Assembly (NCBI RefSeq): GCF_000024005.1
Contig: NC_013132.1
Span: 2,288,001-2,352,000 of the forward strand
DNA length: 64,000 bases
Direction: 5' to 3'
Source of the DNA: Chitinophaga pinensis DSM 2588
GTDB lineage: Bacteria; Bacteroidota; Bacteroidia; Chitinophagales; Chitinophagaceae
In this document: positions 1-64,000 of the stretch, piece by piece
Layout of the letters: every line of letters begins with the position of its first letter
Position numbering within the stretch: position 1 is the stretch's first letter
Program-made: the position numbers and the translations under genes
The notes under the pieces: model-generated
The model's database searches: none
What the model saw: only the letters and a program-made list of their open reading frames with translations
What the model was told of the DNA's origin: nothing

Positions 1-651
1 TGGTTCTGGCGTGGATGGTTCTTCGGTACCGAACCAGTTGACATCTCTCTGGACAGCGTGAAATGGTATCGTCTTGACACCAAAGATCCACAGATCAGCA
101 AAGCGGAAGCAAAAGCGAAGTATGACCGTGCTGCGGATCATATTTCCCGTGCACGTAACAAGGCTGCTGGTATGACTTTCGAAGTGGACAAGGATACAAG
201 TCTGCAGGACTTCTATGTAAAATGGAACCGTTTCGAAGTAACCCCTGAAGATAAATCCGCTTACGATGCATTTACTGCCGGCCTGACACCTGAAGAAAAA
301 CGTTTGTATGAAAGCAAAAAGAATTTCTATGAACTGTCTTTTTCTAACGTAGGCGGACTGGTAATGCCGCTGATCATCGAATGGACATTTGCAGATGGTA
401 CAAAGGAAACAGACCGTATTTCTGCTTATATCTGGCGTAAAAATGAAAACAGTGTAACGAAAGTTTTCGCAAAGGATAAAGAAGTGGTAAGCGTTAAACT
501 GGATCCATTGCGTGAGACAGCTGATATTGACGAGACTAACAATAGCTGGCCACGTGCAGCAGCTCCATCCCGCTTTGAGCTCTTCCGCCAGTCACAAGGC
601 ATACGTGGTGCATCCACAGGTGGCAACCCTATGCAGAAAGCGAGGAAATAG
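1..651 (+). CDS. M1-family metallopeptidase, C-terminal part (5' truncated)
   Basis: The reading frame is open to the left edge and ends at a TAG at 649-651, so only the last 216 residues are present. The visible start, WFWRGWFFGTEPVDISLD, resembles the block that follows the catalytic domain in large exported M1 metallopeptidases of Bacteroidota. The HEXXH zinc site would lie upstream, outside the window, so catalysis cannot be checked. The remainder is a mixed helical/beta C-terminal region with a basic tail. A GTG at 58 is an in-frame internal codon, not a credible start. A terminator follows within 40 bases. The family call rests on recognition of this C-terminal block only. Confidence 0.65.
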   Translation, partial: WFWRGWFFGTEPVDISLDSVKWYRLDTKDPQISKAEAKAKYDRAADHISRARNKAAGMTFEVDKDTSLQDFYVKWNRFEVTPEDKSAYDAFTAGLTPEEKRLYESKKNFYELSFSNVGGLVMPLIIEWTFADGTKETDRISAYIWRKNENSVTKVFAKDKEVVSVKLDPLRETADIDETNNSWPRAAAPSRFELFRQSQGIRGASTGGNPMQKARK

Positions 652-684
652 TAAATGAAGGATTTACCTCACTGTATAATAAAG

Positions 685-721
685 AAGGCCTGATCTGTTA
701 CAGATCAGGCCTTCCTGTTTT
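685..721. terminator. Bidirectional intrinsic terminator
   Basis: A perfect 13-bp stem (685-697 with 701-713) and a TTA loop are followed by a short T-rich stretch. It sits between the convergent peptidase gene and the RHH gene and can serve both strands. Confidence 0.75.
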
Positions 722-742
722 AAATGATGTTGCGGCAGCTAG

Positions 743-934
743 TTATGCCGGGTCATTCTTTTTGGGCGGCTTTTCAGGCCCTGTTTTAACCGTACGTCCT
801 GCTTCTTTCAGTGCACGGTGTATGATCCACTCCAGCTGACCATTGATACTTCTGAACTCATCCGCAGCCCATTTCTCAATTGCTTCATATGTTTGGGTAT
901 CAATCCTTAATACAAATGTTTTCTTATCCGCCAT
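743..934 (-). CDS. Small Arc/ribbon-helix-helix family protein
   Basis: A 63-residue protein. The N-terminal strand KTFVLRID, followed by helices IEKWAADEFRSINGQLEWII, fits the Arc-type ribbon-helix-helix DNA-binding fold, with a Lys/Pro-rich tail (PEKPPKKNDPA). It lies 17 bases downstream of the SPFH gene in the same direction, so the two are very probably one operon. RHH proteins bind DNA as dimers and often repress their own operon. A perfect inverted repeat precedes the first gene of this operon and is the natural candidate target. The fold is recognised from pattern. DNA binding and autoregulation are inference. Confidence 0.7.
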   Translation of the reverse strand: MADKKTFVLRIDTQTYEAIEKWAADEFRSINGQLEWIIHRALKEAGRTVKTGPEKPPKKNDPA

Positions 935-951
935 ACCCCTTATTTACCTGG

Positions 952-1827
952 TTATTGATGGAGGGTACCTGTATTTACAACAGGCGCTACTTTTGATTCG
1001 CCGCAAAGCACTACCAGCAGATTGGATACCATGGCAGCTTTACGCTCCTCGTCCAAAACTACGATTTCCTTTTGTGATAATCTGTCGAGTGCCAGTTCTA
1101 CCATGCCTACAGCGCCTTCTACGATCTTAGTACGTGCAGCTACGATAGCTGTCGCCTGCTGACGTTGCAGCATTGCGCCGGCGATTTCAGGTGCATAAGC
1201 CAGGTGACTGATACGTGCTTCCAGTACTGTGATACCGGCAGGACTCAGGCGTTCGTTCAATTCTTTTTCCAGCATCTCATTTACCTTGTCGCCGCCATCA
1301 CGCAGGGTGATATCCGTATCAACGTCGGTATCTTCCATTCTGTCATAAGAATAGCTTACCGCCAGGTGGCGTACAGCCGCTTCACTCTGCACATTCACAT
1401 ACTGCAGATAGTTATCCACCTCAAATGATGACTTATACGTATCGGTAACCCGCCATACAGTTACAGCGGCAATTTCGATGGGGTTCCCCATCTTATCATT
1501 CACTTTCAGCTGCTGACCATTATGGTTGTGCGCTCTCAGGGAAAGATGGGCTGTTTTGTAGAAGGGGTTTACCCACATTAAGCCGTTTTCTTTTACGGTA
1601 CCGATATACTTACCAAAGAAGGTCAGTACGCGTGAGTGATTGGGGTTCACTATAATAATGCCTTTTACAGTGAAGACGAACGCGATAAAAAAGACGATTC
1701 CCAGCAATGTAAAAATGCCTGTACCTGTTTGCGTTCCTACCAGAAACAGGTAGACAGCTGCAAGGAAGGCAATAATGCCAAGAACGATGGCCAGATAGCC
1801 GGAGACGGGTTTAACGATCTTTTCCAT
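952..1827 (-). CDS. SPFH/band 7 domain membrane protein
   Basis: About 291 residues, starting at the ATG of MEKIVKPVSGYLAIV. An in-frame TTG 33 bases upstream falls inside a palindrome and is less likely. Two hydrophobic segments at about residues 8-55 (LAIVLGIIAFLAAVYLFLVG and LGIVFFIAFVFTV) anchor it in the inner membrane. The rest is an SPFH domain (IIIVNPNHSRVLTFFGKYIG... EIAAVTVWRVTDTYKSSFEV) with a coiled C-terminal part rich in Ala, Glu and Arg (LQRQQATAIVAARTKIVEGA). SPFH proteins form large membrane-bound assemblies linked to protease control or membrane domains. The precise role here is unknown. It is the first gene of a two-gene operon with the RHH protein. Confidence 0.85.
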   Translation of the reverse strand: MEKIVKPVSGYLAIVLGIIAFLAAVYLFLVGTQTGTGIFTLLGIVFFIAFVFTVKGIIIVNPNHSRVLTFFGKYIGTVKENGLMWVNPFYKTAHLSLRAHNHNGQQLKVNDKMGNPIEIAAVTVWRVTDTYKSSFEVDNYLQYVNVQSEAAVRHLAVSYSYDRMEDTDVDTDITLRDGGDKVNEMLEKELNERLSPAGITVLEARISHLAYAPEIAGAMLQRQQATAIVAARTKIVEGAVGMVELALDRLSQKEIVVLDEERKAAMVSNLLVVLCGESKVAPVVNTGTLHQ

Positions 1828-1836
1828 AATAGTATA

Positions 1837-1863
1837 GTTTTGATATCGAAATGATATCAAAAC
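1837..1863. promoter_or_regulatory. Perfect inverted repeat upstream of the SPFH-RHH operon
   Basis: Arms GTTTTGATATC (1837-1847) and GATATCAAAAC (1853-1863) are exact reverse complements separated by 5 bases. The repeat lies 9 bases upstream of the SPFH start codon on the minus strand, where a repressor would block transcription or initiation. Symmetry of this length with a short spacer fits a dimeric operator better than a terminator, because no T-tract follows. The binder is unknown. The RHH protein of the operon is the obvious candidate. Confidence 0.65.
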
Positions 1864-1952
1864 TAATCAAAAGGAATCAATCCGCCAAAAGAGAGTTTTC
1901 CGGAATTTGCAGGCATCGCCTAAACGCATTATTTTAATGCAAAATTCACGAT

Positions 1953-2762
1953 ATGAAGTATGTATTAGGGGTTATGTTGTTATTGCTTGGCTTTACGGGC
2001 ACAAAAGCGGCCCAGGTAGATACAATAGCGATCTATAGCAAGGCAATGCACAAAAGTCTGAAATGTGTGGTGGTCACACCTGATAGCTATAAAGACAAAC
2101 AGGAGCATTATCCGGTTGTATATATCCTTCACGGGTACAGTGGTAATTATGCAGACTATGTCAAAAAGATCCCGGGTCTTGCCGCTGTTGCTGACACGTA
2201 TCAGCTGATAATGGTCTTCCCGGACGGCGGCTTCAGTAGCTGGTACCTGGATAGTCCGCTGGATAGCGGTGTACGTTTTGAAACATATGTAGGTAAAGAG
2301 ATTCCTTCCTTTATCGATCAGCATTATCGTACGAAAACTGACCGCCAGCACCGCGCCATTACAGGACTGAGTATGGGAGGGCATGGTGCATTGTACCTCG
2401 CTATCCGTCACCAGGAGACTTTTGGTGCGGCAGGTAGTATGAGCGGTGGGGTAGATTTTCGTCCTTTCCCTAATAACTGGGATATTGCAAAAAGGCTGGG
2501 GACTTTGAAAGATAATGCGGCTAACTGGGATAAAAACGTAGTAGTCAATCAGCTCCCTGATCTGAAGAATGATTCATTGTCACTGATCATCGATTGTGGT
2601 GTAAAAGACTTTTTTATAGATGTGAATCGTCAGCTGCATCAGCGTCTGCTGGAACAAGGTATATCACATGATTATATCGAAAGACAAGGAGAGCATAACT
2701 GGGAATACTGGAGCAATTCGATTATGTACCAGTTGTTATTTTTTCACCGGTATTTCAAATAA
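1953..2762 (+). CDS. Secreted alpha/beta-hydrolase, putative esterase family
   Basis: 269 residues with an N-terminal signal peptide (MKYVLGVMLLLLGFTGTKAA), so probably periplasmic or secreted. The core fits the esterase D/antigen 85-like family: an oxyanion region HGYSGNYADY, the nucleophile elbow GLSMGGHGA with the Ser at about residue 134, and a C-terminal His in EHNWEYW. The acidic residue is probably the Asp in IIDCGVKDFF. Substrate is not evident. Related proteins are often carbohydrate esterases (feruloyl or acetyl). It is divergent from the SPFH operon, with 89 bases between the palindrome and its start. Confidence 0.85.
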   Translation: MKYVLGVMLLLLGFTGTKAAQVDTIAIYSKAMHKSLKCVVVTPDSYKDKQEHYPVVYILHGYSGNYADYVKKIPGLAAVADTYQLIMVFPDGGFSSWYLDSPLDSGVRFETYVGKEIPSFIDQHYRTKTDRQHRAITGLSMGGHGALYLAIRHQETFGAAGSMSGGVDFRPFPNNWDIAKRLGTLKDNAANWDKNVVVNQLPDLKNDSLSLIIDCGVKDFFIDVNRQLHQRLLEQGISHDYIERQGEHNWEYWSNSIMYQLLFFHRYFK

Positions 2763-2822
2763 ATATCCGGTTTTTTTAAAGGGCTGATAAACAAATATAT
2801 GGCTGTCTGAGGATAGCTTATG

Positions 2823-2903
2823 TATAGTCAGACTATACTTATCTTACGTTAATGCTCCGTAAAAAAGGCGGCACTAAGGTAAGATGAGCATAGTCTGACT
2901 ATA
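2823..2903. repeat. Long near-perfect inverted repeat (dispersed element, copy 1)
   Basis: Two 29-base arms (2823-2851 and 2875-2903) pair with three mismatches around a 23-base loop. Each arm begins with its own smaller palindrome: TATAGTC-A-GACTATA at 2823-2837 and a matching one on the right. It lies between the 3' ends of two convergent genes. The left arm matches 25 of 29 positions of a second site at 46771-46799, so this is a repeated element rather than a single terminator. No T-tract follows. Confidence 0.75.
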
Positions 2904-3007
2904 TCAGGAAGAAGTGACAGCTACAAAATTAATGTCATTGCATGTTGACAGCTTTCAGTTGACTTTTTATCCTTCCTGCTGAGCAATGAACAATGCAAAA
3001 TGAAATA

Positions 3008-4915
3008 TCAGTGTGTGAAGTTCAGCGGCTTGAATGTCAGTACCCGGACAATACTCTCCAATCGTGATTTACCACAACCGGTTTTTACCAGCTGTTCGAG
3101 GTCTTCTGCTCTTCTGGCCAGGTCATTGAAGGTCCATTTGATCGGAGCACCGGTAGGTCTGCCGGCAGGATCAGTCACGCGAAACAAGCCGTCCAACTGT
3201 GCCGGATCTCCGGTCAGGAAGGCTGCCAGGGTTGGTTTGACCCCGAATGGCTGTGGTGCTATCTGCAGGAACGCAGCATGAAAGACACCAGCCGGATCAT
3301 TGATCAGGTTACCCACGGCCGTATTGGCTTCTCCGCCGTGACAACCGCTACAGGTATTTAGAGAAAGGATGTGCCTTACCGTATCATTGGTAATACGGGA
3401 AGCGCCGGCAGCCGTTGCCGCATCCCAGAAATGACCAGGAGTCAGGGTATGTGCTTTACCACCCAGGAAATTGGTGCCTACTTCAATATCCTGTATCGCG
3501 TAAGTCTGGTCGAGAATAGAAGGCTCATTACCGTTGGCATATGTTGCAAGCAATAACTGGTTGGCAGCAGTAGCCCCTGCAATCCTGTTGAATTTCAGTT
3601 GAGGTTCCTGCTTAACTGTTACCTCGTCAAATACGCCCTTTTTACTGATAACAAACTCCCTCAGCTCCCAGGGATTACCTATCGCAAGTTCATTCGTTCT
3701 AAGCTGATTTAAGCTGCTTCCGTTCGGTTTGGATGGACTGGTGCCCGCTGTGGTGAACTGGTCTGTAATCGCCTGTAAAGCGTTATTATAGGCAGCCGAA
3801 CCAGGCACCAGGTTCTTGAGGTTGTACCACTGCTGTGCAAAGTCTACTAATTCCTTACAATTGTTCTTCGGAATGCCATATTCCAGGATGGTGGTAAAAC
3901 GAAGCGGATTACAGTTGGTATTCAATACGCCAAATACAAAACGGCCTTCCCCGGCATTACTTACGGTATAACCGCTGTTACCACGCAGGTCGAGACGGTT
4001 TACAATGGCCAGCAGGCGGAAAGGCGCCAGGCTAGGATCGATATTGAAGGTTTTCCAGTTGCTGAGCGTCACTGTGGCGCCGGGATTACTTTTCTGTACC
4101 CATGGGAGAATGACGGTATTGAACATATTGATACGGGCATTAACCGCATCGGCATTGATCGTCTGTGTGGTCAGCCATTTTTCCAGCCAGGACTGGATAA
4201 AGGCAGTCACGCTGATACCGGAGGATGGTGTATTGGCCATCTGGGTGATCAGGTGCCCGAATGTCCATACCCCTTTAGGATTGCCCTTTTTTGTACAAGG
4301 GTTGAATGTCCGGGTGGGATCTTCTATAACCCCCAGGTCCGTGATCATCAGGGAACGTTCTTTCAGTTCAGGATCAGGGATCAGTTTGAAAATATCGGGA
4401 TCGAGTGTAGCGCCTCTGTCAAAATCGAGGCTTTTCACCGGACTTTCCCTGACGATATTGTCGATCAGGGTAGCGGATCTGCCGGACCATCTGAAGAGGT
4501 GTTCCCGTTTGTTCAGTTTTTCCAGATTGGCATGCTGGATAGCGGTCAGGTCTTCTTTGAACCGGTTAAGGTCTTCACTGATCGCAAGGGAGAAGATACC
4601 ATCTTCCGCTTTTGCATCCCCGTCTACACCATCGTCGCGCAGACTCAGGGTTTCGTCGCCAACAAGAAAGGAAAGTGTGTTTTCTCTTACTGCTCCCCGG
4701 GGGAAAGTCGCTGTAAGCAGTACGTTGTTGCCATTTACAGGGTCCTTCAGGGCTTTCACCTGGATATTGCTGGCAATAGGAGGAGTGCGTTCATACTCCG
4801 GTAAAACTGCAGCAGCAGCAATATTCTTTGCGGGTGTTTTCTTTTTACTGTCTTCACATGCGTGAAGGAACATTGAGGCCAACAGGATACCTGCCGGTAA
4901 TAATCGGTTTGACAT
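3008..4915 (-). CDS. Lipoprotein with one haem c-binding motif
   Basis: 635 residues. The N-terminus has a lipoprotein signal with a cysteine after FLHA (lipobox ending at about residue 20), so the protein is membrane-anchored outside the cytoplasm. An N-terminal beta region (about 50-125) contains DDGVDGDAKAEDGIFSL, a pattern of choice-of-anchor/Big-like extracellular domains. The large middle part is unassigned. Near the C-terminus, CSGCHGG at about 522-528 is a CXXCH haem c attachment motif. The protein may therefore carry a single covalent haem. I know no defined function. It has no obvious operon partner and is followed by a structured repeat. Confidence 0.7.
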   Translation of the reverse strand: MSNRLLPAGILLASMFLHACEDSKKKTPAKNIAAAAVLPEYERTPPIASNIQVKALKDPVNGNNVLLTATFPRGAVRENTLSFLVGDETLSLRDDGVDGDAKAEDGIFSLAISEDLNRFKEDLTAIQHANLEKLNKREHLFRWSGRSATLIDNIVRESPVKSLDFDRGATLDPDIFKLIPDPELKERSLMITDLGVIEDPTRTFNPCTKKGNPKGVWTFGHLITQMANTPSSGISVTAFIQSWLEKWLTTQTINADAVNARINMFNTVILPWVQKSNPGATVTLSNWKTFNIDPSLAPFRLLAIVNRLDLRGNSGYTVSNAGEGRFVFGVLNTNCNPLRFTTILEYGIPKNNCKELVDFAQQWYNLKNLVPGSAAYNNALQAITDQFTTAGTSPSKPNGSSLNQLRTNELAIGNPWELREFVISKKGVFDEVTVKQEPQLKFNRIAGATAANQLLLATYANGNEPSILDQTYAIQDIEVGTNFLGGKAHTLTPGHFWDAATAAGASRITNDTVRHILSLNTCSGCHGGEANTAVGNLINDPAGVFHAAFLQIAPQPFGVKPTLAAFLTGDPAQLDGLFRVTDPAGRPTGAPIKWTFNDLARRAEDLEQLVKTGCGKSRLESIVRVLTFKPLNFTH

Positions 4916-5072
4916 GCATTGTCTTTTTTGGGGTGTAAAAAAATATAGTGTTACATGAATAAAACTGTTGTGGATATCCTCATCGGTAAGGCGTGTTGCA
5001 GGGGTTGTATATGACAGAATGCTCCTGTAAAGGTAAGGGGGGATACCTGTAGTTTCACCGCGGTAGCTGCCA

Positions 5073-5104
5073 AAAGAAAAGCCGGACCTCGATAAGTCCG
5101 GCTT
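5073..5104 (-). terminator. Intrinsic terminator of the downstream SusC/SusD pair
   Basis: On the minus strand a 9-bp GC-rich stem (5096-5104 with 5079-5087) is followed by a run rich in T (complement of 5073-5080). It lies about 50 bases past the SusD stop codon and ends the 17-5 kb minus-strand uptake cluster. Confidence 0.8.
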
Positions 5105-5152
5105 GTTATTGCTGCTTTTTTTATAGCGGTATAGATGGCTATACGAGAATTG

Positions 5153-6739
5153 TTATTGCTTATCCCACCATACCGGGGTGGTCAAAGCATTTGTGCCTTG
5201 TCTTGTAATGGCTTCCTGGTAATTAGTAGGGTTAGAGGCTAACTCTGTAGAAGGATACAGCATTCTGCGTGGTATCTTTCCACCGGTGGCATTACCAACA
5301 TAGTTGATCTGTGTCAGCTGCGGATAACCGCTTCTGCGCCAGTTGGACCATGATTCATACCAGTCGAGCAAACAAGCTGCCCAATATTGTGTATTGATCT
5401 GATTGTAACCGTCAGCGTCAACATATGGGTGCGCTGTCAGATAAGTTTGAATAGCTTCACTGCTGATAGTAGCGGTAGCACTGTATTGTGCCAGTTGCTC
5501 CATGGCTGCTTTTACACCATTGTTGTAATGGGTAGCTGCGCTGGCGCCAACATTCCAGCCTCTTTTGGCAGCTTCAGCCAGTAAGAGTTCTGTCTGAGCG
5601 TAAGTAACCAGGAAGGATGGACCGTTCAGTTTCAGTAATACATTTTTATTCAGCACTGAATATTTCTTCAGGTCACCCGGATAACCAGGCGCTTTAGTGA
5701 TATCGGTAGGGCTGCTGGAACCATTGGTGTCATAACCGTTCGGCATACCCAGCTGGTCAGCCGGTACTTCACTGTTGCTGGCAGGTACTACCGCAATATA
5801 TTGCAGACGTGGATCGCTGTTATTTTTCAGGAAATCCATGAATGTTTTGCTGATACTTGCTTCGCCCGGTGTATTGATCGCATTCCATTCTCCGGAGAGG
5901 ATGTTGCTCACCCTGTTGACAGTTGTTCTGCCGCCGGTTGCATCGTGCAGGATGTAGGCATTCTCTGCGTTGGCAGAAATCAAACCGCCTGCATACGCTT
6001 TTTCTGCCCAGCTTTTTGCCAGTGCTTCGTCTCTTTTGGTAAGACGCATAGATAAACGGAGCATCAGGGAATAAGCCAGTTTCTTCCAGTTTGCTACAAC
6101 CTGTGTGGCGTTCTGGGCCCCGCCTTTGTTGTAGATCAGGTCACCCTGACCTGGTATCTGTTTGGTTGCATCCAGCGCCTTAGCTGCTTCGTCCAGTTCT
6201 TTCAGCATGTCCAGGTAGATGTCCTGCTGTGCATCATATTTTGGATCGAAGATACGGTCGCTGTAACCTTTGCCTGCTTCGGAGTAAGGAATATCTCCGT
6301 AGATATCGGTCAGGCGATGGAAGATCAGCACTTTTGTAATACGCGCGATGTTGTACAGATTCGCCTGGAAAGGATTGTCTTTTGTTACCCTTACCACATC
6401 TGTGATATATTTCACCTGATCAGGATAAGCGCGTTCAAAGTATGCACTGGCCCATCCGTCATTCTGTATGTATTTGTCGCCGGCATACCAGGTAGCGTTA
6501 GACAGTTGCTGCATCATCATCGAACAATAGATGATGTTTACACGCCAGGTGTCATAACTATAGTCGCTGTTACCCGTGAATTCCAGCACAGCGCGGGAGA
6601 AGTTGTATTCAGGTACACCGCTTTCTTCGCCGGATTTGTTCTTGTCAGTATTGATATCTTCAAAGTCCTTCGTACAGGCCGTCGTCAGTAGTAAAGCTGG
6701 CAGACCGAGTACAAGTAATAATTTATGCAGAGATTTCAT
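5153..6739 (-). CDS. SusD/RagB-like outer-membrane lipoprotein
   Basis: 528 residues beginning with a lipoprotein signal (LLLVLGLPALLLTTAC). The sequence has hallmarks of the SusD-like family: FEDINTDKN just after the lipid Cys, MLRLSMRLTKRD in the TPR region, and the terminal pattern NPTNYQEAITRQGTN followed by TPVWWDKQ. SusD proteins are surface lids that capture ligand for the partner SusC channel. The gene follows the SusC gene by 11 bases, the usual SusC-SusD order. Ligand cannot be inferred. Resemblance to the SusD at 10201 suggests the two pairs are related but not interchangeable. Confidence 0.93.
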   Translation of the reverse strand: MKSLHKLLLVLGLPALLLTTACTKDFEDINTDKNKSGEESGVPEYNFSRAVLEFTGNSDYSYDTWRVNIIYCSMMMQQLSNATWYAGDKYIQNDGWASAYFERAYPDQVKYITDVVRVTKDNPFQANLYNIARITKVLIFHRLTDIYGDIPYSEAGKGYSDRIFDPKYDAQQDIYLDMLKELDEAAKALDATKQIPGQGDLIYNKGGAQNATQVVANWKKLAYSLMLRLSMRLTKRDEALAKSWAEKAYAGGLISANAENAYILHDATGGRTTVNRVSNILSGEWNAINTPGEASISKTFMDFLKNNSDPRLQYIAVVPASNSEVPADQLGMPNGYDTNGSSSPTDITKAPGYPGDLKKYSVLNKNVLLKLNGPSFLVTYAQTELLLAEAAKRGWNVGASAATHYNNGVKAAMEQLAQYSATATISSEAIQTYLTAHPYVDADGYNQINTQYWAACLLDWYESWSNWRRSGYPQLTQINYVGNATGGKIPRRMLYPSTELASNPTNYQEAITRQGTNALTTPVWWDKQ

Positions 6740-6750
6740 TATTCCAGATT

Positions 6751-9700
6751 TTAGAATTTAACATTCAGGTTCACACCGATAGAACGGGTAGTAGGCAGAC
6801 CTGCATATTCCAGACCCTGTGCGTTGCTGTTGCTGTAGTTGGATTCAGGATCGATGTTAGGCGTTGATTTCTTGATGTAGAAAAGGTTACGTCCTACCAG
6901 AGAGATGCTGATACCATTCAGTTTTTCGTGCAGTGCTGCTCTGGAAAAGTCATATGTCAGTGCCAGTGAACGGAATTTGATGAAGTCTGATTTATATACC
7001 TGCAATGCAGAGATGCTGGACAGTCTTGAGTAGTAGTCGTCCGCCACAACAGTCGTTGTTTTTGCGTCGCCACTTTCAGTTACACCGGTTACTACAACAC
7101 CGCCTTCACGTCCTGCCAGTGTCTCTTTGTGCAGACCATAGCTATAAGCGTTGGCATTGGTACCGGAATAGATTTTACCACCTGATTTGAAGTCGATCAG
7201 GAAGCTCAGGTGGAACTTGCCATAAGACAGTTCGTTGCTCCAGCCACCAGTGTAAGGCGCTACGCCTGAACCAGCTGCGATCAGTGCGTCTGTACGCTGA
7301 GGAACACCTGATGCATCTACGATCAATTCTCCTTTCGCGTTACGTTTGAAGTCATACACCATGATCTGTGAATATGGCAGTCCTACCACGTGGTTGATGA
7401 AACCATCTTCCGTGCGGGATTCACCACCTTCCACCAGCATAGATGCCTGACCTTCTGCCAGCTGTATTACTTTGTTTTTGTTGTGGGCAAAGTTGAACGT
7501 AGTCGTCCAGGAGAAGTTAGCTGTCTTCACAGGTGTACCACCGATCATCGCTTCAATACCTTTGTTTTCCAGTTTACCTACGTTCACCAGCGCGCTGGTG
7601 TAACCAGATCCGGAAGATACTGTAGCCGTTACGATGTCATTAGAAGCCTGTTTGTTGTACCAGCTGAAATCACCAAATAAACGATTGTCAAACAGTTTCA
7701 GTTCAGCGCCTACTTCTATTTCTTTTACTTTGAGTGGTTTCAGTTCTTTGTTAGGAATTTTGTTGTCGATGTCGCCCAGTGGTACGCCATTGACAGTATT
7801 TCCCAGTGTGCTGTAGTACAGCGCAGTTTTATATTCATCCGCATCACCACCTACCTGTGCATAACCTGCTCTGATCTTACCAAAGCTGAGCCAGTTGGTC
7901 TTAATGTTTTCAGAGAAAACATAGGAACCACTTACAGATGGATAGTTATAGGAATTATTTTTCTTAGGCAGTGTACTACTCCAGTCGTTACGGTCAGTAA
8001 CCGTCAGATATAAAGTGCTGGCCCAGGACAATTCCAATGATCCGTATACGGACTGTACCTGTTTATTGTATTGTATGATGGTACTGTTCTTCGTAGCAGC
8101 AGTAGCCGGGTTGTAAACAAATGGGAAAGCAAAATTGGAGGCAGTAACATCATTTACCTTGTCCACCTTCTTTAACAGGTTGGCGCCGGCAGTGAAGCTC
8201 AGGTTTAACTTGTTGGTGATTTCTTTGTTGATACCCAGTAACGCGTCCACGTTGGTTTCATTGAACTGGCGGTTACGCTCCAGGTCCAGGCTTCCCGCAG
8301 GGCGGTAAGCAGTACCGGTAGGAGTGATGGAAGTAGCATTGAAACCAAAGTAGTCATTCGCTACGCGAGCCTGTACAAATAACCATGGTAAAGGCGTATA
8401 ACGTAAACTGGTTACGCCGATAACACGGTCTTTCTTTGTATTGTTCCTGAAGCGGTTTGCTGCAAAGAAAGGATTCGTACTGAAAAGGTCGCTGCTATAT
8501 ACCAGTTCTTTAAACTGTCCGTCATAACCTGGTTCCAGGTAACTGGCAGCTACGTTGGCCGGCAGGAATGCGATACCATAGTTACCGTTACCAGGAGCAT
8601 CACTCAGGTTAGAACGGTTATTGGTAATTTCTTTCGCGTAAATAACATTGGTCTGTCCGCTGAATTTGTCAGATAACTTATAGTTGACATCAATGTTTAC
8701 GTTATCGCGGATATACTCTGTATTTGGGTAAACGCCCTTGCTGCGCAGGTCGCCCAATGCCACACGGTAAGTGGTTTTATCACTACCGCCTGAGATGGAT
8801 AACGTGTTGCTGTAAGTAGCGCCTGTTTTATAGAAGTCTTTAATATGGTTACCCTGTTTGGAGTAAGGATGTGCTTTACCATCAAATAATGTAGTGGAAG
8901 AACCATCCAGTTTGCTACCCCAGCTAGACAAGCCACTGTTCAGTGCTGACTGCTGATCGGTAGGTTTTGCGCCTTTGATACCCTGACCATATACGTCCTG
9001 GAAATCGAAGAAGTCATTTACTTTTTCAACGGTTACGTTGCTGTTCAGTTCAACGCGCATCTGACCTGCTTTACCTGATTTGGTAGTGATCAGGATAACG
9101 CCGTTTACACCACGCTGACCGTATAATGCAGATGCTGCTGCTCCTTTCAGGATGGTCATATCTTCGATATCATCCGGGTTAATGCTGGAGATACCATCAC
9201 CAAGGTCAGTACCACCCCATTTACCAGCAGAACCGAGGTTCGCGTTGTTCATAGGAACACCGTTCACTACGTACAGCGGCTGGTTGTTACCACTCAGGGA
9301 AGAGTTACCTCTGATTGTTACGCGGGAAGAACCACCCGGACCTGTAGCAGGAGGAGCACTGTTCACACCGGCTACGCGGCCTACCAGTGCATTGGCTACG
9401 CTGATCTCTCTTGCTTTGGTCATATCAGCGCCCTGTACTTTTGATACGGCGTAACCATTGCTACGCGCTTCTTTACGTATACCCAATGCTGTTACTACAA
9501 CTTCATTAATGTTAGCAACATCTTCGAGCAGGGTTACATCAATAGAACTTTGTTCGCCGACCGGTACTTCCTGTGTGAGATAGCCGATGAATCTGAATAC
9601 GAGAATGTCAGTAGGGGATTTAACAGAGATAACAAATTTTCCGTCTGGTCCGGTAGCAGTTCCTGCTGCGCCGTTTTTTACCAGAACGTTGACACCTGGG

Positions 9701-9870
9701 ATGGGATTGCCGTTTTTGTCCCTAACGACACCCCTTACCTGCTTCTGCTGCCTCATGCTGGAGAGGGGCATAGGAGCTGCGTATGAGGTCTGTATGCCTT
9801 CCGTAAGCATCAGACCGAGCATTACTCCTGCAGTAACGCATGCTTTGTTAAAGCGTAGTTTACTTCTCAT
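6751..9870 (-). CDS. SusC/RagA-like TonB-dependent transporter
   Basis: About 1039 residues, starting at MRSKLRFNK. A longer frame reaches 9969, but a clear Shine-Dalgarno sequence sits just before this ATG. After a signal peptide come a carboxypeptidase-D-like domain (VRGVVRDKNGNPIPGVNVLV), the VVTALGIRKE linker, a plug with VTIRGNSSLSGNNQPLYVV and GVNGVILITTKSG, then a beta-barrel ending in Phe. There is no STN domain, unlike the SusC at 11807. It is the second SusC downstream of the same ECF/FecR module, separated from the first pair by 330 bases. It probably imports an oligomeric nutrient, with SusD at 5153 as the lid. Confidence 0.93.
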   Translation of the reverse strand: MRSKLRFNKACVTAGVMLGLMLTEGIQTSYAAPMPLSSMRQQKQVRGVVRDKNGNPIPGVNVLVKNGAAGTATGPDGKFVISVKSPTDILVFRFIGYLTQEVPVGEQSSIDVTLLEDVANINEVVVTALGIRKEARSNGYAVSKVQGADMTKAREISVANALVGRVAGVNSAPPATGPGGSSRVTIRGNSSLSGNNQPLYVVNGVPMNNANLGSAGKWGGTDLGDGISSINPDDIEDMTILKGAAASALYGQRGVNGVILITTKSGKAGQMRVELNSNVTVEKVNDFFDFQDVYGQGIKGAKPTDQQSALNSGLSSWGSKLDGSSTTLFDGKAHPYSKQGNHIKDFYKTGATYSNTLSISGGSDKTTYRVALGDLRSKGVYPNTEYIRDNVNIDVNYKLSDKFSGQTNVIYAKEITNNRSNLSDAPGNGNYGIAFLPANVAASYLEPGYDGQFKELVYSSDLFSTNPFFAANRFRNNTKKDRVIGVTSLRYTPLPWLFVQARVANDYFGFNATSITPTGTAYRPAGSLDLERNRQFNETNVDALLGINKEITNKLNLSFTAGANLLKKVDKVNDVTASNFAFPFVYNPATAATKNSTIIQYNKQVQSVYGSLELSWASTLYLTVTDRNDWSSTLPKKNNSYNYPSVSGSYVFSENIKTNWLSFGKIRAGYAQVGGDADEYKTALYYSTLGNTVNGVPLGDIDNKIPNKELKPLKVKEIEVGAELKLFDNRLFGDFSWYNKQASNDIVTATVSSGSGYTSALVNVGKLENKGIEAMIGGTPVKTANFSWTTTFNFAHNKNKVIQLAEGQASMLVEGGESRTEDGFINHVVGLPYSQIMVYDFKRNAKGELIVDASGVPQRTDALIAAGSGVAPYTGGWSNELSYGKFHLSFLIDFKSGGKIYSGTNANAYSYGLHKETLAGREGGVVVTGVTESGDAKTTTVVADDYYSRLSSISALQVYKSDFIKFRSLALTYDFSRAALHEKLNGISISLVGRNLFYIKKSTPNIDPESNYSNSNAQGLEYAGLPTTRSIGVNLNVKF

Positions 9871-9874
9871 AGAT

Positions 9875-9883
9875 ACTCCTTTT
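9875..9883 (-). promoter_or_regulatory. Strong Shine-Dalgarno sequence for SusC (6751)
   Basis: The minus strand reads AAAAGGAGT ending 4 bases before the ATG at 9870. Such a clear site is uncommon in Bacteroidota, where most genes lack one. It decides the start against an upstream in-frame ATG. Confidence 0.65.
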
Positions 9884-10200
9884 GGTTGAAATGTTTGAAC
9901 CCTTTTTTGACATAGTATGGGCGTCTGGATGCGGGGATGCATCCATGCATTCTTTTTTCCAGAAGCCATCTATACTATTTCTGTGATACGTGTTTCCTTT
10001 GGTTGATGAACGGCATAACAATGCATACCCGTGTGGTATCCACACATGTGAATGTTGCGATTCGTCTTAGTTGATATTAATAATTACATGTTCATTACGT
10101 GATACGCGGCCTTGTCCCTTTGTGTCTCAACAAGTAATACCGTGCGCATAAAAAGGTGTCGTGCGGAAATTAAAATGGTACCATGCGAAGTGAAAAAAAA
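9884..10200. other. Intergenic leader between two SusC/SusD pairs
   Basis: No gene seen. It holds two short symmetric sequences that could be operators: GTGTGG-TAT-CCACAC (10031-10045) and the palindrome GGATGCATCC at about 9939-9948. There is no convincing intrinsic terminator after the SusD at 10201, so some read-through into the second SusC is possible. No clear TAnnTTTG promoter was found on the minus strand. Confidence 0.4.
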
Positions 10201-11793
10201 TTATTCTTTGTCCCACCATAATCTTGTGCCGCCGTTGTCTCCTCCTTTAAGCTTGCTGACAGCGCGTTTTACGCCCGCAGGATTAGTAGCGTACTCAAAT
10301 TGTATGAAAGGAATGCGGCGGATAAACAGGGTAGAGGAGATCTTACCGCCGCTGTTATTGACTACGACCGGGAAAAGTTTTGGATAACCGGTACGCCGGA
10401 ATTCAGACCAGGCTTCCTGTCCGTCGGGGAATACAGCAATCCACTTCTGTGTAATAATACGTTCCAGCTTTTCATGTACAGCTGCATTGTGTACCCATTT
10501 GATCGTACGTTTACTCAGATAAGAACTGCCTGCCGGAATATTATTCAGGTTATTATGAGGGTCGCTATAAGCTTTAGCGGTGAGGGTATCATCATTGATA
10601 TATCGTTCATAGCGGCTAACAGGAATATTATATTGTTTGAAGGAAGCATAGATCCCTTTTTCATAATTGTCTTTTGCATCACCAGCGCCTTTCCATGAAT
10701 AGAGGGCTGCTTCCGCCAGCAGGAACCAGGCTTCTGCAGCTGTGCAGAGTTGTATACGCGAAGGTTGCCACGCCAGTTTGGAAAATCCTGCATAGATATC
10801 TTTACTGGTGATGGTAATGCCGTTACGTATCCCCTGGTAAATAGAATCTTTCGTATCTGAAGGCACAAAGTAATAAGGCAATCTTGGGTCATGATAGCCA
10901 CATAAGAGCGATTCCATAGGCGCGCCCATCCTGATATCATTCCACGAGTTACAGATGACGTTCAGCGGATGTGTAACAGGTGCTATATTGATGTTGAAAT
11001 TTTCATCCGGCGTACTTAGCAGTCCATATGTCTGGTTGATGGCGGCCTCACCTTCCTTTCTGGCTCTTGAAGGATCTGCATTAGAAATGCGGAGCGCGAG
11101 CCGCAGGCGTAAGGTGTTCGCCAGTTTTATCCATTTGACATAATCACCATTGTAGGAAAGATCAAATTTTTTAAACCGGTTGTCAGTGGCAGAAGGTACA
11201 TATAATGTCAGCGCGGTGACTGCTGAATCCAGGTCTTTAAAGAAAGCATCATATGCCTGCTCCTGCGAATCGTAGTCAATACTTCTGTCTTCGTTGATAA
11301 TGGCATAATGCGTATATATGATAGGCCCGTAGATATCGCTGAGTCTGTGCATGGCTAATACCCGGATGATCTGGGCCCAGGCATAAAAGTCGGGATATTT
11401 GCCCCTGCATTTATCCATTACAAAACGGCAATTGGGCATTACATTACCATATGCGGTCAGCCAGGCATCATCATTCCAGTTATCCAGCAGGTCGTAGGTA
11501 ATATTATTGCGATTGTCCTGGAAGGGACTGGGCGTCATCATATATCCGGAGAAAATATCTCCCATCAGGTTCTGCTGTAATTGTAAAACGGATACATCGT
11601 TGCTGACATAGATATTCAACATGGATTGTACCAGTGGGTCGCCAATCAGTTTAAAGTCACCCTGCAGTTCGTCATCATAAACGTCATAGGGGTTGGTATT
11701 GATACTTTCAAAGTTGCGTGTACAGGCAACCTGCAATATCAACATTAGTAGCAGCATAATGATTGCTCCAATGACAGATCTTCCTTTATTCAT
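10201..11793 (-). CDS. SusD/RagB-like outer-membrane lipoprotein
   Basis: 530 residues with a lipoprotein signal (IMLLLMLILQVACTRNFESI). FESINTNPYDVYDDE, LRLRLALRISNAD and the ending TRLWWDKE are typical of SusD-like proteins. It starts 13 bases after the STN-SusC gene and forms a pair with it. As a surface lipoprotein it should cover the SusC pore and bind the substrate. It lies in the ECF sigma-FecR-SusC-SusD gene order seen for trans-envelope signalling uptake systems. Ligand is unknown. Confidence 0.92.
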   Translation of the reverse strand: MNKGRSVIGAIIMLLLMLILQVACTRNFESINTNPYDVYDDELQGDFKLIGDPLVQSMLNIYVSNDVSVLQLQQNLMGDIFSGYMMTPSPFQDNRNNITYDLLDNWNDDAWLTAYGNVMPNCRFVMDKCRGKYPDFYAWAQIIRVLAMHRLSDIYGPIIYTHYAIINEDRSIDYDSQEQAYDAFFKDLDSAVTALTLYVPSATDNRFKKFDLSYNGDYVKWIKLANTLRLRLALRISNADPSRARKEGEAAINQTYGLLSTPDENFNINIAPVTHPLNVICNSWNDIRMGAPMESLLCGYHDPRLPYYFVPSDTKDSIYQGIRNGITITSKDIYAGFSKLAWQPSRIQLCTAAEAWFLLAEAALYSWKGAGDAKDNYEKGIYASFKQYNIPVSRYERYINDDTLTAKAYSDPHNNLNNIPAGSSYLSKRTIKWVHNAAVHEKLERIITQKWIAVFPDGQEAWSEFRRTGYPKLFPVVVNNSGGKISSTLFIRRIPFIQFEYATNPAGVKRAVSKLKGGDNGGTRLWWDKE

Positions 11794-11806
11794 TCATAAG
11801 CTCTTT

Positions 11807-14800
11807 TTAAAGAACCAGTTTAATGTTGGCGCCCATGCTTCTCAGTGCCGATACACCAAATGCGTCTATTCCCTGTAATCCATTGCCGCTGCTCATGGAC
11901 ACTTCGGGATCAAATGGTGCGTGGATACTGAAGAAGCAAAGGTTTCTGCCGATCAAACCGACCTGTAGTCTGTTGATCCATTTGCTCTTTAACGGTAATT
12001 TACAGGTCAGTGATATCTCCCTTAGCCTGATATTTGTGGCATCGTACATATACATTTCTCCGATGCCTGCTCTTCCTCCGATCGTAGCGTAATATTTGCG
12101 TTCGTCATATTGGGTCGTAAGCGGGGTGCCGTTTTCATATACTGCGTTGATAGTCACTCCTCCTGCATCACGGGCTTTTGCACTGGCTTCACTGACGCCA
12201 TAAGCATCCAATACAGAATTGGTAACGCTCATGACTTTGCCGCCGAAACGGCCATCTATCAGAAAACTAAGTGCAAAACTCTTGTAGCTGAGGGAGTTAT
12301 TCCATCCGAGCATAAACCGGGGATTAGGGTTGCCTACTTTTTTCAGTACGTTGCGTGTTTCAAGATTTCCTCTGCTGTCGATTACAAACTGTCCTTTCTC
12401 GTTTTTATAAAGCTCTTTATTAGTATAGATATCTCCCCAGGAACCGCCTTCCTTAATGAAGGATCCGTACATGTTCGTAACGAAGTCCGTCAATATGTAA
12501 TAGTTGTCTGGTCCGGCGCCAGGGATACTGCTGTTGCTAAGCTTTACCACCTTGTTATTATTGATGGTAAGATTGAAAGTACTGCTCCACTTCAGGTCTT
12601 TATGCTGTATCGGCACCAGATTGACTGCCGCTTCCCATCCCTGGTTCTGGATATTACCCAGGTTCAGGTAATAGAAAAGATAGCCTGAACCGGATGGTGC
12701 ACGTACCTCCATGTACTGCTGGTAGTTGTTGTTTTTATACCAGGTGAGGTCTATGCCGATACGGTCTTGTAAGAAACGTATTTCTCCTCCGGCTTCCAGT
12801 GAACGGTTGTCTTCCGGTTTCAGATAAATACCTGGATAAGGTGCGCGCGTATTGAAGTTGACACGTGTGACACCACCGGTCGTCTGTAACAGAAAGCGGG
12901 CCGGACGGGATGCATAAGGAGCGATGTCGTTACCGGCTTTCGCATAAGATATTCTCGCTTTAGCGAAGCTGACGGCAGACGGTAAGGTAAACCACTCACT
13001 CAATACAGAACTCACACCTGCGGAATAATAGAAATAGCCTTTGTTTTTGATAGGCGTAAAGGCAAAGGTGCTTGACCAGTCATTACGACCTGTCAGGTCC
13101 AGGAAAATGCGTTGCTTCCAATTCAGTTGTGCACTGCCAAACAGCGCCTGTAATTGCTTTTTATCTATACTCTGTTGCGCATCCAGGGCGCTGGGAGAGA
13201 TATTTTGTACAGAAAAGATATTGGGAATAACCAGGCCTTCAGCAGCAGTCGGATTGGTACTAACCAGTGAGCGGTCATGTGCTTTCACATCTGTGATGCT
13301 GACACCCAGCATGGTTTGCAGTTTCAGGCTGGGGGATAACTGACGGCTGGCGGTCAGCATCATATCTCCATAGACTTGTGTGTTATGTTCAGCCTCGCGG
13401 GTGTAGCGGCCATTCGGTGGACTTAACACCTGTTGAGTGCCTGCGTGTGCTGACATCTCATAGAGATCATAACTTCTGTCCACATTTCCCCTGATCTGTA
13501 AGGATAGCCATTCCCTCAGTTTATATTTCAGAGACAACGAAAACATAGCACGGTTCCTGCTTTCATGACGTCGTGCGTTGTATTGTATCCAGTATGGATT
13601 CTGCTGATCATCCAGTCCGGACCAGTTCAGGTCACTATGGATATTCCACCAGTTTTGTAATGGCAGATTGCGTTGTGTATCGAAGTACTGGTATTGTTTG
13701 TAGTTGTTGAAGTCCAGTCCTCTGGGCAGGTTGTACAAACCTGTGAGAGGATTGTAGTAAAGTCCGGAGGAAGGTCTGTTCTGGACATCCTGTATCAGGT
13801 AAGAGAAGTTGGCGTCTACCTGTAGTTTCTTTTTGAGCAGATTGGCGGTAATACGTGTATTGAAAGTATGCCTTTGCAGATTATTAGCGGGTAATATGCC
13901 CTTGTTCATCGTATTGGCATATGACAGATAATATTGTGTATTGGCGGCTCCGCCACTGTAGGAAAGCCCATTGGTAGAGGTCAGACCAGTACGGAAGAAG
14001 TCCTGCACATGATTACGCGCGGTTGTCTTACTGCCCCAGCTGTCGGATGAACCAGGTTGCAGGTTGTCTTTGTCGTCTTTATAAGGACGGATCGTTTGTC
14101 CGTAGCGGAATTGCAGATCCGGTAGCAGCAAAGGTTTATCAATCATCAGATCAGATGATACATTGACACGTGCTTTACCTGCCAGTCCTTTTTTGGTAGT
14201 GATCATGATTACGCCGTTGGCGGCCTGACTACCATACAAGGCAGCAGCCGAAGCGCTTTTCAGTACGCTGATACTCTCAATATCGTCCGGATTGATATTA
14301 GAGATACCATCTCCGCCGTCCCGACCGCTGGAACCTACAATACCAGATGATTGTCCCCATATATCCGTCGGCTGTGAAGGCGTAAAATTGGCCATAGGCA
14401 CACCATCGATAATATAAAGGGGCTGGTTTTCGCGGGTAGATTTATTGCCTCTTAAAATCACCCGGGCAGAACCGCCGATACCAGATGCACTTCTGTTGAT
14501 CATGACGCCGGCAATTTTACCCGACAGGCTGTTAATCACATTGGCATCTTTGACAGTGGAGATATCTTCATTAAGCAGCTGACCGGTGGAGTAGGGGAGC
14601 TCTTTGTTGCTTTTGGGAATACCCAGCGCTGTCACTACCTGCTCATTGAGCCCCTGCACACTTTCTGAGAGGGTAACATCGATCAGCAGACGCTCGCTGA
14701 TACTGATCTCTTTATTAATAAATCCTACGGATCGGAATACCAGTACATCGGCGGGGGCGGCTTTAATACTGTAGTAGCCCTCGTCGTCAGTATGTACGCC

Positions 14801-15271
14801 TTTATGAGAATCTTTTACAAGGATAGTAGCCCCGGGAATGGGTCGGCCGCGACTGTCTTCTACCCGGCCGGATATCTGCAGCTGTTCATTTCCGTCGGCA
14901 GTTTCTGTATTGGCGCCGGTTGTTTCCGGCATACCGGCCCATACGATGATCTTATCCCCTTTTACAAGGAATGATAAGCCGGTACGAACAGATAATTTAT
15001 CGAGTACTTCCTGGACGGGAAGGTCTTTACAATGGAGGGATATTTTCTTCCGTAGATCGATGGCTGTTTTATCGTAATGGAAATTGAGTCTGCTTTGTGC
15101 GGATACTTCCGCCATGACGGCTGCGAGGGTTTTGTCAGTGGCGGCAATAGTGACACATTGCGGGCAGGAGGCAGATTGTTGGGCACGCAGGGGACTGACT
15201 TCCGTCAATGAGGTCATTAACAGGAAGCTGGCAATAATACATACTCTACAGAAGTATGATTCTCCCATCAT
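11807..15271 (-). CDS. SusC-like TonB-dependent transducer with N-terminal STN domain
   Basis: 1154 residues. After the signal peptide an STN (secretin/TonB N-terminal) domain occupies about residues 40-110 (LAAVMAEVSAQSRLNFHYD... VQEVLDKLSVRTGLSF). This domain contacts FecR-type anti-sigma factors in the periplasm. It is followed by a carboxypeptidase-D-like domain (ISGRVEDSRGRPIPGATILV), a plug (VILRGNKSTRENQPLYIIDG) and a beta-barrel. FecR and an ECF sigma gene lie immediately upstream, so ligand binding here likely signals through FecR to the sigma factor to induce the cluster. Two ATG codons are adjacent at the start; either could be used. Confidence 0.93.
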   Translation of the reverse strand: MMGESYFCRVCIIASFLLMTSLTEVSPLRAQQSASCPQCVTIAATDKTLAAVMAEVSAQSRLNFHYDKTAIDLRKKISLHCKDLPVQEVLDKLSVRTGLSFLVKGDKIIVWAGMPETTGANTETADGNEQLQISGRVEDSRGRPIPGATILVKDSHKGVHTDDEGYYSIKAAPADVLVFRSVGFINKEISISERLLIDVTLSESVQGLNEQVVTALGIPKSNKELPYSTGQLLNEDISTVKDANVINSLSGKIAGVMINRSASGIGGSARVILRGNKSTRENQPLYIIDGVPMANFTPSQPTDIWGQSSGIVGSSGRDGGDGISNINPDDIESISVLKSASAAALYGSQAANGVIMITTKKGLAGKARVNVSSDLMIDKPLLLPDLQFRYGQTIRPYKDDKDNLQPGSSDSWGSKTTARNHVQDFFRTGLTSTNGLSYSGGAANTQYYLSYANTMNKGILPANNLQRHTFNTRITANLLKKKLQVDANFSYLIQDVQNRPSSGLYYNPLTGLYNLPRGLDFNNYKQYQYFDTQRNLPLQNWWNIHSDLNWSGLDDQQNPYWIQYNARRHESRNRAMFSLSLKYKLREWLSLQIRGNVDRSYDLYEMSAHAGTQQVLSPPNGRYTREAEHNTQVYGDMMLTASRQLSPSLKLQTMLGVSITDVKAHDRSLVSTNPTAAEGLVIPNIFSVQNISPSALDAQQSIDKKQLQALFGSAQLNWKQRIFLDLTGRNDWSSTFAFTPIKNKGYFYYSAGVSSVLSEWFTLPSAVSFAKARISYAKAGNDIAPYASRPARFLLQTTGGVTRVNFNTRAPYPGIYLKPEDNRSLEAGGEIRFLQDRIGIDLTWYKNNNYQQYMEVRAPSGSGYLFYYLNLGNIQNQGWEAAVNLVPIQHKDLKWSSTFNLTINNNKVVKLSNSSIPGAGPDNYYILTDFVTNMYGSFIKEGGSWGDIYTNKELYKNEKGQFVIDSRGNLETRNVLKKVGNPNPRFMLGWNNSLSYKSFALSFLIDGRFGGKVMSVTNSVLDAYGVSEASAKARDAGGVTINAVYENGTPLTTQYDERKYYATIGGRAGIGEMYMYDATNIRLREISLTCKLPLKSKWINRLQVGLIGRNLCFFSIHAPFDPEVSMSSGNGLQGIDAFGVSALRSMGANIKLVL

Positions 15272-15360
15272 ATAGCCCCATTTACGTTTAAATACAAAGC
15301 AGCTTCGGTAGTGAAAAGTTCTGCGCCCGCTGACGGGGCAATTGTACTGTCAGCATATTC

Positions 15361-16374
15361 TTATTTATTCTTTAATAGTACGGTGTCCTTTCCGATGGTG
15401 TAGGAAAGTGATTCTGTGAGACAAATGGTTTCAATGACATTTGCCAGGGTTTCCTGTCTGAAATTGCCGGTATAGGTCCAGTCTTTCTTGTCGCTCTGAT
15501 TGATGACGGTTACGCCGTACCGGTTCTCGATAGCAATGCGTACCTGTTCATAAGAAGCGTCTTTGAATACCAGATAACCTTTTTGCCAGCCAATCGTTTC
15601 TTCCGCGTTAAATGTTGTTTTAACCAGTTGCAATGAGCGGCGGTCAAAGCTGGCCTGTTCGCTTGGCTGTAATATGACAGGAGCCTGAGCGTCGGTAGCG
15701 ACTTTCACTTTGCCGGTCAGCAGGGCCACAGTAATCTGTTGTTCATGGGGGTAAGCGCGTACGTTGAAGGTAGTGCCAAGGGCAGTGGTGCTGACGTTTC
15801 CTGCGTGCACGGTGAATGCATTTTCGGGTTTCGGGGCAGCGTCAAACCATGCCTCGCCTTCCTCCAGGTATATATCGCGGCTACTGCCGGTGAAATGCTC
15901 GGGATAGCGTAAACGGGTGGAGGCATTGAGCACGATCGTACTACCATCTTCCAGTACCAGGTGTTCCTGGTTACCTTTAGGCGTATTGACGGTCACAAAG
16001 CCATCCGCTACGATGCGGCTGGTCCGGGCGATATTTCCTGCCAGGGGTTGTTCCGGTGAAGAGGGGTTGGCGGCCCGCTGTTTTTGCTGGAAAAACCATG
16101 CGCCGGCGGCTACCAGTACGGTAACGGCGGCTGCTACGTAATACCAGGAACGCATGAGGCGTCGTACCGGTGTGGCAGGTTGTATATGATTGATGAGCGT
16201 ACGTTGTACTGCGGCGAGGTCTGCCTGGATCTCGCGCTCATTTTTAGGCGACGTATACTGGTCGCCAATGCTGTCAAACCACTCTTCGATAACGGCTGTT
16301 TCTTCCGGGGTGCATTGGCCTTCGTTATAACGTTCTAATATTTTCCTGATCTGATCTTGCTCCACTGCTTGCAA
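15361..16374 (-). CDS. FecR-family anti-sigma factor
   Basis: 337 residues. An N-terminal cytoplasmic part (ILERYNEGQCTPEETAVIEEW) should hold the ECF sigma factor. One membrane span lies at about 70-90 (YYVAAAVTVLVAAGAWFF). The periplasmic FecR domain follows (VNTPKGNQEHLVLEDGSTIV, LNASTRLRYPEHF, GEAWFDA, TTFNVRAYP) with a C-terminal DUF4974-like region (VRIAIENRYGVTVI, TLANVIETICLTESL). It sits between the sigma gene and the STN-SusC gene in the same direction, the canonical arrangement. It converts the signal from the transducer into release of the sigma factor. Confidence 0.93.
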   Translation of the reverse strand: MQAVEQDQIRKILERYNEGQCTPEETAVIEEWFDSIGDQYTSPKNEREIQADLAAVQRTLINHIQPATPVRRLMRSWYYVAAAVTVLVAAGAWFFQQKQRAANPSSPEQPLAGNIARTSRIVADGFVTVNTPKGNQEHLVLEDGSTIVLNASTRLRYPEHFTGSSRDIYLEEGEAWFDAAPKPENAFTVHAGNVSTTALGTTFNVRAYPHEQQITVALLTGKVKVATDAQAPVILQPSEQASFDRRSLQLVKTTFNAEETIGWQKGYLVFKDASYEQVRIAIENRYGVTVINQSDKKDWTYTGNFRQETLANVIETICLTESLSYTIGKDTVLLKNK

Positions 16375-16428
16375 TTTTGAAATGTCCCAATGATAATCTG
16401 ATGTCGTACCAGAGCGGCAGAAGTACCA

Positions 16429-17028
16429 TTAATTAGCAAAAAATGAGTAAATCGCCTGTGTTGTGAGTAGAAACAGTACAAGATCTGTTCTGGCATGATT
16501 GGCTCTAAGTATCTTAAGGGCTTTGGTAATCTGATTTTTAACGGTTTGCTGTGAAAGTCCGAGCCTGACGGCTATCTGCTCAACTGTCTGATGCTCAACG
16601 CGGCTCAGCATAAAGATCTCTTTCATACGTTCGGGAAGATGATTGATCGTTTCAAACACATCCTGTGTACGGGTCTTGCTGTCAACCAGTTCGGCGATGC
16701 CGCCCGGCTGTACGTCGAAGTGTTCGATCAGTTGTTGCAGGTATTTACGATAGGTGGAATTTTTACGGTAGATATCAATGATCTTATGTCTGGCTGACTG
16801 GTACAGGTAAGACTTCAGGGATTCATTGACGCTGATAGACTGCCTCCTTTCCCACAGAGAGGTAAACAGGTCCTGCAATACGTCTTTGCCGGCTTCTGAA
16901 CCATCTATTTTACTGAGGATATAAAGGTATAAAGGTTGACTGTAACGCTCATAAATAACGTTAAAAGCATTTACACTGTCTTGTTGGAGCAGCGATAGTA
17001 ATTCTTGGTCAGTATAATTACTATACAT
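16429..17028 (-). CDS. ECF sigma factor, Bacteroidota expansion type
   Basis: About 199 residues from the ATG of MYSNYTDQELLSLL; a longer frame begins at 17076 but adds a non-conserved leader. Region 2 (YERYSQPLYLYILSKI... DVLQDLFTSLWE) and region 4 (LPERMKEIFMLSRVEHQTVE, LGLSQQTVKNQITKALKIL) are clear. The C-terminus is hydrophobic (LVLFLLTTQAIYSFF), which is common in this subfamily and may tether or occlude the protein. It is the first gene of the FecR/STN-SusC cluster and likely drives its transcription. Confidence 0.92.
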   Translation of the reverse strand: MYSNYTDQELLSLLQQDSVNAFNVIYERYSQPLYLYILSKIDGSEAGKDVLQDLFTSLWERRQSISVNESLKSYLYQSARHKIIDIYRKNSTYRKYLQQLIEHFDVQPGGIAELVDSKTRTQDVFETINHLPERMKEIFMLSRVEHQTVEQIAVRLGLSQQTVKNQITKALKILRANHARTDLVLFLLTTQAIYSFFAN

Positions 17029-17246
17029 GGAATACAGTAAAAAGATTTTGGTTGATAAATGGTTTATTATCAGCAAATAACTCCATTTATATTGGCATCT
17101 TTCGTTATCAGCCGGAAGGAAATTAATACATTTTACTCAATTACCAAATAATTTACAATGGTCTATCCGCGCCATGGTGCTTACCTGGCTGAGGATCAGT
17201 GCATAGGCTTACTATTTTTAGCAGTAAGGCATTATAAGCGTATATC

Positions 17247-18122
17247 TCACGCTTCTTTCAGTCTTAATTCGTTCTTATATTCCTTCGGTGTTTTACCGAC
17301 AATCTCTTTGAAAAAGCGGTTGAAGTTGGAAAGATTCTTGAATCCACAGGAATAGGCAATTTCTGCAATAGACCAGTCTTCCTCTGTCAGCCGTTTACAG
17401 GCATGGCCGATACGTACTTCATTGAGGAACTGTACGAAAGACTTCTTTGTACGGTTCTTAAAGAAGCGGCAGAATGATTGTGGAGAAAGGTTGGTAATGC
17501 TGGCTACATCCTGGAGAGATATCTCTTTGGAGAAATTACCCATTACATACTTGAATACTTCATCAATCTTGTGATTGTCTTTTGCATTGAAAGCATGTGA
17601 ATAGCCTGTGCTGGCGAGGTACTGCACATCTTTTGTTTCTGCCAGTATTTTAAGGATATTAAGCAGGGAAATGATGCGTTCCAGTCCTTCCTTTTTAGGG
17701 AGGGACAGTATCTGTTCTTTCAGCATGTCATAGGTGGGACCCAGTATTTTCATACCGCGTTGCGCCCGGTGAAAGAGATCCGTCAGTGATTTGGTTTCCG
17801 GCAGACCGTAAAACTTTTCTCCGAAAATGTCTTTCGGAAAATAGATCACCACTGACCTTGCTTTCAGCTGATCGTTGTTTTTGTGGTAGCTTTCATCATT
17901 ATACCATACGTGTGGAATATGTGGGCCCAAAAATACCATGTCGCCCACATCAAAACTTTCAATGCTATCCCCCACGATCCTTTTCCCGTTACTTTCCATC
18001 ACAAATACCAGTTCGCATTCCGGATGAAAATGAAACGGTGTATTGAAATAAGGATCACATCGCTCAATGATGGTAATCTGATTGTCGGCAAATGCCCCCA
18101 CTTTTATAAGTATGGGTTTCAT
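17247..18122 (-). CDS. AraC-family transcription regulator with cupin sensor domain
   Basis: 291 residues. The N-terminal half is a cupin-like ligand domain (FHFHPECELVFVMESNGKRI, FDVGDMVFLGPHIPHVW). The C-terminal 100 residues hold two helix-turn-helix motifs of the AraC type (ISLQDVASITNLSPQSFCRF; SIAEIAYSCGFKNLSNFNRF) ending KTPKEYKNELRL. Such regulators usually sense sugars or related small molecules. It is divergent from the LacI gene at 18406 across a 283-base AT-rich region. Which operon it controls is not shown by the sequence. Confidence 0.92.
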   Translation of the reverse strand: MKPILIKVGAFADNQITIIERCDPYFNTPFHFHPECELVFVMESNGKRIVGDSIESFDVGDMVFLGPHIPHVWYNDESYHKNNDQLKARSVVIYFPKDIFGEKFYGLPETKSLTDLFHRAQRGMKILGPTYDMLKEQILSLPKKEGLERIISLLNILKILAETKDVQYLASTGYSHAFNAKDNHKIDEVFKYVMGNFSKEISLQDVASITNLSPQSFCRFFKNRTKKSFVQFLNEVRIGHACKRLTEEDWSIAEIAYSCGFKNLSNFNRFFKEIVGKTPKEYKNELRLKEA

Positions 18123-18405
18123 GTAATTATATTTTAAACTTCCCTTTAACCCTGTAAATGACTCTCGAAACAGTAGTAAACACTATCCTGGTATATGACC
18201 CCTGCCATTGCATGCCGGCAGTAACTAAAATCCCCCTGACAGAACTTTTTCTCAGAAAGTGCCAAATTATCAAATTTTGGTTAAAAAAGCATCATTTATT
18301 CGTAATAATCACATTGAAAAAATTATGGCCCTGATATTATTTTATTTGGCAATCTGCACTTAAGATTCTAATTTTCTAACGAATATCAAACCAAATCTGA
18401 ATTTC

Positions 18406-19443
18406 GTGAAAGGAATATCCATTAAAGATATTGCCCAAGAGGCAGGTGTTTCTCCTACAACAGTTTCTTTTGTATTAAATGGTAAAGGCAAAGAAAAAAG
18501 AATCAGTGAACAGGTCAGCAAAAGGATCCTGAAAATAGCAGGAAAACTGAAATATAAGCCTAACCAGCTTGCCAGAGGGCTACGCACCGGCAAAACGAAA
18601 ACCATCGGATTAATAGTAGAAGATATCGCCAACATCTTTTTTGCCAATGTTGCCAAAGTTGTTGAGGACGAGGCCGATAAGTTTGGTTATAAAGTGCTTT
18701 TCGGCAGTACTGAAGACAATGAGGAGAAAGCCAAAGGCCTGCTTGAAGTACTGCGTTACCGCCAGGTAGATGGTTATATCATTACCCCTACGCTCAATCT
18801 TGATAAGGAAATTGCCGCATTGCAAAAGCCGGTCGTATTGATGGACCGTTACTTTCCCAATATTGCCGATTCCAACTACGTGGTAGTGGATAATTTCCAG
18901 GGAGCCTATACGGCTGTCAGTCACCTGGTAGAGCAGGGCTATAAAAAGATCGGTATCATTACTACCACTTCTGCCCAGATCCAGATGCAGCAGCGACTGG
19001 ACGGTTTTGTGGACGCTCTGCAAAAACATGACCTTCCTGCGGGTAAAAATGTGATCAAACGCCTTCCTTTTGACCTGGACAGAGCCGGATTCATTCAGGA
19101 AATTACCCAGTACCTGCAGCAAAACAAAGACCTGGATGCCTTGTTCTTTGCTACTAACTACCTGGGTATCTGTGGAATAGAAAGTATTCGTTCTATCGGA
19201 TTGCATATTGGTACTGACATCGGTATGGTCAGCTTCGACGACCATGATATCTTCCGCCTGCACAGCCCTTCTATCACCTGCGTAGCGCAGCCGGTAGAGG
19301 AAATAGGCCGCCGGCTGATACATATGTTGATTGCCGAACTGGAACATAGCACGGAAGCAAGTGCCCCACAACATGTTGTATTGTCTCTTGAACTCAGAAA
19401 AAGAGAATCTTCTATGCCTGCTGTTCATCATGTGAACGCCTGA
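18406..19443 (+). CDS. LacI-family transcription regulator
   Basis: 345 residues starting at GTG; no in-frame ATG lies upstream before a stop. The N-terminal helix-turn-helix is canonical (ISIKDIAQEAGVSPTTVSFV, hinge KYKPNQLARGLRTGKT), followed by a periplasmic-binding-protein-like effector domain (IGLIVEDIANIFFANVAKVV ... GIITTTSAQIQMQQRLDGF ... IGMVSFDDHDIFRL). It lies immediately upstream of a SusC/SusD locus. Two CG-centred palindromic sites of the LacI kind stand between the two genes, so it is likely the local regulator of that locus. Confidence 0.93.
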   Translation: MKGISIKDIAQEAGVSPTTVSFVLNGKGKEKRISEQVSKRILKIAGKLKYKPNQLARGLRTGKTKTIGLIVEDIANIFFANVAKVVEDEADKFGYKVLFGSTEDNEEKAKGLLEVLRYRQVDGYIITPTLNLDKEIAALQKPVVLMDRYFPNIADSNYVVVDNFQGAYTAVSHLVEQGYKKIGIITTTSAQIQMQQRLDGFVDALQKHDLPAGKNVIKRLPFDLDRAGFIQEITQYLQQNKDLDALFFATNYLGICGIESIRSIGLHIGTDIGMVSFDDHDIFRLHSPSITCVAQPVEEIGRRLIHMLIAELEHSTEASAPQHVVLSLELRKRESSMPAVHHVNA

Positions 19444-19621
19444 TTCCACGAGCCACGGGATGAGAAAGACTGATACTATGCTATCATTTATTGTATCAAT
19501 TTTCAAAAAACGAGGTATTTCCACACGACTTTTTTAGGACTTAGCGCTTTTATGGTCTTTTCATGTTATTGTTTTATCTATTACGTGCGTTACTACTCAG
19601 GAATATAACATCATTGTGTCA
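19444..19621. other. Intergenic region between lacI-type gene and SusC promoter
   Basis: The first 180 bases of a 485-base gap. AT-rich, with no gene, repeat or clear terminator seen. The remainder of the gap carries the promoter and operators listed next and a roughly 200-base leader to the SusC start. Confidence 0.4.
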
Positions 19622-19651
19622 TTTGAATAGCGCGGAACTACTGTATTTTTA
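19622..19651 (+). promoter_or_regulatory. Candidate Bacteroidota promoter for SusC (19929)
   Basis: TTTG at 19622-19625 and TATTTTTA at 19644-19651 with 18 bases between match the -33/-7 pattern TTTG-N19-TAnnTTTG with one mismatch in the -7 box. It points to a start near 19657 and a leader of about 270 bases. Confidence 0.45.
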
Positions 19652-19674
19652 CCGAACTGTAAGCGAGAACTACT

Positions 19675-19716
19675 AAAACGTTTTTATAGCATCTGCTCCG
19701 GCAGGAAAACGTTATC
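19675..19716. promoter_or_regulatory. Two LacI-type operators on one helical face
   Basis: Site 1 is AAAACGTTTT (19675-19684), a perfect 10-bp palindrome with the central CG typical of LacI-family operators. Site 2 is GAAAACGTTATC (19705-19716), the same core with one broken half. Their CG centres are 31 bp apart, three helical turns. Both lie just downstream of the candidate promoter, where a bound repressor would block elongation or initiation. The adjacent LacI gene is the likely binder. Confidence 0.6.
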
Positions 19717-19928
19717 AGCATATTTAAATCAACTGGAACTAAATCATTCCACCAACAACTAATTATTCAGGACTCGGGAAATTTCTAAATAATTAACAAC
19801 AAAACAGAGGGACAGAAACACGGAAAAACAACGGGAGCTGCTTAGCTGTATGCAACTTGCATATTGGTTTAACTAGTTGCATTGTCATAATTTTTTATTA
19901 TCCACAATCATCATCAATCTATCGAACT

Positions 19929-22900
19929 ATGAGAAGATTACTGATCTTTTTATCGCTATTCCTATGCGTATGCTTCAACGTGTCCGCCCAGGATAAACAA
20001 GCGGTATCAGGTACTATCAGAGACGCAGATGGCAGTCCGCTGCCCGGCATTACGATCCTCGAAAAAGGCACTAAGAACGGCGCGCTTACAGACGCCGCCG
20101 GATCATTCAAGTTACAGGTGAACCCCAAAGCTGTGCTGGTAATTTCCGGAATCGGTTTTATCTCACAGGAAATAGCCGTAAATGGCAATTCCAGCCTCAA
20201 TGTAAGTCTGGTAGTAGACAACAAAAACCTCGGTGAAGTAGTTGTAACGGCACTAGGTATCAAACGTGAAAAGAAATCACTGGGTTATGCACTGCAGGAA
20301 TTAAGCGGCGATAAACTGGTTGAAGCAAGAGAATCTAACCTGGCAAATGCATTGACTGGTAAAGTATCTGGTCTGCAGGTATTACGTTCAAGTAATGGTC
20401 CTGCTGGTTCTACAAAAATCACACTGCGTGGTAACAACTCCCTGACTGGTACTAACCAGCCGTTGATCGTGGTAGATGGTATTCCTTTGGATAACTTCAC
20501 CGGTGCTACGAACAATGACTACTGGAACCCTTCCAAAGATATGGGTAACGGTCTGGCAGATGTTAACCCGGAAGACATCGAAACGATGTCAGTGCTGAAA
20601 GGACCTTCTGCGGCTGCATTGTATGGATCCCGTGCAGGTAATGGCGTTATCCTTATTACCACTAAGAGCGGTAGAAAACAGAAAGGTGCAGGTATCACTT
20701 ACAGTTCTCAGGTGGGTTTTTCCCAAATCTTCGCTAGTCCTGACAGACAAAACACTTTTGCACAGGGTAGTGAAGGTATCTTCGATCCACAGTCTGCAGG
20801 TAGCTGGGGGCCGGCGATCGATGGTCGTAACGTAACTGACTGGTCAGGTAAACCAACAACCCTGCAGTCTTATGACAACGTAAAAAACTACTTCGATAAA
20901 GGTTTAAACTTTAAAAACACGATCTCCTTTCAACAGCAGGTAAGTGAAGGTACTTCTATCTATACCTCTATTACGCACCTGACTGATAAAGGTATCATCC
21001 CAGGCAGCAAACTGAATCGTACTAACCTGACTGCTCGTGCAGTATCCCGTTTTGGTACCAACAAACGCTGGACAAGCGATACGAAAGTACAGTACATCAA
21101 TTCAAAGGCAAATAACCGTCCGCAGAATGGTGACAATACTGGTAACGTATTCCGTACACTTTATGCACTGCCTTCCAATATCGATATCAGAGATTTCAGC
21201 GCTGCTAAAAGAGAAAATGGCAAAATGTTGTGGTTTGGTTCCGGTAATGCAGTGAACCCATACTGGGGCAAACTGTATGACCTGAACGAAGATATCAGAG
21301 ACCGTTTCCTGATGACCGGATCATTGAAATATGATTTCACTTCCTGGTTAAATGCTGAGTTGAAAGCAGGTGCGGATATCTATGGTACTAATGCAGAAGC
21401 AAAACGTTATGCAGGTAGCCCTTCTCCTGCGAATGGTAGCTATAGCCGCAGCAAAGAGACTTTCTCTGAAGTGAACTACAGTGCATTGATCAGTGCCCGC
21501 AAAGACAACCTGTTTGGCAAACTGGGTGGTGCAGTAACAGCAGGTGGTAACCTGATGAAACAACAACGCGACCGTCTGGACGCAAGTGTTGGTGAATTGC
21601 AGATCCCTGACTTCTTCTTCCTGAACAACGGTCGTTCTAATCCAACTATCACACCAACGTCTACTGAAAAGAGAATTAACTCTGTATACGGTACTGTTGG
21701 TGTTAACTGGGATGCTTACTGGTTCGTGGACGTAACATTACGTAACGACTGGTCTTCCGCACTGAGCAAAGCAAACAGGTCTTATTTCTACCCATCAGTG
21801 AGCACATCTCTGATCGTGACCGATATGATCAGTCACCTGGGTGGTGAAATGCCTAAATGGTTATCATATGGTAAAGTACGTGCGTCTTATGCAATGGTAG
21901 GTAATGACCTTGCTCCATACAGCCTGTACAACACCTATGATGTAAGTAAAGATCCTAACGGCAATACTGTTGTAAAAAGAAAGAACACCCTGTATGATGC
22001 TAATGTAAAGAGTGAGCTGATTAAATCTACAGAGGTAGGTGCTGAACTGAAATTGTTCAACAACCGTCTGGGTGTTGACTTCGCATGGTATAAATCCAAT
22101 GCTACCCGTCAGCTGATCGATCTGCCAATGGACCCGCTGAGTGGTTATTCTTTCAGAAAGATCAATGCCGGTGACATCGAAAACACTGGTATTGAGTTAA
22201 TGTTGAATGCACGTCTGGTTGATAATCCTTCCGGTTTCTCATGGGATATGGGTGCAAACTTCTCCAACAACAAGAACACCGTGAAATCAATTTCTCCGGA
22301 TATTTCCCTGTATTCTTTAGGTGGATTTGATGATGTACAGATCTACGCAGCAGCTGGTCAGAAATATGGTGAGATCTGGGGTACAGCATACCAGAGAGTA
22401 ACTGATCCTGCGAGCCCTGCCTTCGGTAAACAGATCGTAAGTGCAAGTGGTTATCCGCTGGGTACAAGTGATAAAGTAAGATTAGGTAATCAGCAGCCAA
22501 GTGCCATGCTGGGTATTACCAACACTTTCTATTATAAGAACCTGTCTCTGGGCTTCCAGGTAGACGGCCGTTTTGGTGGTAAAATGTTCTCCGGTACCCT
22601 TTCTTCATTGCAGAGAAGCGGTTCAGCAGCAGAAACTGTTGTGAATGGAAAACGTGATCCGATAGTAGTAGATGGTGTTGTATATAATGATGCAACCAAG
22701 ACATACGATCAGAATACAGTAGCAGTAAATCCTCAGCAATATTGGGCAGACGGTATCAACGTGAGAAACGTAGGTATAGTAGAAGCTAATCTGTATGATG
22801 CTTCCAACATTCGTCTGAGAAACCTGAATATCGCTTATAATCTGCCTTCCAGATTATTGTCTAAAACACTGGTACAGAGAGCGAGCGTTGGTCTGTCCTG

Positions 22901-23045
22901 CACAAACGTATGGCTCATCTCCAGCCACATGAAAGGCATAGATCCTGAGTCTGTATATGCGACCAACACGAATGCTATAGGTTTTGAAGCTGGTAGTGCG
23001 CCTACTTCCCGCACTTTCCTGTTCAATTTATCTGTTAGTTTCTAA
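19929..23045 (+). CDS. SusC/RagA-like TonB-dependent transporter
   Basis: 1038 residues from MRRLLIFLSLFLC; a longer frame from 19857 would only add a non-conserved leader. Signal peptide ending VSAQ, carboxypeptidase-D-like domain (VSGTIRDADGSPLPGITILE), VVVTALGIKRE linker, plug (ITLRGNNSLTGTNQPLIVVD; GSRAGNGVILITTKSG) and a 22-strand-type barrel ending in Phe. No STN domain. The gene is followed 19 bases later by its SusD and then by redoxin and cytochrome/copper monooxygenase genes. Upstream LacI-like operators suggest control by the neighbouring LacI protein. Substrate unknown. Confidence 0.93.
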   Translation: MRRLLIFLSLFLCVCFNVSAQDKQAVSGTIRDADGSPLPGITILEKGTKNGALTDAAGSFKLQVNPKAVLVISGIGFISQEIAVNGNSSLNVSLVVDNKNLGEVVVTALGIKREKKSLGYALQELSGDKLVEARESNLANALTGKVSGLQVLRSSNGPAGSTKITLRGNNSLTGTNQPLIVVDGIPLDNFTGATNNDYWNPSKDMGNGLADVNPEDIETMSVLKGPSAAALYGSRAGNGVILITTKSGRKQKGAGITYSSQVGFSQIFASPDRQNTFAQGSEGIFDPQSAGSWGPAIDGRNVTDWSGKPTTLQSYDNVKNYFDKGLNFKNTISFQQQVSEGTSIYTSITHLTDKGIIPGSKLNRTNLTARAVSRFGTNKRWTSDTKVQYINSKANNRPQNGDNTGNVFRTLYALPSNIDIRDFSAAKRENGKMLWFGSGNAVNPYWGKLYDLNEDIRDRFLMTGSLKYDFTSWLNAELKAGADIYGTNAEAKRYAGSPSPANGSYSRSKETFSEVNYSALISARKDNLFGKLGGAVTAGGNLMKQQRDRLDASVGELQIPDFFFLNNGRSNPTITPTSTEKRINSVYGTVGVNWDAYWFVDVTLRNDWSSALSKANRSYFYPSVSTSLIVTDMISHLGGEMPKWLSYGKVRASYAMVGNDLAPYSLYNTYDVSKDPNGNTVVKRKNTLYDANVKSELIKSTEVGAELKLFNNRLGVDFAWYKSNATRQLIDLPMDPLSGYSFRKINAGDIENTGIELMLNARLVDNPSGFSWDMGANFSNNKNTVKSISPDISLYSLGGFDDVQIYAAAGQKYGEIWGTAYQRVTDPASPAFGKQIVSASGYPLGTSDKVRLGNQQPSAMLGITNTFYYKNLSLGFQVDGRFGGKMFSGTLSSLQRSGSAAETVVNGKRDPIVVDGVVYNDATKTYDQNTVAVNPQQYWADGINVRNVGIVEANLYDASNIRLRNLNIAYNLPSRLLSKTLVQRASVGLSCTNVWLISSHMKGIDPESVYATNTNAIGFEAGSAPTSRTFLFNLSVSF

Positions 23046-23064
23046 TTGCTGAAAAAAAGAATTT

Positions 23065-24957
23065 ATGAAAAGTATAATCAAGAGTGCTTGTATATTAATG
23101 GCCGGTAGCATGCTGTTTCAGTCATGCTCCAAATTTGAGGAGATCAACAATGATCCAAACTCTGCAAGCGAAAGTCAGATAGAGGTTGAATATGCTATCA
23201 ACGGATCTATCACTGGTGCACAGATGAACCCGGATGTGGCAGAAAGGTCTTTCGTACTCTACTGGAAAACTGCTGGCCGTCAGCACAGACAGGGTGGTTT
23301 ATCCAGCGGTGGTTATGATGATGGATGGACAACTGCCTATTACAATCAGGTGTCCGGCTGGCTGAATGGTGTGAATCTGGCAGCACAACTGGCAGAATCA
23401 AGAATTGCAGCAAATACCGCAAAACCATACACCAAAAATCTCTTACAGGTTGCGCGTATCTGGCGTGCTTACCTGCTGAGTGAAGCGTCTGATAACTTTG
23501 GTCCTATGCCGATCGAAGGTTTTCAGGGTAAGAACCCAACTTTCTCCAGTGTGAAAGATGTGTATTACTATGCACTGAAGGAACTGACCGAAGCAGTAGC
23601 TGCCATTGATGAATCTGTGGTAAATGCAGATGGACTGGATAAATTCGATCCGGCATATGGCTACGATTATAAAAAATGGAAACGTTATGCCAACTCCTTG
23701 CGCATGCGTCTGGCAATGCGTTTATCAGAAGTTGACGGAGCAAAGGCAAAGACAGAATTTGAAGCAGCAGCTGCTTCAGGTATGCTGATCACTGATGCTG
23801 ATCAGACTTTCAAAGTGCAGGAAAAAGAAGGCTGGGATGACCTGACAGGTGTAATGAGCCGCGAATGGAACGCACAACTGTTGTCAGCTACACTGAACAA
23901 TCTCTATATTGGCCTGGGTGGTATTACTTCTGAACAGCAGCTGCCGGATTCCCTGCATCCTTATATCAAGGCTGCTGATTATATAGGCTTGAAGTTTGCT
24001 AATCACATGGCTTCAATGTCCAATGAACCAACGATCGGTTACTGGTTTGATGGTTTGCATAAAACAATGGATCCGCGTGCTTATAAAGCGTTTATCATTC
24101 CTGGTCAGTTCAATAACCCTGACTTCTCTTTCTATCCAAGCTACACCAACGATGCGAGAACAGTAAAACGCAGTATGGATGGATATGGTGACGTAGATGC
24201 GACATTCACATGGAATGCTTCTACCACGGGTGATTGGGGAGAGAAAGGTGCGAAGAACTTCCTGTTCACTTATCCAGGTACTAATCCACGTCTGGCACAA
24301 CGTTTCAGAAACAGTAAAAATCAGCGTATCTTCTTTGCTCCATGGGAAACTTACTTCCTGATGGCAGAAGCTGCTGTGAAAGGCTGGACTACACCAGTAT
24401 CTGCACAGGCTGCATATGAAACAGGTATAGCAAAAAGCTTTGAATACTGGGGTGTAACCGAATTCCTGGGATCTTATCTGACATCAACAGCTTACAATAA
24501 CGTAGGTACTTCTGTAAGCTGGGGACATACTGCAGAACCTCCTGCAACTCATTCAATGAACTACATCGATGCTTATACAAAAGCACCAGGTACTGCTAAC
24601 ATCCTTTATCCTTCCAATACACTGTATAAAGGTGGTACTGTGAAGAACGACGTGTTAACAAAGATCATCACACAGAAATTCATTGCACAGGTACCTTGGT
24701 TACCACTGGAATCATGGAACGATCAACGTAGACTGGGTCTGCCGTTCTATGAAAACCCGGCGATCGAACGTCCGCTGCCAAACCTGCCAGCATTGACTGC
24801 GAGCAACTACATGACCAGCGACATCAAGTTCTTCCCACAGCGTATCAGATACCCGAGCAGCCTGTCTAACAGCAACCCTGCCGGTTATCAGCAGGCAGTT
24901 TCTCTCCTCGGAGGAACAGATGCTGTACTGACGCCGCTCTGGTGGGCTAAGCACTAA
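23065..24957 (+). CDS. SusD-like outer-membrane lipoprotein, long form
   Basis: 630 residues, about 100 longer than the other SusD proteins in this window. Lipoprotein signal with Cys after SMLFQS. Family signatures are FEEINNDPNSASES, YANSLRMRLAMRLSEVDGAK and the C-terminal NPAGYQQAVSLLGG with LWWAKH. The extra length lies in the middle (about 260-430), containing several Trp/Tyr-rich stretches such as YWFDGLHKTMDPRAYKAF, which may form an enlarged ligand-binding face. It pairs with the SusC 19 bases upstream. A strong terminator follows. Confidence 0.92.
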   Translation: MKSIIKSACILMAGSMLFQSCSKFEEINNDPNSASESQIEVEYAINGSITGAQMNPDVAERSFVLYWKTAGRQHRQGGLSSGGYDDGWTTAYYNQVSGWLNGVNLAAQLAESRIAANTAKPYTKNLLQVARIWRAYLLSEASDNFGPMPIEGFQGKNPTFSSVKDVYYYALKELTEAVAAIDESVVNADGLDKFDPAYGYDYKKWKRYANSLRMRLAMRLSEVDGAKAKTEFEAAAASGMLITDADQTFKVQEKEGWDDLTGVMSREWNAQLLSATLNNLYIGLGGITSEQQLPDSLHPYIKAADYIGLKFANHMASMSNEPTIGYWFDGLHKTMDPRAYKAFIIPGQFNNPDFSFYPSYTNDARTVKRSMDGYGDVDATFTWNASTTGDWGEKGAKNFLFTYPGTNPRLAQRFRNSKNQRIFFAPWETYFLMAEAAVKGWTTPVSAQAAYETGIAKSFEYWGVTEFLGSYLTSTAYNNVGTSVSWGHTAEPPATHSMNYIDAYTKAPGTANILYPSNTLYKGGTVKNDVLTKIITQKFIAQVPWLPLESWNDQRRLGLPFYENPAIERPLPNLPALTASNYMTSDIKFFPQRIRYPSSLSNSNPAGYQQAVSLLGGTDAVLTPLWWAKH

Positions 24958-24975
24958 TACTCGAGAGATTTAGGA

Positions 24976-25007
24976 AAAACTCCATGCATCATGCATGGAG
25001 TTTTTTT
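24976..25007 (+). terminator. Intrinsic terminator after SusD
   Basis: A 10-bp stem (24980-24989 with 24991-25000), extendable through A-T pairs, is followed by seven Ts. It separates SusC/SusD from the redoxin gene, so the downstream genes need read-through or their own promoter. Confidence 0.85.
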
Positions 25008-25165
25008 ATTACCTGTTTTATTGTATATTGCCTCCACTTGAAAAATAGCTAAGGATTTTATCAACCGGATCATCTGTAGGAATCTATGAGAGCCTGAGCG
25101 CTGGTAGTGTACCACGCTGCATCATCAACGATCGGATTTATTGTTATGAGAAAACGAAAGTCACT

Positions 25166-25741
25166 ATGCCTAAACTACTTGTGTGTGTCCTGTTGGCAGG
25201 GCTGCTATCCTTACAAGCCACTACGACAAAACTGATAGCCGGCACCGGATTTACAACAGGAGGGAGCCTGAAAGATTACAACGGAAAAACGCATACTATA
25301 AAACCCAGAGGAAAAGCAGTTGTATACCTGTTTCTTTCACCAGAGTGTCCGCTGTGTAAAAACTATGCCCCCGTGTTGCAGGCAATGCAGCAGAAATATC
25401 CTGAAATACAGTTCTATGGTATCGTGAGCGGAAAAACGTTCACGAGAGAGATGGTGGCGGAATATGCCAAAGACTACAAAATTACTTTTCCGATACTGAT
25501 GGATCCTGATAAACATGCAGCTGAATCACTGAGAGCAACCGTTACGCCGGAAGCACTGCTGATAGGTGAAAATGGAAGAGAATATTACAGAGGACTGATC
25601 GATGATTGGGTAACCGGTCTTGGTACCAAGCGTGTGAAAGCAACAAAGCTGTACCTGTCGCTGGCGATTGAAAACCTCTTGTCAGGAAGCGACCTGACTT
25701 ATGCTACACAGCCAATTGGTTGTCTTATCAGTAACTATTAA
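25166..25741 (+). CDS. Exported thioredoxin-fold (redoxin) protein
   Basis: 191 residues with an N-terminal signal sequence (LLVCVLLAGLLSLQAT). The thioredoxin fold is shown by AVVYLFLSPECPLCKNYAPV with the CPLC redox pair at about residues 59-62, ITFPILMDPD and the cis-Pro region VTPEALLI. It is related to AhpC/TSA-type redoxins. The C-terminus QPIGCLISNY resembles the junction seen where such redoxin domains are fused to cytochrome/copper-monooxygenase modules. Here that module is the separate next gene, 23 bases downstream. A role in haem or copper-site maturation, or in electron supply to the partner, is inference. Confidence 0.75.
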   Translation: MPKLLVCVLLAGLLSLQATTTKLIAGTGFTTGGSLKDYNGKTHTIKPRGKAVVYLFLSPECPLCKNYAPVLQAMQQKYPEIQFYGIVSGKTFTREMVAEYAKDYKITFPILMDPDKHAAESLRATVTPEALLIGENGREYYRGLIDDWVTGLGTKRVKATKLYLSLAIENLLSGSDLTYATQPIGCLISNY

Positions 25742-25764
25742 TTCAATATGCCAATCAGGTGAGT

Positions 25765-27099
25765 ATGCCGTGCAGGGTTGTTATCATTTTACTGTCGATG
25801 TTTTTATGGGAGATGCCATTTGCATCCGCGCAGAAGATTACATGGAATCAGCACATAGCGCCGATCATTCATGCTAATTGTACGCCCTGTCATAAAAAAG
25901 GAGATGCTGCACCGTTTGAACTGATGACATATGACGATGTTGCCAAAAGGGCCACATTTATAAAACAGGTCACCCAAAGCAGGTACATGCCACCGTGGAA
26001 AGCGGATAGTCACTATACTTCTTTTGCTAATGAAAGAAGACTGACGGATGAAGAGATCGCCATGATCGCTGAGTGGGCTGACAATAAAATGCCGAAAGGA
26101 AAAGAAGCGGCCCAACAGGAAGAAGTACATTTCGTGGAGGGAACACATTATAACCGTAAACCGGATACGGTGCTGCAGATGCCAAAAGCTTTTCATATCC
26201 AGGGCGATAACAAGGAACGGTTCATTGTGTATAAAATACCGTTCGAGTTGGCGACCGATATGAATGTGGAAGCGATCGAGTTTGTGTCGAATAACCGGAA
26301 AGTGATTCATCATGCAAATTATGAGATTGACGCAGTACCCGACCAGCAGCTTGACATTTACGCAGGACAGGATTATATCAATCTTACAGAAGACGACCGG
26401 AACAAATATGTACAGTATGTGCCGTTTCGCCAGCATATGATTTACTATGGCGGTTGGATTCCCGGTGCTACCTGTGAATCTTATCCCAAAAACATCGGCT
26501 GGGTAATGCCTAAGCGTGGTGTCATCTTACTGACATTACACTATGCACCAGTCGGAAAAGAAGAAGATAATATCAGTGGGATTCAGCTGTTTTTCACAAA
26601 AACGCCTGTCAAAAGAGAAATCCGGGCAGTCAGTTTCGGATCAGGCGGCGTAGGAGAGAAGGACATTGACCCCTACTTTTATATACCGGCGGATGCGGTG
26701 AAAACCTTCCGCCTAAAAGTTACAGTGCCCGAAGATCAATCGGTGATGTATGTATGGCCACACATGCATTATATCGGAACAAAATTCAAGGCATTTGGCG
26801 TTACACCTACTGGAGACACGGTTAAAATGGTATCAGTAACTGACTGGGACTTCAAATGGCAGGAAGTCTACTGGTATCCGACATTGTTGAAGTTACCCAA
26901 GGGTACGATCATCCATATAGAGGCGACCTACGACAATACCGCTGCTAACCCGGCTAACCCATCGTCGCCACCACGGCTGATTTACTCGAGTGGAGATATG
27001 AAATCGACAGATGAAATGTTAACACTTGTGATGCTTTACCTGACTCATGAGAAAGGAGACGAAACGATTAGCCTGAAAAATGAAAGCAAATCGAAATAG
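25765..27099 (+). CDS. Exported cytochrome c / copper type II monooxygenase (PHM-like) fusion
   Basis: 444 residues from the ATG at 25765; a GTG two codons upstream is possible. A signal peptide is followed by a haem c motif CTPCH at 39-43 with MPPW at 75-78 as a possible distal Met. The rest aligns by motif with the two-copper core of peptidylglycine and dopamine monooxygenases: HH at 182-183 and H259 (LTLHYAPVG) for one copper; H333 and H335 (PHMHYIG) and M418 (DEM) for the other. All six ligands are present. Such enzymes hydroxylate C-H bonds. Here the haem domain may replace ascorbate as electron donor. Substrate unknown. A paralogue lies at 32631. Confidence 0.8.
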   Translation: MPCRVVIILLSMFLWEMPFASAQKITWNQHIAPIIHANCTPCHKKGDAAPFELMTYDDVAKRATFIKQVTQSRYMPPWKADSHYTSFANERRLTDEEIAMIAEWADNKMPKGKEAAQQEEVHFVEGTHYNRKPDTVLQMPKAFHIQGDNKERFIVYKIPFELATDMNVEAIEFVSNNRKVIHHANYEIDAVPDQQLDIYAGQDYINLTEDDRNKYVQYVPFRQHMIYYGGWIPGATCESYPKNIGWVMPKRGVILLTLHYAPVGKEEDNISGIQLFFTKTPVKREIRAVSFGSGGVGEKDIDPYFYIPADAVKTFRLKVTVPEDQSVMYVWPHMHYIGTKFKAFGVTPTGDTVKMVSVTDWDFKWQEVYWYPTLLKLPKGTIIHIEATYDNTAANPANPSSPPRLIYSSGDMKSTDEMLTLVMLYLTHEKGDETISLKNESKSK

Positions 27100-27568
27100 G
27101 GACTAATACTATTTTCTTATTTCATTACGTAATATTATCATTTTAACCCAATTGTTAACTAGAACACAAAAATCTGTTAAATGTTTCTTGTTCATTCTGT
27201 TTTTATTTTTTAGCTTGGCGTTCGAAAGTGAAATAATAATATTATTTAATGTGTGATTTGAGGAAAGCGAAAGAATAGGGACATGTAGAACAATGGAAAT
27301 TTCAACAATGGAGGTAGCGGGAAATAAATATTAAATACCTATGCCGAATTATTTATCCCCGATACCATTTTCGTAAGCTAGTCTATTGTAAGAAGAAGGA
27401 AACTGTGCCAGGCGGTATATCGAAATCTGCTTTTTAATCTCAGCATTGCAAGTAAATTTTTTATGAAGGAACATTATGTGTTACCTCTTAATGGGAGAGG
27501 TGCATCTATACCTATGTGTTTTCATAAGGACTAAATAAAACATCATAAACTAAAATCCAAAGAAAGCT
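27100..27568. other. 469-base AT-rich intergenic leader upstream of SusC (27569)
   Basis: No convincing gene. It probably holds the promoter and long 5' leader of the SusC/SusD pair, but no clear TTTG/TAnnTTTG pair was found. A 23-codon open frame (27463-27534, MKEHYVLPLNGRGASIPMCF then HKD) ends 34 bases before SusC and could be a leader peptide or chance. No intrinsic terminator is obvious after the preceding gene. Confidence 0.35.
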
Positions 27569-30500
27569 ATGCGAAGATCTCTCTTAGTGTGTACATTGCT
27601 TTTCTTATGCTGCTGCTTTACTGCTTTAGCACAGACTAAGATAGCAGTGACGGGAACTATCAAAGATGCCAAGGGTACTCCTCTCCCTGGCGTAACCGTT
27701 AAAGAAAAGGGCGTTTCTAATGGCGCCATGTCAAACCCGGACGGGTCTTTCAAGCTGTCGGTTCCAGCTGAAGGTACATTAGTCGTTTCGTATGTAGGGT
27801 TTGTTACCCAGGAAATTCCAGTTGCTGGAAAAACTAACATCGATGTTACATTGCAGGAAGACAACAAAAACCTGAATGAGGTAGTTGTTACTGCAATGGG
27901 TATTAAAAGAGAATCACGTGCACTGGGTTATGCCGTAAGCACTGTGAGCTCTAAAGATTTAACACAGACTGCCAGCCCTAGCATCGGTTCTGCACTGTAT
28001 GGTAAAGCTGCGGGTGTGAAAATCACGCAGGCGCCAGGTGGTGCTGCAGGTGGTGTGTCTATTCAGGTAAGAGGTGTATCTTCTGTAGGTCTGAACACGC
28101 AGCCACTGTATGTAATCGACGGTGTGCCTTTGAGAAACTTCAGCAATCCTGGATCCAACTCTTTCGGTACCAGCAATGGTCGTATCGAAAGTAACGGTGC
28201 CAACGATATTAACCCTGAAGATATCGAGAGCCTGACTGTACTGAAAGGTGCGAGTGCTACAGCGCTGTACGGTTCAGAAGCAACGAATGGCGTGATCGTA
28301 ATCACTACTAAAAAAGGTGCAAAAGGCAAAAACGGCCTGGGTGTAGAAGCTAACTACTCTTACAACCAGGAAAAACTGGCGATGTCTCCTGATTATCAGA
28401 ACGAATATGGTCCTGGTTACAACCCGGCCCTGAACCTGTCTGCTACCAATGGACAGAGCCGCGATGGCTGGTTCACTGAGACGGATGGCGCGCATCACCC
28501 TTACTACAGAGCTTACGGTTCATTCGGTGCTAAATTCGATGGCCGTGAAGTTACTTATTGGGATGGTACAAAAAGAAAATACGAAGCACAGCCTAACAAC
28601 TACAAGGATTTCTACCAGACTGGTTACAATTCTCAGGCTAACGTTGCGATCTCTAACGCAAATGATAAAGGTAGCTTCCGTTTTTCTTACACTCGTCTTG
28701 ACTACAAGAGCATCATGCCAGGTAGCAACCTGTATAAGAATAACTTCAACTTCAATGGTACCCTGAAGCTGAGCGAAAGAGTATCATTAGATGTTGTGTC
28801 CAGCTATAATAACTTCTTCAACCATAACCGTCCAAACGTACTGAGTAACGTTACCAACTCTTTTGGTGGTTTCTTCAGCCGTTTTGATGATATGAATGTC
28901 TATAAGACACGATTCCAGACCAGAGACGGTTACAAATACGTACTGTATAATAATACCAGCTATGGTCAGGAAGATAAATTCCTGTATAACATCAGAGCTA
29001 ACCAGCTGCTGGACTACTTCTGGGATAACCTGCGTAACAGCTACGATGAAACCCAGAACCGTTTCATCAACAGTGCTACCCTGAGCATTAAACTGCTGGA
29101 TAACCTGACTATCAGAGGTAGAGCGGGTGGTGACTTCACAAACCTGTATGCTGCTGATATGAGACATAACGAGAAACCAGCAAGACTTGGTTATAGCGGT
29201 ATGTATGCTACAGAAAATAGAAATAACAATGTATTCTACGGTGACGTACTGGCTGTATACAATCCTAAACTGACGAAGGATCTGGATATGACCGTTACCG
29301 GTGGTTATACTGCACGTAAAACTACTTACAAATACAATAAGATCTCTTCCAACGGTGGTCTGGTATCTGAAAACTGGTTTAGCATCGGTAACTCTGCACA
29401 ACAGGCAACTGTAGTGTCTGAGCGTGCAACTCAATACGATGTTGCTGGTTTCGGTATCATAAACTTTGCTTATAAAGGCTTCCTGTATATTGAAGGTACC
29501 GGCCGTTATGAGTCAACCAATACACTGCCTGTAGCAGTAAACTCTTACTTCTATCCGTCTTTCAACGCAGGTTTCATCCTGTCTGACGTAGTGAAAATGC
29601 CTAAAGCAATCAGCTACGCTAAGATCAGAGGTTCTTACGGTTTTGTAGGTAACCACCCGAACCTGTATCAGTCTAACGTACTGTACACACAGTATGGTGT
29701 GGCTTATGGCAACAACAACCTGCTGTATCAGCAGCCTAACAGTAAAGCCTTCGGTAACGCAAATCTGAAGTCTGAGAAAAAGAGAGAATCTGAGATCGGT
29801 CTGGAAACAAGACTGCTTGACAACAAAATCAGCGTTGACCTGAGTTACTATAACAACAAGGTGAATGATCAGATCCTCTTCAGATCTATCGCTACTACTA
29901 CCGGTGCTGCAAGCCAGCTGGTAAACGCAGGAGATATCTCCAACTACGGTTTTGAAGCTGCGATCAGCGCAACTCCGATCGATAAGAAAGACTTCCGTTG
30001 GAATACCCGTTTCAACTTCGCTGTTAACAGAAACAAACTCACAAGACTGCCTGACGGTCAGACTTTCCTGGACGCAACAAACCTGGATAACCAATATGTT
30101 GTAATTCGTTCTCAGGTAGGTGAGTCTCTGGGTAATATCTATATCCACCCACGTGAAACAGACGGAAAAGGTAACATGATCGTTGACGAAAATGGTGTGT
30201 ATACGCTGAACAAAACTGACTATGTTAAAGCTGGTAACATTCTGCCTAAATTAGTAGGTGGTTTCTCCAATACACTTTCGTATAAAAACTTCGCACTGGA
30301 CTTCACACTTGACTACCGCTTTGGTGGTAACCTGATCTCAACGCCAACCTACTATATGTACGGTGCTGGTATGCTGAAATCAAGTCTGCAATACAGAGAC
30401 GCAGCACGTGGTGGTCTGTCTTACCATGTTGAAGGTAACGAGCAGTCTCAGGATACTAAACAGTATACTTACGTACTGGATGCAAATGGTCCTTATCATG

Positions 30501-30877
30501 ATGGTGTGATCCTGCCAGGTGTTAAAGCTGATGGTTCTAAGAATGACAGAGTGATCTCTGCTGCTGACCATTACTTCAATAACTACCAGTGGGGTGAAAC
30601 CGGCGATTATAGCGCTGCAATCTTCAAAAACAATTACATTAAACTGCGTGAGGTAGCTGTAACTTACAACATCCCGAAAGCGTTTAGTGATAAACTGCAC
30701 TTCCAGGGTCTTCAGGTGTCTCTGATCGGACGTAACCTGCTGTATGTTTACAAATCCCTGCCTAAAGGACTGGATCCTGAAGTTGGTGTAGGTTCTATGT
30801 GGTGGCAGCAAGGTATTGACAATGGTACCGCTGGTCCTACAAGAAGTTATGGAGCAAGCATCCGTGCTCGTTTCTAA
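27569..30877 (+). CDS. SusC/RagA-like TonB-dependent transporter
   Basis: 1102 residues. Signal peptide ending LAQ, carboxypeptidase-D-like domain (VTGTIKDAKGTPLPGVTVKE), linker VVVTAMGIKRESRALGYAVS, plug (VSIQVRGVSSVGLNTQPLYV; NGVIVITTKKGAKG) and barrel ending in Phe. No STN domain. The plug and barrel differ clearly from the SusC at 19929, so the two loci, although alike in gene content, are not a recent duplication. It pairs with SusD at 30912 and is followed by a second cytochrome/copper monooxygenase gene. Confidence 0.93.
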   Translation: MRRSLLVCTLLFLCCCFTALAQTKIAVTGTIKDAKGTPLPGVTVKEKGVSNGAMSNPDGSFKLSVPAEGTLVVSYVGFVTQEIPVAGKTNIDVTLQEDNKNLNEVVVTAMGIKRESRALGYAVSTVSSKDLTQTASPSIGSALYGKAAGVKITQAPGGAAGGVSIQVRGVSSVGLNTQPLYVIDGVPLRNFSNPGSNSFGTSNGRIESNGANDINPEDIESLTVLKGASATALYGSEATNGVIVITTKKGAKGKNGLGVEANYSYNQEKLAMSPDYQNEYGPGYNPALNLSATNGQSRDGWFTETDGAHHPYYRAYGSFGAKFDGREVTYWDGTKRKYEAQPNNYKDFYQTGYNSQANVAISNANDKGSFRFSYTRLDYKSIMPGSNLYKNNFNFNGTLKLSERVSLDVVSSYNNFFNHNRPNVLSNVTNSFGGFFSRFDDMNVYKTRFQTRDGYKYVLYNNTSYGQEDKFLYNIRANQLLDYFWDNLRNSYDETQNRFINSATLSIKLLDNLTIRGRAGGDFTNLYAADMRHNEKPARLGYSGMYATENRNNNVFYGDVLAVYNPKLTKDLDMTVTGGYTARKTTYKYNKISSNGGLVSENWFSIGNSAQQATVVSERATQYDVAGFGIINFAYKGFLYIEGTGRYESTNTLPVAVNSYFYPSFNAGFILSDVVKMPKAISYAKIRGSYGFVGNHPNLYQSNVLYTQYGVAYGNNNLLYQQPNSKAFGNANLKSEKKRESEIGLETRLLDNKISVDLSYYNNKVNDQILFRSIATTTGAASQLVNAGDISNYGFEAAISATPIDKKDFRWNTRFNFAVNRNKLTRLPDGQTFLDATNLDNQYVVIRSQVGESLGNIYIHPRETDGKGNMIVDENGVYTLNKTDYVKAGNILPKLVGGFSNTLSYKNFALDFTLDYRFGGNLISTPTYYMYGAGMLKSSLQYRDAARGGLSYHVEGNEQSQDTKQYTYVLDANGPYHDGVILPGVKADGSKNDRVISAADHYFNNYQWGETGDYSAAIFKNNYIKLREVAVTYNIPKAFSDKLHFQGLQVSLIGRNLLYVYKSLPKGLDPEVGVGSMWWQQGIDNGTAGPTRSYGASIRARF

Positions 30878-30911
30878 TATGTAATTGTGTAAAATTGGAA
30901 AATAGAAAATA

Positions 30912-32516
30912 ATGAAAAAAATCTTTGTTAATATAGCTCTCGTCTGCTCAATGGCTGGTTTGTTCAGCTCTTGTGCTAAAAAGATCGAAGAGTCTTATTC
31001 CAATCCGGAGAAAATCTCTGAAGGATCTTTAAGTAAGCTGCTGTCAGGTATGTACCTTAACAAAAGGATACACCCAACCTACACTGATTATTATACATTC
31101 CTGATGCCGGCAATGGCAAACTACACACAGTTAGTAGCTGTTGCACCAGGTAACAATATGTATGTTCCAAACCCTTCCTACCTGGAAAGCCGCTGGACAG
31201 ATTTTTATTCAGGTGTACGTGCTAATGACGGTGACGCGCCTGATTATAACTATAACGGCCCTGGTATCATGAGTAGCTACCGTGAAATGCAGACGACTTT
31301 AAGTCTGATGCCAGCTGCTGATCAGGAAAGAAATCAGGTGTTTCTGAAATGTGCGGAAGTATTAGTCTACGACCAGGCTGCTCAGATGATCGACCTGTGG
31401 GGCGATATCCCATTTACCAATTCAAATGGACTGAATACACCAGGCCGTACTGCGACCAATGCTTCATATGATGATGCAAAGACTTTGTATACTAAGTTCA
31501 TTGCTGATCTGAAAGCGCTCAATACTTACTTTGATACCGCAAATATTCAAACAGATGTTAAGTCTGAACTGTCAACTGCTGATGTTGTACTGAAAGGTGA
31601 CATGACTGCATGGCAGCGTTATGCAAACTCTCTTCGTCTGCGTTTGCTGATGCGTGTGTCCAACAGTGATGCATCTGTACAATCAGAGATCACTGCTATG
31701 CTGAGCGCTCCAACTACTTACCCACTGATCGCTTCCAACGACCAGAATGTACTATTCCAGGAAAAACCAACAGCTATAAGAAGTGACCTGGTTGATCCAT
31801 TCAGAAATTATGGTTTCGCTCCGGAATATCTGATCAACACTTTGCAGGAAACAAATGGCGACCCTCGTCTGCATGTAATGTGGGATGAAGATGATAAGAA
31901 TGGTTACAAAGGTTTCCCATGGAATGGTAGCGTAGGTGACTACGATGATGTAAACCGTCTGTATGCAGTATTTGATACCGCGACTTTCACTTACAATGAT
32001 AACCTTCCAGGTGTAATCATCACCGCTTCTGAAGTTAGCTTCCTGAAAGCTGAAGCTTTCGAAAGATTTGGTGGTGGCGATGCGGCAACTGAATACAACA
32101 ATGGTATCAGACAATCTATCGATTTCTACTACGGCATTAACAGGTCTGCAATTAAGAGACAAGGACAGGATGACTTCAATCGGGCACCACTGGCTGCTCC
32201 AGCTGCTGGAGTTATCGACGCCTTCCTCGCTAAACCTGCTATCGCTTATAGCGGTACTGCTACCGAAAAGCTGGCAAAGATCTATACGCAGAAATGGGAG
32301 CATTTCTTTGTAATGCAGGCAGGTCAGGCATGGGCTGAAATGAGAAGAACAGGTTATCCTGATCTGAAGTTCCCTAATGTTAGTAACTCTAGCGCGCCTA
32401 CACCTCCTAAACGTCTGTTGTATCCTACCAACGAAGCGCTGTATAACACAGCAGAGTACAACAAAGTTGCTGGTAAAGACAAACGCGACACACCAATCTT
32501 CTGGGATGTTCAATAG
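30912..32516 (+). CDS. SusD-like outer-membrane lipoprotein
   Basis: 534 residues with a lipoprotein signal (LVCSMAGLFSSCAKKIEE). SusD-type features include WQRYANSLRLRLLMRVSNSD, YTQKWEHFFVMQAGQAWAEM, RRTGYPDL and the ending DTPIFWDVQ. It follows SusC by 34 bases. It should form the surface lid of that transporter. A very strong terminator follows. Ligand not evident. Confidence 0.92.
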   Translation: MKKIFVNIALVCSMAGLFSSCAKKIEESYSNPEKISEGSLSKLLSGMYLNKRIHPTYTDYYTFLMPAMANYTQLVAVAPGNNMYVPNPSYLESRWTDFYSGVRANDGDAPDYNYNGPGIMSSYREMQTTLSLMPAADQERNQVFLKCAEVLVYDQAAQMIDLWGDIPFTNSNGLNTPGRTATNASYDDAKTLYTKFIADLKALNTYFDTANIQTDVKSELSTADVVLKGDMTAWQRYANSLRLRLLMRVSNSDASVQSEITAMLSAPTTYPLIASNDQNVLFQEKPTAIRSDLVDPFRNYGFAPEYLINTLQETNGDPRLHVMWDEDDKNGYKGFPWNGSVGDYDDVNRLYAVFDTATFTYNDNLPGVIITASEVSFLKAEAFERFGGGDAATEYNNGIRQSIDFYYGINRSAIKRQGQDDFNRAPLAAPAAGVIDAFLAKPAIAYSGTATEKLAKIYTQKWEHFFVMQAGQAWAEMRRTGYPDLKFPNVSNSSAPTPPKRLLYPTNEALYNTAEYNKVAGKDKRDTPIFWDVQ

Positions 32517-32532
32517 TCTCTGATGATATTCC

Positions 32533-32566
32533 AAAAAGGGCCGGCATTATGCCGGCCCTTTTTTTT
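32533..32566 (+). terminator. Intrinsic terminator after SusD
   Basis: A GC-rich stem (AAAGGGCCGGCAT at about 32535-32547 pairing with the following 13 bases) ends in eight Ts. It is the strongest-looking terminator in the window and separates SusC/SusD from the monooxygenase gene at 32631. Confidence 0.9.
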
Positions 32567-32630
32567 GCCCCTGCCTTTCCCCGTTTTTTTCTACCTTACA
32601 GTTCTTAACTGATTCCTTATTCCTGTGAAA

Positions 32631-33947
32631 ATGCTGCACAAAGTATTCCGATCATTTTGCTGCTGCCTCCTGCTGATATTGCCGTTGCGCCACGTTTCCG
32701 CACAGCAGGTGACCTGGTCCCAGCATATTGCCCCCATTATTCACCGTAACTGCACACCCTGCCATCGTCATGGTGAAGCAGCTCCCTTTTCCCTGGTAAC
32801 CTATGACGAGGTCGCCAAAAGAGCCAACTTCATTAAACGGGTGACTGAAAGCCACTACATGCCGCCATGGAAACCAGACCCGCACTATGTCACCTTCGCA
32901 AATGAAAGAAGACTGAGCGATGAAGAAATTAAACTCCTGGGCGACTGGGCAGAACACGGTATGCCGAAAGGGGAAGGAGAAGTGAAAGAAGTGCCACAAG
33001 CCTTTGTAGAAGGAACCCTCTTTCACCGGCCGCCTGATCTCGTAGTAAAAATGAATACCGCCTACACCCTCAAAGGGGATAACGTAGAACGTTTCATCGT
33101 ATATAAATTACCATTCGAAATACCGGATTCCCTCGCCGTGGAAGCAATCGAATTTACCTCCAATAACCGCAAGGTCATTCATCACGCCAACTACGAGATC
33201 AATGATGTGCCGGATGCGGATTTCAACAATACCGCAGATTATGTGGATAACACAGAATCTCACCTTGATTATTACCAGCAATACGTTCAATACCGTAAAA
33301 AGATGAAATACTTCGGTGGATGGATTCCCGGCAGCAGCTATGAGTCCTATCCCGAAGATATCGGATGGGTCATGCCCAAACGGGGCGTCGTACTGCTGAC
33401 CGTCCATTATGCGCCTGTAGGGAAAGATGAGGAAGTGATCAGTGGGGTACAGTTCTTTTTCAGAAAGAAGCCGGTAAAACGCCTGATTAGGGCTACAAGC
33501 TATGGTTCGGGAGGGGTAGGAGAGAAGGAGATTGAGCCTTTCTTCTATATTCCTGCGAATGTGGAAAAGAGCTTTAAAATGAATGTAAAACTCACCGAAA
33601 CACAATCTATCTTATACGTATGGCCACATATGCACCTCTTAGGACAGACCTTTAAAGCATATGCCGTAACACCCGAAAAGGATACCATCCGTCTCATATC
33701 CATTCCGCAATGGGATTTCAACTGGCAGGAAATATACTGGTTCCCGAAAATGGTGAAGATCCCGAAAGGAACCATACTTACGATTGAAGGCAAGTATGAT
33801 AATACCGTGAATAATGCCGCCAATCCATCCTTCCCGCCACAACTCGTCTATGGTGCCATGCGCACAAAAGATGAAATGATGACCATGATTATGCTATCGC
33901 TGCCCTATGAAAAAGGAGATGAAGAGAAGGATGTAAAACGACCGTAA
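32631..33947 (+). CDS. Exported cytochrome c / copper type II monooxygenase (PHM-like) fusion, paralogue
   Basis: 438 residues from the ATG at 32631; a GTG six bases earlier is an alternative. Signal peptide ending SAQ, haem motif CTPCH at 41-45, then the copper core: HH at 184-185 (KVIHHANYE), H259 (LTVHYAPVG), H333 and H335 (PHMHLLG) and M416 (DEM). The typical YDNTVNNAANPSFPP loop precedes the Met. It is colinear with the protein at 25765 and very similar to it, but there is no redoxin gene beside it. Only about 65 bases separate it from the upstream terminator, so any own promoter must lie there. Likely periplasmic or surface-exposed oxidase/hydroxylase; substrate unknown. Confidence 0.8.
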   Translation: MLHKVFRSFCCCLLLILPLRHVSAQQVTWSQHIAPIIHRNCTPCHRHGEAAPFSLVTYDEVAKRANFIKRVTESHYMPPWKPDPHYVTFANERRLSDEEIKLLGDWAEHGMPKGEGEVKEVPQAFVEGTLFHRPPDLVVKMNTAYTLKGDNVERFIVYKLPFEIPDSLAVEAIEFTSNNRKVIHHANYEINDVPDADFNNTADYVDNTESHLDYYQQYVQYRKKMKYFGGWIPGSSYESYPEDIGWVMPKRGVVLLTVHYAPVGKDEEVISGVQFFFRKKPVKRLIRATSYGSGGVGEKEIEPFFYIPANVEKSFKMNVKLTETQSILYVWPHMHLLGQTFKAYAVTPEKDTIRLISIPQWDFNWQEIYWFPKMVKIPKGTILTIEGKYDNTVNNAANPSFPPQLVYGAMRTKDEMMTMIMLSLPYEKGDEEKDVKRP

Positions 33948-33950
33948 GTC

Positions 33951-34125
33951 AATTAGGAATTAAGAATTAAGAATTAAGAATTAAGAATTAAGAATTAAGA
34001 ATTAAGAATTAAGAATTAAGAATTAAGAATTAAGAATTAAGAATTAAGAATTAAGAATTAAGAATTAAGAATTAAGAATTAAGAATTAAGAATTAAGAAT
34101 TAAGAATTAAGAATTAAGAATTAAG
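33951..34125. repeat. Perfect 7-bp tandem repeat, 24 copies of AATTAAG
   Basis: One AATTAGG unit (33951-33957) is followed by 24 uninterrupted AATTAAG units (33958-34125). It begins four bases after a stop codon. Inverted copies (TTAATTC) appear 100 bases further on, and related heptads flank ilvA at 61.4 and 62.8 kb. Such a perfect array is prone to slippage and its length probably varies between strains. Confidence 0.95.
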
Positions 34126-34155
34126 AATGAACTTTCTAATTGCCTTAAATGACAT

Positions 34156-34200
34156 AAAAAAGGTGGCTGTTCTTCAGACATGAAGAATAGCCACCTTTTT
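34156..34200. terminator. Bidirectional intrinsic terminator
   Basis: Arms 34156-34175 and 34182-34200 pair with one mismatch. A-runs and T-runs on both sides make it functional in both directions, between the monooxygenase gene and mutS. It lies inside the heptad-repeat element. Confidence 0.85.
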
Positions 34201-34223
34201 ATTCACAGCCGGATCGCTGCATT

Positions 34224-34258
34224 TAAATTCTTAATTCTTAATTCTTAATTCCTAATTT
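34224..34258. repeat. Inverted heptad copies next to mutS stop
   Basis: Three TTAATTC units (34231-34251) and a CTAATTT unit form the reverse complement of the array at 33951. The preceding GATCGCTGCATTT is shared, with small changes, by the elements near ilvA. The last unit touches the mutS stop codon. Confidence 0.85.
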
Positions 34259-36865
34259 TTACAGAAGATTTTTAATCTCATTCAGCTTTAACAACGCCTC
34301 TACCGGCGTTAATCTATTGATGTCTACATCATTCAACATATCCCTGATTTCTTTGAAAGTATCGCTATGCGCATCAAAGATGCTGAGCTGTACTTTCTGC
34401 GTAGGTCCCGCCATCTCTTTCACATGTTTTTCCAACGGCGCATCAATGTGTTTCTGCTCCAGGTGTGACAGCACTTCATTGGCGCGTTGCAGCAACTGAG
34501 GAGGCATACCCGCCATACGCGCCACATGTATACCAAAGCTGTGGCGACTACCACCTGGCGCCAGTTTACGCAGGAAGATCACTTTATTACCGGATTCTTT
34601 ATTGGTGATATGGTAGTTCTTGATACGACCATGTTTATTCTCCAGTTCATTCAGCTCATGATAGTGTGTCGCAAAAAGTGTTTTAGGCTTATGCGGAGTC
34701 ATGTCATGCAGGTATTCCACAATGCTCCAGGCAATAGAAATACCATCGTAAGTACTGGTACCACGGCCGATTTCATCCAGTATTACCAGACTTCTTGGCG
34801 TGATATTGTTGATAATGCTGGCTGTTTCATTCATTTCAACCATGAAGGTAGATTCTCCACCACTCAGGTTATCCGAAGCGCCTACACGTGTAAAGATCTT
34901 GTCTGTTAAACCGATCTCCGCCGCGCTTGCCGGTACGAAGCTACCCATGTGCGCCATCAGTGTAATGAGCGCGGTCTGTCGTAGCAAGGCGGATTTACCA
35001 CTCATGTTCGGACCCGTCAGAATGATGATCTGTTGTTCTTCTTTATCCAGTACAATATCATTCGCTACATAACTTTCTCCGGGTGGCAAACCTCTTTCAA
35101 TAACCGGATGTCTGCCTTCACGGATGTCCAGGTGATATCCCTCTGTGACATTCGGACGACGGTATTTGTATTGAATGGCGTTATTGGCAAAACTTAAAAG
35201 ACAGTCCAGTCGTGCCATCAGCTGTGCATTCTGCTGGATAGCCTGAATGTGTGGTTGTAATGCCAGCAGCAATTCGTCAAACAACTGTATTTCCAGTGCC
35301 AGGATCTTTTCTTCCGCACCTACGATCTTTTCTTCATATTCCTTCAGCTCAGGTGTGATATAACGCTCTGCATTGGCCAGCGTCTGTTTGCGGATCCAGT
35401 TTTCAGGTACTTTGCTTTTATGTGCGTTCGTTACTTCAAGGTAATAGCCGAACACATTATTGAACGCTACTTTCAGACTTGGAATGCCGGTCGCGTCAGA
35501 CTCTGTCTGCTGAATACGCAGCAGGTATTCTTTACCTGAATGAGCAATCGTACGCAGGTTATCCAGTTCGGTATGTATACCGTTTTGTATAACGCCGCCT
35601 TTGCTGACCAGTATCGGCGGTGTTTCAACGATCTGTTCCAGGATGCGGCAAAGGATGCCCGGACATGGATTCAGTTTTTCACCAATAGCGGTCAGATAAG
35701 GATGCCCTGTCTTTGCCAGCAGTTGTTTGATCCCCTCCACCTGCTGTAAGGCTTTCGCCAGCATCATCACTTCACGCGGATTGATCTTCCGCAGAGGTAT
35801 CTTGGAGACAAGTCTTTCCAGGTCGCCTGTCTGTTTCAGGTGTTGCAGTACATCCCTGGAAAGATCGGTTTCTTTGATGAAATGCTCGGTTACATCCAGT
35901 CTTTCGTTGATCTGTTTGATATCCCTTAATGGCAGTACCATCCAGCGTTTCAGCAATCTGGCGCCCATAGGTGTAACCGTCGTGTCCAGTGTTTTCAACA
36001 AGGTATGACCGTTTTCGACACTGCTGCCCAGCAGTTCCAGGTTCCTGATGGTGAAGCGGTCCATCCAGAGAAAATCATCCTGTTCGATGCGCTGGATGTT
36101 GGTAATATGTTGCAGATGTGGATGCTCAGTGTCGCGCAGGTAATGCAGACAAGCACCTGCCGCAATGATAGCGTCTTGCAAACCGTCTACGCCAAATCCT
36201 TTCAGACTGTGCGTCTCAAACTGTTTGAGCAGGGTTTCTTCCGCGTAATTGGTCGTGAAGATCCACTCTTCCAGTGTATATGTATAGAATTTGGAACCGA
36301 ATTGTTCCTTGAAATGTTTTTGTTGCGGACGGGCGAAGATGACTTCTGCCGGTTTGAAACTCTGCAGGAGTTTATCCACATATTCCAGGTTGCCTTGAGC
36401 CACAAAGAATTCACCGGTAGAAATATCGAGGAATGCGACACCGGTCAGTTCTTTTCCAAAATGAACGGCCGCCAGGAAGTTGTTGCTGGCATTTTCCAGG
36501 ATCTTGTCATTCACAGCCACACCCGGAGTGACCATCTCGGTCACGCCACGTTTCACAATACCTTTGGCCATTTTGGGATCTTCCAGCTGATCGCATACCG
36601 CTACGCGATAGCCGGCTTTAACCAGTTTATGCAGGTAAGTATCGAGAGAGTGATGGGGAAAACCAGCCAGATCCTGTTGTGAAGCAGAACCATTGGCTCT
36701 TTTGGTGAGTACAATACCTAATACCTTGGACGCGATGATTGCATCGTCATTAAAAGTTTCATAAAAATCTCCCACGCGGAACAACAACACAGCATCCGGG
36801 TAACGGGCCTTGATGGCGTTGTGCTGTTGCATGAGCGGGGTTTCTACCGATTTGCTTTTTGCCAT
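34259..36865 (-). CDS. mutS: DNA mismatch repair protein MutS
   Basis: 868 residues from MAKSKSVETPLMQQ; a longer frame to 36916 is rejected because a good promoter box lies between. The protein recognises mispairs and starts repair. The N-terminal mismatch-binding domain has AVLLFRVGDFYETFNDDA, including the Phe-X-Glu wedge motif (FYE). The C-terminal ATPase has Walker A GPNMSGKS, the segment NLSGGESTFMVEMNETA, Walker B VILDEIGRGTSTYDG and FATHYHEL. Length is normal for the family. It is divergent from the methyltransferase gene at 37056. Confidence 0.97.
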   Translation of the reverse strand: MAKSKSVETPLMQQHNAIKARYPDAVLLFRVGDFYETFNDDAIIASKVLGIVLTKRANGSASQQDLAGFPHHSLDTYLHKLVKAGYRVAVCDQLEDPKMAKGIVKRGVTEMVTPGVAVNDKILENASNNFLAAVHFGKELTGVAFLDISTGEFFVAQGNLEYVDKLLQSFKPAEVIFARPQQKHFKEQFGSKFYTYTLEEWIFTTNYAEETLLKQFETHSLKGFGVDGLQDAIIAAGACLHYLRDTEHPHLQHITNIQRIEQDDFLWMDRFTIRNLELLGSSVENGHTLLKTLDTTVTPMGARLLKRWMVLPLRDIKQINERLDVTEHFIKETDLSRDVLQHLKQTGDLERLVSKIPLRKINPREVMMLAKALQQVEGIKQLLAKTGHPYLTAIGEKLNPCPGILCRILEQIVETPPILVSKGGVIQNGIHTELDNLRTIAHSGKEYLLRIQQTESDATGIPSLKVAFNNVFGYYLEVTNAHKSKVPENWIRKQTLANAERYITPELKEYEEKIVGAEEKILALEIQLFDELLLALQPHIQAIQQNAQLMARLDCLLSFANNAIQYKYRRPNVTEGYHLDIREGRHPVIERGLPPGESYVANDIVLDKEEQQIIILTGPNMSGKSALLRQTALITLMAHMGSFVPASAAEIGLTDKIFTRVGASDNLSGGESTFMVEMNETASIINNITPRSLVILDEIGRGTSTYDGISIAWSIVEYLHDMTPHKPKTLFATHYHELNELENKHGRIKNYHITNKESGNKVIFLRKLAPGGSRHSFGIHVARMAGMPPQLLQRANEVLSHLEQKHIDAPLEKHVKEMAGPTQKVQLSIFDAHSDTFKEIRDMLNDVDINRLTPVEALLKLNEIKNLL

Positions 36866-36869
36866 TCGG

Positions 36870-36877
36870 CAAATATA
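36870..36877 (-). promoter_or_regulatory. -7 promoter box of mutS
   Basis: The minus strand reads TATATTTG, an exact TAnnTTTG match, with only four bases between its G and the mutS ATG. Transcription would start at or next to the start codon. No -33 TTTG was identified. Confidence 0.55.
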
Positions 36878-37043
36878 TAATAATGTGCGGATGTGCTGAA
36901 TTTGAGATGTACACATCCCTGTTTGCAGCTGTGAAGATGTATTTTTGGTTGAAAAACAATCGTTTAGGATGTTGTTACTGCCTGGTGGAGACCTACGGCC
37001 CCCTGCAAAGCCCTTCAGTCCCTGAACACTTTACATTTTATCG

Positions 37044-37051
37044 TACTTTTG
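37044..37051 (+). promoter_or_regulatory. -7 promoter box of the SpoU methyltransferase gene
   Basis: TACTTTTG matches TAnnTTTG exactly and ends four bases before the ATG at 37056, the same geometry as at mutS on the other side of this intergenic region. Confidence 0.55.
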
Positions 37052-37055
37052 CAAA

Positions 37056-37598
37056 ATGCGAAAACTAAGCATGGATGAGCTGGGCCGTAAGACGGTTGAC
37101 CAGTTCCGGGCGGCAGATAAAACTCCTTTGGTACTGATACTGGATAACGTACGCAGTATGCATAATGTAGGATCAGTGTTCCGTACAGCGGACGGGTTCC
37201 TCCTGCAGGGCGTCGTGCTCTGTGGATATACACCGGTGCCTCCGCACCGGGATATTCAGAAAACGGCGCTGGGCGCCACTGAAACAGTGGAATGGCAATA
37301 CTTTGCAACGACAACTGAAGCAGTAGCTGCACTCCAGGAAGCAGGTTATACCGTGATGGCAGTAGAACAGGCGGTAAACAGTATTATGCTGGACCAGTTC
37401 ATTCCCGCATCAGATAAGCCGCTGGCGCTGATTTTCGGAAATGAAGTAAGCGGAGTAGATGCGGAAGTCATGAAAATGGTGGAAGGATGCATCGAAATAC
37501 CGCAATCCGGTATGAAACACTCTTTGAATATCTCAGTGAGTACTGGTATTGTGGTTTGGGATATCTTTGCAAAACTGAAAAACAAACAGGCACAATGA
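37056..37598 (+). CDS. TrmH/SpoU-family RNA methyltransferase
   Basis: 180 residues. The three SpoU (SPOUT) motifs are visible: NVRSMHNVGSVFRTADGF, LALIFGNEVSGV and IEIPQSGMKHSLNISVSTGI, which form the knotted S-adenosylmethionine site. These enzymes methylate ribose 2'-OH in tRNA or rRNA. The protein lacks an extra N-terminal substrate-binding domain, so it is a minimal form and its exact RNA target is uncertain. Its stop codon overlaps the start of the UbiA gene (ATGA), indicating translational coupling. Confidence 0.9.
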   Translation: MRKLSMDELGRKTVDQFRAADKTPLVLILDNVRSMHNVGSVFRTADGFLLQGVVLCGYTPVPPHRDIQKTALGATETVEWQYFATTTEAVAALQEAGYTVMAVEQAVNSIMLDQFIPASDKPLALIFGNEVSGVDAEVMKMVEGCIEIPQSGMKHSLNISVSTGIVVWDIFAKLKNKQAQ

Positions 37599-38461
37599 TC
37601 ACAACGGTTAATAAATATCTATCGCTGGTTAAATTCAGCCATACCATCTTCGCAATGCCTTTTGCATTGACGGGCTTTTTCATTGCTACGATCAAGACGG
37701 ATGCCTCTTTCAGCTGGCAGTTATTCTTACTGGTAGTGCTTTGTATGGTTTTCGCACGGAGTGCGGCGATGGCTTTCAACCGCTACCTGGATGCTGATAT
37801 CGACAGGAAAAACCCACGTACGGTACAGCGCGAGATCCCAAGAGGTGTGATTACAGAAAAGAACGCGCTCATATTTGTGATCGTGAACTGTCTGTTGTTC
37901 ATGGCGGCTACCTGGTTCATTAATTTCTTATGTTTCCTCTTATCGCCGATAGCATTGCTGGTGGTACTGGGTTATAGTTATACAAAAAGATTCACCGCGC
38001 TTTGTCACCTGGTACTGGGATTAGGGCTGTCGCTGGCGCCGGTAGGAGCCTACCTGGCCGTGACCGGTCACTTTGCCGTATTGCCGGTATTGCTGTCTGT
38101 CCTGGTATTGTGCTGGGTAGCGGGCTTTGATATTATCTATTCCCTGCAGGACGAAGACTTTGATCGTTCCCTTGCGTTAAACTCTATTCCTACCTGGTTG
38201 GGTAAGGCGGGAGCGCTGCATTTCTCCGAAGGGTTACACCTGGTAGCAGGCGCATTGGCAGTGATTATTGGCCTGTATGGTCAGTTCCATTGGTTATATG
38301 CCATCGGCGCACTTGTATTTATTATTATGCTGGTGTCACAGCATCTGTTGGTAAAACCCAATGATCTGAGCCGTGTCAATATCGCCTTTATGACTACAAA
38401 CGGTATTGCCAGTGTGGTATTTGCCGTATTCGCCATCGCCGATATGTTCATCATCGGATAA
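37595..38461 (+). CDS. UbiA-family prenyltransferase (4-hydroxybenzoate type)
   Basis: 288 residues, starting at the ATG that overlaps the previous stop; an upstream in-frame start inside the methyltransferase gene is not credible. Multi-spanning membrane protein. The two Asp-rich prenyl-diphosphate motifs are present: NRYLDADIDRKNPRTVQRE and DIIYSLQDEDFDRS. It attaches a polyprenyl chain to an aromatic acid during quinone synthesis, probably menaquinone (for example the MqnP-like step of the futalosine route), as Bacteroidota generally lack ubiquinone. That pathway assignment is inference. It is followed by ruvX after 9 bases. Confidence 0.88.
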   Translation: MITTVNKYLSLVKFSHTIFAMPFALTGFFIATIKTDASFSWQLFLLVVLCMVFARSAAMAFNRYLDADIDRKNPRTVQREIPRGVITEKNALIFVIVNCLLFMAATWFINFLCFLLSPIALLVVLGYSYTKRFTALCHLVLGLGLSLAPVGAYLAVTGHFAVLPVLLSVLVLCWVAGFDIIYSLQDEDFDRSLALNSIPTWLGKAGALHFSEGLHLVAGALAVIIGLYGQFHWLYAIGALVFIIMLVSQHLLVKPNDLSRVNIAFMTTNGIASVVFAVFAIADMFIIG

Positions 38462-38470
38462 AACAGATAT

Positions 38471-38881
38471 ATGGCGCGTATACTTGCAATTGACTATGGA
38501 AAGAAGAGAACAGGGCTGGCGGTAACTGACCCATTACAGCTGATAGCCAGCGGGCTGACCACCGTTGCGACCCACGATCTCATTCCTTATCTGAAAAAAT
38601 ACCTGGCACAGGAAGCAGTGGAGCTATTTCTGATAGGAGAGCCCAAAAACCTCGATGGTGGCGCTACACATGCGACGCCGCTGGTTGTTGAGTGCATACG
38701 TATCCTTGAAAAGAACTTTCCACAGGTGCCTGTGAAAAAAGTGGACGAACGTTTCACCTCTAAAATGGCTTTCCAGACGATGATTGACAGCGGCCTCAAA
38801 AAGAAGGACCGCCAGAATAAGGGGCTGGTAGACGAGATCAGTGCCACAATCATATTACAGGAGTACTTGCAGAACAAGTAA
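38471..38881 (+). CDS. ruvX: RuvX/YqgF family nuclease-like protein
   Basis: 136 residues, the usual length. The N-terminal RILAIDYGKKRTGLAVTD carries the RNase H-like catalytic Asp, and FLIGEPKNLDGG, VDERFTSKMA and VDEISATIILQEYL are family signatures. The family is annotated as a putative Holliday junction resolvase and is also implicated in pre-16S rRNA 5' end processing. It follows the UbiA gene closely and is probably co-transcribed with it. Confidence 0.93.
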   Translation: MARILAIDYGKKRTGLAVTDPLQLIASGLTTVATHDLIPYLKKYLAQEAVELFLIGEPKNLDGGATHATPLVVECIRILEKNFPQVPVKKVDERFTSKMAFQTMIDSGLKKKDRQNKGLVDEISATIILQEYLQNK

Positions 38882-38896
38882 TTCCTAATTCATTCT

Positions 38897-38904
38897 TACC
38901 TTTG
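38897..38904 (+). promoter_or_regulatory. -7 promoter box of def
   Basis: TACCTTTG matches TAnnTTTG exactly, 21 bases before the def ATG. It shows that def can be transcribed apart from ruvX. No clear -33 element. Confidence 0.6.
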
Positions 38905-38925
38905 CATTTCTGAAAAAAATATAAA

Positions 38926-39504
38926 ATGATTCTACCTATAGTTGCTTACGGTCATCCGGTATTACGTAAAATGTGTGAAGATATAACCCCTGATTACCCT
39001 CAGTTAGAGCAACTGCTTGCCAATATGTGGGAAACCATGTATGCTTCAAATGGTGTGGGACTGGCTGCTCCGCAGATCAACAGACCTATCCGTCTGTTTG
39101 TAGTGGACAGTGAACAGATCATCAACAGCCTGGAAGAAGACGAGAAGAAAGACTTCCCTGGCGATAACGGGATCAAACAGGCATTTATCAATGCACATAT
39201 TGTAAGCACTGCCGGAGAAGAATGGGCGTACAACGAAGGTTGTCTCAGTATCCCGAAAGTGCGTGAAGACGTATATCGTCCGGAATCCGTAACGCTGCGT
39301 TATGTAGATGAAAAATTCCAGCCACAGGAAAAGACCTTTACCGGCATTACCGCCCGTGTGATATTCCATGAATACGACCATATCGATGGTAAATTGTTCA
39401 TCGATCACCTGAAACCATTAAAACGCAGAATGATCAAGGGTAAGCTGGAAGATATCTCCAAAGGCAAGATCAACGTGGATTACAAGATGATATTTCACAA
39501 ATAA
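38926..39504 (+). CDS. def: Peptide deformylase
   Basis: 192 residues. The enzyme removes the formyl group from new proteins in the cytoplasm. All three family motifs are visible: GVGLAAPQI, EGCLSIP with the metal-binding Cys, and HEYDH with the metal-binding His pair and catalytic Glu. A short acidic insertion (SLEEDEKKDFPGDNG) lies between motifs 1 and 2, common in Bacteroidota deformylases. It has its own promoter box. Confidence 0.97.
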   Translation: MILPIVAYGHPVLRKMCEDITPDYPQLEQLLANMWETMYASNGVGLAAPQINRPIRLFVVDSEQIINSLEEDEKKDFPGDNGIKQAFINAHIVSTAGEEWAYNEGCLSIPKVREDVYRPESVTLRYVDEKFQPQEKTFTGITARVIFHEYDHIDGKLFIDHLKPLKRRMIKGKLEDISKGKINVDYKMIFHK

Positions 39505-39571
39505 AACAAGTGAAAATTTTGTAATGTAAGAAAACCCTTTTATTTTAGTGCCTGCAAACTAATACAATACA

Positions 39572-40120
39572 TTGGGAGCAGCAGTCACATATACAGAATC
39601 CGAATTGGTACTTGGCCTCAAGGCGAGGAACGAAAAGCATTTCGGGTACTTATATGATCATTATTCACCGGCATTATATGGTATTGCACTCAAAGTGTTG
39701 AACGATGAGGCGACAGCCGGTGATGTGCTGCAGGAAATTTTTCTCAAGATCTGGCGCGGTATCGAACGCTACGATAGCGAAAAGGGACGCCTGTTCACCT
39801 GGATGGTGAATATAGCCCGTAATACTGCCATTGATACCCTCCGCTCAAAGTCTCATAAGATGGGACAAAAAGTTGCAGAATTAGGGAGCAACGTTCTTGC
39901 GTCAGACCAGCTGGCTATCCATCCTTCCGTGGATCACCTCGGATTGGTGAAAGTGTTGGAACAACTCAGCAAGGAACAACGTGTTATTATAGACCTGGCT
40001 TATTATAAGGGATGCACTCAGGATGAGATTGCGAAGATATTGGACATCCCTCTTGGAACGGTGAAGACCAGGATGCGTAATGCGATCATACAATTGCGGA
40101 ATATTTTAAAACAGATCTAA
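39572..40120 (+). CDS. ECF sigma factor, copy 1 of a tandem pair (TTG start)
   Basis: 182 residues. Region 2 (YDHYSPALYGIALKVLNDEA, DVLQEIFLKIWRGI, GRLFTWMVNIARNTAIDTLR) and region 4 (LSKEQRVIIDLAYYKGCTQD, LDIPLGTVKTRMRNAIIQL) are clear. Similar to SigK-like ECF factors paired with RskA-type anti-sigmas. The start is TTG: an in-frame stop lies only three codons upstream and no ATG or GTG intervenes. The paralogue at 41217 starts at TTG at the same point. The anti-sigma gene follows after 4 bases. Confidence 0.9.
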   Translation: MGAAVTYTESELVLGLKARNEKHFGYLYDHYSPALYGIALKVLNDEATAGDVLQEIFLKIWRGIERYDSEKGRLFTWMVNIARNTAIDTLRSKSHKMGQKVAELGSNVLASDQLAIHPSVDHLGLVKVLEQLSKEQRVIIDLAYYKGCTQDEIAKILDIPLGTVKTRMRNAIIQLRNILKQI

Positions 40121-40124
40121 GCAA

Positions 40125-40988
40125 GTGGATGTTCAACGTTACATATCGTCCGGTGTTATTGAAAACCATGTTACGGGATTACTATCAGAACCAGAATCAC
40201 GTGAGGTTGTCAGTGCCATTCAGCAACATCCTGAGGTAAAGGCTGCTGCCGATGCCGTACAGGATGACATGGAACGCTACATACAGCTGTGGGCTCAAAA
40301 GCCGCCGGCAGGTATCCGGCGCCAGTTGATGGAACGTTTACACAAAGACGATGTACGGGAAGAACCAGTCGCTGCCGCAACGCCTGCATTAAGCACAGCA
40401 ACATACGAAGACATTTTCTCCGAAGATAAAAAAGGGGCAAACAGCTCTCCATCACGTGTATGGCAATACACTGCCGCCGCAGCAATCGCGTTGTTACTAG
40501 GTAGTGTAAGCATGAATATTATGTCATACAGCAAATCAGACAGCGTTACCGGACAGCTTGCCAGCCTGCAGGATGAACAGGTAGCTCTCTCCGCAGAGAA
40601 AGATGCGCTGAAAGAACAGCTTGATTATGCACATAAGGAACTGGGTTTGATGAAAGATCCTTCTTTCAAATGGATCCGTATGCCAGGCGTCGGTAAACAT
40701 ACCGGTGCATTTGCCACTATCGGGTGGAATCCTCAGTCAAAAGAAGCATTCATCCTCGCTCAGGCATTACCTGAGCCTCCTGCAGATAAACAATACCAGC
40801 TCTGGGCAATCGTAAACGGAAAGCCTATCGATGCAGGTGTATTCGAACTGGGCGCAAAAACGCATACCTTACAAAAGGTGAAACCAGTTGAAAATGCCCA
40901 GGTATTCGCAGTAACCCTCGAAAAGAAAGGCGGCAGCCCCGAACCGACACTCGAACAAATGTTCGTCGCGGGTAAAGTGGCAGGTTGA
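40125..40988 (+). CDS. Membrane anti-sigma factor, RskA-type, copy 1 (GTG start)
   Basis: 287 residues, starting at GTG 4 bases after the sigma stop. The N-terminal cytoplasmic domain (VTGLLSEPESREVVSAIQQH) should bind the sigma factor and lacks the zinc HXXXCXXC motif. One membrane span lies at about residues 111-131 (YTAAAAIALLLGSVSMNI). A short coiled coil (LQDEQVALSAEKDALKEQLD) leads to the periplasmic RskA C-terminal domain (KQYQLWAIVNGKPIDAGVF; FAVTLEKKGGSPEPTLEQM). Signal and target regulon are unknown. Confidence 0.88.
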   Translation: MDVQRYISSGVIENHVTGLLSEPESREVVSAIQQHPEVKAAADAVQDDMERYIQLWAQKPPAGIRRQLMERLHKDDVREEPVAAATPALSTATYEDIFSEDKKGANSSPSRVWQYTAAAAIALLLGSVSMNIMSYSKSDSVTGQLASLQDEQVALSAEKDALKEQLDYAHKELGLMKDPSFKWIRMPGVGKHTGAFATIGWNPQSKEAFILAQALPEPPADKQYQLWAIVNGKPIDAGVFELGAKTHTLQKVKPVENAQVFAVTLEKKGGSPEPTLEQMFVAGKVAG

Positions 40989-41216
40989 CCTTAACGCTTC
41001 ATTTACTCCTTTCCTCCAACTATAGCGCTCATTATCAATTATTCCGTAATAATTGCTATCTTTCCTTTATTATTGCATTCCCATTAACCATCATTTTAGG
41101 ACTTATTTGGATTGGAACATCAGGTTGTACTGGTAACAGTTTCGAGTACTGTAGCACCTGCAGCTGAAATGTGGTGAACACTGTGAAAAGTATTTTTAAC
41201 AAAATTTTTAACTGTT

Positions 41217-41768
41217 TTGGAATCCGCGTTCACATATACGGAATCTGAGCTGGTGCAGGGGCTAAAGGCCAAAGACCAGAAGGTATTCGGCTACCTGTAT
41301 GACCGATATTCGCCTGCTTTGTACGGGGTGGCACTTAAAGTGCTCAACGACGAAAGCAATGCGAATGATGTATTGCAGGAAGTGTTCCTTAAAATCTGGC
41401 GTAATATTGACCGGTACGATGAAAGCAAAGGACGTCTGTTCACATGGATGCTCAATATTACACGTAACTCCGCAATTGATACGCTCCGCTCGAAGGCACA
41501 TAAAATGGATCAGAAAATCCAAGACATTGGCGATGACGTACATTTATATACAGGTAATTTAACTGTACACCCATCCGTTGACCATCTTGGACTTTCAAAG
41601 GTTCTTGAAAAATTAACTAAGGAACAACGAATCATCATTGATTTAGCGTACTATAAGGGTTGCACCCAGGAAGAAATTTCCAAGGTGCTGGAAATTCCTT
41701 TGGGTACCGTAAAAACAAGGATGAGGAACGCAATCATTCAATTAAGAAACTTGTTAAAATTAGTATAA
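41217..41768 (+). CDS. ECF sigma factor, copy 2 of a tandem pair (TTG start)
   Basis: 183 residues, closely similar to the sigma factor at 39572 through regions 2 and 4 (YDRYSPALYGVALKVLNDES; LEIPLGTVKTRMRNAIIQL). It differs mainly in the linker between them (DIGDDVHLYTGNLTVHP). TTG is again the only usable start before an in-frame stop 11 codons upstream. It is separated from copy 1's anti-sigma by 228 bases, which probably hold its own promoter. Conservation of region 4 suggests overlapping promoter recognition. Confidence 0.9.
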   Translation: MESAFTYTESELVQGLKAKDQKVFGYLYDRYSPALYGVALKVLNDESNANDVLQEVFLKIWRNIDRYDESKGRLFTWMLNITRNSAIDTLRSKAHKMDQKIQDIGDDVHLYTGNLTVHPSVDHLGLSKVLEKLTKEQRIIIDLAYYKGCTQEEISKVLEIPLGTVKTRMRNAIIQLRNLLKLV

Positions 41769-41770
41769 GA

Positions 41771-42604
41771 GTGGACGCATCACGTTTCATATCGTCCGGA
41801 TTGATCGAAGCTTATGTTAGCGGACTCGCCACCTCCAACGAGATAGAGGAGCTGAAACGCGGTATGGCACAATATCCGGAAGTGAGAGCTGCAGTGGATG
41901 ACTGTCAGCTCGATATGGAACATTACGTTACATTACAGGCGAAAACACCAGCACCTGAATTAAAACAGAATATCCTCCGTATCATTGCTGACGAAGAGAC
42001 TGCCAGAGAAAACGGAACTTACGTTGAACAGACCGAAGTCGCTTTCCCTAACGAAGAAAAAGTTTATGTAAGCAGTGCCTGGCGCTGGATTGCAGCTGCC
42101 GTGTTTGTTGCACTGCTCGGTAGCCTGTATATGAATTACGTTTACTCGGGGAAAATCAATGACTACAAAGGTCGCTACGAAGCATTACTCTCCTCACAAA
42201 ATTCACTGGCGTCAGAATCCAATCTGTACCGCACCCGCCTTGAGCAAATGGAAGCTTCTGTCAACATCGTTAAAAGCCCTTCCATTAAAGCGGTAAAGAT
42301 GCCTGGCACCAAACCTTTTCCCACCGCACTCGCTACCGTATACTGGAATCAACAATCCAAGGAAGTGTTCGTCATGGTGAATAACCTGCCAGAACCTGCT
42401 GCTGATAAGCAATATCAGCTCTGGGCCATCGTAGATGGTAAACCCGTCGATATGGGCGTATTCGAAACAGGCAATAAAGATGAATTGCTGCACAAGATGA
42501 AATCCATCGACAATGCAGAGATGTTTGCCATCACACTCGAAAAGAAAGGCGGTAGCCTGGTTCCCACACTTGATCAGATGTACGTCGCAGGAAAAGCCAG
42601 CTAA
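41771..42604 (+). CDS. Membrane anti-sigma factor, RskA-type, copy 2 (GTG start)
   Basis: 277 residues from a GTG two bases after the sigma stop. A longer frame opening at 41660 inside the sigma gene is rejected because copy 1 begins at the matching residues (VDASRFISSG versus MDVQRYISSG). It has the same layout: zinc-free N-terminal domain, a membrane span near 100-120 (WRWIAAAVFVALLGSLYMNY), a coiled segment, and an RskA C-terminal domain (KQYQLWAIVDGKPVDMGVF; FAITLEKKGGSLVPTLDQM). It likely sequesters copy 2 sigma; cross-binding with copy 1 is possible. Confidence 0.88.
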   Translation: MDASRFISSGLIEAYVSGLATSNEIEELKRGMAQYPEVRAAVDDCQLDMEHYVTLQAKTPAPELKQNILRIIADEETARENGTYVEQTEVAFPNEEKVYVSSAWRWIAAAVFVALLGSLYMNYVYSGKINDYKGRYEALLSSQNSLASESNLYRTRLEQMEASVNIVKSPSIKAVKMPGTKPFPTALATVYWNQQSKEVFVMVNNLPEPAADKQYQLWAIVDGKPVDMGVFETGNKDELLHKMKSIDNAEMFAITLEKKGGSLVPTLDQMYVAGKAS

Positions 42605-42628
42605 CAAGAAAATACATAATTTCGCACC

Positions 42629-43561
42629 ATGCGAAAACTCTGGATCTACACTGTCACACTGTTATTTTTTCAGCAAACCTATGCGCAGGATACAGCCATC
42701 TACAAAGGAATGACTGTTAACCTGGATGAAGTGATCGTGGAAGCCAAACGTATAGGCTTTGACGTCAACAGCTTTATCAAAAGAGTAGAAGACGATACTA
42801 CTTTTTATCGCGCCTTTAAAAATCTGCATCTGCTCGGCTACACCGCCGACAACGATATCCGCATTTATAATAAAAGCAACGAAATACAGGCGTCCCTGAA
42901 AAGTCAGACCTTGCAGTCCATGCAGGGCAGATGCCGTACCATGAAAGTGCTGACGGAAAACATTACCGGCGACTTCTTCGATAAAAAAGGCAATTACAAT
43001 TACTACACCGCTGAGCTATACGGCAACCTCTTTTTTACAAAAGGCACTATCTGTGCGGATGCCACCGGAGAGGAACCCGAAAGCTCCAAAGGCAGTATGG
43101 CCCGTCATAAAGCACAGCTGAAACAGTTAATATTTAATCCGGGCAAACCAGTCAGAGGAGTTCCTATCGTCGGTGGGAAAGTCGCCATCTTTGATCCGGA
43201 AGTTCAGCGCTTTTATAACTTCGCTATCTCCTCCCAGGAATATCTCGGCGTATCCTGCTATGTATTCAGCGCAAAAGCTAAACCTGATCTCAACAGTCTG
43301 GACAGGGGAGATGTCGTGGTGAATGAACTGATCACTTATTTTAATAAAGATAATTTTGAAATCGTCGGACGGAAATATTCACTCTCCTACAAAACAATGC
43401 TGTTCGATTTCGATGTGAAAATGGATGTGCAGATGACTAAACAGCAAGGCTTACTGATTCCTGCACTGGTGACTTATGACGGTACCTGGGACGTACCTTT
43501 CAAAAAACGTGAAACGGCGAAGTTCATCGCAAGGTTTCATACGTTTACTACGCCACAGTAA
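42629..43561 (+). CDS. Secreted protein of unknown function
   Basis: 310 residues with a signal peptide (MRKLWIYTVTLLFFQQTYA, cleavage near AQD). I do not recognise a domain. It begins with LDEVIVEAKRIGFDVNSFIK and is rich in beta-type sequence with many aromatic residues (NYNYYTAELYGNLFFTKGTI; CYVFSAKAKPD). It carries no CXXCH or TonB motif. It starts 24 bases after the second anti-sigma gene in the same direction, so it could be co-transcribed and be a target of the sigma pair. This is inference. A perfect terminator follows. Confidence 0.75.
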   Translation: MRKLWIYTVTLLFFQQTYAQDTAIYKGMTVNLDEVIVEAKRIGFDVNSFIKRVEDDTTFYRAFKNLHLLGYTADNDIRIYNKSNEIQASLKSQTLQSMQGRCRTMKVLTENITGDFFDKKGNYNYYTAELYGNLFFTKGTICADATGEEPESSKGSMARHKAQLKQLIFNPGKPVRGVPIVGGKVAIFDPEVQRFYNFAISSQEYLGVSCYVFSAKAKPDLNSLDRGDVVVNELITYFNKDNFEIVGRKYSLSYKTMLFDFDVKMDVQMTKQQGLLIPALVTYDGTWDVPFKKRETAKFIARFHTFTTPQ

Positions 43562-43576
43562 TAAAGCGATGCACAT

Positions 43577-43621
43577 AAAAAGCGAAGAGCGTATGCCACC
43601 GGCATACGCTCTTCGCTTTTT
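43577..43621. terminator. Bidirectional intrinsic terminator, perfect 21-bp stem
   Basis: Arms 43577-43597 and 43601-43621 are exact reverse complements with a 3-base loop and begin/end with five A/T. It lies between two convergent genes and serves both. Confidence 0.92.
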
Positions 43622-43635
43622 ATCTTGTATTTGTC

Positions 43636-45300
43636 TTAGTAGATCACTGTTACAGAACCTGTCTTTTTCACTTTCTCTCCGGTTGATACCACTTTGTAAT
43701 CCATCATCCAGACATAGGAGCCAAACGGTACTCTTCCTTTCTGCCAGGTACCTTTCCAGCCTACATCCGGATCGGTGGTATAGTAGATGCGCTGGCCCCA
43801 CCGGTTAAAAATGACCAACTCAAATTCTGTAATGGGACATCGGAATTTCGGTCGGAAGTAGTCATTCACACCATCTGCATTCGGTGTAAAGGCTGTGGGC
43901 AGATATACCTGACAACCACATTCCTGGAACGCAATATCCACTTCATCGATTGATTGTCCGCAACTGTTGTTAGCGACAATCGCATAGTGTCCTGCCTGCG
44001 TGACGGGGAAGATCGGCAAGGAAGAACTATCCTGCCATTTATAATTCATACCTGCTCCGTCAGGATGCAGATTGTATACGGTGCCCATACACAAGAGGGT
44101 GTCGTGTCCTAAGTTCGTGCGTAAGGTATCTTCAAACTGTACGTGAATCGTATCCTGGTCAATACAACGGCCTACTTTTGCTTCTACCCAGTAATAACCG
44201 GTTTCTCTCACGTAGAAAGTCGCCTGTTTGGAGGTGTCCTGCCAGCGATAGGAGGCTGTTCCGAAATCAGCTTTCAGTACCAGTGTTTCGCCTTTACATA
44301 CAATCGTATCGTTGCCGAGATCAAGCGCTCTGTCTGGTTTATAGCGGATCAGGACTGTATCCAGTACTTCACAGGTATTGTTGATTTCTACAAATACCCA
44401 GAGATCCCAGTTACTTCTGATTGTGGTAGTTGGTGTGATAGCGCGGTTACCCCAGCGGTAGCCGGTAGCGCCAGGTGTGGTCGCATCCAGTGTAATGGAT
44501 TCTCCCGGACAAAGTATCGTGTCTTTGCCCAGTGAGAAAGGATGTGCTGCGCCGGCAAAAGCGATATAGATTGTATCCCGGTAGAGGCCACAACCTTGTG
44601 CATCGGCCGTAACGATGTATGGCGTAGATGGCATGGCCACATCACTGTGTACAATGATATTAGGGGTGGTTGCACCGGTGTTCCAGATATAGGTACAGTT
44701 CTGAGCAGTTGCATCCAGCTCGATGGTCTCACCGAGACACAGTATCAGACTGCTGTCACCCAGATCAATCTCCGGAACGGGCGTATAAAAAATGTTAACG
44801 GAATCGGGTATAAGACAGCCATTGATCTTTACCTTATAGGTGGTCATGCTGTCAACAAGGATACTCCGGCCGGTGGAGCCGTCTTGCCATTCATACGTGG
44901 CTCCCGGTACGTCCGGTGCTGTCAGTGTAATGGTCGTACTATCACAAAGGGTCTGATCGGTAGGGCCGAAATCATAGATGACGGGCGCCACAATGTTCAG
45001 ATTCGTGGTAGATGTTGACGGAACGCCTGCTCTGTAGGCGATCAGTTGCACAGTGTAGGCAGCGACGGTATTGTAAAGATGGGCGCCTTTGATTCTGCGG
45101 GATGTATCCGCAGCCCCGGAGGCCAGGTCGCCGAAATACCATCGTACGGAGTCTATGCCTGCGAGGTCCGCTTCAGCTATTTCAAATCTAACACTATCAT
45201 TCTGGCAGGTCGTCGAATACGTAAATTGTGTCTGTGCCTGGGCACTAAATGCACCCAGCATGGTTATTAAAACCGCGATTAATAGATATAGGCTTCTCAT
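43636..45300 (-). CDS. T9SS-exported surface protein with type-B (CHU_C-like) sorting domain
   Basis: 554 residues. A signal peptide (LIAVLITMLGAFSAQAQ) is followed by a PKD-like domain (about 25-105, VRWYFGDLASG). Then come repeated Ig-like units, each with a pattern of LGxDTILCxGE...LDA...YxW (for example LGKDTILCPGESITLDATTP). The C-terminal 90 residues are the gliding-motility-type C-terminal domain (YLPTAFTPNADGVNDYFRP; FNRWGQRIYYTTDPDVGW). This signal directs export by the type IX system and surface attachment. The repeats suggest a stalk or adhesin. It has no enzymatic domain. Confidence 0.9.
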   Translation of the reverse strand: MRSLYLLIAVLITMLGAFSAQAQTQFTYSTTCQNDSVRFEIAEADLAGIDSVRWYFGDLASGAADTSRRIKGAHLYNTVAAYTVQLIAYRAGVPSTSTTNLNIVAPVIYDFGPTDQTLCDSTTITLTAPDVPGATYEWQDGSTGRSILVDSMTTYKVKINGCLIPDSVNIFYTPVPEIDLGDSSLILCLGETIELDATAQNCTYIWNTGATTPNIIVHSDVAMPSTPYIVTADAQGCGLYRDTIYIAFAGAAHPFSLGKDTILCPGESITLDATTPGATGYRWGNRAITPTTTIRSNWDLWVFVEINNTCEVLDTVLIRYKPDRALDLGNDTIVCKGETLVLKADFGTASYRWQDTSKQATFYVRETGYYWVEAKVGRCIDQDTIHVQFEDTLRTNLGHDTLLCMGTVYNLHPDGAGMNYKWQDSSSLPIFPVTQAGHYAIVANNSCGQSIDEVDIAFQECGCQVYLPTAFTPNADGVNDYFRPKFRCPITEFELVIFNRWGQRIYYTTDPDVGWKGTWQKGRVPFGSYVWMMDYKVVSTGEKVKKTGSVTVIY

Positions 45301-45364
45301 GAAGGGACATGGGTAAGGTGCTAAATTAAAACAAAAAATGATATGTTTTAATTTTTTAATGGAT

Positions 45365-46435
45365 TTACTCTTCTAATGGTCGGGCGCTCACATAGCGTCT
45401 CCATTTCTCAAGAACGGCTTTAAAATCATCAGGTAACGGACTTTCAAAATGGATAGGTTTGCGTGTACGCGGGTGTATGAAACCAAGTGTCTGCGCATGC
45501 AGGGCATGGCGTGGCATGATTTCGAAACAGTTTTCCACAAATTGTTTGTATTTGGCGAATACGGTGCCTTTCAGAATACGGTCACCGTTATAAGTGTCAT
45601 CATTGAACAGGGAGTGACCTATGTGCTGCATATGTACCCTGATCTGGTGGGTACGGCCTGTTTCCAGGCGGCATTCGATCAATGTCACGTAGTTAAAACG
45701 TTCCAGCACTTTATAGTGGGTGATCGCTTCTTTACCATATTCTCCCTCAGGATAGGCGTCCATGATCTTACGGAATCGCTGGTGACGGCCAACGTGCGCT
45801 TCAATCGTTCCTTCATCTTCCTCAAAATCACCCCATACGAGGGCCAGGTAACGGCGTTGTACGGTATGGTCGAAGAACTGCTTCGCCAGGTCGTTCATGG
45901 CTTTCTCAGATTTGGCGACAACCAGTAATCCACTGGTATTCTTATCGATACGGTGTACCAGTCCGAAACGGGGAATGCTCGGTTCCGGCGCTGGAGTTGT
46001 TGTATGATCACCCAGGTACCAGGCCAGGCCGTTTACCAGGGTACCGGTATAGTTTCCACAGCCAGGGTGTACCACCATGCCGGGTAACTTGTTGATGATC
46101 ATTAAGTCTTCATCCTCATATATGATATTCAGCGGCAGTTCCTCCGGTATCACCTGCGTGTTTTCCGGATTCTTGTTGGAATACACCACGATACGATCGT
46201 GTGCCTTTACTTTATAGTTGGATTTAACTGGTTTGTCGTTGACGATGACCATGCCGTTATCACATGCCTGCTGAATTTTGTTACGGGTAGCACCTTCTAC
46301 CCGGTTCATCAGGAACTTATCCACACGCAGTGGCTCCTGACCCTTGTCAGCTATAATATTCACCCGCTCGTACAGCTCCTCGCTGCCTTCGCCGTTCTCC
46401 AGTTCATCGTCAATTTCAATCAGTTCTTCCGCCAT
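45365..46435 (-). CDS. rluD: RluA/RluD-family 23S rRNA pseudouridine synthase
   Basis: 356 residues. An N-terminal S4 RNA-binding domain (about 30-90, RVDKFLMNRVEGATRNKIQQ) is followed by the synthase domain with the catalytic Asp in HRIDKNTSGLLVVAKS and the motifs RRYLALVWG and RLETGRTHQIRVHM. It converts specific uridines in rRNA to pseudouridine. RluD is the likely orthologue given the S4 domain, but RluA-family members are hard to tell apart. An acidic N-terminal stretch (EEDELEN-like) is an addition. It has a clear promoter box at 46454. Confidence 0.9.
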   Translation of the reverse strand: MAEELIEIDDELENGEGSEELYERVNIIADKGQEPLRVDKFLMNRVEGATRNKIQQACDNGMVIVNDKPVKSNYKVKAHDRIVVYSNKNPENTQVIPEELPLNIIYEDEDLMIINKLPGMVVHPGCGNYTGTLVNGLAWYLGDHTTTPAPEPSIPRFGLVHRIDKNTSGLLVVAKSEKAMNDLAKQFFDHTVQRRYLALVWGDFEEDEGTIEAHVGRHQRFRKIMDAYPEGEYGKEAITHYKVLERFNYVTLIECRLETGRTHQIRVHMQHIGHSLFNDDTYNGDRILKGTVFAKYKQFVENCFEIMPRHALHAQTLGFIHPRTRKPIHFESPLPDDFKAVLEKWRRYVSARPLEE

Positions 46436-46453
46436 GAGGATTCAAAATTTTGG

Positions 46454-46461
46454 CAAAGGTA
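46454..46461 (-). promoter_or_regulatory. -7 promoter box of rluD
   Basis: The minus strand reads TACCTTTG, an exact TAnnTTTG match, 18 bases upstream of the rluD ATG. Confidence 0.6.
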
Positions 46462-46770
46462 CGAATAACCGGGCGCAAGTCCACAGTTTGGGTAAGCTTT
46501 GCTTAGGAGTCCCCTGGGAAATACCAGGGGAATATGCTTAGGTGATATTCATTTTCAGGGAGTAATACATAATATTGAACTGGCAATTTAACGGTTGCTG
46601 ATAGTTCGCCAGGCATGATACCGGTATAAAAAAGGGATGTTGTATGAGGTAAAGCATAAATACTCCCTGTATACTCCGTGTATAGTGCATGTCAAAGCTA
46701 TATTTTGGCTAAATAGGGGGCATTTAGGACAGGTTCCATTCAAAATATCAGCTTTGCTCCGGTTCTTGAC
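46462..46770. other. Intergenic region upstream of rluD
   Basis: Part of a 517-base divergent gap between rluD and lipB. No gene. A small hairpin CCCCTGG-gaaata-CCAGGGG (46511-46530) is flanked by direct repeats of TGCTTAGG (about 46499 and 46535). Two further near-direct repeats of CTCC-TGTATA occur around 46665-46685. None has an assignable role. Confidence 0.35.
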
Positions 46771-46841
46771 TATAGTTATACTATACATATCCTACGTTAG
46801 TCTTACGTCTTTTTCGGCTAGCTTTAACGTAGCATAACTAT
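46771..46841. repeat. Dispersed inverted-repeat element, copy 2
   Basis: TATAGT-TAT-ACTATA (46771-46785), followed by C-ATATC-CTACGTTA to 46799, matches 25 of 29 positions of the left arm of copy 1 (2823-2851). The right half (46825-46841) holds reverse complements of the outer and inner blocks but lacks the middle ten bases, so this copy is partly eroded. Confidence 0.65.
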
Positions 46842-46934
46842 GGGATGACTCATAAACAGCAATAACTAAACATCGTTAGATGTATTCTTCCGGACTGTGG
46901 TACTCCTGATAGATCACAGCAAGCGGTAATTCCG

Positions 46935-46942
46935 TATTTTTG
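46935..46942 (+). promoter_or_regulatory. -7 promoter box of lipB
   Basis: TATTTTTG matches TAnnTTTG exactly and ends 10 bases before the lipB ATG. A -33 element is not obvious. Confidence 0.55.
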
Positions 46943-46952
46943 TACCCGCAAT

Positions 46953-47669
46953 ATGAACAAGAAGATCCATACGAACGACCTGGGAATCATTGATTATCAG
47001 AAGGCCTGGGATTATCAGGAGCAGCTTTTACAGCAAAATGTACGCATCAAGCAGGCATTGGCAAAAGGAGAGCAGCTGCCGGGGCAGGCACAGGAAACAA
47101 CCAATTTCCTGTTATTCTGTGGTCATCCGCATATCTATACCCTCGGTAAGAGTGGACACATGGAAAATCTGTTGCTGGACAGTCAGCAGCTGGAAGATAA
47201 AGGCATCACTTTTTCAAGCACGAACCGCGGTGGTGATATCACCTATCACGGACCTGGTCAGGTAGTAGGATATCCCATCCTGGACCTGGAGAATTTCTTC
47301 ACAGATATAGGGAAATACCTGCGTAACCTGGAAGAGGTGATCATCCTCACCCTGGCCGATTATTGTATCAAAGGAGACCGCTCTCCGGGAGAAACCGGCG
47401 TATGGCTGGACCCGCAGGATCCTCTCCGTGCCCGTAAGATCTGTGCGATGGGAGTACGTTGCAGCCGTTGGGTGACCATGCATGGTTTCGCCCTGAATGT
47501 AAATACCAACCTGGACTATTTCGGGAATATCGTGCCTTGTGGCATTGTTGATAAGAAGGTCGCCTCCATGCACGAAGAGCTGGGTAGGGAAGTATCTGAG
47601 GCAGAGGTGAAAAGCAGGATCGCGCAACATTTTGCTACCGTATTCGGGGCGGAAATAATTATGGACTAA
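46953..47669 (+). CDS. lipB: Octanoyltransferase LipB
   Basis: 238 residues. The enzyme moves octanoyl groups from acyl carrier protein to lipoyl domains, the first step of protein lipoylation. Key motifs are FLLFCGHPHIYTLGKSGH, NRGGDITYHGPGQVVGYP, and VPCGIVDKKVASM with the catalytic Cys and Lys. An insertion around 145-155 (RSPGETGVWLDPQDPLRARK) corresponds to the GVW segment of the family. lipA is not adjacent. It is followed by a large bidirectional terminator. Confidence 0.96.
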   Translation: MNKKIHTNDLGIIDYQKAWDYQEQLLQQNVRIKQALAKGEQLPGQAQETTNFLLFCGHPHIYTLGKSGHMENLLLDSQQLEDKGITFSSTNRGGDITYHGPGQVVGYPILDLENFFTDIGKYLRNLEEVIILTLADYCIKGDRSPGETGVWLDPQDPLRARKICAMGVRCSRWVTMHGFALNVNTNLDYFGNIVPCGIVDKKVASMHEELGREVSEAEVKSRIAQHFATVFGAEIIMD

Positions 47670-47680
47670 ATACAAAGTAG

Positions 47681-47744
47681 CGTTTATACAAGGGAAAAGG
47701 CCCTTTCATCTATGATGGAAGGGCCTTTTCCCTTTGTATAAACG
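47681..47744. terminator. Bidirectional terminator with about 30-bp stem
   Basis: The arms 47681-47710 and 47714-47744 pair with one mismatch and one bulge around a TAT loop. It lies between convergent lipB and the next minus-strand gene. Confidence 0.85.
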
Positions 47745-47753
47745 TGTTAATTG

Positions 47754-48518
47754 TTAGTTTCGGTAAGTTAACGGGATATAGAGATTCCATTTCTCATACG
47801 CTTTCCCTTCCTGGTAGATTTCGAAGTTGAACCAGCCTGCGTGTAAGAAAATGGCTTTTTCCAGTATCAGGAAAGGCTCTTTTATCTGTGGGATCTCAAA
47901 AAGGAAGGAACCATCCGGTTCGAAGAACTTCACACTGTATTTTTTATCCGGCGCATCCGGCAGCTTGATATTCACGTTGCCATCTGCAGTGGTATAAATA
48001 TAGTTGGAAGGATGCCACACAATCTTTTCCTCTTTCACCACCTTCTCTTTGGCCGTCGTAGGATTAGTGCCTGTATTGATACCCGCTTCTTTCGCAGCAG
48101 CAATGGCCTCCTTTACATCTGACAACTGTAGCTTCTTGGTAGCGTCGATGGTACTGTCCGGTACCGCCAGCACAATTTTGGAGTGCAGGTAGCGTCCGTT
48201 ATTAAATTGGATAAAGAGACGATAGTAGTTAGACCCCGGCAGCGGTTTGACGTCATTATAGCTGTTCCTGAAATCATTCGGGTTATTCACCAGTCCGATC
48301 GTACTGAAGTTCAGCACGCTATCCAGGGAGCGCTGTACACCGATAAATTTTACATCCCGGAAACCGGAGATAAATTCCAGTGAGATCTTGCCCGTCTTGA
48401 TGAGGGCTGAGAAATCAGGTAATACCGGAGGTGTATTAGGTTGGGTCTGTGCCTTAACTGAAAATACTAATGCCGTAAATATGACTGCTAATAAAATAAG
48501 ACGCGACAACTGCTTCAT
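47754..48518 (-). CDS. Secreted protein of unknown function
   Basis: 254 residues from MKQLSRLILLAVIFTALVF; an upstream ATG at 48545 would put nine residues before the signal peptide. The segment after the signal (VQRSLDSVLNFSTIGLVNNP ... PGSNYYRLFIQF) resembles fibronectin-III-like modules common in exported Bacteroidota proteins. The C-terminal half has HPSNYIYTTADGNVNIKLPD and FLILEKAIFLHAGWFNFEIY, which I cannot assign. No enzyme motif is seen. It is not obviously in an operon. A promoter box lies about 80 bases upstream. Confidence 0.75.
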   Translation of the reverse strand: MKQLSRLILLAVIFTALVFSVKAQTQPNTPPVLPDFSALIKTGKISLEFISGFRDVKFIGVQRSLDSVLNFSTIGLVNNPNDFRNSYNDVKPLPGSNYYRLFIQFNNGRYLHSKIVLAVPDSTIDATKKLQLSDVKEAIAAAKEAGINTGTNPTTAKEKVVKEEKIVWHPSNYIYTTADGNVNIKLPDAPDKKYSVKFFEPDGSFLFEIPQIKEPFLILEKAIFLHAGWFNFEIYQEGKAYEKWNLYIPLTYRN

Positions 48519-48597
48519 AAATGCTAATTCCTGTACTGTATCCATGTCTCCGGAGTCTTTGCTTACACAAGAACGCCGGGTTTCCTCTTTAAGTTGG

Positions 48598-48605
48598 CAA
48601 AAATA
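48598..48605 (-). promoter_or_regulatory. -7 promoter box upstream of the 47754 gene
   Basis: The minus strand reads TATTTTTG, an exact TAnnTTTG match, about 80 bases before the chosen start. Confidence 0.5.
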
Positions 48606-48715
48606 ATAAAATGATAGACCTGACTGGTATCAAATACCGTTAAAAAAATCCAAACAAAGGTAGCATGACTGTCCTGTGCCTGGAATAGTTATTACCGTAA
48701 ATATAAACAAATCTG

Positions 48716-49630
48716 CTATATGGCGTTTCCCTGCAATCCGCCGGTGTGGATAAGTAACACCTTACTGCCATCAGCATATCTGCCATCCAGTACATCCTGA
48801 CGGAAGCCCATCAGTAGCTTGGCAGTATAGACCATGTCCAGTTCAATACCGGTTTCAGTATGAAAGTCAGCCATGAACGTCTTTAAGGCGGGTGTCACTT
48901 TCGCATAGCCTCCGCCATGATGTTCATGGAGCAGTTCCCAGTGAGGAACTGGAGCGGGGTGTAGCAGTGCCTGTATTTCCTCCTGTAGGTAGGCGGCCCC
49001 TTTTAATACGGCGTAACCAAAAACAGTCTGCTGCGGTGCTGCACTGTTGATAATACCGGCTAATGTCGTACCGGTGCCAACCGCACAGGCAATGTGACTA
49101 AAGTATGCAGCAGCTGTTGCCGGAGAAATAACACCTTTATCAACGGTAGTCAACTGCTTTACAGCAAGTGGCAGGATCTCTTCACAACCCTTTGCGCCCA
49201 GGGCATTACTACCTCCTTCCGGTACGATCCAGGCATCCGGATACAGTGCGGCCCAGTCCGTTTTCGCTTTGAGCCGATAAGCTTCCCGGCTGATGAACAC
49301 CAGCTCCATGCCGCGGGCAGCTGCTTCCTGCAAGGTATGACTTAATACAGGCGCGCTTTCTCCTCTGATAATACCGGTGCAGGAAATACCTGCCAGCTGA
49401 CAGGCAGCGGCCGTAGCGGCAATGTGATTGGAATAAGCGCCTCCGAAAGTGACAATACGATTTTTGCCTTCCCTGATGGCTGCTTCCAGGTTATACCTGA
49501 GTTTGAACCATTTGTTACCCGATACTTCCGGATGCAGCAGATCCAGCCGTAATACAGCGGCGCGGATAGCGGAAGGTAACCAGGATGGTGTGATAAACTG
49601 CAGTTGTATATTGTCGTAATCGAATTGCAT
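48716..49630 (-). CDS. PLP-dependent ACC deaminase / D-cysteine desulfhydrase family protein
   Basis: 304 residues from MQFDYDNIQLQF; a longer frame to 49687 adds residues not expected for the family. The pyridoxal phosphate Lys is in HPEVSGNKWFKLRYNL, with GGAYSNHIAATAAA, VPEGGSNALGAKGCEEI and AVGTGTTLAGI forming the cofactor pocket. Family members deaminate 1-aminocyclopropane-1-carboxylate or release sulfide from D-cysteine. The sequence does not settle which. It lies downstream of the hexosaminidase gene but behind a terminator-like hairpin. Confidence 0.88.
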   Translation of the reverse strand: MQFDYDNIQLQFITPSWLPSAIRAAVLRLDLLHPEVSGNKWFKLRYNLEAAIREGKNRIVTFGGAYSNHIAATAAACQLAGISCTGIIRGESAPVLSHTLQEAAARGMELVFISREAYRLKAKTDWAALYPDAWIVPEGGSNALGAKGCEEILPLAVKQLTTVDKGVISPATAAAYFSHIACAVGTGTTLAGIINSAAPQQTVFGYAVLKGAAYLQEEIQALLHPAPVPHWELLHEHHGGGYAKVTPALKTFMADFHTETGIELDMVYTAKLLMGFRQDVLDGRYADGSKVLLIHTGGLQGNAI

Positions 49631-49660
49631 CGAGCGCAAAGTAACGACATTGAGGGGTAT

Positions 49661-49694
49661 ATATAAAACGGGTGCGCCTGACGACACACCCGTT
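49661..49694 (-). terminator. Intrinsic terminator of the hexosaminidase gene
   Basis: On the minus strand AACGGGTG (49687-49694) pairs with CACCCGTT (49667-49674), followed by a short T/A-rich tail. It lies 23 bases past the stop. Confidence 0.6.
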
Positions 49695-49716
49695 ACAAAA
49701 CGATATGAACAGTTGA

Positions 49717-52038
49717 TTACTGACCGGTGAAAAATATATCTGCCGGATTCAGTTTCTCCCTGTCTCTGTATATACCTGCATTCAGCCAGGCACCGGTACC
49801 GGTATTAAAGTATTGTACCCTGATGCGATGGAGTCCTTTGCGTAAAGGCACAAAGCCGTTACGGTCCTGCAGGTCATGCTGACCATCATTATCCACCACT
49901 ACCTGATCGTCGATATAAAATACAGCGCCATCGTCGCTGTTCAGATGGAAATCATAGAGATCATCCGCAGGAATCTTTACCAGTCCCGTAAAAGTAACAC
50001 CATACTCTTTTACTGATAAGGGACGGACATCTACTGCTGGCAGTATACCGCTGCTGTCGCCTTTTTCAGGCAATTGCTTTGCATTGGCAGGTACTGTTTT
50101 TACCAGGGAGAAACGCACGCCTTTTGCGCCCTGTTTTGTGGCAACAGCAGGTAGAAATGCTTTTCTTACATAGGAAGCGCTGTACAGCGGACTCACACGT
50201 CCCGTAGGTAGTACCACGATACAATTTAACTGTGCCGTACTATTTTCAGGAACGTTGATAGTGATAGGCTGTGTATAAGGTTTGCTGCGCAATCCGGGTT
50301 GTGTACCGTCAGTCGTATAATAGATCATACCCCCTTTTACCGGTGTCTTCAGTGTGACGCTCACTGTTGGTGTTGTCACCACTTTACTTTCCAGTCCGAT
50401 AGGTTCCGGTATACGGAAATTAATACCGGCATAACTCATGCGGGAAAGCTCCAGTGGCAGCTTACGCAGGAAACGGTCATAATTCTTTTTACCAGGTTGT
50501 GCCCAGGCTATTTCAGATAAAGCCAGTGCACGTGGCCACAGCATATAATCCAGCATCTGCTGATCGGGAATAAACTCTGTCCATATATTGCCTTGCACAC
50601 CTTTTATATAACGTTGTTCCGTTCGCGTTAGTGATGGAGGTAAAGGCTCATAATTATATACCGTTTTCAATGGCAGATAAGCAGCCGCATTCAGTGGTTC
50701 TGTAGAAGGTTGTCCTTGTGTATAGTCAAAATAGAGATAAGTATTAGGTGTCATGATGACATTGTGTTGCTGCTTTGCAGCTGCGATGCCACCTTCTTCT
50801 CCGCGCCAGCTCATAACGGTGGCATTGGCTGCCAGTCCGCCTTCCAGTATTTCATCCCATCCGATAATAGAACGTCCTTTACTATTGACAAACTTCTCCA
50901 TACGCTGAATGAAATAACTCTGTAATGCGTGTTCGTCTTTCAGTCCCAGTCTGCGGATCATGCGCTGTACTTCTGCAGATTCTTTCCATCTGTCTTTCAG
51001 ACATTCATCTCCGCCAATGTGGATAAACTGGCTGGGGAAGAGGTCTATCACTTCAGTCAATACATCCTGCAGGAAGGTAAACACGGAGTCATTCACAGGA
51101 TTCAGTACATCTTTGGAAATGCCCCAGGTGGTGCGTACTTCATAAGGTCCTTTGGTATTACCGAAAGAGGGGTAAGCGGTGAGTACAGCCTGCGAGTGCC
51201 CAGGCATCTCTATTTCAGGAATGATCGTGATATTTCTTTCTGCTGCATATTTTACAATATCGCGTACTTCATCCTGTGTATAATAACCACCATAAGGTTT
51301 ACCATCATAAGTAGTACTACGGCGATGATGTCCGACGATGGTCTCTTTCCTGGTGGAAGCAATCTCTTGCAGACGTGGATATTTCTTGATCTCGATACGC
51401 CATCCCTGGTCGTCGGTAAGGTGCCAGTGGAAGCGGTTGAATTTATAAAGTACCATCATATCGATAAACTCTTTGATGGCAGCAGGAGGGAAGAAGTGAC
51501 GGCTCACGTCCAGCATCATACCACGATAAGCAAAACGTGGGTAGTCCTGGATCTTTACGCCGGGCAGATGAAGACTGCCGTTATAAGGTGTTTGTCTGAC
51601 AGTGTCAGTCGCAGGTTTGATATTTTTATTAACAGGAAACAGTTGTATTAACGTTTGCAGACCGTAAAACAGTCCGGCTGCATCTCCCTGCAGATAGACC
51701 CGGCCGGTATTTACTTCGAGGATATATCCTTCCGCTTTACCACTGCGTGTCTCCACAATTTTGATAATGGAATTGGATGCTTGTCCGGATGCGGTTGCAG
51801 GACTGGCAGGGAGCTTGAAGTTATAATTACGTTGCAGGTAATCATTCAGGAATGCCGCTGTTTTTTCAGCGCCTTTGCCACTGTATTGAATGGCTGCCTG
51901 ATCGTTTACAACAAAGCTGCCGGGCATAGGATTGAGCAGTAGTGGCTCAGGGATAATGGTGATGTCGCCGGTTTTCAGCTGTGCTGTACCAGATAGGTAA
52001 CAGCAGATGGCGAGCATCGACAGGAATAATGTTTTCAT
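49717..52038 (-). CDS. GH20 beta-N-acetylhexosaminidase with C-terminal PA14-like domain
   Basis: 773 residues from MKTLFLSMLAICCYLSGTAQ, a signal peptide; further upstream ATGs are possible but add nothing. An N-terminal GH20b-like domain (about 25-165) precedes the catalytic barrel (about 167-510), with HWHLTDDQGWRIEI and the catalytic pair D344-E345 in HIGGDECLKDRW. Then follow a chitobiase-type C-terminal domain (YYTTDGTQPGLRSKPY) and a PA14-like beta domain (DLYDFHLNSDDGAVFYIDDQ) that may bind sugars. It removes terminal GlcNAc or GalNAc. It lies next to a fucosidase, which suggests attack on fucosylated glycans or chitin-derived sugars. Confidence 0.95.
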   Translation of the reverse strand: MKTLFLSMLAICCYLSGTAQLKTGDITIIPEPLLLNPMPGSFVVNDQAAIQYSGKGAEKTAAFLNDYLQRNYNFKLPASPATASGQASNSIIKIVETRSGKAEGYILEVNTGRVYLQGDAAGLFYGLQTLIQLFPVNKNIKPATDTVRQTPYNGSLHLPGVKIQDYPRFAYRGMMLDVSRHFFPPAAIKEFIDMMVLYKFNRFHWHLTDDQGWRIEIKKYPRLQEIASTRKETIVGHHRRSTTYDGKPYGGYYTQDEVRDIVKYAAERNITIIPEIEMPGHSQAVLTAYPSFGNTKGPYEVRTTWGISKDVLNPVNDSVFTFLQDVLTEVIDLFPSQFIHIGGDECLKDRWKESAEVQRMIRRLGLKDEHALQSYFIQRMEKFVNSKGRSIIGWDEILEGGLAANATVMSWRGEEGGIAAAKQQHNVIMTPNTYLYFDYTQGQPSTEPLNAAAYLPLKTVYNYEPLPPSLTRTEQRYIKGVQGNIWTEFIPDQQMLDYMLWPRALALSEIAWAQPGKKNYDRFLRKLPLELSRMSYAGINFRIPEPIGLESKVVTTPTVSVTLKTPVKGGMIYYTTDGTQPGLRSKPYTQPITINVPENSTAQLNCIVVLPTGRVSPLYSASYVRKAFLPAVATKQGAKGVRFSLVKTVPANAKQLPEKGDSSGILPAVDVRPLSVKEYGVTFTGLVKIPADDLYDFHLNSDDGAVFYIDDQVVVDNDGQHDLQDRNGFVPLRKGLHRIRVQYFNTGTGAWLNAGIYRDREKLNPADIFFTGQ

Positions 52039-52109
52039 ATGCATCATGTTGGTATGGTTATTTACTGGCCGTTCCAAGTCATTGTCCATCTCCTCGTTTA
52101 CTATATAGG

Positions 52110-52142
52110 ATCAGCAGTCCGCCTGCCGGCGGGACTGCTGAT
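52110..52142. repeat. Hairpin between fucosidase and hexosaminidase genes
   Basis: ATCAGCAGTCC (52110-52120) and GGACTGCTGAT (52132-52142) pair perfectly. The T-tract lies only on the plus-strand side, so it is not a good terminator for the minus-strand fucosidase gene. It may stabilise mRNA ends. Confidence 0.5.
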
Positions 52143-52148
52143 ATTGTT

Positions 52149-53489
52149 TTATTCATTTGTCAGGAATCCGCCTTTACCACGGTACAGCTTTATCTTGCCG
52201 TCCAGTTCCAGCGCCAGTACAGTCATGTATTTATCCTGTACGTTGGCAGGTACGTCAATGTATACCAGTCCGGGTACAGCGCTCCAGGAGATCTTACCTA
52301 CCACCTTATGCGTCAGTTGCTGGCCATTGCCTGACACACTGATCTTTTTAATATTGTTCACCAGGCCTTTCACCATTACCTGACCGTTTACATTACCAGC
52401 CAGGAAGAGGTATAAGGTAGTGGAATCTTTTGATAAAGTGGTAGGACCATAAAAATGTCCTGCCGGAATTCCTGCTACCGTATTGAAAATAGCCGGCGCA
52501 TGTTTTTTATTCCATGCCCCTAACTCTTTGAGTACATTCACTTCTTCAGCAGGAATGGTGCCATCTTCGGCAGGGCCGATATCCAGCAGCATATTACCGC
52601 CATTGCTGACAGCATCTGCAAAGATGGTGATGACTTCATAAGGCGTCTTGAAATTGGTATCATCGGGGTGATAGCCCCAGTTATTGTTGATGGTCATGCA
52701 GAGCTCCCACCAGTTGTAATGTGGTCTGGATACGGGGAAGTTCTGTTCAGGCGTATCATAATCGCCGTATGCCTGTAAGCGGCCATTGATGATGGTATTC
52801 GGGTTATGGCCGGTCAGCATCTTTCTGATTTTCACGGCTTCCCATTCTTCCGCGCTATGTTCCCAGTCGCCATCAAACCACCAGAGGTCAGGATTGTACT
52901 GTTGCATGACTTCTTTCAGCTGTCCTTCATAGAAGTTCAGGAAGCGTTGCCAGCGGGCAGGGTCTTTCTTTGCGTCGTAGCGGCTGCTGTCTTTCAGGAA
53001 CTGCGGATAATCAGGATAACTCCAGTCGATCAGGGAGAAGTAGGCGCCGGCTTTGATACCCTGTTGGCGTAAGGCGTTATAGAGGGGCGTGAGTACATCC
53101 CGTTTGGCGGGTGTACTGTTGGCGATATCCAGTTTACTGAGCTTACTATCCCATAAAGCGACACCGTCGTGGTGTTTGGTGGTCATCACGGCATAGCGTG
53201 CACCAGATTCTTTGATCAGTGCGGCCCATTCTTCCGGGTGATAATTCTTTGCAGTGAAGCCTTTCAGCTGCTGCATATAATCTGTGTAGGAGATCTTCCT
53301 GTTATGGAAGGACCAGGATTCGTCTACTCCATTGACGGAATAGATACCCCAGTGAATGAAGATACCGAGTTTTGCATCTGCAAACCATTGCATTTTCTCA
53401 CGAATGGAATCAGCTGTTGTGTGTTGTTGTGCGTTGAGACTTTTAAGCATTGGTAGTACAAGGGCTACCGATAATAGGAAACGTTTCAT
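52149..53489 (-). CDS. GH29 alpha-L-fucosidase
   Basis: 446 residues from MKRFLLSVALVLPMLKSLNA (signal peptide); a longer frame to 53567 is rejected. The catalytic barrel begins WFADAKLGIFIHWGIYSVNG, with YAVMTTKHHDGVALWDS and the nucleophile Asp206 in LWWFDGDWEHS. A C-terminal beta-sandwich follows (KDSTTLYLFLAGNVNGQV). It releases terminal alpha-L-fucose from glycans outside the cytoplasm. It is transcribed ahead of the hexosaminidase gene in the same direction, with 110 bases between them. Confidence 0.95.
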   Translation of the reverse strand: MKRFLLSVALVLPMLKSLNAQQHTTADSIREKMQWFADAKLGIFIHWGIYSVNGVDESWSFHNRKISYTDYMQQLKGFTAKNYHPEEWAALIKESGARYAVMTTKHHDGVALWDSKLSKLDIANSTPAKRDVLTPLYNALRQQGIKAGAYFSLIDWSYPDYPQFLKDSSRYDAKKDPARWQRFLNFYEGQLKEVMQQYNPDLWWFDGDWEHSAEEWEAVKIRKMLTGHNPNTIINGRLQAYGDYDTPEQNFPVSRPHYNWWELCMTINNNWGYHPDDTNFKTPYEVITIFADAVSNGGNMLLDIGPAEDGTIPAEEVNVLKELGAWNKKHAPAIFNTVAGIPAGHFYGPTTLSKDSTTLYLFLAGNVNGQVMVKGLVNNIKKISVSGNGQQLTHKVVGKISWSAVPGLVYIDVPANVQDKYMTVLALELDGKIKLYRGKGGFLTNE

Positions 53490-53689
53490 TCTATATTCAC
53501 ATGTGTTTATTGTGTAATGTTTTATAATTCTGACAAATTGCCCCGGTTGGTACGGGATTTGTTGCATGATGGCCCATAGGCGTAACAGTTTGGTAACAAA
53601 AAGAAGCTGTGAAAATAGTTTTAATGATTAAATTTATCGCCAGGAAAATGTTCATCGAATACATGAAAACACAAAAAAACAATCTATAA

Positions 53690-54592
53690 ATGCAACCAAC
53701 TTTATTGATCCTTGCTGCCGGTATGGCTAGCCGATACGGTAGCTTAAAACAGATCCAGCAGTTTGGCCCCAGCGGTGAAACAATTGTTGATTACTCCATT
53801 TACGATGCTATCCGTGCTGGTTTCGGCAAGATAGTGTTCATTATCCGTAAGGATTTTGAAAAAGAATTTAAAGAAATATTTGAACCTAAACTGAAAGGTC
53901 GTGTAGAGACGGATTATGTATTTCAGGAAATGGATGCATTTACAGATGGCTATGCAACGCCGGCTGACCGTACCAAACCATGGGGTACAGCGCATGCTAT
54001 ATTGTGTGCAAAAGATGCTATCAACGAACCCTTTGCAGTGATCAATGCAGATGATTTTTATGGTCGTGACTCATTTGAGAAAGCGGCTGCTTTCCTGAAA
54101 GATGCTGCTAAACCGGATGTATACTGTGTGGTTGGTTATCAGTTAAGTAAAACGATCAGTGAGCATGGTTCCGTTTCCCGCGGCGTATGTGCTGCTGACA
54201 GCGAAAGCAACCTGGCTGCTATCAATGAAAGAACCAAGGTATATAAAGACGGAGAGCAGATCGTGTATGAAGATGCTGATGGCAGCAAACACGAACTCGC
54301 ACCGGATACCCCGGTTTCTATGAACTTCTGGGGTTTCCATCCTTCTGTATTTAAACTGAGCCAGGATCTGTTCAGAGACTTCCTGCAGCAGAATGGTGAT
54401 AAACCGAAGTCAGAGTTCTTCATTCCGATCGTTGTAGATCATTTCATTAAGAACAAAGTAGGTGTTGTAAATGTGATCCCAACAGGAGCGCAGTGGTTTG
54501 GTGTTACTTATAAAGAAGATGCTCCCGGTGTACAGGAAAGTCTCTCTGCCCTGGTAAAAAGTGGGGAATATCCAGACAACCTCTGGAAATAG
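53690..54592 (+). CDS. Sugar-phosphate nucleotidyltransferase family protein
   Basis: 300 residues. The N-terminal signature LLILAAGMASRYGSLKQIQQ is the nucleotide-binding loop of NDP-sugar pyrophosphorylases, and DDFYGRDSF holds the metal-binding Asp. GTAHAILCAKDAINEPFAVI and FWGFHPSVFKL are also family-like. The protein makes a nucleoside diphosphate-sugar from NTP and a sugar phosphate; the sugar cannot be named. It lies between the fucosidase (divergent) and the ilv leader, and does not appear part of either. Confidence 0.85.
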   Translation: MQPTLLILAAGMASRYGSLKQIQQFGPSGETIVDYSIYDAIRAGFGKIVFIIRKDFEKEFKEIFEPKLKGRVETDYVFQEMDAFTDGYATPADRTKPWGTAHAILCAKDAINEPFAVINADDFYGRDSFEKAAAFLKDAAKPDVYCVVGYQLSKTISEHGSVSRGVCAADSESNLAAINERTKVYKDGEQIVYEDADGSKHELAPDTPVSMNFWGFHPSVFKLSQDLFRDFLQQNGDKPKSEFFIPIVVDHFIKNKVGVVNVIPTGAQWFGVTYKEDAPGVQESLSALVKSGEYPDNLWK

Positions 54593-54659
54593 AACTGAAG
54601 AATTGTAATAATTTTGCTATTTGTATGGAATTTAGCTAAAGAATTGATGTTTTATTTCA

Positions 54660-54682
54660 AAAACTTCAAAAAGTGAAGTTTT
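54660..54682. terminator. Candidate terminator of the nucleotidyltransferase gene
   Basis: AAAACTTCA (54660-54668) pairs with TGAAGTTTT (54674-54682) around a 5-base loop, 68 bases past the stop. The stem is AT-rich and the T-tract short, so termination may be weak. Confidence 0.45.
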
Positions 54683-54712
54683 GTTTGCGAAATAACTAAA
54701 TCTTTGGATTGT

Positions 54713-54744
54713 ATTGTTTTTTAGTTTTATGACCAATACATTTG
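54713..54744 (+). promoter_or_regulatory. Promoter of the ilv leader and operon
   Basis: TACATTTG (54737-54744) is an exact TAnnTTTG -7 box; ATTG (54713-54716), 20 bases upstream, is a weaker -33 match. Transcription would begin near 54750, about 22 bases before the leader peptide ATG. Confidence 0.7.
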
Positions 54745-54766
54745 TAGAAGCAAAATAAAAAGCGTC

Positions 54767-54931
54767 CCTCCATGTGGGTAAATAAAGACAACAATAAGAT
54801 TAATCACATCGTAGCTCAGCTCAACTGGGCTATCACACTAGTCGTGATTGTCGTTGTCATTATTAGCCACCAGTATGGAGGATAGGTTAACGTGTACAAT
54901 CACTAATGATAAACAAGACGCCTTCCTCCAT
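54767..54931 (+). promoter_or_regulatory. Alternative RNA pairings of the ilv attenuator
   Basis: Region 2, ATGGAGGA (54875-54882, overlapping the last codons of the leader peptide), can pair perfectly with TCCTCCAT (54924-54931) in the 5' arm of the terminator. A one-base bulge and three more pairs (54884-54886 with 54921-54923) extend it to 11 bp. This antiterminator excludes the terminator. Region 1, CCTCCAT (54767-54773, at the leader start codon), can pair with the same region 2. A ribosome stalled in the Val/Ile run leaves region 2 free; one at the stop codon covers it. Confidence 0.75.
54772..54885 (+). CDS. ilv attenuator leader peptide (37 aa)
   Basis: A 37-codon frame starting at ATG and ending at TAG. 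It begins MWVNKDNNKINHIVAQLNW and continues AITLVVIVVVIISHQYGG. Residues 20-31 include ten Ile, Val or Leu codons in a run of twelve, exactly the amino acids made by the operon downstream. It lies 28 bases after a good promoter box and 114 bases before ilvE, with an intrinsic terminator between. This is the pattern of leader peptides that sense branched-chain aminoacyl-tRNA by ribosome stalling. The hydrophobic run could also be read as a tiny membrane protein, but the surrounding RNA structures favour attenuation. Confidence 0.8.
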   Translation: MWVNKDNNKINHIVAQLNWAITLVVIVVVIISHQYGG

Positions 54932-54950
54932 CAGAGGAAGGCGTTTTTTT
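54919..54950 (+). terminator. Intrinsic terminator of the ilv attenuator
   Basis: CGCCTTCCTC (54919-54928) and GAGGAAGGCG (54934-54943) form a perfect 10-bp stem with a CATCA loop, followed by seven Ts. It lies between the leader peptide and ilvE, 50 bases before the ilvE ATG, so it controls read-through into the operon. Confidence 0.9.
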
Positions 54951-54999
54951 GTGCCTGTAATTACAAAGCAATCCAAAATCGAATTCTAATATCTGAATT

Positions 55000-55905
55000 A
55001 TGTATAGCTATTACAACGAGAACACCATTCTTTACATTAACGGGGAGTATAAGAAAGCTACCGCGGCCACTACAGATTTGTATGGTCAGTCATTACATTA
55101 TGGGTATGCTGTATTTGAAGGCATTCGTGCTTATAAAACAGCTGATGGAACTGTGAAGATTTTCAAAGCAAAAGAACACTTCGACAGATTTAAGCGTTCC
55201 TGCGAATTAATACACATGCCGTATCCATTTGATAATGACGAGCTGGTGAAAGCATGTTACAAAGTGCTGGAACTGAATAATATGGAAGAAGCGTACATCC
55301 GTCCGCTCGCTTTCTGCCCTCCGAACATGACACTGAAGGCTGCTGCCGAAACACATGTACTGATCTGTGCATGGGAATGGGGAGCATACCTGGGCGAAAA
55401 ACTGCTGCGTGTGATGACCTCATCTTACCAGCGCCCAAATCCAAAAGCATTCAAGATCGAGTCTAAAACAGCTGGTCTGTATGTAAACTCTATCCTGGCT
55501 TCTCAGGAAGCAAAGGAACAGGGTTACGACGAAGCGCTGCTCCTGGATATCAACGGCTTTGTAGCTGAAGGTCCCGGCGCTAACCTGTTCTTCGAAAAAG
55601 ACGGTAAGATCTTCACACCTCCTCCAGGCAACATCCTGCCAGGTATTACCCGTGCTACCGTGATCGAACTGTGTCATGAACTGGGTATTCCGCTGGAAGA
55701 GAAACTCTTTACTACTGACGAACTGAAAACAGCTGACTGCGTATTCTATTGCGGTACTGCTGCTGAAGTAGTAGGATGGGATTCACTCGATGGCCAGACT
55801 TTTAACAAGCCATGGGCTACTTCTCTGGGTAAACTGCTGCAGCAGGCTTACAAAGCGAAAGTACTTGAGAAAGAATTCGATCGCGCTGCGGTTCCGGTCG
55901 CGTAA
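55000..55905 (+). CDS. ilvE: Branched-chain amino acid aminotransferase
   Basis: 301 residues. Fold-type IV PLP aminotransferase catalysing the last step of Ile, Leu and Val synthesis in the cytoplasm. The cofactor Lys is K156 in ESKTAGLYVNSILA. HYGYAVFEGIRAY near residue 33, EGPGANLFFEK and PGITRATVIEL are family motifs. It is the first structural gene after the attenuator. A 408-base gap separates it from ilvD, longer than other gaps in the operon. Confidence 0.96.
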   Translation: MYSYYNENTILYINGEYKKATAATTDLYGQSLHYGYAVFEGIRAYKTADGTVKIFKAKEHFDRFKRSCELIHMPYPFDNDELVKACYKVLELNNMEEAYIRPLAFCPPNMTLKAAAETHVLICAWEWGAYLGEKLLRVMTSSYQRPNPKAFKIESKTAGLYVNSILASQEAKEQGYDEALLLDINGFVAEGPGANLFFEKDGKIFTPPPGNILPGITRATVIELCHELGIPLEEKLFTTDELKTADCVFYCGTAAEVVGWDSLDGQTFNKPWATSLGKLLQQAYKAKVLEKEFDRAAVPVA

Positions 55906-56313
55906 GCCACTGGTATCAGTACACAGATATTCATGAAAACTCGTGCTGATTCAGGTTGTATTTCCTCTATATACTTCACCTGAGAGTGATACGCTATTGT
56001 TTAAAAGCAATAGTATAGTATCCCATTTTAATCAGATAGCTAACAAAGCATCACGCTTTGTACCCATGGTATAAAGCGTGATGCCTTCTATAATCACTTC
56101 GTTCAGGCCTCTCATTCTTCCCGTTGCAGCCTTTTTTAATCAAGTTGGAATTTGGATTTTTGAAAGTACGTTATCCAGTACCACGGCGGATTTGGTCACA
56201 AAACGAAGAGATTTGAAGACCGGCTAACCGGTCAGTAATTGGTTTGGAACTTGGCTTTTATCACTGCTATTTTGTACCTACTTAAATAGCAACCCGGAAA
56301 TTTTTATAAACAG
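55906..56313. other. 408-base gap between ilvE and ilvD with hairpins
   Basis: No gene and no second leader peptide rich in branched-chain codons. It holds a strong hairpin (56048-56064 with 56068-56084, one mismatch) without a T-tract, and a smaller perfect one, GACCGG-CTAA-CCGGTC (56218-56233). Just downstream is a possible internal promoter: TTTG at 56243-56246, then TATTTTG at 56268-56274 with 21 bases between. The -7 box is one base short of the consensus. ilvD to ilvC may thus be partly independent of the attenuator. Confidence 0.45.
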
Positions 56314-57993
56314 ATGGAATTAAACAAATACAGCAAAACGCTCACGCAGGATCCAACACAGCCCGCCACACAGGCGCAGCTGTACGCACTCGGTTTAACT
56401 GAAGAAGACCTGAAGAAAGCGCAGGTAGGCATTGCCAGTATGGGCTATGACGGTAATCCATGTAACATGCACCTCAATGACCTCGCTCAGGAGGTCAAGA
56501 AAGGGGTCTGGGCTAATAATCTGGTCGGACTCACTTTCCATACTATTGGCGTCAGCGATGGTATGACAAATGGTACTCCGGGTATGCGTTATTCCCTGGT
56601 CAGCCGCGACCTGATTGCTGATTCCATCGAAACCGTTGTAGGCGCTCAGTATTATGATGGTGTGATCACCGTACCTGGCTGTGATAAAAACATGCCTGGC
56701 TCCCTGATCGCGATGGGACGTCTGAATCGTCCTTCTATCATGGTATATGGCGGTTCTACAGCTCCTGGTAAATACCAGGGAAAAGACCTGAACATTATCT
56801 CTGCATTTGAAGCGCTGGGTCAGAAAATGGCTGGTCAGCTCAGCGATGAAGACTTCAAAGGCATTGTACAGCATTCCTGCCCTGGCGCCGGCGCCTGTGG
56901 CGGTATGTATACGGCAAATACCATGTCTTCTGCTATTGAAGCATTAGGTATGAGCCTTCCTTATAGTTCTTCTAACCCTGCACTCAGCAAGGACAAAAAA
57001 GAAGAATGTCTGTCAGCTGGTAAATATATCCACATCCTCCTGGAGAAAGATATCAAGCCTTCTGATATCATGACGCTGGAAGCATTTGAAAATGCGGCTA
57101 CCGTTGTGATGGCACTGGGTGGTAGTACCAATGCCGTACTGCACTTCATTGCAATCGCAAAGGCAATAGGCGTGAAATTCGGATTACCTGAATTCCAGCG
57201 TATCAGCGATAAAACACCACTGATCGCTGACCTGAAACCAAGTGGTAAATACCTGATGGAAGACCTGCACAACATTGGCGGCGTTCCATTAGTAATGAAA
57301 TATCTGCTGAAAAAAGGCTACCTGCATGGTCACTGTCTGACAGTAACCGGCAAGACCCTGGCAGAAAACCTGGAAAGTGTACCAGATCTGGAATTCGAAG
57401 GACAGGATATCGTTGTTCCGGTGGAAAAACCAATAAAAGCGACTGGTCACATCCAGATGCTGTATGGTAACCTGGCAGAACTGGGTTCCGTAGCCAAGAT
57501 TACCGGTAAGGAAGGACTGAGCTTCCGTGGTCCTGCGCGTGTGTTTGAAGGTGAATATGAACTGATCGCAGGTATTCAGAACGGTCGTGTGAAAGCAGGC
57601 GATGTGGTGGTAATCAGACAGGTAGGTCCAAAGGGCGCACCTGGTATGCCGGAAATGCTGAAACCAACATCCGCTATCATGGGTGTAGGTCTTGGTAAGA
57701 GCGTAGCGCTGATTACAGACGGACGTTTCTCTGGTGGTACACACGGTTTTGTAGTAGGACACATCACACCGGAAGCGGTAGAAGGTGGTACTATCGGACT
57801 GGTACAGGACAATGACATAATAGAAATTGACGCCGAAAAGAATACAATCAACGTGGAACTGAGTGCAGAAGAACTGGCTGCCCGCAGGGCGAAATGGGTA
57901 AAACCTGCGTTGAAAGTAACTAATGGTGTATTATATAAATATGCAAAACTCGTTTCAAATGCAACAGAAGGATGTGTTACCGATGAAGCCTGA
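56314..57993 (+). CDS. ilvD: Dihydroxy-acid dehydratase
   Basis: 559 residues, normal for the family. It dehydrates 2,3-dihydroxy acids to the keto acids of Val and Ile using an iron-sulfur cluster. Candidate cluster cysteines are C50 ([10 protein letters not shown]), C123 ([10 protein letters not shown]) and C195 ([10 protein letters not shown]). [16 protein letters not shown] is the C-terminal signature. Its 3' end overlaps the start of ilvB, which suggests coupled translation. Confidence 0.97.
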
Positions 57994-59713
57994 GCCGGCT
58001 GAAAAGCGGACAGCTGCAACTGCTCCACTTAATATGACTGGTTCTGAGGCAGTGATCCGCTCGCTCATTGCAGAAGGTGTTGAAACCATTTTCGGCTATC
58101 CTGGCGGCGCTATCATGCCCATTTATGATGCCCTTTACGATTTCCAACAGGAAATTCATCATATACTGGTCCGTCACGAACAGGGTGCTACGCACGCTGC
58201 ACAAGGTTATGCGCGTTCCTCCGGCAAAACAGGGGTGGTCTTCGCTACCTCCGGTCCGGGTGCTACCAACCTGGTGACAGGTCTGGCTGACGCTTATATG
58301 GATTCTACTCCGATGGTGTGTATTACCGGTCAGGTAGCTGCACATCTGCTGGGTACTGACGCCTTCCAGGAAACAGACGTGATTGGTATTACCATGCCGA
58401 TCACCAAATGGAACATCCAGGTAACACGTCCGGAAGATATTCCAGGCGCTATCGCCAAAGCATTCTATATCGCAGGTAGCGGCCGTCCGGGCCCGGTACT
58501 GGTAGATATCACCAGGAATGCACAGGTAGCGAAATTTGATTTCGAATACAAGAAATGTGATTATATCCGCAGCTACCGTCCCGTACCAAGACTGGATCTT
58601 GAGGCAGTAGAAGCGGCAGCAGAACTGATCAATAATGCAAAGAAGCCGTATATATTCTGTGGCCACGGTGTATTGTTGTCAGGCGCTGAAAAAGAACTGA
58701 TCGAACTGGCTGAAAAAGCTGGTATCCCGATCGCTTCCACCTTACTGGGTCTGTCAGCCGTTCCGGTTGATCATCCGAACTATGTAGGTTATCTCGGTAT
58801 GCATGGTAACTATGCCCCGAATATCATGACCAACGAGTGTGATGTACTGATCGCGGTAGGTATGCGTTTCGACGACCGTATCACCGGTGATGTATCACAG
58901 TATGTGAAACAGGCAAAGGTAGTCCACGTAGAGATCGACGCCGCTGAAATCAACAAGATCATCAAAGCGGATGTAGCGGTACATGCAGATGCTAAAACAG
59001 CACTGGAAGCTTTGCTGGCACTGGTAAAACCTGCAAAACACGACGAGTGGATACAGTCCTTCCGTGAGGCAGATAAACAGGAAATAGAAAAAGTATCTAC
59101 GAAAGAACTTTATCCTACTGAAGGTGGTTTAAAGATGGCGGAAGTAGTGCGCCTCATCTCTGAAAGAACCGAAGGTAAGGCGATACTGGTAACCGACGTC
59201 GGCCAGCACCAGATGATCGCTTCCCGTTACTATCGCTTTAAAGATCCGAATACCAACATCACTTCCGGTGGTATGGGTACAATGGGTTTTGCATTGCCGG
59301 CAGCAATGGGGGCAAAAGTAGGTGCGCCTGAAAAAGAAGTAGTGGCAGTAATCGGTGATGGTTGTTTCCAGATGACATTGCAGGAACTGGGTACGATCTA
59401 TCAGTCTGAAATAGGCGTGAAAATAGTGATCCTGAATAACAACTTCCTGGGTATGGTGCGTCAATGGCAACAGCTGTTCTTTGACAAACGTTACTCTTCT
59501 ACAGAAATGACCAACCCTGACTTCGTACAGATCGCAAAAGGGTTCTTCATTCCGGGTAGAAAAGTGACTGACCGTGCAGATATTACTGCTGCTGTAGATG
59601 AGATGATCTCTCACAAGGGCGCTTATCTGCTGGAAGTAGTCGTGGAGAAAGAAGACAACGTATTCCCAATGGTGCCTTCCGGCCAGCCGATCGCAAATAT
59701 CAGGCTCGAGTAG
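57983..59713 (+). CDS. ilvB: Acetolactate synthase, large subunit
   Basis: 576 residues if it starts at the ATG at 57983, overlapping the ilvD stop by 11 bases; in-frame ATGs at 57941 and 57959 are alternatives with longer overlap. ThDP- and FAD-dependent enzyme that makes acetolactate and acetohydroxybutyrate. The catalytic Glu lies in [20 protein letters not shown] and the ThDP motif is [20 protein letters not shown] ending in [17 protein letters not shown] is the N-terminal signature. ilvN, the regulatory subunit, follows after 38 bases. Confidence 0.96.
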
Positions 59714-59751
59714 CAGGAAGAAAGGTTCAGCAATCATTAACAACGAACACT

Positions 59752-60342
59752 ATGCAAAAAGAATATACAATAACGGTTTATACGGAAGACAGGATTGGTA
59801 TCACCAGTCGTATAACCGTTATTTTCACCCGCCGTGGAATAAATATCACGAGTCTTACAACGGCTGAAACAGAGATTCCTGGCGTATATAAGTTCATCAT
59901 CACCGTGCTTTCTGAAAAAGAAAAACTGGTGAAGATCGTAGGTCAGATCGAAAGACTGATCGAAATCCACCGTGCATTTGTACATGAAGAAGACGAAGTG
60001 GTATACCAGGAACTCGCGCTGTACAAGATCTCTACAAAGGCGCTGCAGAACGGTAATATCGAACTGCTGATCCGTGAGAACAATGCACGCATCCTCACGA
60101 TCACTGAAGACTACTTCGTACTCGAAAAAACCGGTCATCAGCAGGAGCTGATCGATCTGCAGGCAAAGCTTGCACCATACGGTCTGATCGAATATACCAA
60201 AAGTGGAAGGGTTGCCATTATCAAATGGAGCCGCCGTTTCCACGATCACCTGAAGGAGCTGGAAACACAGCGTCCTGACAACCTGAAGCAGGCTACTTAT
60301 AAAGAACACACAGAAGTGTCTGCAGAAGAAGAAAGTATCTAG
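59752..60342 (+). CDS. ilvN: Acetolactate synthase, small (regulatory) subunit
   Basis: 196 residues. An N-terminal ACT domain (about 4-80, YTITVYTEDRIGITSRITVI; RGINITSLTTAETEIPGVYK) binds valine for feedback inhibition. The C-terminal half (about 85-165, LALYKISTKALQNGNIELLI; ITEDYFVLEKTGHQQELIDL) is the ALS small-subunit domain. It is longer than the 83-92 residue single-ACT subunits of some enterobacterial isozymes and ends in an acidic tail. It stands between ilvB and ilvC. Confidence 0.94.
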   Translation: MQKEYTITVYTEDRIGITSRITVIFTRRGINITSLTTAETEIPGVYKFIITVLSEKEKLVKIVGQIERLIEIHRAFVHEEDEVVYQELALYKISTKALQNGNIELLIRENNARILTITEDYFVLEKTGHQQELIDLQAKLAPYGLIEYTKSGRVAIIKWSRRFHDHLKELETQRPDNLKQATYKEHTEVSAEEESI

Positions 60343-60380
60343 TTTACAATATTTATAAAAAAAACAAACACTATCAAAAC

Positions 60381-61424
60381 ATGGCAACCATCAATTTTGG
60401 AGGGGTACTGGAAGACGTAGTAACCAGAGAAGAATTCCCAATGGAAAAAGCTAGAGAAGTGCTGAAAGATGAAGTGATAGCTATCATCGGTTACGGCGTA
60501 CAGGGTCCCGGCCAGGCACTGAACCTGAAAGATAACGGTTTCAACGTGATCATCGGTCAGCGTAAAGACTCTAAAACCTGGGATAAAGCTGTTGCTGACG
60601 GCTGGGTTCCTGGTCAGACGTTGTTCGAAATCGAAGAAGCTGCTCAGAAAGGTACGATCATTCAGTTCCTGTTGAGTGATGCCGGTCAGATCGCACTGTG
60701 GCCTACACTGAAACCACACCTGACTAAAGGCAAAGCTTTATATTTCTCCCATGGTTTTGGTATTACTTATAAAGACCAGACTAACATTATTCCTCCTGCT
60801 GACGTGGATGTAATCCTGGTAGCCCCTAAAGGTTCCGGTACTTCCCTGCGCAGACTGTTCCTGGCTGGTCAGGGTCTGAACTCCAGCTTTGCTATCTACC
60901 AGGATGCAACCGGTAAAGCACGTGATCGCGTTATCGCACTGGGTATCGGTGTTGGTTCAGGTTACCTGTTCGAAACAGATTTCAAAAAAGAAGTTACTTC
61001 TGACTTAACAGGTGAGCGTGGTACCCTGATGGGTGCTATCCAGGGTATCTTCGCTGCTCAGTACGAAGTACTGCGCAAGAATGGTCACTCTCCATCTGAA
61101 GCATTTAACGAAACAGTAGAAGAACTGACACAGTCTCTGATGCCGCTGGTTGCTGAAAACGGTATGGACTGGATGTATGCTAACTGTTCTACTACCGCTC
61201 AGCGTGGTGCGCTGGATTGGTGGAAGAAATTCAAAGAAGCAAGCCAGCCGGTATTCGAAGAACTGTATGCAAGTGTTGCTGCAGGTAAAGAAGCTGCACG
61301 TTCTATCGCATCTAACAGTACTCCTGACTATCGTGATAAACTGAACGAAGAACTGAGAGAACTGCGCGAAAGCGAAATGTGGCAGGCTGGTGCTGCGGTA
61401 AGAAAACTGCGCCCAAATAACTAA
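60381..61424 (+). CDS. ilvC: Ketol-acid reductoisomerase
   Basis: 347 residues. It rearranges and reduces acetolactate or acetohydroxybutyrate with NAD(P)H and magnesium. The nucleotide-binding GYGVQGPGQALNL is near residue 36, with RKDSKTW as the loop that selects the cofactor. The knotted C-terminal domain has DLTGERGTLMGAIQGIFAAQ and ETVEELTQSLMPLVAENGMD with the metal-binding acids. It is the last gene before the heptad-repeat element that separates it from ilvA. Confidence 0.96.
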   Translation: MATINFGGVLEDVVTREEFPMEKAREVLKDEVIAIIGYGVQGPGQALNLKDNGFNVIIGQRKDSKTWDKAVADGWVPGQTLFEIEEAAQKGTIIQFLLSDAGQIALWPTLKPHLTKGKALYFSHGFGITYKDQTNIIPPADVDVILVAPKGSGTSLRRLFLAGQGLNSSFAIYQDATGKARDRVIALGIGVGSGYLFETDFKKEVTSDLTGERGTLMGAIQGIFAAQYEVLRKNGHSPSEAFNETVEELTQSLMPLVAENGMDWMYANCSTTAQRGALDWWKKFKEASQPVFEELYASVAAGKEAARSIASNSTPDYRDKLNEELRELRESEMWQAGAAVRKLRPNN

Positions 61425-61431
61425 TCAATAC

Positions 61432-61548
61432 AATTAGGAATTAGGAATTAGGGAATTAGGAATTGATAATGCAGCGGAGATTGTCTTCACTGATCCCATT
61501 TGAATCCTGATCTTTAATTCTTAATTCCTAATTCTTAATTCCCAATTA
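61432..61548. repeat. Heptad-repeat element between ilvC and ilvA
   Basis: Three AATTAGG-type units (61432-61453, one with an extra G) are followed by a unique core. Four inverted units of the TTAATTC type then run to within a few bases of the ilvA ATG. The core includes GCAGCGGAGAT (61471-61481). Its reverse complement recurs in the element after ilvA, and a related sequence lies beside the array at 34.2 kb. No terminator is seen, so ilvA may be co-transcribed with this element in its leader. Confidence 0.85.
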
Positions 61549-61551
61549 ATA

Positions 61552-62808
61552 ATGTCCCAGGTACTAACAAGCGTGAATCCGCTCAACATACTCGATGCAG
61601 CGGTGAAGTTAAAACCTGTGGTGAACCGTACCCCGCTTACTTACAGCGCCACGCTCTCCCGCAGGTACAATGCAGATGTCTATCTCAAAAGAGAAGACAT
61701 GCAGATTGTAAGATCTTATAAATTGCGTGGGGCATACAACCTGATTAGCAGCCTGGATAAAGAAACGCTGTCAAAAGGAGTAACCTGTGCCAGCGCGGGT
61801 AACCATGCGCAGGGCTTTGCCTATGCATGCCGCCAGCTGGATATTAAAGGCGTGTGTTTCATGCCGATCATTACGCCGAAACAAAAAGTCAACCAGGTAA
61901 ATATGTTCGGTGGCGAGAACATCGAAATCAGACTGGTAGGCGATACATTTGATGATTGTGCGGCAGAAGCCCAGGCTTTTACCAAAGCACACAACATGAC
62001 TTTCATTCCTCCTTTCGATGATGCAAAGATCATTGAAGGACAAGGTACCGTAGCTGTAGAGATTCTGGAAGACCAGTCGAAGATCGATTATGTGTTCGTG
62101 CCTATTGGTGGCGGCGGACTCGCGGCAGGTGTCGGTACTTATTTTAAAACATACAGTCCCCATACACAGATCATTGGCGTGGAACCGGAAGGCGCTCCGT
62201 CTATGAGTCGTGCACTGGAGGCAGGCGAGCCAGTTACACTGAGCGAGATTGAGCGTTTCGTGGACGGTGCTGCCGTAAAAAGAGTAGGTACGCTGAATTT
62301 CAGTATCTGCAAAGACGTTCTGACAAAAATGCAACTGGTACCGGAAGGGAAAGTTTGCTCAACTATATTAAGGCTGTACAATGAAGACGCTATCGTGGTG
62401 GAGCCTGCAGGGGCACTGTCCATTGCGGCGCTTGATTATTTCGCGAAAGAAATTGAAGGCAAAAAGGTAGTTTGTGTTGTCAGCGGCAGCAACAACGATA
62501 TCGACCGTATGCAGGAGATCAAGGAACGTTCCCTGTTATACGAAGGTCTGAAACACTACTTCATCATCCGCTTCGTACAGCGCCCAGGTGCACTGAAAGA
62601 ATTCGTGAACCACGTGCTGGGACCTAACGATGATATCACCCGTTTCGAATTCATTCAGAAACACAACAAGGAAACCGGCCCCGCACTGATCGGTGTGGAA
62701 CTGAAAAACAGGGAGGATTATGATATCCTGTTGGCTAATTTCCGCAAGTATAATATTCACTTCACTGAGCTGAACAAGGACGATAATCTGTTCGGCTACC
62801 TGGTTTAA
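61552..62808 (+). CDS. ilvA: Threonine dehydratase (biosynthetic)
   Basis: 418 residues. PLP enzyme that turns threonine into 2-oxobutanoate, the first step to isoleucine. Cofactor Lys57 is in RSYKLRGAYN. TCASAGNHAQGFAYA and FVPIGGGGLAAGVG are the phosphate and glycine-rich loops. The C-terminal part (about 330-418, HYFIIRFVQRPGALKEFVNH) is a single ACT-like domain, shorter than the two domains of the E. coli enzyme. Its placement at the end of the ilv operon supports a biosynthetic rather than catabolic role. Confidence 0.94.
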   Translation: MSQVLTSVNPLNILDAAVKLKPVVNRTPLTYSATLSRRYNADVYLKREDMQIVRSYKLRGAYNLISSLDKETLSKGVTCASAGNHAQGFAYACRQLDIKGVCFMPIITPKQKVNQVNMFGGENIEIRLVGDTFDDCAAEAQAFTKAHNMTFIPPFDDAKIIEGQGTVAVEILEDQSKIDYVFVPIGGGGLAAGVGTYFKTYSPHTQIIGVEPEGAPSMSRALEAGEPVTLSEIERFVDGAAVKRVGTLNFSICKDVLTKMQLVPEGKVCSTILRLYNEDAIVVEPAGALSIAALDYFAKEIEGKKVVCVVSGSNNDIDRMQEIKERSLLYEGLKHYFIIRFVQRPGALKEFVNHVLGPNDDITRFEFIQKHNKETGPALIGVELKNREDYDILLANFRKYNIHFTELNKDDNLFGYLV

Positions 62809-62828
62809 GTACAAGACAGTAGCGATCT

Positions 62829-62870
62829 CCGCTGCATTCAAATTCTTAATTCCTAATTCTTAATTCTTTA
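62829..62870. repeat. Half heptad-repeat element after ilvA
   Basis: CCGCTGCATTCAAA (62829-62842) is followed by TTCTTAATTC-type heptads to about 62870, in one orientation only. The leader sequence ATCTCCGCTGCATT (62825-62838) is identical to the reverse complement of the core of the element before ilvA. A terminator hairpin is attached directly downstream. Confidence 0.8.
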
Positions 62871-62871
62871 G

Positions 62872-62911
62872 GGGGCATTATGTTTTGGTTATAAAACATA
62901 ATGCCCCTTTT
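62872..62911 (+). terminator. Intrinsic terminator of the ilv operon
   Basis: GGGGCATTATGTTTT (62872-62886) and AAAACATAATGCCCC (62893-62907) form a perfect 15-bp stem with a 6-base loop, followed by four Ts. It lies 64 bases after ilvA. Confidence 0.85.
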
Positions 62912-62965
62912 GCATATGTCACAATTACCGTTTTTATCGCTAATTTGAAGACAAAATCTGCAAGT

Positions 62966-63919
62966 ATGAGTAATTTTATGCAGGCGGCTGTATTGCCTGA
63001 GTTCGGGCCGGCCACTGCTTTCAGAATTGAGAAAGTAGCGATACCCCTGCCGGGAGCCGGGGAAGTACTGGTCAAAGTAAAGGCCATCGGATTGAACCCT
63101 GTTGATTTTAAAACCCGTTCCGGAAAAGGATATGCGTCGTTTCAGACACTGCCAGCCATTTTGGGCTGGGATATAGCCGGTGAAGTAGTGAGTGTGGGTG
63201 AAGGCGTAAGTAAGTTTATTACCGGCGACCGTATATTCGGTATGAGTAACTTCCCTAATCCCGGTAATGCATATGCAGAGTATGCAGTCGTTCAGGAAGA
63301 TGAGTTTGCCATTATACCTAAAGATATTTCCTTCGAGGTAGCCGCAGGTACCCCACTTGCCGGACTGACCGCCTGGGAAGCCCTGTTTGATCATGCCGGT
63401 ATCACCTGGGGACAGCGTGTCCTGATCCAGGCAGCCGCCGGTGGCGTAGGCCATATTGCTGTACAGCTGGCCAAATGGAAACACTGTTTCGTGGCAGCTA
63501 CCGCTTCTGCTGCCAATCATCCCTTCCTGGAACAGTTAGGCGTCGATCAGCTGGTCGATTATAAAACACAAAAGTTTGAAGAAGTGCTGGACGGCATGGA
63601 CGTTATCATTGACGGCATGGGTGGCGAAACCGCACTCCATTCTCTTGATATACTCAATCGTGGCGGCATACTGGTATCCTTACCGAGTATGTACAAAGAT
63701 GATCCTGCGGTGATTGCCAAAGCAAAAGAAAAAGGAGTAGAAGTGAAATGGATGTCCGTAAGACCATCCGGAGAAAGAATGGAACAATTAGCTGCACTAC
63801 TCAGTAATAACCGCCTGAGAGTGGAGATAGGCCAGACTTTCCCGCTGACTGACATCGTAAAAGCGCATCAGGCACTGGAGAACGGACATGGAAGAGGTAA
63901 AATAGTGCTAACAGTGTAG
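62966..63919 (+). CDS. NADP-dependent quinone oxidoreductase-like protein (MDR superfamily)
   Basis: About 317 residues from MSNFMQAAVLPEFGP; a longer frame to 62885 would run through the terminator and is rejected. N-terminal GroES-like domain (VLVKVKAIGLNPVDFKTRSG; ILGWDIAGEVVSVG) and a Rossmann domain with GQRVLIQAAAGGVGHIAVQL. There are no structural-zinc cysteines, which places it with quinone reductase-type, zinc-free members of the medium-chain family. The C-terminal motif is AHQALENGHGRGKIVLTV. The natural substrate is not evident. It lies behind the ilv terminator and is probably a separate unit. Confidence 0.9.
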   Translation: MSNFMQAAVLPEFGPATAFRIEKVAIPLPGAGEVLVKVKAIGLNPVDFKTRSGKGYASFQTLPAILGWDIAGEVVSVGEGVSKFITGDRIFGMSNFPNPGNAYAEYAVVQEDEFAIIPKDISFEVAAGTPLAGLTAWEALFDHAGITWGQRVLIQAAAGGVGHIAVQLAKWKHCFVAATASAANHPFLEQLGVDQLVDYKTQKFEEVLDGMDVIIDGMGGETALHSLDILNRGGILVSLPSMYKDDPAVIAKAKEKGVEVKWMSVRPSGERMEQLAALLSNNRLRVEIGQTFPLTDIVKAHQALENGHGRGKIVLTV

Positions 63920-63977
63920 CGAGAATGGACAAAGGATTGAAGATTGATTAATGTCAGTTTGACATCTAAAAATAGTG

Positions 63978-63985
63978 TACATTTG
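63978..63985 (+). promoter_or_regulatory. Promoter box pointing out of the window
   Basis: TACATTTG matches TAnnTTTG exactly. TTTG at 63958-63961 is a possible -33 element but only 16 bases away. GTGTA at 63976 and TACAC at 63988 flank the box as an inverted repeat, a possible operator. The gene served lies beyond the window. Confidence 0.4.
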
Positions 63986-64000
63986 AATACACAATACATC

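Follow-up and report, generated by a model that had tools for sequence, protein, structure and literature searches.

The ilvE leader and the ilv operon

The DNA analysed here is a 64-kb stretch of the Chitinophaga pinensis genome, which we call the window and to which all coordinates refer. An ilv operon lies towards its end, with every gene on the plus strand and every product above the cut-off of its protein family model:

55000 to 55905, + strand: ilvE, branched-chain aminotransferase, the first gene of the operon (NCBIfam NF005146 and TIGR01122)
56314 to 57993, + strand: ilvD, dihydroxy-acid dehydratase (TIGR00110)
57923 to 59713, + strand: ilvB ORF, acetolactate synthase large subunit (TIGR00118, match from residue 38)
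59752 to 60342, + strand: ilvN, acetolactate synthase small subunit (TIGR00119)
60381 to 61424, + strand: ilvC, ketol-acid reductoisomerase (TIGR00465)
61552 to 62808, + strand: ilvA, threonine ammonia-lyase (TIGR02079)

The actual start of ilvB probably lies further inside the ORF at 57923-59713. The leader comprises the 287 bases preceding ilvE and opens with a putative promoter of the -33/-7 type, which is typical of Bacteroidota. Its parts are as follows:

54714 to 54716, + strand: putative -33 element TTG, 20 nt upstream of the -7 box (sequence)
54737 to 54744, + strand: -7 promoter box TACATTTG, of the form TAnnTTTG (sequence and conservation)
54767 to 54773, + strand: region 1, CCTCCAT, over the leader start codon; it can pair with region 2 and does so in the minimum free energy (MFE) fold of the full leader
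54772 to 54885, + strand: leader ORF of 37 codons, MWVNKDNNKINHIVAQLNWAITLVVIVVVIISHQYGG and stop (sequence; kept across the group)
54829 to 54864, + strand: regulatory codon run AITLVVIVVVII, codons 20-31 (sequence)
54875 to 54882, + strand: region 2, ATGGAGGA, under the final codons of the peptide; it pairs with region 3 (RNAalifold consensus and cognate pairing test)
54884 to 54887, + strand: AGGT extension of the antiterminator; it pairs with 54920-54923 in the MFE fold with a run-stalled ribosome and no 3' arm
54919 to 54950, + strand: intrinsic terminator; region 3 is its 5' arm and region 4 its 3' arm (54934-54943)
54924 to 54931, + strand: TCCTCCAT of region 3, spanning the 5' arm and loop of the terminator

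On re-reading, the layout given in the original prediction, from the -7 box through the ORF, the Ile/Val/Leu run and the pairing regions to the terminator, was exact to the base. Ten of the twelve residues at positions 20-31 of the leader peptide are I, L or V. Ile and Val codons are also present early in the ORF (codons 3, 10, 13 and 14), so some stalls would occur far upstream of the run. No Shine-Dalgarno site is evident at the ORF. The terminator stem joins 54919-54928 to 54934-54943 in 10 perfect base pairs around a loop of 5, followed by seven T (54944-54950), and the leader RNA as a whole has a folding energy of -73.9 kcal/mol (z = -7.6 relative to dinucleotide shuffles).

Using our own script, a strict terminator was found behind 1 of 12 ILV-rich short ORFs on the plus strand of the window and 0 of 8 on the minus strand, which makes the leader ORF the sole such case on either strand. 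A generic promoter and terminator scan reported the hairpin on the minus strand only, not the plus strand, where the stricter script detects the terminator; the counts of that scan in the window were no higher than those of shuffles (terminators, 2 versus a mean of 2.6; promoters, 5 versus a mean of 6.5).

Conservation of the leader and pairing of regions 2 and 3

Searching named genomes for ilvE gave 124 related loci, of which we took the best 80; the first 50 of these (L002-L051) form the Chitinophaga group. By label they comprise 48 Chitinophaga, a Flavihumibacter metagenome bin (L005) and [Flexibacter] sp. ATCC 35208 (L024). The ORF, the run, region 2 and the terminator (a GC-rich stem plus a T tail) are all kept in 50 of 50. 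Among the 30 remaining loci the strict test was passed by 14, and 12 of the 16 failures appear on inspection by eye to encode an ILV-rich peptide ahead of a terminator with slight imperfections, as in Pedobacter. TAnnTTTG occurs in 50 of 51 group leaders, counting that of the window, where shuffles lead one to expect 3.0; it lies a median 29 nt upstream of the start codon. The block around the -33 TTG appears well kept in the Chitinophaga alignment by eye. The exact box is less regular outside the genus, being present in 13 of 36 other ilv leaders of the family and 9 of 37 class representatives. Three loci (L005, L057 and L059) are labelled as metagenome bins of Flavihumibacter, Candidatus Nitrotoga and Limnohabitans, with ilvE near that of Chitinophaga or other Bacteroidota; these labels may be binning errors.

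Selection along the ORF was estimated from 47 distinct sequences. Codons 2-19 show a pS of 0.53 and a pN of 0.08, giving a dN/dS of 0.09; the ratio is 0.18 for codons 20-31 and 0.55 for codons 32-37, which contain region 2, while ilvE itself gives 0.059 (50 of these sequences). Such purifying selection on amino acids suggests that the leader ORF is translated. Within the genus, conservation at the amino acid level extends to the N-terminal half of the peptide (54772-54828), which attenuation does not require. Codons 29 (GTC) and 30 (ATT) are invariant in 47 of 47 ORFs, and GTC is the rarest Val codon (10%) in nine genes of the window; this invariance is compatible both with a codon choice that is sensitive to starvation and with RNA pairing that involves the early codons.

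Regions 2 and 3 had been predicted to form an antiterminator that excludes the terminator and that a ribosome at the stop codon would hide. For a permutation test of this pairing, 109 leaders found among 173 scanned sequences were collapsed to 40 clusters, and region 2 was taken as the final 36 nt of the ORF, extended by up to 6 nt. Regions 2 and 3 of the same leader pair at a mean of -12.6 kcal/mol versus -8.8 (sd 0.4) for permuted partners, a value reached by 0 of 20,000 permutations. The own partner is better than the row median in 34 of 40 rows and the single best in only 9 of 40. In 12-nt windows the own-partner excess is -0.7 kcal/mol for a start 24 nt upstream of the ORF end and grows to -2.0 for a start at the end itself; elsewhere along the leader it ranges from +0.3 to -0.5. 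The probably false clusters L220 and L229/L230, described below, were kept in this test and omitted from the region 1 and fold tests. Peptide ends vary by clade (GG, KAL, KAA, GSL, GGG) and the terminator arms vary in step; in the sequences compared, regions 2 and 3 change together between clades, as a stop-codon-masked antiterminator would predict. GGAGG in region 2 was also considered as a Shine-Dalgarno-like site and dropped, because other clades carry other motifs there, region 2 reading GGTAAGC in his leaders and GGCGCT in Pedobacter.

Inside the genus covariation is slight, with a two-sided change in 1 of 26 pairs (40 of 51 leaders, near-duplicates omitted), because regions 2 and 3 are almost invariant there; this shortage of variation is why the cross-clade permutation test was used. 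The covariation that the original prediction proposed to look for is present between clades and faint within the genus. The alignment of relatives' leaders that it proposed for this purpose shows, in the Chitinophaga group, the run, the region 2/3 pairing and the terminator kept; across clades the two halves of the pairing co-change. When 40 of the 51 leaders were given to RNAalifold, the consensus included the antiterminator.

Folds were also computed with a ribosome in place. For a ribosome stalled in the run and a polymerase that has only just passed region 3, the stretch 54856-54936 yields an antiterminator of 8 + 4 bp (-18.6 kcal/mol). A ribosome on the stop codon leaves 54898-54960, which folds solely into the terminator hairpin (-24.6 kcal/mol). 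When many leaders were folded with the ribosome edge placed 27 nt short of the ORF end and the terminator lacking its 3' arm, an antiterminator of at least 5 bp appeared in 38 of 38 class representatives, 37 of 37 family leaders and 27 of 27 his leaders, counts that stand without a random control. At the level of sequence, the permutation test, the folds and the RNAalifold consensus together bear out the predicted antiterminator, its exclusion of the terminator and its masking by a ribosome at the stop codon. In equilibrium folds the completed terminator is more stable than the antiterminator even after a stall, so the choice of the antiterminator must be kinetic.

Leaders of ilv, his and trp operons in the family and class

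To define the wider distribution, 92 Bacteroidia regions upstream of ilvD were scanned: 47 of 50 matching genomes from an order search, 13 from a phylum search (picked among the matches listed, of 216 matching genomes) and 32 from a class search (36 matching genomes), a few of them shortened by contig ends. A strict leader was a short ORF starting with ATG, GTG or TTG, in which at least 7 of 9 residues are I, L or V, followed within 110 nt by a strict terminator. This combination occurs in 44 of the 92 regions and in 1 of their reverse complements; about 3 of the 44 matches are probably false. The remaining 48 divide into 39 with neither element, 8 with an ILV-rich ORF and no strict terminator, and 1 with a terminator only. 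The last class, relatives that lose the run and keep the terminator, is what the original prediction had named as evidence against itself, and it amounts to 1 of 92, terminators having been sought only in the last 420 nt before ilvD.

A further 40 ilvD-upstream regions, from 84 genomes matching in a Chitinophagaceae search, yielded a leader with terminator in 27 and none in reverse. One of these, L284, duplicates L011 and was left out of the 37-leader family set, although it is still counted within the 27 of 40. Pooled, the leader is found in 71 of 132 regions versus 1 of 132 reversed; scans for eight other sets of residues gave 0-13 of 132. Candidate ilv attenuators are therefore common in the class sample, yet not universal. 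In L220, L229 and L230, which are among the 44 class matches, a hydrophobic short ORF scored as a leader, containing VIFLIIYL and DNSIFGLIPQPG in L229 and L230; these short ORFs are probably small membrane proteins.

Other amino acid operons of the Chitinophagaceae carry comparable leaders. hisG is present in 36 of 45 family genomes, and 27 of the 30 loci scanned show a His-rich leader ahead of a terminator (none in reverse), the halves recurring as GGTARGC and GCTTACC, a motif recognised by eye. C. pinensis itself has the his leader MSINVHTHHHHHSYRAGRLG with its own terminator (L252, upstream of hisG at 2222037). A trpE-like gene is present in 25 of 25 genomes; in the best 20 of the 25 loci, a Trp-containing leader with a terminator precedes 18, 17 of them with WWW (reverse, 0), and the motif WWWHTNS is common to the trp leaders of the family. 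The C. pinensis example is MKTVITNKHWWWHNIRS, again with a terminator (L326, upstream of trpE at 2227043), and in two Chitinophaga trp leaders (L326 and L332) the last codons fit the terminator only weakly. Region 2 pairs with its own terminator at -16.0 in ilv, -13.3 in his and -13.0 in trp leaders, versus -7.7 to -10.2 with the terminators of the other operons. Upstream of leuA, a leader with terminator was found in 0 of 19 regions; in C. pinensis, leuA appears by eye to lie closely behind another gene. Short ORFs ending in PLWWAKH (24811, + strand) and PVWWDKQ (5263, - strand) lie beside terminators in the window; we take these endings to resemble the C-termini of SusD-like proteins, not trp leaders.

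Proposed mechanism, alternatives and the role of region 1

We consider it highly likely, at a probability of about 0.93, that this leader is a ribosome-mediated transcription attenuator for ilvE-ilvD-ilvB-ilvN-ilvC-ilvA. The attenuator interpretation of the original prediction largely holds, as the codon run, the terminator, the antiterminator and the stop-codon geometry are conserved. The parts of the leader, their conservation, the mutual exclusion of the two structures and the co-change of regions 2 and 3 between clades come directly from sequence and comparison. Transcription, we infer, would begin just after the -7 box, and a ribosome would load on the leader ORF and translate it. With ample charged Ile, Val and Leu tRNA, the ribosome would reach the stop codon and hide region 2 (54875-54882), upon which the hairpin at 54919-54943 would form and transcription would end at the T tract. 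Under a shortage of these tRNAs the ribosome would stall in the Val/Ile run and leave region 2 free to pair with 54924-54931, and 54884-54887 with 54920-54923, before the 3' arm of the terminator is made; the antiterminator would then win kinetically and the polymerase continue into the operon. If no ribosome loads, region 1 may tie up region 2 together with the start codon, so that termination would be the default; this is the least certain step. Taken together, the leader very probably would let this soil bacterium switch on its ilv genes only when branched-chain amino acids are scarce.

Could the hairpin merely terminate the nucleotidyltransferase-like gene upstream (53690-54592), with the short ORF being incidental? 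The hairpin is located downstream of that gene, and terminators are frequent in bacterial intergenic regions. It lies, however, 326 nt past the stop codon of the gene and beyond a promoter box conserved in 50 of 51 leaders, an ORF under purifying selection stands in between, and across the class ORF and terminator co-occur and fit one another; we therefore regard this explanation as very improbable. Equally remote, in our estimate, is a riboswitch, T-box or protein-bound leader that senses branched-chain amino acids or tRNA while the ORF goes unread. Elements of the riboswitch and T-box type govern ilv operons in Firmicutes, and a z of -7.6 marks this leader as strongly folded, but a scan of the window against Rfam gave no match at the gathering threshold, the amino acids of codons 2-19 are kept while synonymous sites vary (the pS and pN given above), and the leader residue tracks the operon in Chitinophagaceae (I/V/L, H and W). 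This match between residue and operon in three operons is hard to explain otherwise than by attenuation.

The leader peptide might itself be functional, as a small membrane protein or a ribosome-arresting nascent chain, either in addition to sensing codons or in place of it. Its N-terminal half evolves within the genus at a dN/dS of 0.09, near the 0.059 of ilvE, even though attenuation does not require that half, and the run would form a hydrophobic helix. Outside the genus, on the other hand, the N-terminal half is dissimilar by eye, whereas the run, region 2 and the terminator persist; pairing of the early codons with the run may account for part of the N-terminal conservation, and the sample is small, covering one genus and 47 distinct ORFs. 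We consider a function of the peptide unlikely.

Leader-peptide attenuation is itself textbook knowledge, but little seems to have been published on how widely it occurs in this bacterial group. In gamma-proteobacteria, ilvL is a leader-peptide attenuator ahead of the ilv operon. The C. pinensis leader resembles it in having a short ORF with an Ile/Val/Leu codon run before an ilv operon and in the mutual exclusion of antiterminator and terminator. Unlike the ilvL attenuators, it has a -7 box of the Bacteroidota type, no evident Shine-Dalgarno site, and a region 2 under the last codons and the stop; the likeness considered here is one of layout. Vitreschak et al. (2004) reportedly listed candidate attenuators for branched-chain amino acids, His, Thr, Trp and Phe, some of them in Bacteroidetes/Chlorobi. 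That study (FEMS Microbiol Lett 234:357) is cited in PMC1262725.

Experimental precedent comes from the ilvBNC operon of Corynebacterium glutamicum, whose attenuator, according to the available text, has a leader peptide with branched-chain amino acid codons, a terminator, an antiterminator and an anti-antiterminator, in a transcript that begins one nucleotide from the leader start codon (PMC11857589). It belongs to a different phylum and has a different peptide, and mutants were tested there, whereas the C. pinensis leader was studied by sequence analysis. According to the accessible part of PMC2965389, attenuators had been shown only in Proteobacteria and Actinobacteria before the Firmicutes find of that paper. 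Within the Bacteroidota, short ORFs of Bacteroides are described, in the text available, as reminiscent of leader peptides (PMC7366714). Strong clues for leader-peptide attenuation are reported for Flavobacterium psychrophilum, of the same phylum, where the genes named as having conserved, structured elements at their 5' ends include pheA and hisG; ilv is absent from the main text of that article and, in its accessible part, the proposal comes with no comparative antiterminator test, unlike the present analysis (PMC9723704). The original prediction was unsure whether such a leader had been recorded for this group: judging from the available text of the F. psychrophilum article, attenuation had already been suggested in the phylum, though not for ilv. 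Among the matches listed from the open-access literature (subscription papers lying outside this scope), none has a Bacteroidota ilv attenuator as the subject of its title or abstract opening. The mechanism is known, and the comparative case given here is fuller than any we found in print.

Attenuation by a ribosome requires the first ribosome to follow closely behind the polymerase. We found no report on transcription-translation coupling in Bacteroidota among the matches listed, and the widespread ilv leaders, together with the his and trp leaders of the family, constitute a natural reporter for this question. The leaders also offer a ready explanation of amino acid operon control, and make short leader ORFs and 'intergenic' terminators in these genomes annotatable. 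In the accessible portions of two studies, Bacteroidota mRNAs are described as having no Shine-Dalgarno sites and their ribosomes as failing to recognise them (PMC6847099; PMC9976891), and predicted F. johnsoniae transcripts as carrying a mean of 33 nt of leader (PMC6847099).

The original prediction further held that CCTCCAT at the leader start can sequester region 2 when translation fails. Within Chitinophaga the element is conserved, CCTCC lying at most 14 nt from the start codon in 46 of 51 group leaders; in the wider family the support weakens, and across the class it does not hold in general. Of 37 family leaders, 35 pair region 2 more strongly with the sequence surrounding the start codon than shuffles do on average, but singly only 7 of the 37 reach p < 0.05, and class-wide the own-partner effect of region 1 is small (27 leaders, 106 of 20,000 permutations); with so weak a signal, region 1 is not claimed as a class feature. 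By eye, region 1 is not evident in his leaders, and the flanking bases that extend CCUCC:GGAGG show no visible co-variation. Folding of the window's leader also qualifies the idea. Without a ribosome, RNA extending to 54890 pairs region 1 with region 2 (-43.5), RNA extending to 54936 favours the antiterminator (-50.8), and the full leader returns to region 1:2 pairing plus the terminator (-73.9), so that the antiterminator beats the protector before the 3' arm of the terminator exists. A role of region 1 as protector of region 2 is plausible on these comparisons.

We tentatively propose, as a possibility that we rate well below even, that the start of Chitinophagaceae ilv mRNAs, including the start codon, acts as an anti-antiterminator, termination following unless a ribosome initiates before region 2 is made. 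Read by ribosomes that make no use of Shine-Dalgarno sites, such a leader would check the speed of initiation beside the supply of codons, and Bacteroidota ilv, his and trp leaders would work with very short 5' ends under tight coupling of ribosome and polymerase. In the his leaders (loci L235-L263), TAnnTTTG ends a median of 8.5 nt before the start codon (22 of 27), so near that these mRNAs may be almost leaderless if transcription starts a few bases past the box.
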